48,674 nt of DNA, taken from the NCBI GenBank assembly GCA_030679115.1, contig JAUXTS010000047.1, positions 1 through 48,674 on the forward strand, given 5' to 3'. A program made the position numbers and the translations under genes. Under the pieces are notes generated by a model. It did no database searches. It was not told the DNA's origin and worked only from the letters and a program-made list of their open reading frames with translations. This stretch comes from an archaeon. GTDB lineage: Archaea; Nanobdellota; Nanobdellia; Pacearchaeales; GW2011-AR1. Below, piece by piece: positions 1 through 48,674 of the stretch (position 1 is its first letter; the number at the start of each line of letters is the position of its first letter).

Positions 1-404
1 ATTATTATATCTAATAAATTTTCTTTAAGCAATCCATGACATACTTTCAAGTCTTTTTCTGGATAGCTTACGCTTCCCTGAACATAACAAACCATGCTTT
101 CTCCCTCAAGTCTGCTTATTCCAAGCTCTCCTTGTGTTGCCGAAACCAGAGTTACTTGTATTCTGCAGTCATCTCCTTCCATTCCAAGAATCTTATATTT
201 CCATGTAGCAGTCGGATCTTCATTTACATATGATGCATGAAGGCAGTTCAAACTTGCATCCTGAAAGCATTCTAAATCCGCGCAAACTCTCTGTTTAAAG
301 AATATTATATAAGTTATAGTTCCAAGTAACAAAACACTAATAATAACGATTGAAACAATAAGGGCAGTTGTCCTCTTAAATTTCACCTCTTCTGGCTTCC
401 TCAT
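1..404 (-). CDS. Partial CDS running off the left edge; N-terminal TM anchor, hypothetical (MRKPEEVKFKRTTALIVSIVIISVLLLGTITYIIFFKQ...)
   Basis: Hand translation of the minus strand from ATG at 404 is open to the window edge; absent from the ORF track because it lacks a stop. Confidence 0.75.
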   Translation of the reverse strand, partial: MRKPEEVKFKRTTALIVSIVIISVLLLGTITYIIFFKQRVCADLECFQDASLNCLHASYVNEDPTATWKYKILGMEGDDCRIQVTLVSATQGELGISRLEGESMVCYVQGSVSYPEKDLKVCHGLLKENLLDII

Positions 405-440
405 TTTCTAATAAGATATTTATTATATTTAAACTTACCT

Positions 441-626
441 TTAGTTCTTCTCTTCTCTGCCTTCACCAAGATAGTTAATCATTCTTGGAGACAATCTTCT
501 CCAATCTTCTTCAACTTCTTCTCCAGTTATAAAATTCCTTTTAACATATTCTTTATCGCCTCGTATGTCTCTCAAGCCAATAAGTTCATCATAATCAATA
601 TCCCAAAAATCGTCAATTTCTACCAT
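441..626 (-). CDS. Hypothetical small acidic protein
   Basis: ORF track; intergenic placement, ATG start. Confidence 0.5.
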   Translation of the reverse strand: MVEIDDFWDIDYDELIGLRDIRGDKEYVKRNFITGEEVEEDWRRLSPRMINYLGEGREEKN

Positions 627-670
627 AAAATTAATTTGAAATTTGAGTTATTAAATCTTATTGTGAGAAA

Positions 671-1009
671 TTATTTCTTAAGCATGGGCTCTTCAAGCAG
701 TTTTTTCTGCAGTTCACTTCTCTTGGTTCTTTCAGCTTCTTCATCTGCCTTTTCATTTTCTTCCAAAGGAACGTAGGAGCCATCTGCTTGTTTTATAAAA
801 AAAGATTTAACCCTATCTTTTGATTCTATAATTAAATAATCTTGTCCATCAATTTTTCTTTCTTGAGCCTTGACAGGTTTTCGATAATCTATATACATAT
901 AAGCGCCCAGAGTTATTCCAAAACCTATTCCTGCTATGAGAGTCATTAAAGGAGAAAATATTGAGACACGATTATTATAAGGTTTATCATCAGGCATACT
1001 TTTCCTCAC
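671..1009 (-). CDS. Hypothetical single-TM protein
   Basis: ORF with a hydrophobic segment (LMTLIAGIGFGITLGAYMYI). Confidence 0.6.
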   Translation of the reverse strand: MRKSMPDDKPYNNRVSIFSPLMTLIAGIGFGITLGAYMYIDYRKPVKAQERKIDGQDYLIIESKDRVKSFFIKQADGSYVPLEENEKADEEAERTKRSELQKKLLEEPMLKK

Positions 1010-1043
1010 AATGTTGCCCTTTTTAAGAATTTGTATTCTAAAA

Positions 1044-2195
1044 TTACAAGCTAATCAAATTAACCTTGCTTTCTTTTATATTTGAAAAATGAGTTGCAGC
1101 CAAATGTTTAACTCCACACTCCTCGCATGCTTCAACTATCGCTCCCAATGCCGAGCCGTCAATCACAACCGCAAAAACTTCTTTTCTTGAATTTCTTATT
1201 GCTCTTGAAACTTCTCTTGAACTTACGCTTCTTATAACATCAAGATTGCTGTCCAAAATCAATGCCTGCTTTGTTCCTTTGATTTTGCTGTAGGATTTGT
1301 TAAGCCCTTCTTTTATGTCTCCAGAATAAACTATTTTCTCTTCAAGTTTTTCAGGCATATCTTCTTTTATGTCCCGTGTTTTGCCCAAAAATTCTCTTAC
1401 AGGAATTCTTCTTCTCAATGCAATGATTATTTCCTTACCCATCAATTCTTCAACTTCTTTTCCATCAGGAGCAACCGCAATATAAGCTATTTTTGCATTG
1501 CTTATAACATTCTTTGCAATCAGCTTTCCGCCTCTGTCTCCATCAACAAAAAGTGTAAGTTCTTTGCCCTGTTCTCCGAGTCTGGCAATTTCAGCAGGCA
1601 GTTTAGTTCCATTCATTCCAATAACATTATTTATTCTATTTTTCAAAAGATTAACAACATCTGCTCTTCCTTCAACAACAATTATTTCATTTCCTGTTAA
1701 GTCTCCGGCAGGCAGTTTCTCTGCTCCGTATTCCTGTATTCTTGCAGCCCTCATTTCTTCTTTGACTGTCTTGCTCATTTCATCAACATTATTTCCAGAT
1801 TCTAAACTCTCAAGCAATTGTTTTGCTCTGTCAATTATGAAATTTCTTTTTGTTCCTCTTACATCTTCAATTTTAAGAATTTTTATTTTTGCTTCTGTCG
1901 GCCCTATTCTGTCAATTGTTTCCAAAGCAGCCGCAACAATAGTAGTTTCAGATTTATCCAATGCACTTGGAATTTGTATTTCCCCGATAGACTTGCCGTC
2001 AACTATTTCAAGATTAACTTCTATTCTGCCTATCTTTCCCTCTTTCTGTAATTCTCTCATTTCTAATTCGCTTCCCAATAATCCTTCTGTCTGCCCGAAT
2101 ATAGCTCCGATTACATCTGGTTTTTCTAATGGTCCTTCTGCCTTAAATGAGGCATAAACCATATACTTTATTGATACTGGACTTACTTTTGCCAT
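1044..2195 (-). CDS. dnaG: Archaeal DnaG-type primase (TOPRIM domain)
   Basis: MAKVSPVSIKYMVYASFKAEGPLEKPDVIGAIFGQTEGLLG; TOPRIM-like VEGRADVVNLL and FVDGDRGG motifs. Confidence 0.93.
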   Translation of the reverse strand: MAKVSPVSIKYMVYASFKAEGPLEKPDVIGAIFGQTEGLLGSELEMRELQKEGKIGRIEVNLEIVDGKSIGEIQIPSALDKSETTIVAAALETIDRIGPTEAKIKILKIEDVRGTKRNFIIDRAKQLLESLESGNNVDEMSKTVKEEMRAARIQEYGAEKLPAGDLTGNEIIVVEGRADVVNLLKNRINNVIGMNGTKLPAEIARLGEQGKELTLFVDGDRGGKLIAKNVISNAKIAYIAVAPDGKEVEELMGKEIIIALRRRIPVREFLGKTRDIKEDMPEKLEEKIVYSGDIKEGLNKSYSKIKGTKQALILDSNLDVIRSVSSREVSRAIRNSRKEVFAVVIDGSALGAIVEACEECGVKHLAATHFSNIKESKVNLISL

Positions 2196-2500
2196 TTTTG
2201 TTTTCTCTGCCTTTTTTAAAGGCTATTATTTTTCAGTCAGAAAGAAGTTATAATACCAACGCAAATGCCCAACATGGGCGTGAATATGATGTAATTAATA
2301 CTAATTACTTCCTTCTTATAATATCCCTTGCAAAAGATGTTATTTAAAGGTTTCTAATTTTGATTTTTTAAGCAGATTTCGAAACCTTTATAATGAACAG
2401 AGTATATCGAAATTTTATTTTAATATCATTATTTTTATTTTATCTAAATATCAAATAATAAGCTTTATATACCTAAAGAATTAGACAGAATTAATTTACT

Positions 2501-2599
2501 ATGAAGAGAAAAGAGGTTGAAAAAGACGCTGAGATAGCCGACGAACACGAGGACGACTTTGAAAACGTTTTCGACGGACTGGAATCTGCAAAAGATTAA
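2501..2599 (+). CDS. Tiny acidic ORF (MKRKEVEKDAEIADEHEDDFENVFDGLESAKD)
   Basis: Hand translation; TATA-like 'ctttatatacc' about 40 nt upstream; below the ORF track length cutoff. Confidence 0.45.
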   Translation: MKRKEVEKDAEIADEHEDDFENVFDGLESAKD

Positions 2600-2667
2600 G
2601 TATTTATTTTTTTCTTTTATTTTTTTACCACAATAATACTTATATACTTCCTATTCTGGTTTAACTT

Positions 2668-3237
2668 ATGAATATAAAAGAGTCTGTTACAAGAAGAGAC
2701 ATAGATGCTAAACTTCAAGGCATGGGAGATTATGTTAAAATAGATTATCTTGTCCGCTGTTTAAAACAAGCTATGGATTTTGATACAAGAAAATTTGTTC
2801 TTATTAAACTTAGTGAAATTTATGGGCAAAAAGGAATGTATCTTGAAGCCGCGAGAATGCTTGCAGGCAGTGCGGAAATAAATTCAACATTTCAGGCAAA
2901 AATAAATGATTATGTAAAAGCCGCAGAATATTTCATGAGGGGAGGCGATTTTGATAACGCAGATTCAACTTTCAATAAAGCAGTTGTCTGTTGCAATGGA
3001 ATTCAGAAAGAAGCCATAAAAACAAAGAGAAAAGAGCTTTACAAAGCACAGGCAAAAATATACATGCAAAAAGATAAAAGAAATCAGGCTCTTCTAACTT
3101 ATGAAAAGCTTCTTTCAATAGAACAGCTCAATCCAGAAGAAAAACGAGAAGTTCAGTCAACTCTTCTTACATTATATGAAAAACTCGGAAAAATCAAGGA
3201 TTATTATAGCTTAAAGAGAAATATGAACTTGAGCTAG
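2668..3237 (+). CDS. TPR-like helical repeat protein, hypothetical
   Basis: Repeated amphipathic helices (AARMLAGSAEI..., AAEYFMRGGDFDNADSTFNKAVV...). Confidence 0.6.
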   Translation: MNIKESVTRRDIDAKLQGMGDYVKIDYLVRCLKQAMDFDTRKFVLIKLSEIYGQKGMYLEAARMLAGSAEINSTFQAKINDYVKAAEYFMRGGDFDNADSTFNKAVVCCNGIQKEAIKTKRKELYKAQAKIYMQKDKRNQALLTYEKLLSIEQLNPEEKREVQSTLLTLYEKLGKIKDYYSLKRNMNLS

Positions 3238-3271
3238 TAAAATATATAAAGAGATTTCTTCTATAATTATT

Positions 3272-3805
3272 ATGGTAAAAAAGAAACCCTATACAACTAG
3301 GGAACTTGCACGTTATGCATCAAGGCACTTTGTTCCTGGAGACACCACCCATATAGAAGATTGTACTTATGACATTGCTTTTGCAGACACTCTTATGAAA
3401 AAAGGAGAATATAATGAAGCAATGAAAGCATTAGAATATGCCGGTTCATTTGAATTGCCTTATCTTCCTGAAGAAAATAAATCTAAAGTTGCTCAAGCAA
3501 TTGTTAATCGTGCATATAGGATAGCTAAAAAAGGCAAAAGTTCTCAGTCAGGTATTCATCTTGAGGATAGAGCAAGTAAATTAGAGAAAACTTTACATAA
3601 TCGCTATCTTGATAAAGAAAGGCGTCATTTGAAGTCAACTCTTGCAGCAGCAATAATAAGCATATCTGCAGGTTTATTATTAATCTCTTCAACAATAACT
3701 GGAAGCACTATAACTAATTTGGATTCTACATCTTCAAGTATAATAGGAACAATTTTGGTAGCTGTTGGACTTATCGGCGGATTTTACTGGTTAAAAAAGA
3801 ATTAA
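3272..3805 (+). CDS. Hypothetical protein with two C-terminal TM helices
   Basis: ORF; hydrophobic C-terminus. Confidence 0.6.
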   Translation: MVKKKPYTTRELARYASRHFVPGDTTHIEDCTYDIAFADTLMKKGEYNEAMKALEYAGSFELPYLPEENKSKVAQAIVNRAYRIAKKGKSSQSGIHLEDRASKLEKTLHNRYLDKERRHLKSTLAAAIISISAGLLLISSTITGSTITNLDSTSSSIIGTILVAVGLIGGFYWLKKN

Positions 3806-4137
3806 ACCAACTTTATATTTTTAAGGGCTTCTTTAATTTTAGGAATATCTTCCTTATATGCACCCCATATTCTATCCAAACTAACTTCAAAATAACCATG
3901 AACCATTAAGTCTCTGAACTGAGACATACTGAACCATGGAACCTGCTTGTTCTTTTCCTTAAGCGCTCTTGGAATATTTCTGCTTGCTTCACCTATTATT
4001 TCAAACCTTCTTACTACTCCATCTTGAAGCAGTTTATTTTTATTAAATTCTTCATGAGAAACGCCCTTCATATATTCTTCTATCTGTTTAATGCAGTCAG
4101 ATATATCGCTGAGATATAATTTGTAATCTCTTTTCAT
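3802..4137 (-). CDS. HepT-like HEPN ribonuclease toxin (DUF86)
   Basis: RX4HXY motif 'RDLMVHGY'; overlaps the MNT gene by 4 nt. Confidence 0.88.
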   Translation of the reverse strand: MKRDYKLYLSDISDCIKQIEEYMKGVSHEEFNKNKLLQDGVVRRFEIIGEASRNIPRALKEKNKQVPWFSMSQFRDLMVHGYFEVSLDRIWGAYKEDIPKIKEALKNIKLV

Positions 4138-4433
4138 AAAATAGGTATTTCCTCTCCAAGTATTCGAACTTTTAGTTCTTTTCTTATAGCCCCATATTCT
4201 ACCAAGTCAATCTTCTTTTTAATGGCATTTTCCAGCATATTTTTAATTTCTATAAATCCAAGAAGAGACACATTTTTATTTATTTCTACTAATATATCTA
4301 CATCGCTTTTCTTTTTCTGTTCTCCTCTTGCATAACTGCCGAATATTCCAGCTCTTGTTACCTTATATTTTTTCAAAATAGGAATAATCTTTTGTCTTAT
4401 TAACACTATATCTCTATTCATATCTATAACCAT
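4134..4433 (-). CDS. MntA-like minimal nucleotidyltransferase antitoxin
   Basis: GSX10DXD motif 'GSYARGEQKKKSDVD'; cotranscribed with the HEPN gene. Confidence 0.9.
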   Translation of the reverse strand: MVIDMNRDIVLIRQKIIPILKKYKVTRAGIFGSYARGEQKKKSDVDILVEINKNVSLLGFIEIKNMLENAIKKKIDLVEYGAIRKELKVRILGEEIPIL

Positions 4434-4459
4434 CTTTTCAACTTTTTAAGTCTTATGAA

Positions 4460-4867
4460 TTAACCAAGAATTTTCTTGAAGAATTTGAAAACATCTCTTT
4501 CTAAATCTATAAGTGCAAGTTTTGAACTTCCAAGTATCAATTTTGGCAGGTTAATATGTGAAGTTTTATGAACATGTTCAGTAGTCGGGTCAATAAAGAC
4601 TATTCCTTTCAACCTGTTTGTTTTTTCAAAATTAATATTATCTAATATTGTAGCATCTTTCGTATCAACAAAAAGAAAATCTGCTTCTTCAACAGCTTCA
4701 AATCTTCCATTTTTTTCAGATTCAAGCATAGTCAATTCAATTTCAAGTTTTTTTAATATTTTCTTCAATCTAAGATATAATTCATGCGCTCTAAGCTGAA
4801 CTTCTTCTCCAATCCCTTCTTCATTATTAATTTTCAAAGAAGGACGAACTAACACCGCTTTTGTCAT
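4460..4867 (-). CDS. Hypothetical protein (possible single pentein/amidinotransferase-like half)
   Basis: Start trimmed from 5008 to MTKAVLVRPSLK because the upstream part of the track ORF spans the hairpin region; weak resemblance to dimethylargininase N-termini. Confidence 0.5.
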   Translation of the reverse strand: MTKAVLVRPSLKINNEEGIGEEVQLRAHELYLRLKKILKKLEIELTMLESEKNGRFEAVEEADFLFVDTKDATILDNINFEKTNRLKGIVFIDPTTEHVHKTSHINLPKLILGSSKLALIDLERDVFKFFKKILG

Positions 4868-4947
4868 ATTTATATCTGGAAAAGGCAGTATAAAAAATTG
4901 TCTATATGAATATAAATTAAGAGAAGAGTGTGTTTCAAAAATATTTA

Positions 4948-5063
4948 TGTCAAGAAGCTTGACAGAAAACCACACACTAAAGTGTGTGGTTGTTTCTTGA
5001 GCATCCAAAAGACGAGCACTTTTTCAAACCTCGCCTTTTAAGGCGAGGTGTGCATCGTCTTTT
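4948..5063. other. Cluster of intergenic hairpins
   Basis: tgtcaag-aag-cttgaca (4948-4964); aaccacacact-aa-agtgtgtggtt (4968-4991); nested hairpin aaaagacga...tcgtctttt (5007-5063) enclosing acctcgcctt-tt-aaggcgaggt. Confidence 0.8.
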
Positions 5064-5122
5064 TGATACTAGATGTATTTTTTAATTAATCACTAAACAA
5101 CTCTCTCTTTTAAAAAATGAAT

Positions 5123-6406
5123 TTAAATTAATTTCTTTGCCTTTATTTCAATGCAGACACCAGCTCCAACTGTTGCTCCAGCGTCTCTTATAGCGAATCT
5201 TGCCATGTGAGGGTTAGTTGCGTTTGTTTCAATAACTAAGTTTCCGATTGGCTTCAATCTAACTTTAGCAACATCTCCGTTCTTCAAAAAGTCAGGATTC
5301 TTTGCATTTACTCCATCAGGGCTTGTCTTTTCAATAAGCTCAATGAACTGGCATGGAACCTGTGCTGTATGAATGTGGAATACTGGTGTATAACCCTTTG
5401 CAATAACTGTTGGGTGTGCAATAACTGCAATTTGAGCAACGAATTCTTCAGCAATTGTGGCTGGGCTTGAAGCATCACAGACTACATCTCCTCTTGCTAC
5501 ATCTTTCTTTCCTACTCCTCTTATGTTGATTCCAACATTGTCTCCAGCTTCAGCTTCAGACATTTGTTCATGGTGCATTTCAATAGTCTTGACTTCTCCA
5601 GGAACTCCCTTTCCGCTTCTTCCAGGCAAAATTATAACTTTCTGTCCAATCTTCATTATTCCTGTTTCAATCTTTCCAACTGGAACAGTTCCAATTCCTG
5701 TAATTTCATAAACATCCTGTAATGGCATTCTAAGTGGAAGTCCTGTTGGCTTGTTAGGCATTGTAAACAAATCAAACTGTTCCAATATTGTTGGTCCCTT
5801 GTACCATGGCATATTAGTTGATTTCTTAGCAACGTTATCTCCTTTGAATCCAGATATAGCTAAGAATGTTATTGTGTCTGGTTTGTAACCTGCCATCTTC
5901 AAAACAGCAGAAACATCAGCTTTTACTTTATTGAAAACATCTTCTTTGTAATCTACAGCGTCCATCTTGTTTATTGAAACTGCAATCTGTGCAACTCCCA
6001 TAGTCTTCAAAAGCCATACGTGCTCTTTAGTCTGAGGCTGAACTCCATCTTTTGCAGATACTGTCAAGAAAGCGCAGTCTGCCTGTGAAGCTCCAGTAAT
6101 CATGTTCTTGATAAAGTCTTTGTGTCCAGGAGCGTCAATTATTGTAACTTCATACTTATTAGTTATTAATTTTTCATAAGATAAATCAATTGTAACTCCC
6201 CTTTCTCTTTCCTCTTTGAACTTATCCATAACGAATGCGAATTCAAATCCAACTTTTCCGTGCTTCTGTGCTTCAGCCTTAAGTTTTTCAAGCTGTTCAG
6301 GTGATAATTTTCCAGAATCAAACATAAGTCTTCCTATAGTTGTAGATTTTCCGTGGTCTACGTGTCCTACAAATGCAACGTTTATTGTTGGTTTTGTCTT
6401 TGCCAT
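5123..6406 (-). CDS. tuf: Translation elongation factor EF-1alpha
   Basis: [21 protein letters not shown] motifs; archaeal EF-1A throughout. Confidence 0.98.
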
Positions 6407-6473
6407 CTTAAATTAGATTTAATTTTGAGGGTATTTAAATATTTGTTTTTTCTATAAGATATTTAAATTAACT

Positions 6474-6890
6474 CTATCTTGAAATTAGACTTCTCTTGCC
6501 GTTTTTTCTTTCAACCATATATGAGGTGTAATCTACTTCAATAGATTGAAAATTTGTCAGCCAGATTTTTAATCTCTGTGTCTGCCTCAAGCTTCCGTCT
6601 TTCTGTCTTTCAGCAGTCGTCTTCATCCACATTTCACTGCTTAATCCATTGTCAACATCAGTTCTATGTTTTGAATCAATATCTCCGTAAAATCTTGGGC
6701 TTCCCAATTCTTTCCCATTATAATCTATAAGTTTAAGTTCAACCCCTCTTAATCCCCCGCTCTCTTCAAAATTTATTACACTTGCCAATCTGCCTCGAGC
6801 AACTATTGCATCCTTTTTCAATTCATATATTCCAGGATTCATGCTTTCTATTTGTTCATCCATATTAACTCTTTCCTCCATTTTGTTCAT
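6474..6890 (-). CDS. Hypothetical protein following the kinase gene
   Basis: Overlaps the kinase 3' end by 26 nt. Confidence 0.6.
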   Translation of the reverse strand: MNKMEERVNMDEQIESMNPGIYELKKDAIVARGRLASVINFEESGGLRGVELKLIDYNGKELGSPRFYGDIDSKHRTDVDNGLSSEMWMKTTAERQKDGSLRQTQRLKIWLTNFQSIEVDYTSYMVERKNGKRSLISR

Positions 6891-8541
6891 ATTTTATTGC
6901 TGCCGCAGTTTCTTCAGTTTCTCGAGTAACTTCTTTAGTTTCTTTAATATCTTCCTTAGTTAGATACGATTTCGCAATAAATGGAATATGTTCCATTGGT
7001 AAAGGTCTTTTCTCTCCCTGCCTGAAACTATCAAGCCATACTCTTGTCGCCTTCGGATCCTTGCATGAAAATGCCAAGTCAGATAAATCATTTTTAGTAA
7101 CTGTTCTTAATGAAGCAGGCGCTTCTTCATATTGAGCATTATATTCTTTAAGCTCGCCGTTTGAAGGGTTTGTTACATAATCTATCACAAGGGGATTTCT
7201 ACTTAGCAATCTTCCAGCTACTCTCAATGAATTATTTGTTGGCCCATATCCAAGAGAATAAATTGCTCCTTCAAGCATTTTAGCAAAATCTCCTGCTGAA
7301 GGACGCTCTTCAGGATTTGGATTTAACCCCTTTCTTATAGCATCGCAAATTTTTAATCTTATTCCCTCTCTGGCACTATCTATCTCTCTCAAGCTATAGG
7401 CAGGGTCTTGAATATAATTAATCTTATTTTCTTCTTCGTCTTTTCTTCCGTCTCTGAATCCAAGTCTCGCTCTCGCACATATTTGAGGAAGCAAATCTTT
7501 TTCATCATTTATTATTCCTCCCTCTATTCTTGGATCTTCATTTAATCTCCAAGGAAGTGCCCCTCTCAAAAGTCTATAGAGTACAAGACTTAATGAATAA
7601 ACATCTGTTGCAGAGGATATATCTAAGCTCATCATCTGTTCAGGAGACATATATTCTGTAGTTCCTAATGCAGTCCCTTCTTTAGCTACCATTTTTGTCA
7701 TTGTAAAATCAGTTAGCTTCACAGTTCCTTTTCTTGTGATTAAAATATTTGCAGGTTTTATGTCTTTATTTGATAAATTAAATTCAGTATGCGCTTCTTC
7801 TGCTCCTCTTGCAACTCTTGAAGCAATAAATGCTCCTAATTGTGCAGTCAAAACATGCATTCTAGGTTTTTCATTGCTATACGGACTTGCCCAATTTCTT
7901 AATGCATCGAGCCATGAACGCAAATCTGCTTTTAATCCTCCAAATCCTCTGACATATTTCATTTCAATAAGTGGAATGCTAAGCATATTGATATCCTGTC
8001 CTCTCTGTCTTGCTTCATCTTCAAGAACATTCTGAACTTCTCTTGGAAGATCTTTATAATTTTTCATCATAAGAGGTTCACAGTTCATAAGATTTTCATG
8101 GTCAAAAAGAGACATTATTTTGCCTTCATTAATCATATTGACAATTCCGCTTGCTTCTCCACTATAACTTGTCATAAACTTTAATGCAACGTCAGATTCT
8201 CCAGAAGGCAATAAATGTCTGCCTTGTACCCAGTGAGTTCTTTTCTTTGCATGCCAAACCTGTCCCTGTCCACCCTGCCCTAATTTTTTAACATATTGAT
8301 AACTTTTCGCGTCAACAAAATCGCAGTTGTCAGGATTAAATGTTGCACTTTGCAACCTCTCATTTTCAAATTTTAATTTTTCTAATTCAGATTTAATTTG
8401 TTCAAGTTCTTGTTCAAGCCCGGCACTCTCGGTCTCGGGCCTCAATATGCCTGGAGTTTGAATCTCCTCCGCTTCTCTTGCTGCCCTTTTCTCTTTAGCT
8501 CTTCTTCTAAGATTTATTAACGTTTTTCTATCCAATGCCAT
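6865..8541 (-). CDS. Hanks-type Ser/Thr protein kinase with N-terminal coiled coil
   Basis: Gly loop KLGQGGQGQVW, VALK lysine, NKDIKPANIL catalytic loop, DFT in place of DFG, GTTEYMSPEQM, DVYSLSLVLYRLL. Confidence 0.92.
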   Translation of the reverse strand: MALDRKTLINLRRRAKEKRAAREAEEIQTPGILRPETESAGLEQELEQIKSELEKLKFENERLQSATFNPDNCDFVDAKSYQYVKKLGQGGQGQVWHAKKRTHWVQGRHLLPSGESDVALKFMTSYSGEASGIVNMINEGKIMSLFDHENLMNCEPLMMKNYKDLPREVQNVLEDEARQRGQDINMLSIPLIEMKYVRGFGGLKADLRSWLDALRNWASPYSNEKPRMHVLTAQLGAFIASRVARGAEEAHTEFNLSNKDIKPANILITRKGTVKLTDFTMTKMVAKEGTALGTTEYMSPEQMMSLDISSATDVYSLSLVLYRLLRGALPWRLNEDPRIEGGIINDEKDLLPQICARARLGFRDGRKDEEENKINYIQDPAYSLREIDSAREGIRLKICDAIRKGLNPNPEERPSAGDFAKMLEGAIYSLGYGPTNNSLRVAGRLLSRNPLVIDYVTNPSNGELKEYNAQYEEAPASLRTVTKNDLSDLAFSCKDPKATRVWLDSFRQGEKRPLPMEHIPFIAKSYLTKEDIKETKEVTRETEETAAAIKYEQNGGKS

Positions 8542-8603
8542 AAATCACCACATTTTTAACACTTTATAAAGTTACCGCCCAAGAGGGACAAAATAAACGA
8601 GAA

Positions 8604-8843
8604 TTAGCAATACTTGCTAAGCGGATGAGCATCCGCTTTAAATTCAGAAGAATTAATCTTAATTTTCTTGACTTCTACAGCTTCTTTCACTTCAGCAACA
8701 TTAATCTTTACTCCACTATTTAACTTTTCTACCTCATTTCTCAAGAAATTCTCAACCTGCCTGCTCATGCTCACCCCATTTTTCTTGCAATGCTTTGAAT
8801 ATTTTTCATACACATCAGCATCAACATTAAATGTCTTTAACAC
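8604..8843 (-). CDS. Small ribbon-helix-helix-like protein
   Basis: FNVDADVYEKYSKHCKKNGVSMSRQVENFLRNEVEKL resembles an RHH/CopG pattern. Confidence 0.5.
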   Translation of the reverse strand: MLKTFNVDADVYEKYSKHCKKNGVSMSRQVENFLRNEVEKLNSGVKINVAEVKEAVEVKKIKINSSEFKADAHPLSKYC

Positions 8844-9004
8844 GTTCTTTCAACTCCTTTTTACATTATTTATAGTTATTTAATCTTAATAAACCTTTCT
8901 CTTTTAGCGTCGTTAAATTTCCCACAATTTACACTATTAAAAGTTATTTAAGGTTATTTAAAAATTTAGAATCACAACTATAATAACAAGTATTTTTCAA
9001 TATT

Positions 9005-9226
9005 CTATTTTTTATCTTTTCTGCAAGCGTTATAAATGCCATATCCTAATGCCCCACTAGCTGCAACGGCAGAAACTATTCCCATAATATAATTTTCAGA
9101 TACTATTTTTTCAGTTGCTTCTCTTACACCTCTAACTTTTGAAAAATAATCTGATGCACAATACCCATTAAATCCAGCAATTGCTCCCCATACGCTCGTA
9201 CTAAGTATTTTTATTAATTTTGACAT
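9005..9226 (-). CDS. Small membrane protein
   Basis: Two hydrophobic stretches. Confidence 0.5.
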   Translation of the reverse strand: MSKLIKILSTSVWGAIAGFNGYCASDYFSKVRGVREATEKIVSENYIMGIVSAVAASGALGYGIYNACRKDKK

Positions 9227-9378
9227 TTTATTTTCCCTTAAATTTTATAAAACATTTCATTTATAAATCTTTAGCTTATTTTACCACTTAAAAGTCAATA
9301 ATTAATAATCCTCTACTAATTTATATTATTAGATATTATTTAAGATAACTATAAAACCTCTCCCCCATTATATCTAAT

Positions 9379-9780
9379 ATGATGCCCCATAAACACTTCA
9401 TTATCTCAATGATATTTGTTATTCTTATAGCCTTATTTTTCTTTCCTCCTCTGCCTTACATTCAAATATTTCTCTGGATTGTCCTTGCAGGAATCTTCTC
9501 AATTATTGTAGATTTAGATTCAATCATTCTTTTGTATAGAAGTAATGATAAAAAGCTCAAGCCATTCAAAGATTATTCATATCTAAACAGCCATTTCAGT
9601 CAGTTTATGAAAATAATTTCAGATAATGGGATAATGAAAACCGCTTTAAGAACACACGTAATTCTTTCTGCAGTTTATCTTGCTCTCGCTTATCTTTTTA
9701 TTAATCCTTATTTCATCCCAATATCAATAGGAATTCTCTCACATCTTTTGAGCGATATTCCTAATCTTAAACACTATTAG
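9379..9780 (+). CDS. Multi-TM protein, YdjM/membrane metal-hydrolase-like
   Basis: FSIIVDLDSI and GILSHLLSDIPN motifs with several TM helices. Confidence 0.5.
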   Translation: MMPHKHFIISMIFVILIALFFFPPLPYIQIFLWIVLAGIFSIIVDLDSIILLYRSNDKKLKPFKDYSYLNSHFSQFMKIISDNGIMKTALRTHVILSAVYLALAYLFINPYFIPISIGILSHLLSDIPNLKHY

Positions 9781-9782
9781 AA

Positions 9783-11972
9783 CTACTGATTCTCCGCAAG
9801 TCCTTTTCTCTGCCTGATTGTTCTTACAACATTTGGCTGCAAATCATTAGGTATTTTCTGGAAATTCTGATCCATCAAAGAAGAAATTCCTCTGCCTTCT
9901 GTCGCACTTCTCAAATCGTTGCTCCATCCAATCATTTCAGCAACTGGAATCTTTGCTTTAATCATCGTATCATTTCCTTCCTGCTGAACATCAATTAAAA
10001 CTCCTCTTTTGCTTCCAACTAATTGTGTTACAGTTCCCATAAATTCAATTGGAGCTTCAATCAAATGAGTTTGTATCGGCTCAAGCATTACTGCTCCAGC
10101 TTTTTTCATAGCTTCATACATTCCAAGTCTTAAAGCAGGATAAATTTGAGCAGGCCCCCTGTGCATGTGGTCAACGTGCAATTTTGCATCAAGTAATATT
10201 AATTTAGTTTTCATCATTGGCTCTTTGGATAAAGGTCCGCCATCGATAACCATTCTCCATCCTTCAAGTATGGATTCTATTGCTTCAGGAAGCAGAACTA
10301 GTCCTCTCGTTCTGTCTTCAAAAACATTTCCTTTGTAAATTTCCAAATATTGTCTTGCTTCATCATTTGAAAGCCCCAATTCATTAAGTTTCTTCCATAT
10401 ATCTTCAGCTTTTTTCTTTAATCTTAATTCAGGAAGCTCTCCTCTTTCAATTGCATTATAAACTTCATCTTCCAATGGTTCAATAGAAAAGAAGAATATG
10501 TTGTGTCCATTAGGAGTTCTTATTTCAGTTTTTCCGCTTTCTTTTGAAACACTTTCCCTATAAACTACAATAGGATTACCCATCTTTACTTCCAATCCCT
10601 TTTCAGTCTTGATTCTTCCTTCAATAATTTCCAAATGCAGTTCTCCCATTCCAGACATTAAATTTTCTCCAGTTTCTTCATTAATTTCAATCTTGATGCT
10701 TGGATCTTCTTTACCAACTTTTCTCAAAACTTCAATAAGTTTTGGCAAATCTGCAGATTTTGTAACTTCAATAGATTTTGTAATAACTGGCTGGAATATA
10801 TGTTTTATTTCTTCAAAGGAGGTTTGGGGGTTTTCAGTAATTGTATCTCCAACATCTACATTCAATCCTGAAATTGCAAGAACATTTCCGCACGGAACGC
10901 TATTTAATTGTTCTGGTTTTATGCCATTATAAACTAAAACCTGCTGAACTCTGTATTTCTTTTTTGCGTTGTTTGCATAAACTTCCATTCCATTTTCTAT
11001 TGTTCCAGAATATAATCTCCCGGCAGAAATTTCCTTTCCCGAACGCGGATCAATTACGATTCTTGTAATTACAAATCCTACTTCACCATCTTTATTGCAA
11101 TTCAATAAGTCCTTTCCGAACTGGCTGTCAGAGTCTCCTCTCCATATCTTTGGAATTCTGTATTTCTGTGCTTCTAATGGATTTGGAAGATGTTTTACAG
11201 CCATATCAAGAACAACTTCATACAAAGGAGCATTTGCCCAAACCCATTTCTTTCTTTCGGCTTCTTCCATATCATAAAGTTTATAGACATCTTTGAATGT
11301 GACATTTTTCTTTTTCATGAACGGCAATGATAATGCCCAATTCTCTCTCGCACTCCCAAAAGCAACGCTTCCATCCATAACATTAACCTTCCACTTTTCC
11401 TTGAATTCGGGCTCTGCAATCTGCATAATTAAATTATTAAAATCAGCAATTAATGTCATGAACCTTTCCTGCATCTCTTCTGGAGTTACTTTCAATTCCT
11501 TTATCAGTCTGTCAACTTTATTGATAAACAAAACTGGCTTTACTCTTTCTCTTAATGCCTGTTTCAATACAGTTTCAGTCTGCGGCATTATTCCTTCAAC
11601 TGCGCATACAAGAACGAACGTGCCGTCAATTGCCCTCATAGCTCTTGTAACGTTTCCGCCGAAGTCAACGTGTCCTGGCGTGTCAATAAGATTAATCAAA
11701 TATTCCTTGTCCTGATATGAGTGGCCCATAGATACGTTTGCAGCATCTACAGTCATCAATCTTTCCTGCTCGTCGCCATGCTGCCAAGTAGTCATTCCTT
11801 CATCAAGGCTTCCCGCAATCTTTGCTGACATTAATCCTGCAGCTGCAAGAAGATTATCTGTGAACGCCGTTTTGCCGTGATGTATGTGTGCGCTCGTCGC
11901 TACGTTTCTTATGTTTTCTCTCGTGTTCGTTAATCTTTCGATTTTTTGCAAACTTGCTTCTTTATCTACCAT
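9783..11972 (-). CDS. fusA: Translation elongation factor EF-2
   Basis: NVATSAHIHHGKTAFTDNLL, DTPGHVDFGGNVTRAMRAIDG, archaeal EF-2 C-terminus. Confidence 0.98.
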   Translation of the reverse strand: MVDKEASLQKIERLTNTRENIRNVATSAHIHHGKTAFTDNLLAAAGLMSAKIAGSLDEGMTTWQHGDEQERLMTVDAANVSMGHSYQDKEYLINLIDTPGHVDFGGNVTRAMRAIDGTFVLVCAVEGIMPQTETVLKQALRERVKPVLFINKVDRLIKELKVTPEEMQERFMTLIADFNNLIMQIAEPEFKEKWKVNVMDGSVAFGSARENWALSLPFMKKKNVTFKDVYKLYDMEEAERKKWVWANAPLYEVVLDMAVKHLPNPLEAQKYRIPKIWRGDSDSQFGKDLLNCNKDGEVGFVITRIVIDPRSGKEISAGRLYSGTIENGMEVYANNAKKKYRVQQVLVYNGIKPEQLNSVPCGNVLAISGLNVDVGDTITENPQTSFEEIKHIFQPVITKSIEVTKSADLPKLIEVLRKVGKEDPSIKIEINEETGENLMSGMGELHLEIIEGRIKTEKGLEVKMGNPIVVYRESVSKESGKTEIRTPNGHNIFFFSIEPLEDEVYNAIERGELPELRLKKKAEDIWKKLNELGLSNDEARQYLEIYKGNVFEDRTRGLVLLPEAIESILEGWRMVIDGGPLSKEPMMKTKLILLDAKLHVDHMHRGPAQIYPALRLGMYEAMKKAGAVMLEPIQTHLIEAPIEFMGTVTQLVGSKRGVLIDVQQEGNDTMIKAKIPVAEMIGWSNDLRSATEGRGISSLMDQNFQKIPNDLQPNVVRTIRQRKGLAENQ

Positions 11973-12035
11973 ATAATAAAATACTCAATCAACTTCTGTC
12001 TCTTGAGAATAAATCGTTATACAAAAATCGGTTTT

Positions 12036-12150
12036 TAAATCTTTAGCTAGTTAAAGCTAAAAGAGATAAAGATTACAATGTAATCTTTAGAACTTCCGCA
12101 TATATAATGCGGAATGGACTAAGAATTTTTATAAAAATTCTTAAGATTTA
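12036..12150 (-). promoter_or_regulatory. Four-hairpin array upstream of EF-2 (copy 1)
   Basis: H1 12042-12061, H2 12067-12089, H3 12094-12114, H4 12120-12143; outer 8-bp IR taaatctt/aagattta; adjacent TATA-like tttttaaatc. Confidence 0.85.
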
Positions 12151-12203
12151 GCTTTTCAGACAAAACAAAACTTTTTATATAGGTATTCATTGATTTATTT
12201 ATA

Positions 12204-13259
12204 ATGAAAAATAAGGAGATAGTTTTTATTTTATTAGGAATGTTATTGGTTTTAGCATTAGTCTCAGCCCAGGAGCAAACTCAGACTTATTCGGGATTTG
12301 ACAGATTTACAGACAATGCTAAAATGTTCTTTTCTTTCGGAGATAAAAAAGTAAATTTAGCATTAGATATTAGAGAGAAAGAATTGAACTCCGCGATTGT
12401 AAATACAAAAGAAGGAGATAATGAAGCTATGTCTGATAATCTTAAAAATGCATGGAAGAAACTTCAAATTATTCAGGAGAAAGTTTCCTTGAATGTCGCA
12501 GATGAAGTTATAAGCAGTTCTTCTCAGATTAGGGAGAGAATATCCAAAGAAGAGAATTTACCAAAAGATTTTAATGTTTACTCTTTAGAAGAAGAGAAAA
12601 CAGGACTTACTGCAGAATGGGTTATAGAATCTAACAGCAAAGAAGAGCAAACATCAACTGGAGAACTTCAATATAAGAATGACGAGATAGATAAAGAAAT
12701 TGATGAGATAGAAAATAAGATTGACGAGATAGAAAATAAGATTGACGAGATAGATAATGAAATTGCAGAGTGGGTTGTAGATAATGATGTTGGGGTGGGA
12801 AAAGATAATGGTTTAAATTGGGAAGTTAAAACTGAAATTGCTAAAGGTGACAATGGTTTGAAACCAGAAGTAAAAACCTATGTTGCAGGGGATGGAACTG
12901 AAAAGAATGAGCCTATTCCTAAACCTGATTTAACTAAGTTTAATCCTGCTTTATACGACCCTAATGCAAGAGCTCCGGGAGATACAATTGACGAAACTTA
13001 TGATGACGAGATTGTTAATGTGGATAAGGGAGGAGGCTATGCTGAAGGAACAACCGCAGAGGGTATCGGGGGAGAAGTAGGAACAGAGGGAATTAATGAA
13101 ATTGGTACAGCCGTAGATTCTAACGAAGGAGACGAAGAAAGTTCTCCAGATGGAGATAGTTCTCCAGATGGAGATAGTGGAATAACGGGAGAAGTTATAA
13201 ATTCTGGAGATAAAGAATCATTTTTAAGAAGAATTCTTAGAGGTATATTCGGAAAATGA
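12204..13259 (+). CDS. Secreted hypothetical protein with heptad coiled-coil repeats
   Basis: Signal peptide MKNKEIVFILLGMLLVLALVSA; DEIDKEI-DEIENKI-DEIENKI-DEIDNEI. Confidence 0.7.
   Translation: MKNKEIVFILLGMLLVLALVSAQEQTQTYSGFDRFTDNAKMFFSFGDKKVNLALDIREKELNSAIVNTKEGDNEAMSDNLKNAWKKLQIIQEKVSLNVADEVISSSSQIRERISKEENLPKDFNVYSLEEEKTGLTAEWVIESNSKEEQTSTGELQYKNDEIDKEIDEIENKIDEIENKIDEIDNEIAEWVVDNDVGVGKDNGLNWEVKTEIAKGDNGLKPEVKTYVAGDGTEKNEPIPKPDLTKFNPALYDPNARAPGDTIDETYDDEIVNVDKGGGYAEGTTAEGIGGEVGTEGINEIGTAVDSNEGDEESSPDGDSSPDGDSGITGEVINSGDKESFLRRILRGIFGK
12681..12764 (+). repeat. Four 21-bp in-frame tandem repeats (coiled-coil heptads)
   Basis: gacgagatagataaagaaatt / gatgagatagaaaataagatt / gacgagatagaaaataagatt / gacgagatagataatgaaatt. 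Confidence 0.9.
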
Positions 13260-13942
13260 AAAAACCAGAAACAGAACATATAAAAGAAATTGGCGTTTGG
13301 AATGTAATTTGTTGGATATCTATAGGTTTAGCAGTATTATTTTCTATTTTTTCCACAGTTGTAACAATTAAAGCAGGACAGATATTTGTAGGGCTCCTTT
13401 TTTTAATCCCTGGAATTTTTGCAGCTATTCCAAAAAAATATCTTAGAATTAGCAGACCCTTAAAAGTAATTATATTTATTTTTGTTTATTTCATCCTTAT
13501 AATAATTAGCGGGATGAATGCCCCGAAACTGGAACAGAAATATGAATATTATAATTTAGGGGATTCATTTAATTTAACTTATGGAGAAGAAGTCTTCTCA
13601 ATGAAAATAAACGATATCAATAAAGAGACCAAAGTAATGATTAATGACGGACAAAATATCACTACTTCAGGATTTTATCTTATTGTAAATGGGGGAATAA
13701 CAAATTTAGGGAAAATTACATATCACAATACAAATCTATTCAATATAAAATTCATTTCAGAATTAAAAGATAACCAAGATAATATATATACTATTTTTGG
13801 AACAAATACTAGAGTTGATGGTTTTCAGCCAAATCTGGAAAAACAATTTTATGATATTTTTGAAATATCAAAACAAGCTTCAGGATTAAAGTTTCTTATC
13901 AAAGACAAAACAGAAGTCATTAAGGTTGTAAGTTTAGAATGA
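13256..13942 (+). CDS. Membrane-anchored hypothetical with DUF4352-like extracellular domain
   Basis: Several TM segments then beta-rich domain; 4-nt overlap with both neighbours. Confidence 0.6.
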   Translation: MKKPETEHIKEIGVWNVICWISIGLAVLFSIFSTVVTIKAGQIFVGLLFLIPGIFAAIPKKYLRISRPLKVIIFIFVYFILIIISGMNAPKLEQKYEYYNLGDSFNLTYGEEVFSMKINDINKETKVMINDGQNITTSGFYLIVNGGITNLGKITYHNTNLFNIKFISELKDNQDNIYTIFGTNTRVDGFQPNLEKQFYDIFEISKQASGLKFLIKDKTEVIKVVSLE

Positions 13943-14907
13943 AAAAAGGTTTAATTGTTATAGGAATTGTAATACTGATATTGGGGATTGGAGGATATTA
14001 TTTTATGAATGAAGAAAAAGATTCTAATGAACTTCAAAAGGATAATAATATTGATATAAAAATTTCTTGCCCAGATTATGATAATAATCAAACCGAATGT
14101 TCATTGCATTTAGAATGTGAATGGATTTCAGAAGAAAACATTTGCAATTCACTTAGTGGAGATGAAGGGGAAGAAAAAATTAATTCTGGATTAGAAGCAA
14201 TTGAAATTCAAAATACTCCTTCAAATGAATTATGTAGAAAAATTCCTTTATCAAGCCAGTTTCCTTATGGCGAAAGATATCTATGTTTAGCTATAGTAAA
14301 TCATAATGAAAGATTTTGTGAAGGAGTAGAAGAAGAAAACGAAAATAACATGTGTTTAGCATATGCAAAAAAAGATTCTTCTTATTGCAAACAAATCCAA
14401 GAAGATTCAGCTAAACATGTATGTTATTATCAACTTGCCGTATCAAGTAAAAATGCCTCTTTCTGTAGCGAAATTGATTATTCTCAGAATGAGAAAGAGC
14501 AGTGTTATTTTAATTTCATGAGCAATTTATATCAATGGGGCAAATCTAATGAAATAAAGACAGAATATTGCAATCAATTAGATACTCCAGATAAAAATAC
14601 TTGCCTCGCATTAAAAGCAAAAGATATTTCTCTTTGTGGGGATAATCTTAATTGTTTAACTTTTTTCACTCAAGATTTATCTTTCTGTGAAAAATTTTCA
14701 GAAAAAACTACTTGTATAAAAGATAGAGCAAAAACAGGCAAAAATGTATCTATCTGTGAATTATTATCTCAACCAGACAGAGATATCTGTATTGGGGCTT
14801 ATTGCACACATACAGAACTCAATGTGAACATATGCGATACAATAACGGGCATAAAAGAAAGACAAGAAAGGTATATCGAGTTAGCAATGAATTTAGCTAA
14901 TTGGTAA
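13939..14907 (+). CDS. Anchored Cys-rich repeat protein
   Basis: N-terminal TM then recurring C..I...C modules (FCEGV..MCLAYA, YCKQI..VCYYQLA, FCSEI..QCYFNF). Confidence 0.65.
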   Translation: MKKGLIVIGIVILILGIGGYYFMNEEKDSNELQKDNNIDIKISCPDYDNNQTECSLHLECEWISEENICNSLSGDEGEEKINSGLEAIEIQNTPSNELCRKIPLSSQFPYGERYLCLAIVNHNERFCEGVEEENENNMCLAYAKKDSSYCKQIQEDSAKHVCYYQLAVSSKNASFCSEIDYSQNEKEQCYFNFMSNLYQWGKSNEIKTEYCNQLDTPDKNTCLALKAKDISLCGDNLNCLTFFTQDLSFCEKFSEKTTCIKDRAKTGKNVSICELLSQPDRDICIGAYCTHTELNVNICDTITGIKERQERYIELAMNLANW

Positions 14908-15097
14908 ATTTTGCAATTCTTTCTTCAAAAATTTCTACAAAGGAATTTTTAGCATATTCAAATTTAAAATCCTTCGCTTCAACGCCATAATCTGGAGTTC
15001 TATATCTCGGAAGATACTCATCTCTCTGTCTTTTTGCGTTATTGTTAAGCCCATTTAATCTTTTTATTTTCATTTTATATTGCTTCCACAGGCGCAA
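14897..15097 (-). CDS. Hypothetical protein
   Basis: ORF track; overlaps its neighbour 15070.. Confidence 0.4.
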   Translation of the reverse strand: MRLWKQYKMKIKRLNGLNNNAKRQRDEYLPRYRTPDYGVEAKDFKFEYAKNSFVEIFEERIAKFTN

Positions 15098-15597
15098 TTA
15101 TCTTGATAATGCATTGTTTTTCTTTTACCTTCATATTCAAATAATATCTCAAATTTTTTTCTTCTTGATTTTTCAGCATCTTTATTCACACCAAGGTTTA
15201 TCATATATTGATTAAATATTTCCAATGGGACGCCATAATGTTCAGCCATTGCTACATCATTTCCTCTGAATACTTTAAGCATAGTTTCAGCGGCATATCT
15301 AACATCTTCTCTTCTTGATTTATTGTGAAAAAATATCCTCAAAATTCCGTCTGCGTTGCCATGTTTTTTTGCACCGCCCCTAAAAACTTCAGAATTTTCA
15401 CTTATATCATCAAGTACAAGTCCAAGTAATTTTCTTTTTATTTTTATGCTTGCTCTGGGATCGTTCATAACTTCCTCTATTTCTTTCAGCAATTTGCAAT
15501 ATTTATCATCATTTTCTTCCATGAACACTCTTAAATTTGCGGTTTTATAAATCTTTCTAAATGTAACTACTAAAAAGAGACTATACAATAGAAACAT
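15070..15597 (-). CDS. Hypothetical protein (likely start at MEENDDKYCK, inside the listed ORF)
   Basis: ORF track; no convincing family. Confidence 0.5.
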   Translation of the reverse strand: MFLLYSLFLVVTFRKIYKTANLRVFMEENDDKYCKLLKEIEEVMNDPRASIKIKRKLLGLVLDDISENSEVFRGGAKKHGNADGILRIFFHNKSRREDVRYAAETMLKVFRGNDVAMAEHYGVPLEIFNQYMINLGVNKDAEKSRRKKFEILFEYEGKRKTMHYQDNCACGSNIK

Positions 15598-15613
15598 TTA
15601 AATAATCTATTTC

Positions 15614-16176
15614 ATGAAGATAACTATGGAAAAAACATCTATTCAAAGACAAATTGAGAAAGCCGTAACTTCTGGAAGAGGCTATGATAGAAGAAACACA
15701 GCAAGAATTCCTTTTAATTTAGAAGATAGCGAAATTGGAGTTCAAACCGCATTAGCAAATATGGATGTATGTGACTGGAAGATGGATATGCACGAAACTA
15801 TAGAATTTGGTTCAAGACTAAATGCTTTACTGGGAAAATTTAAACGTGCAGCAATTCCATTAGAAGTTATAACTGATGCTAATGGATTTAGAGTTGCAAT
15901 GATGTCCGTTCATAATTATGAAGAAGAATTCAATCCAGTTATAACACAAGATAAATTACCTCCTGAATATATTATAAGGGATTATTCTTTAAGGGGTTCT
16001 TCTTTAAGGGGTTCTTCTTTAAGGAATACTCCTACTTATCAAATCCAAGACATTTTACAATTCCAAGTTCTTTAAAGATAATCCCAGATAATTTAGAAAT
16101 AATCCTAAGTTCTCCTGAAGAATTAATTAAAGAAGGTTCTTGGTTCTTTAAAACAAGACATTATTCTAAAAGATAA
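15614..16176 (+). pseudogene. Hypothetical gene with apparent -1 frame disruption near 16021-16025
   Basis: ORF to 16075, then a protein-like alternative frame continues to a stop at 16174-16176 (EYSYLSNPRHFTIPSSLKIIPDNLEIILSSPEELIKEGSWFFKTRHYSKR). Confidence 0.55.
15985..16024 (+). repeat. 15-bp tandem repeat, 2.7 copies (ttctttaaggggttc)
   Basis: Direct reading; encodes SLRGS repeats. Confidence 0.9.
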
Positions 16177-16229
16177 ATAAAATTTTAGGTAATTATATAA
16201 GTTAAAATTAATTTAAGAAGATAACAGAA

Positions 16230-16421
16230 TTATCTAACTAAATAACTTACTGCACTACAAGTTCCCAAAATTAAACCAACATTATAAGCAGTCACAAAAA
16301 ACATATACAGTGCATTCCTAGTGCATAAGCTTTCAAATTCCATATCAGTTATGTCCCCATTTCTGGACTTTAAGCTAAATTCTTCCCTCTCTTTTTTAGC
16401 CTTCTCATCTACGTTAAACAT
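16230..16421 (-). CDS. Small hypothetical membrane protein
   Basis: ORF track; C-terminal hydrophobic segment. Confidence 0.4.
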   Translation of the reverse strand: MFNVDEKAKKEREEFSLKSRNGDITDMEFESLCTRNALYMFFVTAYNVGLILGTCSAVSYLVR

Positions 16422-16519
16422 TCCTGCAACAGGGAACTAAATCGCTTAATTCCTTTCTCATATTGTTATTTTTATTAATCAAGATATTTAAGCATTTATA
16501 TTATTCAGGATTATCAATT

Positions 16520-16885
16520 TTATTCTTGATGAAATTCTGGAATTTCGGTAATATCTAATCTTATTCTTTTAGAATTACAACTATAAAACTCTCCCCAAAC
16601 CTTTTCTTTCAAATAATCTAAAATATCTCCTAAGGGGGCATGTCCGACATTACATTCTTTATAATTTCGTAATCTTTTTACAAGTCCAGTTTCTTTCCAA
16701 AATTCTACACTATCTGGTAATTTTTCTGTTCTATTTTTCAATGCTTGATATTCTTTAATCATATCAATAGGAAGTTGTAAAAGAATATATGCAGCGTCAG
16801 AAACTGCGTCATTAATCGGAATAAAATCTGTATCTTCAACTTCAATTTGTTCAAAATATTTTTCAACTAATTCAGAAATTTCCAT
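16520..16885 (-). CDS. Hypothetical protein (start trimmed to MEISELVEKYF)
   Basis: The upstream part of the track ORF overlaps S7. Confidence 0.55.
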   Translation of the reverse strand: MEISELVEKYFEQIEVEDTDFIPINDAVSDAAYILLQLPIDMIKEYQALKNRTEKLPDSVEFWKETGLVKRLRNYKECNVGHAPLGDILDYLKEKVWGEFYSCNSKRIRLDITEIPEFHQE

Positions 16886-16940
16886 AACAAAAAAGATTAT
16901 AAGATAGTTTAAAAATTCTACTTTATATGATTCTGCAAAA

Positions 16941-17552
16941 TTATCTGGCAGAATCTGCCTGTTTCTCGCCCTCATTCTTTTTAACCATTGCATAGCTGTC
17001 CATGCTTCCGTTTGATGCGAGAATTATTTCATTGGCGAGAGTATCAGCCATTTTCTTTTTCTTTCCAAAAGCTTTTGCATAAGCTCCCTGAACAAACCAC
17101 CTCAATGCAAGATTTATTCTTCTCATTGGACTACAGTCAACTGCCTGTGGATATCTTGAACCCGCATGCTCAATAACGGTAATTTCATCTCTTGGACTTC
17201 CATTCTCTATAGCTGTAATTAAAACCTGAACTGGATTTTTCTTTGTTCTTTCTTCAATAATTTTTAAAGATTCAAGCACAGTCCCCATATTCTTGGTGAA
17301 CTTTCCAGAACTCCACGATGTAATTATCTTATGCTTCTTTCCCATATGTCCAGGAACTCCAACATGATTTGCCAATCTTTCAACGACATTAACTTTAACA
17401 ATTGAAAACTTTCCTTTTATTCTTCCGTGAGACTTCAAAAGTAATCTTGGAGTAAGATTAATATAAGGTTTCAAAGCAGGGTCTTTTATTTCTATTTCAG
17501 ATAAACTATATAAATCAAATATCTTGAATTTTTCTTCTTGTTTTTGTTCCAT
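16941..17552 (-). CDS. rps7: 30S ribosomal protein S7
   Basis: GSRYPQAVDCSPMRRINLALRWFVQGAYAKAFGKKKKMADTLANEI. Confidence 0.96.
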   Translation of the reverse strand: MEQKQEEKFKIFDLYSLSEIEIKDPALKPYINLTPRLLLKSHGRIKGKFSIVKVNVVERLANHVGVPGHMGKKHKIITSWSSGKFTKNMGTVLESLKIIEERTKKNPVQVLITAIENGSPRDEITVIEHAGSRYPQAVDCSPMRRINLALRWFVQGAYAKAFGKKKKMADTLANEIILASNGSMDSYAMVKKNEGEKQADSAR

Positions 17553-17553
17553 T

Positions 17554-17865
17554 TTAGTTATCCTCTCCTCTTTCAAGTTGATAATTATGCGTTTGCAATA
17601 CCACGTTCAATCTTTCAGCTTCGGAATGTTCAGAACCATCCCATGTTGGTTGTAATCTACAATGATATCCCTCATTATTTTTTTTCGCAACTAAAAATAC
17701 ACTGCTCTTTCCTGCTCTGTGAAATACATCATAAACTCTGACAATTCTATTTCCTTCTTCATCTTCATGTCCAATATCAAATTCTGCGCTTCCTTCTTCT
17801 CCTCCAAGTATATCTGTAAGTCTGTCAATCTGTTCTTTTGTTGCATAAAATTTTACTTCTTTCAT
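17554..17865 (-). CDS. Hypothetical protein inserted between S12 and S7
   Basis: ORF within a tight same-strand cluster. Confidence 0.6.
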   Translation of the reverse strand: MKEVKFYATKEQIDRLTDILGGEEGSAEFDIGHEDEEGNRIVRVYDVFHRAGKSSVFLVAKKNNEGYHCRLQPTWDGSEHSEAERLNVVLQTHNYQLERGEDN

Positions 17866-17923
17866 ATTAATTATGTGAAGGAATACCTCTTATTCCGAAC
17901 ATTTGAAAAAACAAGTTTTTTCA

Positions 17924-18346
17924 TTATCTTCTACCCTTCTCTATCTTGCCCTTCCACAAAAGTCTAAGTGGCTGGTCATTCACTTTAATTACTTGGAATC
18001 TGATTCCGGGAATATCTCCCTTTTGTCTTCCGCTTCTTCCGCCGATTCGCTCAATTATAACTTCATCGTGTTCATCTACAAATTTCTGTGCAAGATTTCC
18101 TGGAATGAATGCTCCGACAGAAATTCCATTTTTAATCAATTGAACTTTACAGCACTTTCTCATTGCAGAGTTTGGCTGTCTCGCTTCTTTTTGCATTTTG
18201 CTAATGACTATTCCTTTTGCCTGTGCACATCCTTTAAGAGGGTCTACTTTCTTCCAAATTCCAAGTGTTCTTTTCTTGAAAGCCTTCTGGCTCCATCTAT
18301 ATTTTTTCCTAGATTTCAAAAATTTTCTCGCATTCATTAAACCCAT
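17924..18346 (-). CDS. rps12: 30S ribosomal protein S12
   Basis: QPNSAMRKCCKVQLIKNG, GRSGRQKGDIPGIRFQVIKVND. Confidence 0.97.
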   Translation of the reverse strand: MGLMNARKFLKSRKKYRWSQKAFKKRTLGIWKKVDPLKGCAQAKGIVISKMQKEARQPNSAMRKCCKVQLIKNGISVGAFIPGNLAQKFVDEHDEVIIERIGGRSGRQKGDIPGIRFQVIKVNDQPLRLLWKGKIEKGRR

Positions 18347-18364
18347 ATTCTATCCTGATTATTT

Positions 18365-18475
18365 TGCTTTAAAAACCTTTAGCTCGTAAGAGCTAGAGGA
18401 ATAAAGATTATTTTGTAATCTTTAGAACTTCCGTATACGTTTATACGGAACGTATCAGAGATTAAAATCTCTGAG
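18365..18475 (-). promoter_or_regulatory. Four-hairpin array upstream of S12 (copy 2)
   Basis: H1 18376-18399 (10 bp with one G-U, GTAA loop), H2 18402-18424, H3 18429-18450, H4 18455-18474; TATA-like ctttaaaaa about 26 nt before the S12 ATG. Confidence 0.88.
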
Positions 18476-18491
18476 CCTTATTAATACCATT

Positions 18492-18908
18492 TTATACAAT
18501 TTTTAATTCAATCCCGAAAGTATCTTTTACAATCTGGCTCAATTCTTCAAGTCTTTTCTTATTTCTTCCAAACAAAGATGCTTTTACTTGAGTGCTTCCA
18601 GATGTTATGACTGCTCCCTCTGGTGTAACCTCAAGAGATTTGAATCTTATTGGGGCAACAATATCATCTACAAATCTTTGTATATCTCCCAATCCCTCTG
18701 CTTCGCTTATTATTCTTATTTTCTTGCCGAGTTTTTCCTGTAATTCTCTTATATGCAATGCATTTGGTCCAATCGCTCGTGAAACCATGCTTCTTGGAAC
18801 TGCAAAAATAATTGCATTATTATAAATAAAACATTTGCTTGTTCTGACTCTTGAAGCCTTGTCTAATAGATTGATATACCTTATTGTTTGCATATTGATA
18901 GTTGACAT
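18492..18908 (-). CDS. nusA: NusA-like KH-domain transcription factor
   Basis: GPNALHIRELQEKLGKKIRII; position between rpoA and rps12. Confidence 0.9.
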   Translation of the reverse strand: MSTINMQTIRYINLLDKASRVRTSKCFIYNNAIIFAVPRSMVSRAIGPNALHIRELQEKLGKKIRIISEAEGLGDIQRFVDDIVAPIRFKSLEVTPEGAVITSGSTQVKASLFGRNKKRLEELSQIVKDTFGIELKIV

Positions 18909-18927
18909 GTTCTATTGGTGAATGCGA

Positions 18928-21900
18928 TTACTTCTTTTTTATTTTAGATAAGGGCCCTGTTACCTCTACCAGCAATCCAGGCAATCCAGTTCCTACAGGT
19001 ATTGCCTGATTCAGAAGAATATTTTCTATTACAGACTTAAGTTCATCCTTCCCCCCTTGAATAGTGGCATTTACAAATTGCTTATCTGGTGTCTCAAATG
19101 TAGCTCTTGCTAAAATACTTGCTTTGTCTGAAATTATTCCCATTCTTGTTACTCCCTTTACAACTCCTGAAGAAGTCATTGCATCTCCAACAAGCTTAAG
19201 ATGCCTTTCATTAATATCAAGTCCTTGACTTTCAATAACTTTATTTATTTCATGAATGATAGTCTGTCTTGCAGCTTCAATTCCTAATACTTCTGCTGTA
19301 TCATGAATATCATTAGAAGTGATTCTATCTTTGTCAATTCCTTTTACTTCTATTACTTCTTTCAAATTAGAGCCTGCAGTTAATATCACAAAATCTTTTC
19401 CTCTTTCTGCAACAACAACCTGCGCAATTCCCTTTATTCCAGAGACTATAGTTTCTTTCAATTTCTCTTTAATTTTATACATCTCTTTGAATCCTTCTTT
19501 TGCAAGATTTACACTCAATTTCAAATCATTTCCCTTTACATTAAATCCTTTTTCCTTCAATCTTTCAACTATTGTATCTGCTCCCACATGCACAGATTTC
19601 AATCCCTTGCTGTCAATAATAACTTCTATTTTCTTGTTTGAAAAGTCTATTTTTATTTCAGACATTATTTCTTTAAGCTTTACTTCTTTTATTTTTTCAG
19701 CAATAACTTTTGCATCTTTTTCATTGTTATGCTCTTTATCAAGATAAATTTCCATTAAAGGAGTTGAAGGCTGTTTTCTTGCATCAAGAATTTCAATTAA
19801 TCTTGGCAAACCCAAAGTAATCTGCATTTGAGATACTCCTGCGAAATGGAATACGTTAAGAACCATTTGTGTTGAAGCTTCTCCAAATGACTGCGCGGTA
19901 ACTACTCCGACTGCTTCTCCAGGAACTGTCTCACTGTCTTTCAAATGCAGTTTTGATACATCCTTTCCATCATCGCTGTACATAAACTGGATTATATTTT
20001 CAGAAGCATCTCTTACTGTCTTGTCATATTCAACTTTCAAATCTTGAAGTGCAGAAACTAATCTTCTATATAAGTAACCGGATTTAGGAGTTCTAAGTGC
20101 AGTATCCATAAGGCTGTCTCTTCCTGTAATGGATGCAAAGAAAAATTCAGTAGGCTTTAATCCCTTAAAGAATGAAGATTTGATAAATCCTCTTGAATCT
20201 GGGCTTAAGTCTCCTCTTTTGAAAAATGGCAGTGTTCTTTCAGTAAATCCGAAATTAATTCTCTTGCTTCCAAGAGCTTGCTGTCCGACTCCGCATGCTA
20301 TCTGAACTATGTTAAGCATGCTTCCTGCCGCTTCCGGCTGAATCATCTTATTGACATTTCCAGTTACTGGGAAATTAGCCTTTACTATCTTGGCAATTTC
20401 AGTTCTAACTTCATTTAATACTTGAAGTATTTTCATTTCTCTAGTATCTTCAAGGCTCTTTCCAGGAACATGAAGTAAGGTTCCACTTTCATAAGATTTT
20501 ACAATTTCTGCAGTTTTCTTTTCTGCATTTGCAATTACTTCATCAGTCATTTTCTTTACTTTGTCTGAGACATTTAAATCATGAAGTGATAAAGTGTACC
20601 CTTTTCTTGAAAGATAAGTTGCTCCAAGAATAAATGCCTTATTTATTGAATCAACTGCAGCTTCCCTTCCGAATTCTCTGTCAATTATTTTAACCATTAC
20701 TCCATCTTCAGCTCCGAAAGAATTGCTTCTTGTTATTTCATGTGGAACTTTAATGCTTGAGCCTTTTGGAATAATTTGTGCAAATATATCTCTTCCACTT
20801 ATTTCTTTTCCTTTTTCGCTGTTTATTGTATCTGCGGCAAATAAAAGCTGATCTGCATCTCTCTTTGAAATAATATCGCTTCCCAATAAGTATAATCCAG
20901 TTACAGAGTCTGAAATTGTTCCTACAAGATTCATATTATTCTTTGAAGAAATAATATTCTGATTGACTTCCAAAAGAGTTTTTGCTTCAGCGATAGCTTC
21001 TTCAGTCTGCGGGCTGTGAATGTTCATTTCATCTCCATCATAGTCTGCATTATAAGGTGCAGCTGCTGCGGGGTGTAGTCTGAATGTTCTGTGAGGCAAA
21101 ACTCTTACATAGTGTGCCATCAAACTTTGTTTATGCAGCGAAGGATGTCTGTTGAACAAAACTATATCTCCATCACTTAAATGTCTTTCAATTTTATAGC
21201 CTGGGCATATCTCCACACATAATTCTTCTTTCAAATCTTCAGTGATTTTCTTTCTTCTGCCATCTGTCCTTATAACATAATTTGCTCCAGGATAATTTTC
21301 TCCCTTTTTGATCAATTCTCTCATTAATTCTATATTACTTGTTGTAACACTTTCAGCAACAGTTATAATTTTTGCAATTTCAAATGGAACTCCAACTTCA
21401 TTTATTTTTATATGCGGATCTGGAGATATAACTGTTCTTGCAGAATAATTGACTCTCTTTCCAGCAAGATTATGTCTTATTCTTCCTTCTTTTCCTTTTA
21501 TTCTTTCAGTAATTGTCTTTAATGGTTGTCCGCTTCTGTGTCTTGCAGGAGGAATTCTTGAAATATTATTGTCAAAGAATGTAGTAATATGATATTGTAA
21601 TAAATCCCACAAATCTTCTATAATGACTTCAGGCGCCCCAGCATTTAGGTTTTCCCACAATCTCTGATTTGACCTGATGATATCAGAAAGCTTGTGAGTG
21701 CAGTCATCTTCACTTCTCTCTCCGCTATCTAATGTAATGGATGGTCTGACAGTTACTGACGGAACAAGCAATAATGAAAGCACAGACCATTCAGGCCTGC
21801 AGGTTTTTGGATTTATTCCGATTTTTATAAGTTCTTCATCCTTTATATTGACTAATCTTTCTCTTGCTTCTATAGGGGATAATCTTTTCTTTCCAACCAT

Positions 21901-22353
21901 AAAAGTACTTGGCTTTTCAAGTTTGACTTTTTCTAATGTTTCTCCGCAATGCGGGCATTTTTTTGCATCTCTTGCTTTCTTGGCTCTCTGGCTTGTAATA
22001 ATTCCACTTTGCTTTTCATCGCTTAATGTAAGCTTTCCGCAGTTTATGCAGAAACTTCTCAAGCAAAGTTCTACCAAAGGAATATATTTAATGTGAAAAA
22101 CAGGCCTTGCAAGTTCAATGCTTCCTGGATGTCCCGGACATTCTTTGACTCTCTTTCCGCATGTTCTGCATCTTACTCCTGGGTCAATTGCTCCAAGTCT
22201 TAAATCCATTAATCCTCCATCTACTGGAAATCCATCTATATCATAAAGTTCAGGAGTAACTATTTTTGCAGAACTCAGCTTCTTAATTTGGTTTGGACTA
22301 AGCAGGCTGAATTTCAAGGCTTTTATCTGTTTTCTAAAATATTTTTCTCTCAT
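18928..22353 (-). CDS. rpoA: RNA polymerase subunit A, A' and A'' in one 1141-aa ORF
   Basis: NADYDGDEMNIHSPQ active-site motif and A'' signatures (AQSFGEASTQMVLNVFHFAGVSQMQITLGLPRLIEILDARK) in one frame. Confidence 0.97.
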   Translation of the reverse strand: MREKYFRKQIKALKFSLLSPNQIKKLSSAKIVTPELYDIDGFPVDGGLMDLRLGAIDPGVRCRTCGKRVKECPGHPGSIELARPVFHIKYIPLVELCLRSFCINCGKLTLSDEKQSGIITSQRAKKARDAKKCPHCGETLEKVKLEKPSTFMVGKKRLSPIEARERLVNIKDEELIKIGINPKTCRPEWSVLSLLLVPSVTVRPSITLDSGERSEDDCTHKLSDIIRSNQRLWENLNAGAPEVIIEDLWDLLQYHITTFFDNNISRIPPARHRSGQPLKTITERIKGKEGRIRHNLAGKRVNYSARTVISPDPHIKINEVGVPFEIAKIITVAESVTTSNIELMRELIKKGENYPGANYVIRTDGRRKKITEDLKEELCVEICPGYKIERHLSDGDIVLFNRHPSLHKQSLMAHYVRVLPHRTFRLHPAAAAPYNADYDGDEMNIHSPQTEEAIAEAKTLLEVNQNIISSKNNMNLVGTISDSVTGLYLLGSDIISKRDADQLLFAADTINSEKGKEISGRDIFAQIIPKGSSIKVPHEITRSNSFGAEDGVMVKIIDREFGREAAVDSINKAFILGATYLSRKGYTLSLHDLNVSDKVKKMTDEVIANAEKKTAEIVKSYESGTLLHVPGKSLEDTREMKILQVLNEVRTEIAKIVKANFPVTGNVNKMIQPEAAGSMLNIVQIACGVGQQALGSKRINFGFTERTLPFFKRGDLSPDSRGFIKSSFFKGLKPTEFFFASITGRDSLMDTALRTPKSGYLYRRLVSALQDLKVEYDKTVRDASENIIQFMYSDDGKDVSKLHLKDSETVPGEAVGVVTAQSFGEASTQMVLNVFHFAGVSQMQITLGLPRLIEILDARKQPSTPLMEIYLDKEHNNEKDAKVIAEKIKEVKLKEIMSEIKIDFSNKKIEVIIDSKGLKSVHVGADTIVERLKEKGFNVKGNDLKLSVNLAKEGFKEMYKIKEKLKETIVSGIKGIAQVVVAERGKDFVILTAGSNLKEVIEVKGIDKDRITSNDIHDTAEVLGIEAARQTIIHEINKVIESQGLDINERHLKLVGDAMTSSGVVKGVTRMGIISDKASILARATFETPDKQFVNATIQGGKDELKSVIENILLNQAIPVGTGLPGLLVEVTGPLSKIKKK

Positions 22354-22649
22354 CTTTGTCTTACAACCTCCAGACTACTTATTTCTACAACTCTTGGATT
22401 AAGAACATAATCAATTGTATTAATAAGAACAACCCTTTGAGGTTCGATATGTACTGCTTCCATTCTTCTAGCCAATTCAAATTCATCTCTATCGTTATCA
22501 ATTACCCCTATATTTTCTAATACAGCAATATAATTATTTCCATATTTCTTTCTAAGAGCATTCTCATTCTCTCTAACATAATTTCTTGCTCTTTCAAATC
22601 CTGCTAAAAATTGTTCTTCTTCTGTTCTTGTTTGTGTTTGTTGTTCCAT
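22350..22649 (-). CDS. Small protein (DUF5678-like) between rpoB and rpoA
   Basis: NENALRKKYGNNYIAVLENIGVIDNDRDEFELARRM; 4-nt overlap with rpoA. Confidence 0.65.
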   Translation of the reverse strand: MEQQTQTRTEEEQFLAGFERARNYVRENENALRKKYGNNYIAVLENIGVIDNDRDEFELARRMEAVHIEPQRVVLINTIDYVLNPRVVEISSLEVVRQR

Positions 22650-22651
22650 GT

Positions 22652-25600
22652 TTATTGTTCAAATTTATTCTTTAAGTCGAATGTAGTATTTATTCCAAGT
22701 GCAAGCAGTTCATCAACCAATAGCTTGAATGCATATGAGACTTCAATTGGTTCAATTTCATTGCCTCCACACATAGTGCAGACAATTTTATTTCTAAGGA
22801 CATCTTCATAAGTCATAAACCCGCATTCTTTGCATATATAGACTTCTGTCTTGTCTGAATCATATCTTTCCTTCAAAAGCAAAGCAGCCCCATGTCCTGA
22901 AAGTGCCTGTTGCTCCATTTCTCCAAGTCTAAGTCCTCCGCCTCTTGATCTTCCTTCAATTGGCTGTCTTGTAAGCAATGCAACTTTTCCTGATGCTCTT
23001 GCGTGCATCTTATTCTTTACCATGTATTTCAATTTCAAATAATACATATTTCCAATGTAAATCTTGGCTTCCATTTTCTTTCCAGTAATTCCATGATACA
23101 TTGTTTCTTTTCCATCAAAGCTGAACCCCATTTCTTTCAATTGATTCTCAAGTTCCTGAACGCTTTGTCCAGAGAATGAAGTCCCATCTATAATTTTTCC
23201 TGCAACTGCTCCGACTTTTCCTGCAAATAATTCTATCAAATGTCCGACTGTCATTCTGCTTGGTATTCCGTGAGGGTTGAATATTAAATCAGGTTTTACT
23301 CCGCTCGCCGTAAATGGAACATCTTCTGAATCTGCAATGAAACCGACTACTCCTTTCTGTCCATGAGGTGTTGAAAATTTATCTCCTGGTTCAGGCAGTC
23401 TCAAATCTCTTGTTCTTACTTGAGCAATCTTGTTTCCCTCTTCATCTACTGTAACAAATACTGCATCAATAGTTCCTCTTTCTTCCTGTCTTATTGCTGC
23501 ACTTGCTTCTTTCTTTGCCTGAATGCTTATGTCTTTTGCTTCACTTAAGAATTTTGGAGGAGTCGTCTTTCCAATAATTACTTCTCCTTGTTCCATACTT
23601 GCTTCAGGATAAACTATTCCATCATCTTCCAAGAATCTGTAAGAAGCTTCAGTTCTATATCCTGAAACATCTTTTTCTGGAATGGTTATCTCATCAGATA
23701 ATCCTCCAGGATATTGTAATTCAGTTGTTGAATACGGCCTGAAATAAGTGCTTCTTCCCATTCCCCTGTCAATACTTGATTTGCTCAAGACAACTGCGTC
23801 TTCAAGATTATATCCTTCAAACGGCATTATCGCTACAATTATATTCTGTCCTGAAGGATAAACTTCCAATGTATCGTATACAAAACTTCTTACCAATGGT
23901 TTTTGTGGATAGTGAAGTATAGAAACATCTGTATCAAGTCTTGTTAAGAAGTTTGCAGCATAAATTCCAAGACTCTGTTTCAATGTCTTGCTTCCTTTGT
24001 TAAGTTTTGGAGCGTGATCGTGATTTGCATAAGGAACAAGGCTCGTGATTAATCCAAATAAATCAATAGGGTCAACTTCAAGATGAGTAGAATCTTGATT
24101 AATTTCTTCCGGATAAAGCGCGACGAGCGCATTATCTTCTTCTGCCGCATCAATATATTCTACAATTCCTTCATTAATCAAATCGATCCATGTTTTTTTA
24201 TTGTTTTCAAGCAATACCAGATGCTCATCTTTCAATCTGCTTGAACCTTTTTCAACAACAATTATTGGCCTAAGAACTCTTCCAACTTCTATAGACATTG
24301 TAATCTGATTAAGAATATTATCATATCTTACACTCAATTCTCTTGGCAATTGCCCTGCTCTTCTTATTTCTCTTACTTTCTGTGCAAAATCCTGTGGATT
24401 TTCAACCATTCCTACAAATCTTCCATTAAAGAAAACGTCTTTGCCTGATTCTTTATTCAATCCTGCTTCATGGAATTTTCTTAAAACATTTCCTTCATCA
24501 AATTCTATCGCAGTCGATATTTTGCTTAAGATAGCGAGATTCTTTCTCAATCCAATTTCAGTTCCTTCTGGAGTTTCAGTTGGGCAGAATCTTCCATAAT
24601 GAGTTGGGTGAAGTGTTCTTGCCATAAAGTTTTCCTGCTCTCCAGGCAACATGGAAGAAACTCTCTGCAATTGTGAGAGCATAGCAAGATAATTTGTCTT
24701 ATCCATGTTCTGAGTTACTCCGCTTCTCTCTCCAATCCAGCTCCCTGTAGCAATCGCGCTTTCAATTCTTTGCGTGAATAAAGTAGATTTGGCAATTGTC
24801 TTTATTGAATAGAATTTTTTTCTCTTAGTTACTTTCTGAAGAGAATATTGTATATCTCTTATAAGAATTCCCATGTTTACTCTGAATAAATCAGACATCA
24901 AATCACCTGAAAGTTTTACTCTCTTATTTGCATAATGGTCTTTGTCGGTTCTTATTTTTTCACTTTCTGTTGCTCTAAGATATAATTTAATAAGTCTGCA
25001 TAAAGTAAGTGCTTTTTCTCCTCTTGAACTTTTATCCGTTCCTATATGAGGTAGGAAAAATGAATCTATTTTTTGCTTTACTCTGTCAATAATTTCTTTT
25101 TTTGTTCCTTGTATTCCTGTTTTTTCAGCAAGATAGGCTATTGCATCTTCGCTTTCCTGTAATTTTGCAAATTCATATAAGTTAACAATTAAAGAATCAT
25201 TTTCGTGTCCAATGTGCTTTGCAATATCGGCTTCTTTTGTCATTCCAAGGACTTTCAAAACAACTATTGCAGGAATATTTTTCAATCTGCTGAAAGTTAA
25301 TTCCAATAATCCTTCATTTGTAGATATAATTGTTGTCGGAATTCTATATGAACCTTTTTGCGAGAAAATTCTTAACATTAATCCATATCTTCCTTCTTCT
25401 ATAAATGGCTGATTTGCAGCCAAATCTTCATTCATTACCATGACTCTTTCATTTCCATTAATTATAAAATATCCTCCAGGGTCAAGAGGATCCATATAAT
25501 TTTCTATCATCTGCTCTTTATTCATTCCATGAGTATTACAGACAGCGCTCTTAACCATGATTGGAATTCTTCCAATTTCAACTTCAGAACTATCAGATTG

Positions 25601-25900
25601 ATTTCCGAATTTAACTGTCAATTCTACAAAAACAGGGGCAGAATAAGTTAAATTTCTCAATTTTGCCATAGTTGGAGTGATAAGACTGCTACTTCCGTCT
25701 GCTTCAATGATATTTGGAGTTTCAATTCTTATTTTTCCAAGCTTAATTTCAACTTCTTCATTATTTATTGTGTCATTTATTTCGTTAATAATAGTCTGCA
25801 TTTTATTTTTAATAAAATCATTGAAAGAAGATACGTTGGATTCAACCAGAGAATGCTGTTCAAGATATTTTTTAATCAATAAATGTTTTTGTTTTTGCAT
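22652..25900 (-). CDS. rpoB: RNA polymerase subunit B (unsplit)
   Basis: GDKFSTPHGQKGVVG, GGLRLGEMEQQALSGHGAALLLKERY. Confidence 0.98.
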   Translation of the reverse strand: MQKQKHLLIKKYLEQHSLVESNVSSFNDFIKNKMQTIINEINDTINNEEVEIKLGKIRIETPNIIEADGSSSLITPTMAKLRNLTYSAPVFVELTVKFGNQSDSSEVEIGRIPIMVKSAVCNTHGMNKEQMIENYMDPLDPGGYFIINGNERVMVMNEDLAANQPFIEEGRYGLMLRIFSQKGSYRIPTTIISTNEGLLELTFSRLKNIPAIVVLKVLGMTKEADIAKHIGHENDSLIVNLYEFAKLQESEDAIAYLAEKTGIQGTKKEIIDRVKQKIDSFFLPHIGTDKSSRGEKALTLCRLIKLYLRATESEKIRTDKDHYANKRVKLSGDLMSDLFRVNMGILIRDIQYSLQKVTKRKKFYSIKTIAKSTLFTQRIESAIATGSWIGERSGVTQNMDKTNYLAMLSQLQRVSSMLPGEQENFMARTLHPTHYGRFCPTETPEGTEIGLRKNLAILSKISTAIEFDEGNVLRKFHEAGLNKESGKDVFFNGRFVGMVENPQDFAQKVREIRRAGQLPRELSVRYDNILNQITMSIEVGRVLRPIIVVEKGSSRLKDEHLVLLENNKKTWIDLINEGIVEYIDAAEEDNALVALYPEEINQDSTHLEVDPIDLFGLITSLVPYANHDHAPKLNKGSKTLKQSLGIYAANFLTRLDTDVSILHYPQKPLVRSFVYDTLEVYPSGQNIIVAIMPFEGYNLEDAVVLSKSSIDRGMGRSTYFRPYSTTELQYPGGLSDEITIPEKDVSGYRTEASYRFLEDDGIVYPEASMEQGEVIIGKTTPPKFLSEAKDISIQAKKEASAAIRQEERGTIDAVFVTVDEEGNKIAQVRTRDLRLPEPGDKFSTPHGQKGVVGFIADSEDVPFTASGVKPDLIFNPHGIPSRMTVGHLIELFAGKVGAVAGKIIDGTSFSGQSVQELENQLKEMGFSFDGKETMYHGITGKKMEAKIYIGNMYYLKLKYMVKNKMHARASGKVALLTRQPIEGRSRGGGLRLGEMEQQALSGHGAALLLKERYDSDKTEVYICKECGFMTYEDVLRNKIVCTMCGGNEIEPIEVSYAFKLLVDELLALGINTTFDLKNKFEQ

Positions 25901-26107
25901 TTATGCCACCACCCTATAATAAAAATAAACTTTATCTTCGGTTTTTCTTTCAATTTTCAGAACATCTCCAGGAACATAGCCTTGAAGAATTGCAGGATCA
26001 GTCGATTTAATTTTAGGCAATTGAGAAAGAGAAATATTATATTTTTCCAATAAATCTTTAATTTCTTGAGGCTTTAATTTTGTATGTTTGGGTTGTAAGA
26101 TGTGCAT
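25901..26107 (-). CDS. rpoH: RNA polymerase subunit H
   Basis: LQPKHTKLKPQEIKDLLEKYNISLSQLPKIKSTDPAI; immediately upstream of rpoB. Confidence 0.95.
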   Translation of the reverse strand: MHILQPKHTKLKPQEIKDLLEKYNISLSQLPKIKSTDPAILQGYVPGDVLKIERKTEDKVYFYYRVVA

Positions 26108-26160
26108 GGATATCGTTGGAGTTTACATAAATTTAATTTAAGCAACTCAATTAAATTGAT

Positions 26161-26330
26161 TGCAAAAATGGCTTTTTAAATCTTTTGCCGTTGGGCAAAA
26201 GAGATAGAGAATTCTAAAAGAATTCTCTAAGGACTTTCGACGTAAGTCGAAATGGACAAAGAATTGTTTTTTCAATTCTTTGGAGTTTTCTTCAAGAAAC
26301 ATTTAACTTCAAAAATAAGCCATTTTTGTA
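26161..26330 (-). promoter_or_regulatory. Four-hairpin array enclosed by an outer inverted repeat upstream of rpoH (copy 3)
   Basis: H1 26181-26202, H2 26205-26229, H3 26235-26252 (GTAA loop), H4 26257-26282; outer IR caaaaatggctt/aagccatttttg (26163-26174/26317-26328). Confidence 0.88.
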
Positions 26331-26413
26331 GAATGGCCCCGACGGCTGAAAGAATTTTCGTAACCTCAAATTCTTAGTGCCCTCGGTTCCAATATAATCT
26401 GAAGAGTTTATAT

Positions 26414-26487
26414 GGCCCCGACGGGATTCGGACCCGCGACACCTGGATTAAAAGTCCAGTGCTCTGACCAGGCTGAGCTACGGAGCC
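26414..26487 (-). tRNA. trnK: tRNA-Lys (anticodon TTT)
   Basis: GGCTCCGTAGCTCAGCCTGGTCAGAGCACTGGACTTTTAATCCAGGTGTCGCGGGTCCGAATCCCGTCGGGGCC folds as a cloverleaf. Confidence 0.96.
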
Positions 26488-26545
26488 ATGACAACACGAG
26501 AAAAAGTTGTTATATAAATCTTTATTTTTTGGAGAATTAAGTTTT

Positions 26546-26866
26546 CTAAAAGACTTCATTAATTCTTTTCTTCAATTCTTCTTTTGGCATTGCACCCATA
26601 GTACTATCAATATGCTCGCCGTCCTTGAAAAAAAGCAGAGCCGGAATGCTCATAACTTCAAATCTCTGCGCCAAATCGCTTTCTTTGTCAATATTAATTT
26701 TTCCAAAATGAACTTTTCCTTTCATCTCTTTTGCAAGTTCATCAACAATCGGAGAAAGCATTTTACATGGCCCGCACCATTCTGCCCAGAAATCAACAAT
26801 CACTTTTCCTTCAGAAATAAAATCATCAAAATTCGCCTCTTTTAATTCTGTAACACTTCCCATCAC
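26546..26866 (-). CDS. trxA: Thioredoxin
   Basis: VDFWAEWCGPCKMLSPIVDELA. Confidence 0.95.
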   Translation of the reverse strand: MMGSVTELKEANFDDFISEGKVIVDFWAEWCGPCKMLSPIVDELAKEMKGKVHFGKINIDKESDLAQRFEVMSIPALLFFKDGEHIDSTMGAMPKEELKKRINEVF

Positions 26867-26943
26867 ATATTTTAAAAGATTAAGTTAATAAATCTTTTTG
26901 TGATATTTTATTTATCGTCGCTGTCGATAAAATTTAAATATAT

Positions 26944-27759
26944 TTATTTGCCTTTCAAGACATCCATCATTGAATAGACTTTTCCTTTCTCTCCAGCAGC
27001 AATCTTTCCGCTTAAGAACCTGATTGCATCAATTGTTCCTGCTGCATAAACCTCTCTTCCGTTTACATTGTGTGTGAATCTAAATAGGACACTTCCATCC
27101 TTAGATTTTAGGGTGTAAGTATGCCATCCATGGCCTGTCAATGACTCTTCAGGTACCTCCATTGCAATTTGCTGTTGAGACTCTCTAATCATCTTAATCT
27201 GTTTTACATCAAATGGAATGCCTAATGAATTGAAATAGTCTACCATTACTTTTGCAGTTCCGCTTGTGTCTGCTTTTCCTTTCTGATGGCTTTCGACTAT
27301 CTCAAGAGAATAATCTTTGAATGCTGCAGGAAAGGTATCAGCAGCATATTTCATCATTGCTTGGAAAGCAACGATTTGTTTTGCCATATTTGGGGCAATT
27401 ACTGCAACAACATCGGAGTCTCTAACTCTTTGCTCTAAAGCGGTTCTGTCTCCTCCGGTTGTACCCATAACAAAAGGCAAATTATGGATGCAATAAAAAT
27501 CTGCATTTGAATTTACTGCAGAAGGATGTGTAAAATCGACGACTATCCCTCCTTTAGGAAAACAACTATCTGCCGCAAAGAAAACTCTTTGGTGGGGTGT
27601 ATAAAGATGAATTTTATTTCCCCCTATCTCTGCCGTCTTTTGAGTTATTTCTGACCCTGTTAAAGAATAATCCCACAGTTCGAGACCTTCAGTTCTCAAA
27701 ACTTGTTTTGCAACTTCTCCAGCCATCTTTCCCGGCAGACCATTAACCATTATTTTCAT
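26944..27759 (-). CDS. dapB: 4-hydroxy-tetrahydrodipicolinate reductase-like protein
   Basis: ESHQKGKADTSGTAK and MGTTGG motifs; DapB fold order, plant-type flavour. Confidence 0.85.
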   Translation of the reverse strand: MKIMVNGLPGKMAGEVAKQVLRTEGLELWDYSLTGSEITQKTAEIGGNKIHLYTPHQRVFFAADSCFPKGGIVVDFTHPSAVNSNADFYCIHNLPFVMGTTGGDRTALEQRVRDSDVVAVIAPNMAKQIVAFQAMMKYAADTFPAAFKDYSLEIVESHQKGKADTSGTAKVMVDYFNSLGIPFDVKQIKMIRESQQQIAMEVPEESLTGHGWHTYTLKSKDGSVLFRFTHNVNGREVYAAGTIDAIRFLSGKIAAGEKGKVYSMMDVLKGK

Positions 27760-27803
27760 TTCCTTCTCTCAAAGAAATAGTTTATAAATCTTTCTCACAA
27801 AAT

Positions 27804-30623
27804 TTACTCTCCACAACCACTTCTCGTCGTCTGCTTGCACGAAGTGCAGTAAATAGCGCAATTGCCCATTCTCTTTGCAGGCCCTCCGCAATGCGGACAA
27901 GTTAAACCTTCATTACCAAATTCCTGCAATGAAACCTGCGATTCTTTCTGAACTTCGAGAGATTCAATTTTAATATCTAAAGTTCCAGTTCCCTCGCCAA
28001 AATTATTAATCATGAATTGAGCTATATAATCTACTATGGAAGAAGCAGTTCTTATTGGTTTTATTTTTTTGTTCAATTCTCCCTCTTCAATATTTTTTAC
28101 AAATCCTGAAGGTTCAAACTTTTGATGCATGAATTTTGCAAATAAATCTTTTACAGGAATGCCGTATTGAAGATTAATGGAGACAGAACGCGCCCATGCA
28201 TCCATAAGTCCTTTGATAGTCGAGCCTTCTTTATGCATTGTTACAAAAAGTTCCCCAGGCTTTCCATTGTCATAAAATCCTACCGTAATATATCCCTTGT
28301 GCCCAGCAATATCAAATTTATGAGTAATTGATTTTCTTGTCTGCGGTAATTTCTTTCTTTCAGTTACCAAGACATTTACAATTTTTTCTTTCTTTACAAT
28401 TTCTCCTTCAGTTTTCTTAGTATTCAAAGGCTGGCTTCTCTTGCTGTTCTCCCGGTATATTGCAACTGCCTTTAATCCCTGCTCCCATGAAAAAATGTAA
28501 GCTTCTGCTATTTCTTGTGCAGTGCAATTTTCAGGCATATTTATCGTCTTGCTTATTCCTCCGCTCAAGAATGGCTGCACCGCGCCCATCATAAGAACAT
28601 GTCCCTTATAATAAATGGACCTTTTTCCTTTAGCGGGCTTAAAAGCGCAGTCAAATACTGGAAGATGATGTTCAAGCAATCCCGGAGCTCCCTCAACAGT
28701 ATCTTCTTTGTCTACATAAGAAATAATTTTATCAATCTGCTCGCTTGTGTATCCTAAATTTTTCAAAGCCATAGGAACACTTCTGTTTACAATTTTCAGC
28801 ATTCCTCCGCCAGATAATACTTTATATTTTACAAGTGCTATATCTGGTTCAATTCCAGTTGTATCACAATCCATCAAAAAAGCAATTGTTCCAGTTGGAG
28901 CAAGCACAGTTGCCTGGGCATTCCTATATCCATGTTTCTCCCCAAGTTCAAGCGCTTCAACCCAGCAATCCCATGCATCGTTCACAAGATATCTTAATTG
29001 AGTAGGTATTTTATTTACAGGAATTTTTTTAACTTCATCTCTATGCATTTTAATTACATTTAACATTGGCTCTCTGTTCTTTTCAAATTCATTGAATGCA
29101 CCAATATGACTTGCCAATAATGCAGAAGTTTTGTAAGCTTCTCCAGTCATTATCGCAGTTATAGATGCAGCAACTGCTCTTCCTTCTTCGGAATCATATG
29201 GCATTCCCAAACTCATTAACAAAGCACCAAGATTTGCATATCCTAATCCAAGAGGCCGAAAATCATGCGCATTCTTGGTTATTTTTGAAGTGGGATAACT
29301 GCTTCCGTCAACAGCAATATCCATAGATATAATAAAATTTTTAATAACCTGCTTAAATTTTTCAACATCAAATTTTCCATCTTCAGTTCTGAATTTCATA
29401 AGATTTATTGACGCAAGATTGCAGGAACTATCGTCGATAAATAAAAATTCACTGCACGGGTTACTCGCATTAATTCTTTCGCTATTCTTGCATGTATGCC
29501 ATTTATTTGTTGTAGTATCAAATTGCATTCCTGGGTCTCCGCAAAGCCATGTTCCTTCAGCTATTTTATTCAATAAATCTCTTGCCTTAAAAGTTTCACA
29601 TACCCCATTTGAAGCAACAAATTTTGTCTGCCACTCTCCATTATTTTTTACAGATTCCATAAATTCATCCTGCGCCCTTACAGAAAGATTGCAGTTTTGA
29701 AAAGCTACTGTCCCATAGGCTTCTCCATTCATCCCGCCCGAATAACCCTGTTCAATTAATGCCCAAGCTTTCTTTTCTTCATTTTGTTTTGCCATTATAA
29801 ATTCCATTATGTCTGGATGATCTATATTCAATATCTCCATTTTTGCAGCTCTTCTTGTCTTGCCTCCAGATTTAATTATTCCAGCATAGGCGTCATATCC
29901 TTTTATGAAACTTACCGGCCCTGAAGCTCTTCCTCCTCCAGTAAGTCTTTCTTTAGAACTTCTCAATGTAGATCTATTAGTTCCTGTTCCAGAACCTGCC
30001 CTGAAAAGATTAGCTTCTGAAACCTGCACCGCAAGAATTGATTCCATATGGTCCTCTACTTTTTGTATAAAACACGCTGAACACTGGGGATTATCATCTG
30101 TTCTTTTAGCTTGAACAACACTATTTGTTGCAAAATCCCATTTGTAAGCCGAAACTCCTCCTGCATCTGGATTATATTCTTGATTAGTTCCTGCATTAAA
30201 CCATACTGGAGAATTGAAAGAGCCTAATTGATTAAGGCAAATAGCAGTCATTTCATCTCTCAAAATTGAACTTTGAATTTCATCAAAATATCTTTGTTTT
30301 AATGCCTGCCTTCCAATAAATCTAGAAACTCTTCCAACAAGCTGTTCTATAGAATTTTCTCTTTCTCCTTTATTTTGGTCTCCCCAGAAATATTTGCTGG
30401 CTACAACTTTTATTGCTAATGTGCTCCAAAAATCCGGCCTTTTGACATTCGGCTGGGTGAATATAGTTTTTCCCATATCATCACTCACTCTGACATCTTC
30501 AGAAATCCATTTTAATGGATTGCCGTAAATATCAAATTCAAACGGATTTTTGCCTTCATGACTCAAATATTTATTAAGTCTAAGTTCATTTTTCAATTGC
30601 AATCTCCCTTTATCAAATTCCAT
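27804..30623 (-). CDS. nrdJ: Adenosylcobalamin-dependent (class II) ribonucleotide reductase
   Basis: GTGTNRSTLRSSKE, NPCSEFLFIDDSSCNLASINL, ATVLAPTGTIAFLMDCDTTGIEPD; C-terminal zinc-finger CPHCGGPAKRMGNCAIYCTSC. Confidence 0.95.
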   Translation of the reverse strand: MEFDKGRLQLKNELRLNKYLSHEGKNPFEFDIYGNPLKWISEDVRVSDDMGKTIFTQPNVKRPDFWSTLAIKVVASKYFWGDQNKGERENSIEQLVGRVSRFIGRQALKQRYFDEIQSSILRDEMTAICLNQLGSFNSPVWFNAGTNQEYNPDAGGVSAYKWDFATNSVVQAKRTDDNPQCSACFIQKVEDHMESILAVQVSEANLFRAGSGTGTNRSTLRSSKERLTGGGRASGPVSFIKGYDAYAGIIKSGGKTRRAAKMEILNIDHPDIMEFIMAKQNEEKKAWALIEQGYSGGMNGEAYGTVAFQNCNLSVRAQDEFMESVKNNGEWQTKFVASNGVCETFKARDLLNKIAEGTWLCGDPGMQFDTTTNKWHTCKNSERINASNPCSEFLFIDDSSCNLASINLMKFRTEDGKFDVEKFKQVIKNFIISMDIAVDGSSYPTSKITKNAHDFRPLGLGYANLGALLMSLGMPYDSEEGRAVAASITAIMTGEAYKTSALLASHIGAFNEFEKNREPMLNVIKMHRDEVKKIPVNKIPTQLRYLVNDAWDCWVEALELGEKHGYRNAQATVLAPTGTIAFLMDCDTTGIEPDIALVKYKVLSGGGMLKIVNRSVPMALKNLGYTSEQIDKIISYVDKEDTVEGAPGLLEHHLPVFDCAFKPAKGKRSIYYKGHVLMMGAVQPFLSGGISKTINMPENCTAQEIAEAYIFSWEQGLKAVAIYRENSKRSQPLNTKKTEGEIVKKEKIVNVLVTERKKLPQTRKSITHKFDIAGHKGYITVGFYDNGKPGELFVTMHKEGSTIKGLMDAWARSVSINLQYGIPVKDLFAKFMHQKFEPSGFVKNIEEGELNKKIKPIRTASSIVDYIAQFMINNFGEGTGTLDIKIESLEVQKESQVSLQEFGNEGLTCPHCGGPAKRMGNCAIYCTSCKQTTRSGCGE

Positions 30624-30624
30624 A

Positions 30625-31065
30625 TTAATCTTTTAACTCCCTTATTTCTTTTTTAAAATCTGAAACATCTGTAAAATCTTTATATACTGAAGCAAATCTT
30701 ATATAAGCGACTTTATCCAATTTCTTCAATTCATTTGAAACAAATTTGCCTATCATTTCACTCTTTATCTCTTTTCCTTCTTTTTTGAGTTTTTCTTCAA
30801 CAAATACCATCATTTGCGTTATCTGTTCATCAGTTATTGGCCTTTTCTCACATGCCTTTATTATTCCACCCTTTAATTTTTCAGCATCAAAACTCTCTCT
30901 ATTCCCACTTTTCTTAATTACTCTCATTTCACTATGCTCTAAACTTTCAGCAGTATTGAATCTTTTTTTGCATTTTAGGCATTCTCTTCTTCTTTTAGTC
31001 AGAGCATCTATATCTCTCTTATCTAGCACTTTCGTTTCAGGATTAGAACAATATGGGCACAGCAT
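30625..31065 (-). CDS. nrdR: Transcriptional repressor NrdR
   Basis: MLCPYCSNPETKVLDKRDIDALTKRRRECLKCKKRFNTAE; ATP-cone. Confidence 0.96.
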   Translation of the reverse strand: MLCPYCSNPETKVLDKRDIDALTKRRRECLKCKKRFNTAESLEHSEMRVIKKSGNRESFDAEKLKGGIIKACEKRPITDEQITQMMVFVEEKLKKEGKEIKSEMIGKFVSNELKKLDKVAYIRFASVYKDFTDVSDFKKEIRELKD

Positions 31066-31080
31066 TTTCTCTTTTTATTA

Positions 31081-31127
31081 CTCAACAGATTGTGTTTTTC
31101 CGAGAGAAAACCACAACTTATTGTGTT
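31081..31127 (-). promoter_or_regulatory. Two NrdR-box-like sites, 31 bp apart
   Basis: actcaacagattgtgt (31081-31096) and ccacaacttattgtgt (31112-31127), upstream of nrdR. Confidence 0.75.
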
Positions 31128-31231
31128 ATCAAGTCCGCTACTTTTTTATTTATTTAAACATTTCTATACTCTACTTTCTATCGTCGCTATTATTAAAAAT
31201 AAAATGCGTATTATTTTATGAGTAGTAAATT

Positions 31232-31750
31232 TTATTTATTTTTTGAGTGCCACATTGTTTTTAAAATTGTCTTGCAGATAATCATAGAAGTATCTCCAGT
31301 ACCATAATCTTTATCACCAATCTTAAGATTTAATTTATTCCAGTCAAGGAAATGCAAATTGACATTCTTGCCCCATTTATATAAAAATCCCTCATCATTA
31401 CTTAATAATTCCATACTCCCTTCAAAACATCCAGAATAAGCACATACTCCCTCTCTATTTCTGGGATAATATCCTTCTCCATGCCCTCCTTGATATTTAT
31501 ATTCCCATAATTCTAATGGCTTATCTTTTCTATCGTCTCCTCGAATTAAAAAAAATCTACTAATATATTCTTCTGCTCTTTGCCTATTTGCAAATGGAGA
31601 ATCTTTATATGTAAAAAATACATGCGGAGTTAATATTTGAGCTATAATAACATCTAATTGAATTCCTGCAGGTAATTTTAATGCATTATCTAAAGTAAAA
31701 TTCTCTTTAGATTTTAAATCAGATAAATTAAAAATATCCTTTCTATCCAT
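31232..31750 (-). CDS. Hypothetical protein
   Basis: ORF track. Confidence 0.5.
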   Translation of the reverse strand: MDRKDIFNLSDLKSKENFTLDNALKLPAGIQLDVIIAQILTPHVFFTYKDSPFANRQRAEEYISRFFLIRGDDRKDKPLELWEYKYQGGHGEGYYPRNREGVCAYSGCFEGSMELLSNDEGFLYKWGKNVNLHFLDWNKLNLKIGDKDYGTGDTSMIICKTILKTMWHSKNK

Positions 31751-31862
31751 AATATAAAAGACTATGAATCGTTTTTAAATATTTATATATTGTAAAAAAT
31801 AACTTAATCTCTTCAGTAATTCCCAATGTAAGATTTATAAACAATGACTCCTTGTATTTAAT

Positions 31863-32114
31863 ATGGCTGACGCATTATCTCTATCTGCAATCTTGGGAGT
31901 TCCGTTATGGCTATTAATCTTAGCAGTAATATGGAGTCTTGTCTGGAAAGCTCTTGCTCTCTGGAAATCCGCACGCCGAAACTCACCAGTTTGGTTTATC
32001 GCGCTTCTTGTAATTAATACATTTGGTATTTTGGAAATACTTTATTTATTCCTATTCTCAAAGATAAAACTGCCAAAAGTAAAGGAAAAAGAAAAATCTA
32101 AGAAAAAGAGATGA
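31863..32114 (+). CDS. DUF5652-like small membrane protein
   Basis: LLILAVIWSLVWKALALWKSARRNSPVWFIALLVINTFGILEILYLFLF. Confidence 0.75.
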   Translation: MADALSLSAILGVPLWLLILAVIWSLVWKALALWKSARRNSPVWFIALLVINTFGILEILYLFLFSKIKLPKVKEKEKSKKKR

Positions 32115-32341
32115 GCGAACAGAAGTTTAAGAGGCATCAAAAAGTAAAAATTTTAGTTATTCCAAATGAAGAATATGTGGAATATTATACAGATACTCCT
32201 ATAAAGATAACTAAGGGCATGTCTGGAAAAATAAATCTCCTTCTACCAAATGGACAATATCATGTAGAAATTCTTGATGATAAAGAAGAAACCCTTGCTT
32301 ATGCCCCTTTTAACGAAGAAGACTTAGAAGCTGAAGAATAA
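32111..32341 (+). CDS. Hypothetical small protein
   Basis: 4-nt overlap with the upstream gene. Confidence 0.55.
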   Translation: MSEQKFKRHQKVKILVIPNEEYVEYYTDTPIKITKGMSGKINLLLPNGQYHVEILDDKEETLAYAPFNEEDLEAEE

Positions 32342-32351
32342 TTAAATCTTG

Positions 32352-32726
32352 TTAATTTTTTTCTAATGTCTTCTGACAAGATTCATTAGGATGCTCAATT
32401 GCAGAACGAGAGACTTCAAATTGATCTTTTGGGAGATATAACTTTCTTCCATTAACTTTGACACCATATAAAATCTCATCTTTCAAAGTGTCATAGCTTG
32501 TCCAAAGGAATCCGCCATTTTTTACTTTTTTCTGAACAATTTTGTCCTCTACTCCATCACCATTAACATCTCTATAAATTGGAGGATTTGGATTAGATGC
32601 TTTACATGTAGAGTATAATTGTAGTGCCCCAATTGTTGCTATTAATGTAGTCATTAATGTAACCAAACCTAACTCTGAAAATATTATTTCTGTTGCTATA
32701 CCAACAAGGTCTTTAATTTTTGACAT
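32352..32726 (-). CDS. Hypothetical single-TM protein with DxNxDG motif
   Basis: RDVNGDGVEDKIVQKK after a TM helix. Confidence 0.6.
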   Translation of the reverse strand: MSKIKDLVGIATEIIFSELGLVTLMTTLIATIGALQLYSTCKASNPNPPIYRDVNGDGVEDKIVQKKVKNGGFLWTSYDTLKDEILYGVKVNGRKLYLPKDQFEVSRSAIEHPNESCQKTLEKN

Positions 32727-32801
32727 TTTTATTTTTCCTAAAATACTTAAAAATCATCAGTTTATAAATCTTTCCAAAGTCATCACTTTAAAATTACACA
32801 A

Positions 32802-32888
32802 CTATTTCTTCTTTCTCTTAACTTTTCCCTTATTAGCATACATCTTAAGTATTCTTTCTCTTCTCTTTCGTCTTATTATTTTTCTCAT
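32802..32888 (-). CDS. Very basic 28-aa ORF (MRKIIRRKRRERILKMYANKGKVKRKKK)
   Basis: Hand translation; below the ORF track cutoff. Confidence 0.5.
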   Translation of the reverse strand: MRKIIRRKRRERILKMYANKGKVKRKKK

Positions 32889-32932
32889 GTTTCTTTTATG
32901 AATTCTTGATTTTTAAACTTTGTCTAATCAAT

Positions 32933-33238
32933 CTATTTGTTTTTTCTGGAAAAATAGTTATAAAGTCCTGTAAATATCCACCCAATAACTGCACCGACAA
33001 TAAATGCAACTACAATGCCTGCAATCAAAGTCACAAAACTAAACTGTTGTAATGTATAAGGCATCGAAATAAAATGCAGCCGCTCAGCATATTTAATAAC
33101 TCCTAATTGAATTAATAAAATATTTATAGTATGGGTTATGCTAAATAAAACTCCTAACGATAAAGCTACATTCTTTTTGTTTAATTTTTCCATACCATAA
33201 CAAGCAAATAATTGTATATAAACTTTAACTTTTAACAA
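32933..33238 (-). CDS. Small membrane protein (DUF5676-like?)
   Basis: Two TM helices; overlaps the cysteine desulfurase 3' end. Confidence 0.55.
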   Translation of the reverse strand: MLKVKVYIQLFACYGMEKLNKKNVALSLGVLFSITHTINILLIQLGVIKYAERLHFISMPYTLQQFSFVTLIAGIVVAFIVGAVIGWIFTGLYNYFSRKNK

Positions 33239-34337
33239 TTTCCCCTAACTCATTAATAACAAAATCAACTTCTTTCCTTCTTATGTTTTCACCAAAAGAA
33301 AATCTTAAACTCCCTGCAATCTCTTTCTCATTCAAGCCAATCGCTTTCAAAACTTTTTTATTATTTTTTCTCTTGCTCTCGCAAGCACTTCCAGTTGAAC
33401 ACATTATTCCTTTCTGCGACAATTTTATCACGGCTTCATCTGCGTCAAGTCCTAAAAAGCTGACATGCACATTCCCCGCAATTCTTTTTTCGCGAGAGCC
33501 GTTTATTTTTCCCCCAATTTCCTCCAATTCAATCATAAAATAATCCCTAATCTTTCTAATTTTATTATCATCAATCTTTTTTGTAATTTCCAATGCTTTT
33601 GCAAATCCTGCAATTGCAGGAACATTTTCAGTTCCTCCCCGCAATCCTTTTTCTTGTCCTCCTCCATAAATCATAGGTTCGATTTCAATTCCATTTTCAA
33701 CATACAAAAATCCAATTCCTTTCATCCCCCCAATCTTATGTCCGCATACAGAAAGCAAACTAATCCCCATTTCTTTGACATTGATTTTTTCTTTTCCAAA
33801 ACTCTGCACCGCATCTGTATGAAATAATGCTCCTTTCTTTTTGCAAATCTCACCTATTTTTCTCAAATCCTGCAAAACTCCAATCTCGTTATTCGCGTGG
33901 ATAATTGAAACAAAAAGAGTATTTTTATCAATATTTTTTTCCAATTCCTTCAAATCAATAAATCCCTCTTCATTAACAGGAATTTCTACAATTTCATAAC
34001 CTTCTCTCTTTAATGCTTTACAAATCTCAAAAATTGAAGAATGTTCAATAGAACTTATCACAATTTTCTTTTTTTCCTTATTTGCTCTAGCCAAACCAAA
34101 AAAAGCAAGATTATTTGCTTCAGTAGCGCCAGAAGTAAAAATAATCTCTTCTACTTTTGCTCCAATTTCTCTAGCAATCACAACTCGGGCATTATCAATC
34201 GCTTTTCTGGCTCTCTCTCCCATTTCATGAGTAGAAGAAGGATTTCCATAATCCTCTAAATAAAATTTTTCAATTTCTTCAGCAACTTCTCTGTAAACAG
34301 GGGTTGTTGCCGCGTTATCCATGTAAATTATTTTCAT
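33225..34337 (-). CDS. Cysteine desulfurase, NifS/IscS family
   Basis: YMDNAATTPVY, HTDAVQSFGK, VCGHKIGGMKGIGF, CSTGSACES. Confidence 0.95.
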   Translation of the reverse strand: MKIIYMDNAATTPVYREVAEEIEKFYLEDYGNPSSTHEMGERARKAIDNARVVIAREIGAKVEEIIFTSGATEANNLAFFGLARANKEKKKIVISSIEHSSIFEICKALKREGYEIVEIPVNEEGFIDLKELEKNIDKNTLFVSIIHANNEIGVLQDLRKIGEICKKKGALFHTDAVQSFGKEKINVKEMGISLLSVCGHKIGGMKGIGFLYVENGIEIEPMIYGGGQEKGLRGGTENVPAIAGFAKALEITKKIDDNKIRKIRDYFMIELEEIGGKINGSREKRIAGNVHVSFLGLDADEAVIKLSQKGIMCSTGSACESKRKNNKKVLKAIGLNEKEIAGSLRFSFGENIRRKEVDFVINELGEIVKS

Positions 34338-34442
34338 ACTAATATATTCAAAATTTACTTTAATAAGATTGCTATTTAGAATTCCTAAAAATCTATTAAA
34401 TTAATTTAAATAGTTTCTTGTTCTTGTTTATAATAATATAAA

Positions 34443-34931
34443 ATGCCATTTCAGATAAAACTTCTAACAGATACACGGGAAATAATGCCTCTCTATGAAT
34501 TCATAAGACAATTTCCATTAGATTATCCAGATTATTCTCTCTGGTTGAAAAAATGTAAAAGAGAGCTTGAATTAATGTATAAAAAAGCATTTTATGCAAC
34601 TAATGATGCAGGAATTATTGCAGGAAGCGCGATATTTCAGAGACATAAGCAAGAACATTCAATTTTAGAGATAAAAAATTTAAGAGTCTCTCCAGAATTT
34701 GAAAGAAATGGCTTAGGTTCAATATTAATTGATTCAGTAGAACAATTTGCCCGCGAATTTAGATTTAAAAGAATGCAATGCGACGCCCATCCGGAAAATC
34801 CAGCAATAAAATTTCTTGAAAAAAGAGGATTTAGTATAAATGCAGAAGAAACCCTATATTCTATCGGAAATGAAATAATTCTCTGCAAGGATATTCAAAA
34901 TGGAACATCTGGCAATCCTATCAAAAACTAA
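34443..34931 (+). CDS. GNAT-family N-acetyltransferase
   Basis: IKNLRVSPEFERNGLGSILIDSVEQFA...ENPAIKFLEKRGF. Confidence 0.88.
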   Translation: MPFQIKLLTDTREIMPLYEFIRQFPLDYPDYSLWLKKCKRELELMYKKAFYATNDAGIIAGSAIFQRHKQEHSILEIKNLRVSPEFERNGLGSILIDSVEQFAREFRFKRMQCDAHPENPAIKFLEKRGFSINAEETLYSIGNEIILCKDIQNGTSGNPIKN

Positions 34932-35310
34932 TAATCTTCTCTCCAAAATACTTTCTGGGGAGAAAACTATTGAATCGCGCTGGTACAAGCATAAAAAGGC
35001 CCCTTTTGGAACTCTTTCAAAAGGAGATATAATTTATTTTAAAGAATCGGGCGCCCAGGTAACTGCTCGTGCATCTGTCAAAGATTTTGAAGTTTATGAA
35101 AATCTCTCTCCAGATGAAATTAAATCTATTTTATCAAGATATTCAGCACAGCTTGGAGTTGATATCTCTTATTATGATAATATTAAAGATAAAACTCTGT
35201 GTATGTTAATCTTTCTGCAAGATGTTGAAAAAATTCCTCCTTTCAATGTCAAAAAAAGCTACGGAACTGCCTGGATTTCTCTTGATAGCATTAATAAATT
35301 AAGAATATAA
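34900..35310 (+). CDS. ASCH-domain protein
   Basis: GEKTIESR fits GxKxxExR; followed by KGDIIYFK. Confidence 0.82.
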   Translation: MEHLAILSKTNNLLSKILSGEKTIESRWYKHKKAPFGTLSKGDIIYFKESGAQVTARASVKDFEVYENLSPDEIKSILSRYSAQLGVDISYYDNIKDKTLCMLIFLQDVEKIPPFNVKKSYGTAWISLDSINKLRI

Positions 35311-35343
35311 ATCCTTATAAACAAACAATTATAATTTAATAAT

Positions 35344-35742
35344 ATGACTGATGAAAAAATAAAATCTTTGGATTCCTTAGAATTCTCAGGAAAATTGTTT
35401 CCTAAACAATGGTGGGCAGAATTTCTGGCAAATCCCTCAGATATATTTATACCAGAACATGCAGAATACGATGGAAAAAAATATATGAAAAAATTTGGCA
35501 GTAAAATTATATATTTTACAGACAGATCTAGATCTATTGAGGTTTACAGATGTATAGAATGTAATTCGATCGTTAATGGTTCGACAGTGATTCATCCAGT
35601 TTGGGATGATCCGTCAGGAATAGGAGGATTTGGTTCAATACCTTATATAGAATCAGTTCCCTATTGTCCAAGATGCGAAAAAGAGCCCAATATTAACGGG
35701 GCGCCGATAAGATTAAATCTTTCTAAATCTAAGGCAAGTTGA
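35344..35742 (+). CDS. Hypothetical protein with zinc-ribbon-like cysteines
   Basis: CIEC...YCPRC. Confidence 0.55.
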   Translation: MTDEKIKSLDSLEFSGKLFPKQWWAEFLANPSDIFIPEHAEYDGKKYMKKFGSKIIYFTDRSRSIEVYRCIECNSIVNGSTVIHPVWDDPSGIGGFGSIPYIESVPYCPRCEKEPNINGAPIRLNLSKSKAS

Positions 35743-35744
35743 AA

Positions 35745-36566
35745 ATGATAATTAGCAATTTAATTCAAAAATATATTAAACAGAAAATTAATCCAAGAGA
35801 ATGTCCCCTTTTATTTCCTGGAAATGAAACCTTCACCCCTCATGCTGAAATTTTTCATGGCGGAGCAGAGATACTTGAATTTATGGGAAGCATCAAGCAT
35901 ATTACATTTCATTCATTGCCTCCAAAATTAATAATCTCCGGAATAAATACAACAAATAAAATAATCTATGTGGCTAATGGAGAAGTCACACTCAATTTAA
36001 ACAATCATCATTTATCAATAAGCAAAGGAAAAAAATTCAATCTGCCAAAAGCAGGTTTTCCAACAAAATTAGCTGTCGGAGACGAAGAAACAATTCTTTT
36101 GGAATTTTCAGATAGGGAAAATAATGATTTTTCTTCAATGGCTAATCTAGAATTTGTAAAATCTTCAAAAGGGCATATGTTCAATTCCTTAAAATTCACA
36201 CAAGACTGGCCATCTCCAATAGAGCAGGCAATCTTTGCAGAATACGCTCAGGGAAATTATTCTACCTCTCCTAATATTCGAGGAAGAGAAACTCTTACTT
36301 GGGTTATGGAAGGCAGCGTAAAATCTTATTGGGAAGAGAAAGGAGACCCCATAGCCATATGGCCTCATCCAAAGGAGGATATATTCTTTACCGATGACAT
36401 GTCGAAAAGCCGTCTTTATGGAGTTAGAAATGCTTATGTTTCTCAAGTTGGGAGGCACTATAAATATTATTCAAGAACTCTTACCTTGGCAGATAAAGTA
36501 GCAGAAATAAACCCTGATGTAAGCCCAGGACTTAGAAAAGTTCTTGAAAGAACAAGCGCGCAATAA
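35745..36566 (+). CDS. Cupin-like protein
   Basis: IIYVANGEVTLNLNNHHLSISKGKKFNLPKAGFPTKLAV; ATG at 35745 preferred over the TTG start. Confidence 0.5.
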   Translation: MIISNLIQKYIKQKINPRECPLLFPGNETFTPHAEIFHGGAEILEFMGSIKHITFHSLPPKLIISGINTTNKIIYVANGEVTLNLNNHHLSISKGKKFNLPKAGFPTKLAVGDEETILLEFSDRENNDFSSMANLEFVKSSKGHMFNSLKFTQDWPSPIEQAIFAEYAQGNYSTSPNIRGRETLTWVMEGSVKSYWEEKGDPIAIWPHPKEDIFFTDDMSKSRLYGVRNAYVSQVGRHYKYYSRTLTLADKVAEINPDVSPGLRKVLERTSAQ

Positions 36567-36605
36567 ATAGAAAACATTTATAAAACTCTTTCTTCTAATT
36601 AAAAT

Positions 36606-37157
36606 ATGGTACTTGGTTGGATACTTATTGCAGTAATTGCAGTAATAGTAATAGCTTTCATAGGATATTATAATAGATTTACAGTAATGGAAAATAGAGT
36701 GAATAACTCTCTTTCACAAATTGATGTTCAGCTTAAGAAAAGAGCAGATTTGGTTCCAAATCTTATAAGCACGGTAAAAGGTTATGCTAAGCATGAAAAA
36801 GGCATTATGCAGGATGTTACCGAAGCAAGAAAAGCACTTCTTTCCGCAAAGACAATAACTGAAAAAGTAAAAGCAGGCGCAGAATTGCAGACTGCCCTCA
36901 AGTCTATTTTTGCACTAGCAGAAAACTATCCTCAATTGAGAGCCAATGAGAATTTCCTTCAGCTTCAACAGGAGCTTTCAGCAATAGAAGACAAAGTTGC
37001 TTATTCAAGGCAGTTCTACAACGACTCCATCTTGACGTTCAATAACATGGTGGAAACCTTCCCAGGATTCATGTTTGCAAGACTTTACGGCAAGAAAGAA
37101 AAACACTTCCTTGAGATAAAAGCCGAGGAAAGAGCTGTTCCTAAAGTTTCATTCTGA
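36606..37157 (+). CDS. lemA: LemA family protein
   Basis: YNRFTVMENRVNNSLSQIDVQLKKRADLVPNLISTVKGYAKHEKG. Confidence 0.95.
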   Translation: MVLGWILIAVIAVIVIAFIGYYNRFTVMENRVNNSLSQIDVQLKKRADLVPNLISTVKGYAKHEKGIMQDVTEARKALLSAKTITEKVKAGAELQTALKSIFALAENYPQLRANENFLQLQQELSAIEDKVAYSRQFYNDSILTFNNMVETFPGFMFARLYGKKEKHFLEIKAEERAVPKVSF

Positions 37158-37245
37158 GATTCTAAAATTTCAAATCTTACTGAGAAAAAAATCAGAGGCA
37201 CCACCTCGCACTGAGACGCAAGACGACTCAAAGTTATTTTTAATC

Positions 37246-37692
37246 TTAAATAGAATCTAAAGTTCTTTTTAAATTGGTTAAGCTTGCTTCTAAACTACAG
37301 GCATCAAAATTCTTCGCTTTTAATTCAGGTAAACTTTCTCTCATCTCTTGAATAAAAATTTGATCCTTCCTAAATATTTCATCGCTTCTTTTTATAGTCG
37401 CATTATTCAAATATCTCGCAATCCACCTTAATGATTCTCCACCTGCATTCATCATAAGAAATCCTGGATTTCCACTCACAAGTGCTACGATTCCCCAAAC
37501 ATAAGAAATATTTGGGATCCAAACCGAGAGAATCTTCATATCTAGTTCTTCTCTATTAATTCGCTCTCGTTTTGCTTGTAATTCTTCGCTATCAATAATA
37601 AATTCAGAATAAAAAGCCCTCTGGGTATTATAATAATCTGAAAAATCAGTTCCAAGTAAATACTTAGCCAATGTTTCTTTTAATTTTGACAT
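37246..37692 (-). CDS. Hypothetical protein
   Basis: ORF track. Confidence 0.5.
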   Translation of the reverse strand: MSKLKETLAKYLLGTDFSDYYNTQRAFYSEFIIDSEELQAKRERINREELDMKILSVWIPNISYVWGIVALVSGNPGFLMMNAGGESLRWIARYLNNATIKRSDEIFRKDQIFIQEMRESLPELKAKNFDACSLEASLTNLKRTLDSI

Positions 37693-38016
37693 ATTTATAA
37701 AAAATAGGCTGACTTTTTAAACCTTCCTGCTTATTACCACTATTAAATTACTATTTACATAGTGGCCATTCCTTCCAATTATAAACTATCAATCGGACTT
37801 TTATTTTATCCACTCGTCAGGTCGTAGAACACTGATTATACAAAATTGTTCCAAGTATTCACAACTTCGTCTAACATCATTAGGCTCAATTAAAAAATCG
37901 TGCTCCCTATTTACATTCGGGCTGGCTCGAAACCATTACGATTATTTTTCTTTCAGAAAAATTAGGGGGTCGGCTACGGGTTGCTTTGCAACAGATAGTC
38001 TTGACTTCGTCAAGAA

Positions 38017-38748
38017 TTATAACTTATCGGCTTCTTTCAACTTCATTCTTGTAGGGCTTAAATCAGAAACTAAATCATAAGTATTTCTAGAATAATCTCC
38101 AAAAATGTGCGAATTACCAAGAGTTACTAAAAATACTTTTTCAGGATTAGCAATATGAATATTTCTGATTTGGGCTGCAATTCTTTCATCTCTTTCTAAG
38201 ACACAGATTCTAAATAGCTCACTTCCATACCTTGAAATAAAATCATTCGAAGCAACCCGATCATATCTTGAATCAACATCTCTTTGATATTCTTCCACAG
38301 AACCCCTGTCAATAAAGTCTTTAATATCCATATCCATTGGCGTCAATAAATCCGCCATAGTTTTTCCACTGGCTAATTGCTGTCTTAACCAAGTTTGTTC
38401 AGCCGCACTCATGGAGTTACCTACCCCTTCATCAAGTTCTTTATCAAGGCAATATAATCTTATGTCTGGCGAGCCATTTTTGTAAACTTTTGGAACCCAC
38501 TCTTCAAAGTAAGAAGAATTAAACATTAATTTTAACCTTGCTATTTGTTCAGGAGTATATAATTTTTGAAAAGGAATTGTCTCGAGTTTTTTCTGTAAAT
38601 CTAAATGAACTTGCCACCCTCTTGTAGCCCCTTGTGGAGTTTGCTCTAAGCCTACAATTGAAGGTTTATAATAATTTAATACTCTTTCCAGTCTTTCTGG
38701 ACCTTTTAAATCATTATGCACTGAACCGACCAATATAATATTTCCCAT
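38017..38748 (-). CDS. TraB/EreA-like protein
   Basis: IILVGSVHNDLKGPERLERVLNYYKPSIVGLEQTPQG; VFLVTLGNSHIFG. Confidence 0.55.
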   Translation of the reverse strand: MGNIILVGSVHNDLKGPERLERVLNYYKPSIVGLEQTPQGATRGWQVHLDLQKKLETIPFQKLYTPEQIARLKLMFNSSYFEEWVPKVYKNGSPDIRLYCLDKELDEGVGNSMSAAEQTWLRQQLASGKTMADLLTPMDMDIKDFIDRGSVEEYQRDVDSRYDRVASNDFISRYGSELFRICVLERDERIAAQIRNIHIANPEKVFLVTLGNSHIFGDYSRNTYDLVSDLSPTRMKLKEADKL

Positions 38749-39129
38749 ATTAAATATTGTAAAAATTGCTTATTTATAAACTTTTCTATTTATAACTACT
38801 TAATAGTGACTACTCATAACGCCGACCCCCTAAAACCCCCAAGAGACTATCTCGCCAGCCCTCACTTTATTTCTAAAACTTCCCACCCACCCACGCACGA
38901 TTTTTTAACTCTTCGCAACTTCGTTGCTCGTTGTTTCATCTCTGAACTCTCCAGCCCTCAACTCGCTGCCGCTCGTGGAGGGAGTTTTCTAGGAAAAATG
39001 AAACTAACATCATTATACTCAATTTCTCCATTTCGTTCAGAATAATATAGCTACACTTGAAACTAAAATATAGTTTCATCTGAAACACAATTCCCCAAAT
39101 CTTATAAACCTCTAATTATCTATTGTATC

Positions 39130-40029
39130 ATGGCAGAGCGTTTATCCTTTGAAGATGAAATATCAAGAAACAAGTTCAAGTCATTTCTATTGATGATATT
39201 TGTATTCATAATCATAGTTGTCCTTGGATATATAATTTCCTATGCAGTAGACCCAAGCTATTTCTTTTTCATTATGATATTCGCAACAATATTTTCTCTT
39301 CTTTATATTGTTGTAAGCTATTACAATTCAGATAAAATCGCTCTTGCATCTGTAAACGCGAAACCTGCCTCGCAGGAAAGACATAGAATGCTTTTCAATG
39401 CCGTAGAGTCAATGTCTATTGCGTCAGGATTGCCAATGCCAAAAGTCTATGTAATGGAATCCGAACAAATCAATGCATTCGCTTCCGGAAGAGACCCACA
39501 ACACGCAGTCATTTGTGTAACAGCCGGTGCTCTCGAGAAATTAAACAAACAGCAATTGGAAGGAGTGATAGCCCATGAAATGTCCCATATAGCAAACTTT
39601 GACATTCGTTTCATGACTATTACTGCAGTAATGGTTGGGATGATTTCAATAATAGCACAAATTTATCTTCGCAGTTTATGGTTCTCATCTGGAAATAATA
39701 ATAGTAAAAAGAATGGAATTTTCATAATTTTGGGAATTATCGCTGCAATCCTTGCTCCTCTTGTAGCCCAACTCGCAGCATTAGCAATCTCAAGAAAGAG
39801 AGAATTCACAGCAGACGCCACGGGAGTTAAATTCACAAGATATCCCTCAGGATTGCGTTCAGCTTTGCAAGCCATAAAGAATGAACATGTTTCAAGCAAG
39901 GACGCTCACCACTATTCAAAAGCCGTCGCCCCATTGTTCATTTCCGACCCTTTCAAGAAGAAATTTCAGAATTTATTCTCAACGCACCCAGATGTTAATG
40001 AAAGAATAGCAAGATTGGATAGAATGTAA
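39130..40029 (+). CDS. htpX: Zinc metalloprotease HtpX
   Basis: VIAHEMSHIAN; REFTADATG. Confidence 0.96.
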   Translation: MAERLSFEDEISRNKFKSFLLMIFVFIIIVVLGYIISYAVDPSYFFFIMIFATIFSLLYIVVSYYNSDKIALASVNAKPASQERHRMLFNAVESMSIASGLPMPKVYVMESEQINAFASGRDPQHAVICVTAGALEKLNKQQLEGVIAHEMSHIANFDIRFMTITAVMVGMISIIAQIYLRSLWFSSGNNNSKKNGIFIILGIIAAILAPLVAQLAALAISRKREFTADATGVKFTRYPSGLRSALQAIKNEHVSSKDAHHYSKAVAPLFISDPFKKKFQNLFSTHPDVNERIARLDRM

Positions 40030-40074
40030 ATATTTTAAGGCAAATATTTATAACAAACATTTCTATAGAAAATT

Positions 40075-40614
40075 ATGGATAAGAAAGAGAGAATATCTAT
40101 TTTTATTGATGGAAATAACCTTTATCACAGCTTAAACAGAATAAAAGCAGGAAAAATTGATTACAAAAAACTGATTAACGAACTTGTTGGGAAAAGAATT
40201 CTCATAAATGTTTTTTATTATATCGCACCCTTAGATATAACTTCTAACGAGGAAAAATATTGGAAGCATCAAAAATTCTTAGCAGAATTAGAAAAGATAC
40301 CAGGATTTAAGATAGTTTTATGCACCTTAAGAAAATATCCAAAGCCAGACGGAACTTTTGGCTTTGAAGTCAAGGGCGATGATGTTTATCTTGCTAATGA
40401 TATGCTTGTTGGTGCCTATGAAAATCTCTATGATGGTGCTATTTTGATTTCAGGTGATGAAGATTTTATGCCAGTAGTAAATACTTTAAAGAAATTAAGT
40501 AAAAGAGTAGAGAATCTTTACTTTACGTCTAGTTCTTCTAAAAATCTTAGAAAGACGTGCACAGGCTATTTAAATATAAGAAATATTCTTGATAAAATAA
40601 AACTTGAAGAGTGA
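40075..40614 (+). CDS. NYN/LabA-like (DUF88) PIN-type nuclease
   Basis: SIFIDGNNLYHSL, KGDDVYLANDML, AILISGDEDFMPVV. Confidence 0.9.
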   Translation: MDKKERISIFIDGNNLYHSLNRIKAGKIDYKKLINELVGKRILINVFYYIAPLDITSNEEKYWKHQKFLAELEKIPGFKIVLCTLRKYPKPDGTFGFEVKGDDVYLANDMLVGAYENLYDGAILISGDEDFMPVVNTLKKLSKRVENLYFTSSSSKNLRKTCTGYLNIRNILDKIKLEE

Positions 40615-40710
40615 GTATAAGTCCGGTATTGCCCGAAGACCATACCGGGATAGTTATTAAAATTACTATTCTCCCAGACTTTAAAAATCCTTTGTTTTTC
40701 TCTGCATCTA

Positions 40711-41036
40711 CTTAGCTTTCTGAAGCTATTTATGAAAAAATAACCTGACTTCGTCGAGGATTATTTTTTCTGAAGAATTATCATTAGTCCGATAAAATAT
40801 CATCTAGGCAGTTAATCAATTAAGCAAGGCTTCTATTGACAAGACCTCCTTATCATATTTATTGACGATATAGGGAACTGCATAGCTTATGTCTCATTCA
40901 TTTTGCAGTTCTCTATCTGGAAAACTACGACTATCTGTGCTATAAATCACGCAGTTATCCATAACTAAGTGACTGGAAATTTATCTTTGGACTATGGACA
41001 AGATAAATTTTAATATTTTCACTTCAGAAAGCTAAG
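40711..41036. ncRNA. Candidate structured RNA or MITE-like element, ~326 nt
   Basis: Perfect 15-bp closing IR cttagctttctgaag (40711-40725)/cttcagaaagctaag (41022-41036) with 11-, 13- and 10-bp internal stems; no substantial ORF. Confidence 0.6.
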
Positions 41037-41063
41037 CAATAACGTTTTTCTAAAAAATTTGTA

Positions 41064-41119
41064 TTTTCTCAACGCACCCAGACATAAATGAGCGTATTTC
41101 TAGATTGGATAGAATGTAA
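41064..41119 (+). pseudogene. Remnant of a second htpX 3' end
   Basis: Encodes FSTHPDINERISRLDRM*, versus htpX FSTHPDVNERIARLDRM*. Confidence 0.8.
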
Positions 41120-41159
41120 TTACAATAAAGTTTATATACAAATTACTTCAGATATTTTT

Positions 41160-41489
41160 ATGAGCTTATCTTTTCATTATGAATGTAAATCTCCTTTAGT
41201 TCGAAATAAAAAAGAATCAATGGAAATAAGAGAAAAATTAGAAGTTCTTACAAATCTTCTTAGGGAAGCTTATAATATTGAAGGCGAGGGAATGGTTAAT
41301 GTAAGTTTTAGCAGTTTGCCTAGTACAATTTTACTGGAACCTTCAAAAAGAGCTAAAATAAGAAGGATAGGGCAGGACAGATATAGTTCAAGATTAGAAG
41401 GAAAGTTTGTCTGCTCTTCACCATCGCATGTTACAATAGAATTGCATGATAGAAGATATATTATAAGGTATGCTCCCCAGAAGCATTGA
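41160..41489 (+). CDS. Hypothetical protein (start trimmed to MSLSFHYECK)
   Basis: The upstream part of the track ORF overlaps the htpX remnant in another frame. Confidence 0.5.
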   Translation: MSLSFHYECKSPLVRNKKESMEIREKLEVLTNLLREAYNIEGEGMVNVSFSSLPSTILLEPSKRAKIRRIGQDRYSSRLEGKFVCSSPSHVTIELHDRRYIIRYAPQKH

Positions 41490-41533
41490 GTTTCAATTCC
41501 TTCTGGCATCTAGATAAGTTACTATAAAATTAT

Positions 41534-41728
41534 TTATTTCCCAAGCTCAAGTCTCAAAGCAATATATCCCAAATACCCTGTAATTGCAAGGCAAACCCAT
41601 GAAGCCCAAACAGGAACTACAATTTCTCCTAATTGCATTGTCCAGCCATAAGCTAATTTTATAATATTTAGAACAGCAAGCGCAGTAAATACAATCGCGC
41701 TTGCAATGAAATAAGTTTTCTCTTTCAT
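41534..41728 (-). CDS. Small membrane protein
   Basis: Two TM helices. Confidence 0.5.
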   Translation of the reverse strand: MKEKTYFIASAIVFTALAVLNIIKLAYGWTMQLGEIVVPVWASWVCLAITGYLGYIALRLELGK

Positions 41729-41861
41729 AGCATAATAAAATTTTTACCCTATATAAACGTTTTTAACGCTCAAATTGGTTGGATTCTTTTTTCCAATTTG
41801 AGGCTTAAAAATCTTAACAATTCAACAGAGGATTTTTAATATATCTGTTCTAATATTTATT

Positions 41862-42323
41862 ATGCAAAAAGTATCAGCAGGACTATTGATGTATAAAATA
41901 AGGAACAATCAATTGGAATTCTTCCTAGCTCATCCTGGAGGCCCATTCTGGAAAAACAAGGACGACGGCACCTGGGGAATTCCAAAAGGAGAGATTCACG
42001 ACTCAGAAGAACCGTTAGAAGCAGCAAAAAGAGAGTTCAAGGAAGAGACAGGAATAACTCCAAAAGAGCCATTTATTTCTCTAGGAGAGATAACTCAAAA
42101 ATCCGGCAAGGTTGTTCACGCCTGGGCTTTTGAAGGCGATTGGAGTGGTTTACTAATGGGCTCAAGCTATGTCACAATGGAATATCCTGCTAAATCTGGA
42201 AAGACAATAAAATTCCCAGAGATAGACAAAGCCGGCTTCTTCACGCTTGAAAAAGCAAAGAAGATTATCAATCCAGCCCAATACGAATTGCTTTTGCGCC
42301 TGAAAGATTACTTGAAGCTATAG
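41862..42323 (+). CDS. NUDIX hydrolase
   Basis: GEIHDSEEPLEAAKREFKEETG; close to the Nudix box GX5EX7REUXEEXGU. Confidence 0.93.
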   Translation: MQKVSAGLLMYKIRNNQLEFFLAHPGGPFWKNKDDGTWGIPKGEIHDSEEPLEAAKREFKEETGITPKEPFISLGEITQKSGKVVHAWAFEGDWSGLLMGSSYVTMEYPAKSGKTIKFPEIDKAGFFTLEKAKKIINPAQYELLLRLKDYLKL

Positions 42324-43147
42324 GGGATCTTCTTTATCTCCTCTAATCTTTTATTTGCGCTCAGCGAAGAAGAAAAAATCTTCCAGAATATCTTGCTGGC
42401 CCATTCAGCCCACTCCTTGTCTTTTATAGTATAATACAAAAACAACTTCTTGTTCAGTTCTTTTATTTTTCCCGTTGGTTCGCTGACTTCTTTTATCCTT
42501 AATAACTTATTGTCGACTATCACTGCTCTAAAAGGATTCTCGCAATGCCTTATCTCTATAGCTTCTTTTCCATACTTGAAATTCAAGGACAGCATCCTTT
42601 CAATATTTTCCTTTCCAGCGATATCCACCCTGCATACTATCTTTATCGGGATTCCCTTCAGGATAAGTTTCTCAAAAGTCTCAAACATATCCATCTTTTT
42701 GTTATTTAAATTAATGAAAGACAGATTGCCGGAAAAAATCAAAATCTGTTTCTCGGCGCCAAGCATTATCCTGCTCAATTCAGGAATGTTAGTCGACTCT
42801 TCATAATCTACCTCCACTTTCTTTTTATTTGCATCAACATATTGGAAGATGTCAAATGCAGAAAAATCTTCCTTTCTTTTTGCTTTTAGAATATCTTGCT
42901 CAAGTTTTTCCTGGAATATGGAATGGCTTATTTTGTCAACTGAAGCCCAAAAAACAATCTTCAGCGCCCCTCTTGTACCCTCTCTGAAAACTCTTGTGGA
43001 TATAGTTCCAAAATTCTTCTCTATTTCTTCAATATACCTATCAGCAGTCCTCCAGTTTTTCTCGATATGCCCGGCAATCTCCTGCACGCTCCTTGGCTTC
43101 GCATAGACAAAATCCTCTATTTTCTTTATCACCTCTGAATTAATCAT
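42308..43147 (-). CDS. HTH protein with TrmB-like/PLD-like effector region
   Basis: N-terminal HTH (RSVQEIAGHIEKNWRTADRYIEEIEK); central KQILIFSGNLSF...KGIPIKIVCRVD. Confidence 0.6.
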   Translation of the reverse strand: MINSEVIKKIEDFVYAKPRSVQEIAGHIEKNWRTADRYIEEIEKNFGTISTRVFREGTRGALKIVFWASVDKISHSIFQEKLEQDILKAKRKEDFSAFDIFQYVDANKKKVEVDYEESTNIPELSRIMLGAEKQILIFSGNLSFINLNNKKMDMFETFEKLILKGIPIKIVCRVDIAGKENIERMLSLNFKYGKEAIEIRHCENPFRAVIVDNKLLRIKEVSEPTGKIKELNKKLFLYYTIKDKEWAEWASKIFWKIFSSSLSANKRLEEIKKIPYSFK

Positions 43148-43252
43148 ATAATCTCTAATCTTTCCTTATATTTAATCTTTTTTATTATATACAACACTAT
43201 TGACAACTTTTTGTCAAAAAGAGGTATATAGTTTACAACTCTATGTATAATT

Positions 43253-43822
43253 ATGAAAGTGATAGAATTTTTGGGAATGCCAAGAGCAGGAAAGACTACA
43301 GCTATTGAAATTATGGAATCTTATTTCAAACACGAGGGAAAGAGAGTCAGGGTGGTATATGAAGGCGCAAGAGTTTCTCCTTTAGATAAGTCTGATAGGT
43401 ATAATTACAACGCTTGGAGTTTTCACAATACTGTAAACAGAATTCTTGAAGCAAGACTAGACCATTATGATTTTATTTTAGTTGACAGGGGGATATTAGA
43501 TCATTTTTCATTTTTAGAAGCCATAACAAAACACAAAGATGCGACTTCAGCCAAAGAATATTATCTTTCATTTTTAAATCTCCAAGATAAAGAAATTTTC
43601 TTTTCGATTAATCCTGAAGAAGCGATTAAAAGAGAAAAAAAGCATAAACCCTTCTTAGGGAGAGTTTTTAATAAGCTATTTTTAGAACAGCTTTTATTTT
43701 CTTATAATAGAACGATAGATTTTGCTCGGTCTAATTTATGTAGAAAACTTATTCATATTGACGGAACCAAAAAATTTGAAGATAACTACCAAGAAGTTAT
43801 AAGGATTGCGCAAACTTTTTAA
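43253..43822 (+). CDS. P-loop kinase, deoxynucleoside/thymidylate kinase-like
   Basis: Walker A GMPRAGKTT; FILVDRGILDHFSFLEA. Confidence 0.8.
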   Translation: MKVIEFLGMPRAGKTTAIEIMESYFKHEGKRVRVVYEGARVSPLDKSDRYNYNAWSFHNTVNRILEARLDHYDFILVDRGILDHFSFLEAITKHKDATSAKEYYLSFLNLQDKEIFFSINPEEAIKREKKHKPFLGRVFNKLFLEQLLFSYNRTIDFARSNLCRKLIHIDGTKKFEDNYQEVIRIAQTF

Positions 43823-43844
43823 CTGCCTTTCTCTTTTTCTCTAG

Positions 43845-44417
43845 ATGAAACCTCTCCCATTAAATTTCTTCAATAACTCAACAGCCGAAGTAGCCAAAGC
43901 TCTTCTTGGATGTTATCTTGTAAATGAAACTCCACAAGGAGAAGCTATAGGAAAAATAGTGGAAACTGAAGCGTATTTATCAGACGACCCTGCATCTCAT
44001 TCATCCAAAGGAATTACAGAAAGAAACAAACCAATGTTCTCTCATCCTGGAACAATTTATATTTATTTTACATATGGAATGTATCATTGTTTTAATATTG
44101 CGACGCGAGAAAAAGGAATAGGAGAAGCTGTTCTTATACGGGCTCTCGAACCAATTAAAGGATTGGAATTGATGAAAAAACGCAGAAAAACAGACAATAT
44201 CAAAGAATTATGCAATGGCCCGGCAAAATTAGTCCAGGCCTTAGATATTTCAAAAAAACTTAACAATTCTCCCATAAATTCTTCATCATTGAAAATATTT
44301 CAACCAGACAATAATAAAATTAAAATAACGACTGCAAAAAGAATAGGCATTTCAAAAGGAGCAGAACTCCCATTAAGATTCTTTATTAAAGATAATAAAT
44401 TTGTCTCTAAACCTTAG
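43845..44417 (+). CDS. mpg: 3-methyladenine DNA glycosylase (AAG/MPG family)
   Basis: ALLGCYLV, IVETEAYLSDDPASHSSKG, YIYFTYGMYHCFN, LCNGPAKL. Confidence 0.95.
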   Translation: MKPLPLNFFNNSTAEVAKALLGCYLVNETPQGEAIGKIVETEAYLSDDPASHSSKGITERNKPMFSHPGTIYIYFTYGMYHCFNIATREKGIGEAVLIRALEPIKGLELMKKRRKTDNIKELCNGPAKLVQALDISKKLNNSPINSSSLKIFQPDNNKIKITTAKRIGISKGAELPLRFFIKDNKFVSKP

Positions 44418-44449
44418 ATTTAAATAGGATATTCTTATGATAAACCGAC

Positions 44450-44824
44450 ATGAATATCCATCATTTGCCCGAAACAGCAAAACCGATTTATATAGAAATG
44501 TCAAGAGAATTCTCTAATGTCTCTTATGACGAGCTAAAAATCTATCACATAATGGGTAAGAAAGATTTTAGAAAACTTATAAATGTCGCGTTTGAATATG
44601 CGTATCAGAAAGCAAAGTTCTTTGGGATAGATCAGAAATCAAAAAAATTTATAGAACTATGCCAATCAAGAAGAAGGCAGGATGTTACTGAAATTTTAAG
44701 AGATATAGAATTTGGGAGTAAATTAGGATTCAAGCCAAGTTATGAACCATTTAACGAAGAAGAAATAATTAATTTAATAAAAGAAGAATGTATAAATAAA
44801 ATTAAGGGATATAAGGGAAAATAA
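44450..44824 (+). CDS. Hypothetical protein
   Basis: ORF track. Confidence 0.5.
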   Translation: MNIHHLPETAKPIYIEMSREFSNVSYDELKIYHIMGKKDFRKLINVAFEYAYQKAKFFGIDQKSKKFIELCQSRRRQDVTEILRDIEFGSKLGFKPSYEPFNEEEIINLIKEECINKIKGYKGK

Positions 44825-44926
44825 TAAACTCCTTGAAGTTTGTTAGGAGTTTATGAGACAAGAATAAAACTATTAAAATAAATTATTCAATTACAGATTA
44901 AAATCTTAGTTTTATTCTTTGGATAA

Positions 44927-46882
44927 TTACTGCCTATTCAAAAATCCCTTGATAAATCCTGAATGATTTCCTCTATTTGTTACTGAATTCAATTTCCAAC
45001 CTTTCTCAGCTATCTTTTCAACTTTTACTCTGCCCAGCGTCTTCCTGTGGGCTTCTCCAGACATTAAAACATTGGATTCTGCATTATCTGCGAGCTTTCT
45101 TGATACAAGAGATACATTTCCAACAGAAGTGTATTCCATTCCACCCATCTTTGGTTCTATAATCATCTCTCCCTGATGTATTCCTATACCAAATTGAATC
45201 TTCTGCCCATACTTTCTATTATGCTCATTAAATATTTGTTCGGCTTCTTTAGCAAAATTAGCTGCACTTAAGATATTATCCTGCTGTTTAGTTAAAGCAG
45301 GAGAGAATATCACTGATTTGAAACTATCATTCGATTGTATTTTTGCTTTTGATTCTTTTGCTTTTCTCATTACTCTTTCTATAGTTTCAGCAGCAGGCCC
45401 TTCAGAATTTTTAATTTCCTCAAGATTCTTTATCTTTACGCTGACTAAACTGCAAACTTCTTTTCCTGAATTGCTCAAAACTGCTTTCTCTTGTGGCATA
45501 ACTGAAATAATTTTCGGACTATTTTCTGTTATTCTTGCCATTTTTGGCGTTCTTCCCACAAATTGATTCCCAGATATTTTTTTATAATTTACGAAGGCAA
45601 ATGCTCCAAATAGCATTATCAAAAAGAACCAAACTAAAAATGAAGTTGACCAGGCAGTATCCAAATAACCATCCTTTACGGCGATTGCATTTCCAGTAAG
45701 GAAAGAACTTCCTACGACTTTATCTCCACTATCATCTTTAACTAATATGTCATAATTTCCGTCTGGAGCAGCCAAAAAGAACTTTTTGCTCTCTCCAACT
45801 TTTAGATTTAATTCTTTGCTCTTTGAAACTCCGCCGATTACAACTTCAATTGTCTTGTTAAAGATAACATTTCCAGTATTAGTAACAACCAATGTATCTT
45901 CAGTTAAATCGAATGAAGCTTCCTGCAATTCAGTTACATAAAAAGTTTTATCATTTTCAATAGAATCTTTCTTTGCTTTTACTTTCCATCCGCCAGGAGC
46001 ATAATTTTTCCCTATTTCAATTACCTGAACTTCTTTTGATTTTATCATATTTTCTGCAAATATTTCACCAGAAGGAGTATAAATTGTGACATCAACGTCT
46101 TCATTCATAATTGTGCCGTTTTGGTCAAGCAATAAAGAAGTATAACTAATCTCCCCATTAGGATTTACCGTTAAAATATCAAAAGCGATATCAATTTTAG
46201 TAGGAACTTGTCTTATTATAATTTCAATTCCAGTGCTTCCTTCATTTATTGTAGCACCATTCAAATCTTTTTCATATGCTCGGACATTTAATTCATATTT
46301 TCCTGCTGGTGCTTTTGCTGGAAGAATTACAGGAATATCAAGATTTCCATCCCCCACTATTTTTGTAATGCTGATTATTAATTCTGAAGAAGTTATTTCA
46401 ACAAAACCATTCAGATAAGCTCCATTAGTTTTTATTGCCTTTCCAGAAACAATTACGCTTTCTCCCGGTCCAAAAATAGTATTTGAGGCATTTGCTTCTA
46501 CTACAACGCTATTGCTTAATCCAAAATTCTGGCTTTCTCTCTCTTCAGAGCCATATTTTGCCTTTAATATGCATGTCCCCTGCAATTTTCCTACAATTAT
46601 ATAATCTAATCTTAAGTTTATGGGCACAATTTTCTGTTCTCCCCCATTAACTTCATGGCTTGTTCTATAAATCTCGCTTGTCTCTCCATTACAGATAAGT
46701 TTTACAATCAAGAAATCATTTGTTAATACCTGTGGATTAAGACTAATATTGACTGACATTCTATCTCCAAGATTATAAATTGAAGCTGGTTGCCCTATCA
46801 AAACCGAAGCAGATTGAGTTCCTTCAGCGAAACATAAAGGAATAAGAAATATTGCTATAAAGATAAATAACCCTTTTTTCAT
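44927..46882 (-). CDS. Exported membrane protein with a degenerate class III nucleotidyl-cyclase-like cytoplasmic domain
   Basis: Signal peptide from MKKGLFIFIAIFLIPLCFA, beta-rich extracellular part, TM (FLVWFFLIMLFGAFAFV), then FGIGIHQGEMIIEPKMGGMEYTSVGNVSLVSRKLADNAESNVLMS. Confidence 0.75.
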   Translation of the reverse strand: MKKGLFIFIAIFLIPLCFAEGTQSASVLIGQPASIYNLGDRMSVNISLNPQVLTNDFLIVKLICNGETSEIYRTSHEVNGGEQKIVPINLRLDYIIVGKLQGTCILKAKYGSEERESQNFGLSNSVVVEANASNTIFGPGESVIVSGKAIKTNGAYLNGFVEITSSELIISITKIVGDGNLDIPVILPAKAPAGKYELNVRAYEKDLNGATINEGSTGIEIIIRQVPTKIDIAFDILTVNPNGEISYTSLLLDQNGTIMNEDVDVTIYTPSGEIFAENMIKSKEVQVIEIGKNYAPGGWKVKAKKDSIENDKTFYVTELQEASFDLTEDTLVVTNTGNVIFNKTIEVVIGGVSKSKELNLKVGESKKFFLAAPDGNYDILVKDDSGDKVVGSSFLTGNAIAVKDGYLDTAWSTSFLVWFFLIMLFGAFAFVNYKKISGNQFVGRTPKMARITENSPKIISVMPQEKAVLSNSGKEVCSLVSVKIKNLEEIKNSEGPAAETIERVMRKAKESKAKIQSNDSFKSVIFSPALTKQQDNILSAANFAKEAEQIFNEHNRKYGQKIQFGIGIHQGEMIIEPKMGGMEYTSVGNVSLVSRKLADNAESNVLMSGEAHRKTLGRVKVEKIAEKGWKLNSVTNRGNHSGFIKGFLNRQ

Positions 46883-46898
46883 ATTATTTATATCACTT

Positions 46899-47030
46899 TT
46901 CCGTATATAAACCTTATGCGGAAGCATGAGGTACTGGGAAGTTTACTTCACAGAAACTTGCTGTGGCTTTCAAGTTTTATGCTTGAGAAATTTTCCCCAT
47001 TTCTCAATGTATAAACCTTATGCGGAAGCA
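46899..47030. repeat. 21-bp direct repeat (tataaaccttatgcggaagca) flanking stem-loops in a divergent intergenic region
   Basis: Copies at 46906-46926 and 47010-47030; hairpins 46899-46923, 46954-46977 and 46983-47007. Confidence 0.85.
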
Positions 47031-47068
47031 ACCCCACATTTTATAAATATCCTCTTCTATAAAATATC

Positions 47069-48184
47069 ATGAAAAAAGATGCTGTTGTAAATCCTTGGGA
47101 AGTTTCTGGAAATATAGATTATGAAAAATTATCCAAAGAGTTTGGAATATCTCCTCTTGAAAAGCTTCCTTCCGTATTTGAAAAAAATATATTATTCAGA
47201 AGAAAAATAATTTTTGCTCATAGAGATGTTCAAAGAATTTTAGATGCAATAAAAAATAAGAAGCCATTCGTTATGATGACTGGATTAATGCCTACTGGAA
47301 AATTCCATATTGGACACATGATTATTGCCCAGCAGATGATTTTCTATCAATCTTTGGGGGCTAAAATCTATATTACTATTGCAGATTTGGAAGCTTATAA
47401 TGCGCGTAATCAAAGTTTAGAAGAAAGCAAAGGAATAGCCATTGAAGAATATATCAAAAATTACATTGCTCTCGGCTTAAAACCTGAGAATTGCGAAATT
47501 TATTTTCAGTCTGCCCGTTCAAAAGATGCAAAGAAATCAAATGCATATTACCGACTGCAGAATCTTCTTGCAAAACAAGTTACATTTAATGAATTTAAGG
47601 CAGTCTATGGTGAAATAACTCCTGGAAAAATGCTTTCATCTTTATTACAAGCTTCAGATATGCTTCATTCCCAGCTTCCAGAGTTTGAAAATCCCCTTCC
47701 TGTTGTTATCCCAGTAGGAGTTGACCAAGACCCCCATTTAAGAATAGCAAGAGATATGTCCCAGAGAATAAAATCTCCTAAATTCATTCAGCTCTCTTCT
47801 ACTTACAATTTATTCGTTCCAGGATTGAAAGGCGGAAAAATGTCTTCTTCTGACCCAACATCTTATATCGCTCCAACCGAAACTCCAGAAGAAATAAAAA
47901 AGAAAATCAATAGATATGCTTTCTCTGGTGGAAGAGACACTTTAGAAGAGCACAGAAAATTTGGAGGAAATCCAGATATAGATATCTCATTCCAATATCT
48001 TAAAATGCTTTTCGAATCCGATGATAAAGCTCTTGAAAAAATTTATAAAGATTATAAATCAGGAAAACTTCTTTCTGGAGAATTGAAAGCCTTGCTGATA
48101 GATAAAGTTTCAAAATTCCTTAAAATTCATCAAGCCAGACGCGATAAAATCAGACAGCCAGATATTGACAAGTTCTTCAAATAA
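47069..48184 (+). CDS. trpS: Tryptophanyl-tRNA synthetase
   Basis: TGKFHIGHM (HIGH), GGKMSSSDP (KMSKS-like), archaeal/eukaryal-type N-terminus PWEVSG. Confidence 0.93.
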   Translation: MKKDAVVNPWEVSGNIDYEKLSKEFGISPLEKLPSVFEKNILFRRKIIFAHRDVQRILDAIKNKKPFVMMTGLMPTGKFHIGHMIIAQQMIFYQSLGAKIYITIADLEAYNARNQSLEESKGIAIEEYIKNYIALGLKPENCEIYFQSARSKDAKKSNAYYRLQNLLAKQVTFNEFKAVYGEITPGKMLSSLLQASDMLHSQLPEFENPLPVVIPVGVDQDPHLRIARDMSQRIKSPKFIQLSSTYNLFVPGLKGGKMSSSDPTSYIAPTETPEEIKKKINRYAFSGGRDTLEEHRKFGGNPDIDISFQYLKMLFESDDKALEKIYKDYKSGKLLSGELKALLIDKVSKFLKIHQARRDKIRQPDIDKFFK

Positions 48185-48238
48185 AATATATTACTCAAAT
48201 ATACGATTATTTATAAATGCCTTCTCAATTGTTCTTTT

Positions 48239-48571
48239 ATGAAATCTGATGATGTAAATAAATATTTTATTGGTGCTATTGCAGGGATAGGTTTTACCAC
48301 ATTAATAAGTTTTATCTTTCATGACAAAATAATTCCCTCAGTAAAAGAAGTTCAAGAGGGTTATATTGCTCCATCAAGATTAAGAATAGATTGTGAAGAC
48401 TTGGACAAAAACGGCAAGCTAGAAACTTTTATATATATTGATAAAACACCATACTTATTCAGGGAAGTTAATGGAAAACCAACCCTATCCCCTTACGAAA
48501 TAATTCCTGTAGAAGAAAGTAGGGTGAGAAAATCTCCTCTTGTAGAAAAGTCCTTGCCTGAAATAAAATAA
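48239..48571 (+). CDS. Small single-TM protein with DxDxNG motif
   Basis: ORF; DCEDLDKNGKLETFIYID. Confidence 0.55.
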   Translation: MKSDDVNKYFIGAIAGIGFTTLISFIFHDKIIPSVKEVQEGYIAPSRLRIDCEDLDKNGKLETFIYIDKTPYLFREVNGKPTLSPYEIIPVEESRVRKSPLVEKSLPEIK

Positions 48572-48572
48572 A

Positions 48573-48674
48573 TCACTTAGGCATATTCTCTAAAAATATC
48601 TTTTTTTCTCTTGCTCTTCTTTTTTCCAAGCCTTTTGAAACTTTTCCATTAACATTTACCCATCTGTCAAGCTC
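48573..48674 (-). CDS. Partial CDS (C-terminus) running off the right edge
   Basis: Hand translation ELDRWVNVNGKVSKGLEKRRAREKKIFLENMPK*. Confidence 0.6.
   Translation of the reverse strand, partial: ELDRWVNVNGKVSKGLEKRRAREKKIFLENMPK

Follow-up and report, generated by a model that had tools for sequence, protein, structure and literature searches.

The four-hairpin array at the EF-2 promoter is best read as belonging to a new family of archaeal repeats that are palindromic, modular, and dispersed. In function, the family comes closest to the bacterial BOX elements and resembles REP/BIME sequences more loosely; neither their tags nor their transposase was found with it. We give a probability of roughly 0.47 to the fuller reading, in which Pacearchaeota-related archaea carry a modular DNA repeat family whose full-length form, the array, acts as DNA at promoters. 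The core of the family runs from palindrome H2 through a short spacer (ccca, ctca, or tctc) to palindrome H1, followed by g(a/g)TTTAAA. The stems drift in sequence yet stay self-complementary, and the copies lie mostly just upstream of the BRE/TATA.

Three copies lie in the window (the whole 48,674-nucleotide stretch of DNA that was analyzed), upstream of the genes for EF-2, S12, and rpoH (Table 1). Direct reading and a mechanical hairpin scan both recovered the four ordered hairpins of each array where the first-pass annotation had placed them, and the hairpin order and the similar spacers could be read directly in all three. The count of three related copies holds for the window but not for the genome, in which there are a fourth full array and about 10 shorter or degenerate forms. 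The H2 stems were as described earlier, except that the rpoH H2 is an 11-bp stem (TAGAGAATTCT/AGAATTCTCTA), which refines the arms given before. An enclosing outer helix or terminal repeats were seen only in the rpoH copy, which has a 12-bp outer inverted repeat (caaaaatggctt/aagccatttttg).

TABLE 1 Arrays, promoter elements, and downstream genes located in the window
Feature	Position	Strand	Basis
TATA-like element (tttttaaa), EF-2 promoter	12032-12039	-	Sequence; same core promoter in relatives' EF-2 genes
H1, EF-2 array, TTTAGCT/AGCTAAA	12042-12061	.	Sequence, covariation, folding
H2, EF-2 array, TAAAGATTACA/TGTAATCTTTA	12067-12089	.	Hairpin scan, covariation
H3, EF-2 array, TTCCGCAT/ATGCGGAA	12094-12114	.	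Hairpin scan, covariation
H4, EF-2 array, perfect 24-bp palindrome TAAGAATTTTTATAAAAATTCTTA	12120-12143	.	Hairpin scan, covariation
EF-2 gene, downstream of array	9783-11972	-	Pfam EFG domains
TATA-like element, S12 promoter	18367-18375	-	Sequence
S12 array	18376-18474	.	Three-copy model match, 93.8 bits; hairpin scan, covariation
S12 array, H1	18376-18399		
S12 array, H2	18402-18424		
S12 array, H3	18429-18450		
S12 array, H4	18455-18474		
Ribosomal protein S12 gene	17924-18346	-	Pfam PF00164
TATA-like element, rpoH promoter	26173-26180	-	Sequence
rpoH array	26181-26282	.	Three-copy model match, 81.7 bits; hairpin scan, covariation
rpoH array, H1	26181-26202		
rpoH array, H2	26205-26229		
rpoH array, H3	26235-26252		
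rpoH array, H4	26257-26282		
rpoH (Rpb5-like) gene, first in rpoH-rpoB-rpoA cluster	25901-26107	-	Pfam PF01191; rpoB, rpoA domains
Family B hairpin array, sequence-unrelated	4948-5066	.	Modules TGTCAAG/CTTGACA, AACCACACACT/AGTGTGTGGTT, ACCTCGCCTT/AAGGCGAGGT

Folding, covariation, and further copies

Folded alone, the EF-2, S12, and rpoH arrays each formed exactly four hairpins, with z-scores of −6.5 to −10.5 on both strands and with DNA as well as RNA energies; no shuffle folded as well. A covariance model was built from these three copies, with the seed loops trimmed by hand so that the rows aligned without gaps. It recovered a held-out fourth full array (G000:C24:18663-18774; E value of 1.5e-9) just upstream of the gene for ribosomal protein S10. 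Covariation among the four full copies was strong: standard pairs occupied 128 of 128 pair cells, and 13 of the 32 pairs had changed on both sides, which none of 500 shuffles or slid controls matched. Compensated change had been noted for the arms of H3; it is true of all four helices, where 15 stem cells with two-sided changes stand against 1 with a one-sided change. The same two-sided covariation was found in 10 copies of the H2-H1-TTTAAA core, though some cells there are unpaired. Searches of the window and of the array loci against Rfam returned only tRNAs and one RT-16 match elsewhere (in the window itself, only tRNA-Lys), and the arrays thus match no Rfam family. The further copies, the strong covariation, and the lack of an Rfam match bear out the proposal of a conserved structural family rather than a simple repeat.

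Stems of RNA usually change by way of G-U intermediates. Mismatches of the G-T or A-C type numbered only four across all the arrays of the source genome (G000) that were examined, and H1 of the S12 array has one T-G cell. An asymmetry of G-U between the strands was sought as a sign of the transcribed strand, and the 3 versus 1 mismatches were too few for this. Because two-sided changes dominate and G-U is almost absent, DNA symmetry fits the data better than does RNA folding. The pattern suggests that perfect symmetry of the DNA may be kept, through either selection at the DNA level or a mutation process that corrects palindromes.

A model of two hairpins, comprising the H2-H1-TTTAAA core, found a held-out copy at the gene for ribosomal protein L37Ae in the same genome. 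This copy is among the shorter or degenerate forms, as is a decayed array before the gene for ribosomal protein L1 on contig C22. The H2 pattern TAAAGATT...AATCTTTA occurs 12 times in the source genome, and its reversed control does not occur. Model building and searching, which had been proposed as a check, yielded the full array at S10, the shorter forms, and copies in related genomes, although the copy count derives from searches and samples in a fragmented bin that is 82% complete. Since a sequence-unrelated family B is present as well, modular hairpin clusters are a general habit of the source genome. Besides the copy in the window, family B was found at L061 1951-2100 (C56, upstream of aIF5B), L228 4128-4305 (C11), and L227 312-445 (C10), with the modules TGTCAAG/CTTGACA, TCAAGAACC/GGTTCTTGA, AACCACACC/GGTGTGGTT, and ACCTCGCC/GGCGAGGT across copies.

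Position at promoters and distribution among relatives

All full copies have the TATA box placed between the array and the gene, and the mRNA from that promoter therefore excludes the array. The first-pass annotation had H1 abutting a TATA-like tttttaaa, and in all three copies in the window tttaaa does lie on the gene side of H1; the spacing is fixed at 1 to 2 bases, and it is there, where H1 begins, that the archaeal BRE is positioned. On the gene strand, the EF-2 element reads gatttaaaaacc, and its BRE position overlaps H1. The EF-2 core promoter, gATTTAAAAACC, recurs in relatives that have no array, and so we take this TATA box to be genuine. For S12 and S10, approximately 22 bases separate the TATA box from the ATG, and these transcripts should therefore be leaderless.

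A gene start (in one case that of a tRNA) faces the element within about 95 bases in 21 of 25 model matches, compared with 41 to 61% for random intergenic placement, a moderate excess in which 10 of the 25 matches (10 of the 12 from the source genome) are seeds of the model. The five full or decayed-full arrays of this family all precede translation or RNA polymerase genes (EF-2, S12, rpoH, S10, and L1), in a single orientation, and such genes make up a large share of the remaining facing genes, against a roughly estimated 11% of all genes. Other placements occur as well. The copy at C2:14264-14322 sits in the gap between two convergent genes, with a 3′ end on each side, and others adjoin the 3′ ends of tRNAs or, in G207, the variable repeats of diversity-generating retroelements (DGRs). 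In several genomes, the element has its TTTAAA end directed toward a stop codon; TTTAAA thus belongs to the repeat itself and does not always serve as a TATA box. The link to promoters is a strong tendency, not a rule, and the dispersed, modular nature of the element had gone unnoticed in the first-pass annotation.

The core model was applied to 195 genomes from the order, with one genome per species and simple open reading frame calls. At E values of ≤0.01, it found copies in 13 other genomes, other genera included, where about 2 were expected by chance; the source genome has 12 model matches versus 0 to 1 in most relatives. The H2 pattern likewise occurs 0 to 5 times in nearly all of the approximately 200 genomes of the order, one of which has 9 occurrences. 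The arms vary between genomes; the TTC...GAA that bounds H1, a ccca or ctca spacer, and g(a/g)TTTAAA recur. Held-out copies abut the promoter of L15e (G078) and, by reading, those of an aIF2-gamma-like GTPase (G198), L44e (G183), and a tRNA (G048). In about 50 relatives, the EF-2 promoter retains the TATA box but has no array, and alignment of these promoters with that of the source genome gave no alignable empty site beyond the TATA box. Most of the S12 and S10 promoters examined in relatives lack the array as well. The exception is G207, the closest relative by EF-2, which has its own array, spelled with different hairpins, against the S12 TATA box and none at its EF-2 and S10 promoters. An exact H2-H3 pattern gave no match in 85,000 named genomes, a collection that may lack the source genome or genomes very close to it, and a search of viral contigs with three patterns for a virus or plasmid carrier gave none.

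Hairpins were seen in other arrangements among the relatives. At L210 (G183) 1499-1639 and L213 (G190) 1532-1646, the module is repeated in tandem, in whole or in part, with periods of 62 and 47 bases. At L197 (G008:C2) 1310-1690, a hairpin ladder with a TAAAGATT core spans the entire gap from a gene to the next TATA box.

Comparison with known repeats

BOX elements of Streptococcus pneumoniae are modular, multistem intergenic repeats of up to a few hundred bases that sometimes affect the expression of nearby genes and are thought to have once been mobile (PMC3049150). The arrays share with them an intergenic location, multiple copies, and modular stem structures. Unlike the stems of the arrays, which vary under a persistent symmetry and spacing, the BOX modules (boxA, boxB, and boxC) keep their sequence; BOX elements also occur more often than expected between convergent genes (PMC3049150). 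The arrays, by contrast, mostly abut promoters and come from another domain of life. The REP/BIME and GTAG/CGTC palindromic repeats, described for bacterial phyla, are likewise short, dispersed, often clustered, and intergenic (PMC3733652). In contrast to these, each array is an ordered set of four different hairpins, direct reading of the four full arrays showed no GTAG or CGTC at the base of the palindromes, and no RAYT/Y1 transposase was found in the source genome.

The hairpin/cruciform element of DGRs lies downstream of the variable repeat and has a single GC-rich stem and a GRNA loop (PMC3240598). It too is a DNA hairpin with a variable stem that is used as structure, but the arrays are AT-rich and multiple and are not tied to a DGR in the source genome. 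In G207, two-hairpin modules lie directly beside DGR variable repeats (L312 5672-5715 and L306 13916-13959); these resemble the DGR element, except that they are AT-rich. In Archaea, a genome-wide survey showed that inverted repeats peak near −50 from start codons (PMC13155455). Palindromes upstream of promoters are therefore already known; that result is a genome-wide statistic, and the new part is a homologous, ordered, multihairpin array with covariation.

Competing explanations and possible function

Chance hairpins or a sequencing or assembly artefact might be suspected in an AT-rich genome that is a fragmented metagenome bin, but such an origin has next to no probability, as it is refuted by the folding (z-scores down to −10.5), by the reversed-pattern controls (0, versus 12 to 13 occurrences of the H2 pattern), and by copies on several contigs and in other genomes. 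Among the roles that the first-pass annotation had offered was that of an RNA leader acting in cis on the downstream genes, for example an autoregulatory leader of the ribosomal protein kind. Although arrays do lie upstream of S12, S10, L1, and EF-2, they are on the far side of a conserved core promoter from the gene in every full copy, and with S12 and S10 transcripts that should be leaderless, we reject this role as very improbable. Transcription of the arrays in the other direction, as an antisense or divergent small RNA leading away from the downstream gene, or as a 3′-untranslated-region element of the neighboring gene, would accord with the strong RNA folding, with H1 loops that in some cases read GTAA, GAAA, or GTGA on the TTTAAA-first strand, and with the location of the element directly after a same-strand stop codon in some relatives. 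We nevertheless consider it unlikely, and an independent small RNA, as had also been suggested, gains little from the data: G-U pairs are almost absent and one-sided changes rare, no Rfam family matches, inspection of the outward strand by eye revealed no consistent promoter, and the EF-2 array lies between divergent promoters, so that it can be no 3′ untranslated region there. The GNRA tetraloops, considered as a sign of RNA, were unconvincing at 7 of 30 four-base loops versus a background of about 11%.

It is a real possibility that the arrays are selfish or neutral palindromic repeats (REP-, BOX-, or MITE-like) spreading in intergenic DNA. Promoters would then be occupied as the places where intergenic space or accessible DNA is found, and the symmetry would come from spreading or from palindrome-correcting template switches, not from a need of the host. 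The lineage-specific copy number, the shuffling of modules between arrays, the occurrence of both orientations, and the copies beside tRNAs, DGRs, and convergent genes all favor this explanation, as do the array-free orthologous EF-2 promoters and most S12/S10 promoters; concerted two-sided changes are the expected outcome of palindrome correction. Mobilization by a RAYT/Y1 (IS200/IS605) transposase was rejected, however, since PF01797 had 0 matches in the source genome (82% complete), compared with its presence in 6 of 20 genomes searched. Target-site duplications and shared terminal repeats were not seen, the four full and the decayed L1 arrays precede translation or RNA polymerase genes in one orientation, and an array occupies the corresponding S12 position in the closest relative.

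Given that growth genes have the arrays against their core promoters, the single most likely function would be a DNA-level role in cis, with the selfish or neutral repeat a close rival. The full form marks translation and RNA polymerase genes in the source genome, probably modulating or insulating their promoters. The array would work as DNA, outside the mRNA, and the cruciform or protein-binding DNA element suggested in the first-pass annotation thus stays a candidate. Its tandem inverted repeats may be bound by a protein that reads shape or symmetry, or they may be extruded as hairpins; placed against the BRE, they could tune the assembly of the preinitiation complex or insulate the promoter from upstream transcription. 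A more specific version, to which we attach rather low probability, is a shape-coded promoter element of a DPANN archaeon, in which ordered hairpin arrays upstream of the BRE/TATA would be recognized by symmetry and spacing instead of sequence and would jointly set the expression of translation and RNA polymerase genes.

To our knowledge, almost nothing is known of how DPANN archaea that are uncultured and have tiny genomes regulate their genes. If the DNA-level reading is true, an element conserved in structure and variable in sequence at the core promoters of the growth machinery would follow a logic unlike that of the usual transcription factor site. If the arrays are selfish, they would still be a modular palindromic repeat family of archaea that strongly favors promoters and has no obvious transposase. 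The covariance model can be used to find the family in other genomes.

Several other structured loci were encountered in the source genome and its relatives. A conserved, structured segment of the form ttcatcYca...tgRgatgaa agggc...gcccac lies upstream of S10 at L057 2290-2480 and in G207, G209, G210, G212, G213, G214, and G217; no Rfam family reached threshold for it, and it is perhaps an unrecognized noncoding RNA. Hairpin clusters between the 3′ end of a tRNA and a second copy of its 3′ tail, at L222 (G000:C4) 3533-3665, L246 (G207), and L063 (G008), resemble tiny integrated elements. A tRNA-like gene at L066 (G023:C27), approximately 1870-2100, seems to contain, near its 3′ end, an insert of about 100 bases made up of three hairpins, which may be a T-arm intron. 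L235 (G000:C18) 3525-5201 is a DGR with a reverse transcriptase (PF00078), template and variable repeats, and the RT-16 RNA match, and it adjoins a tyrosine-recombinase-like open reading frame.
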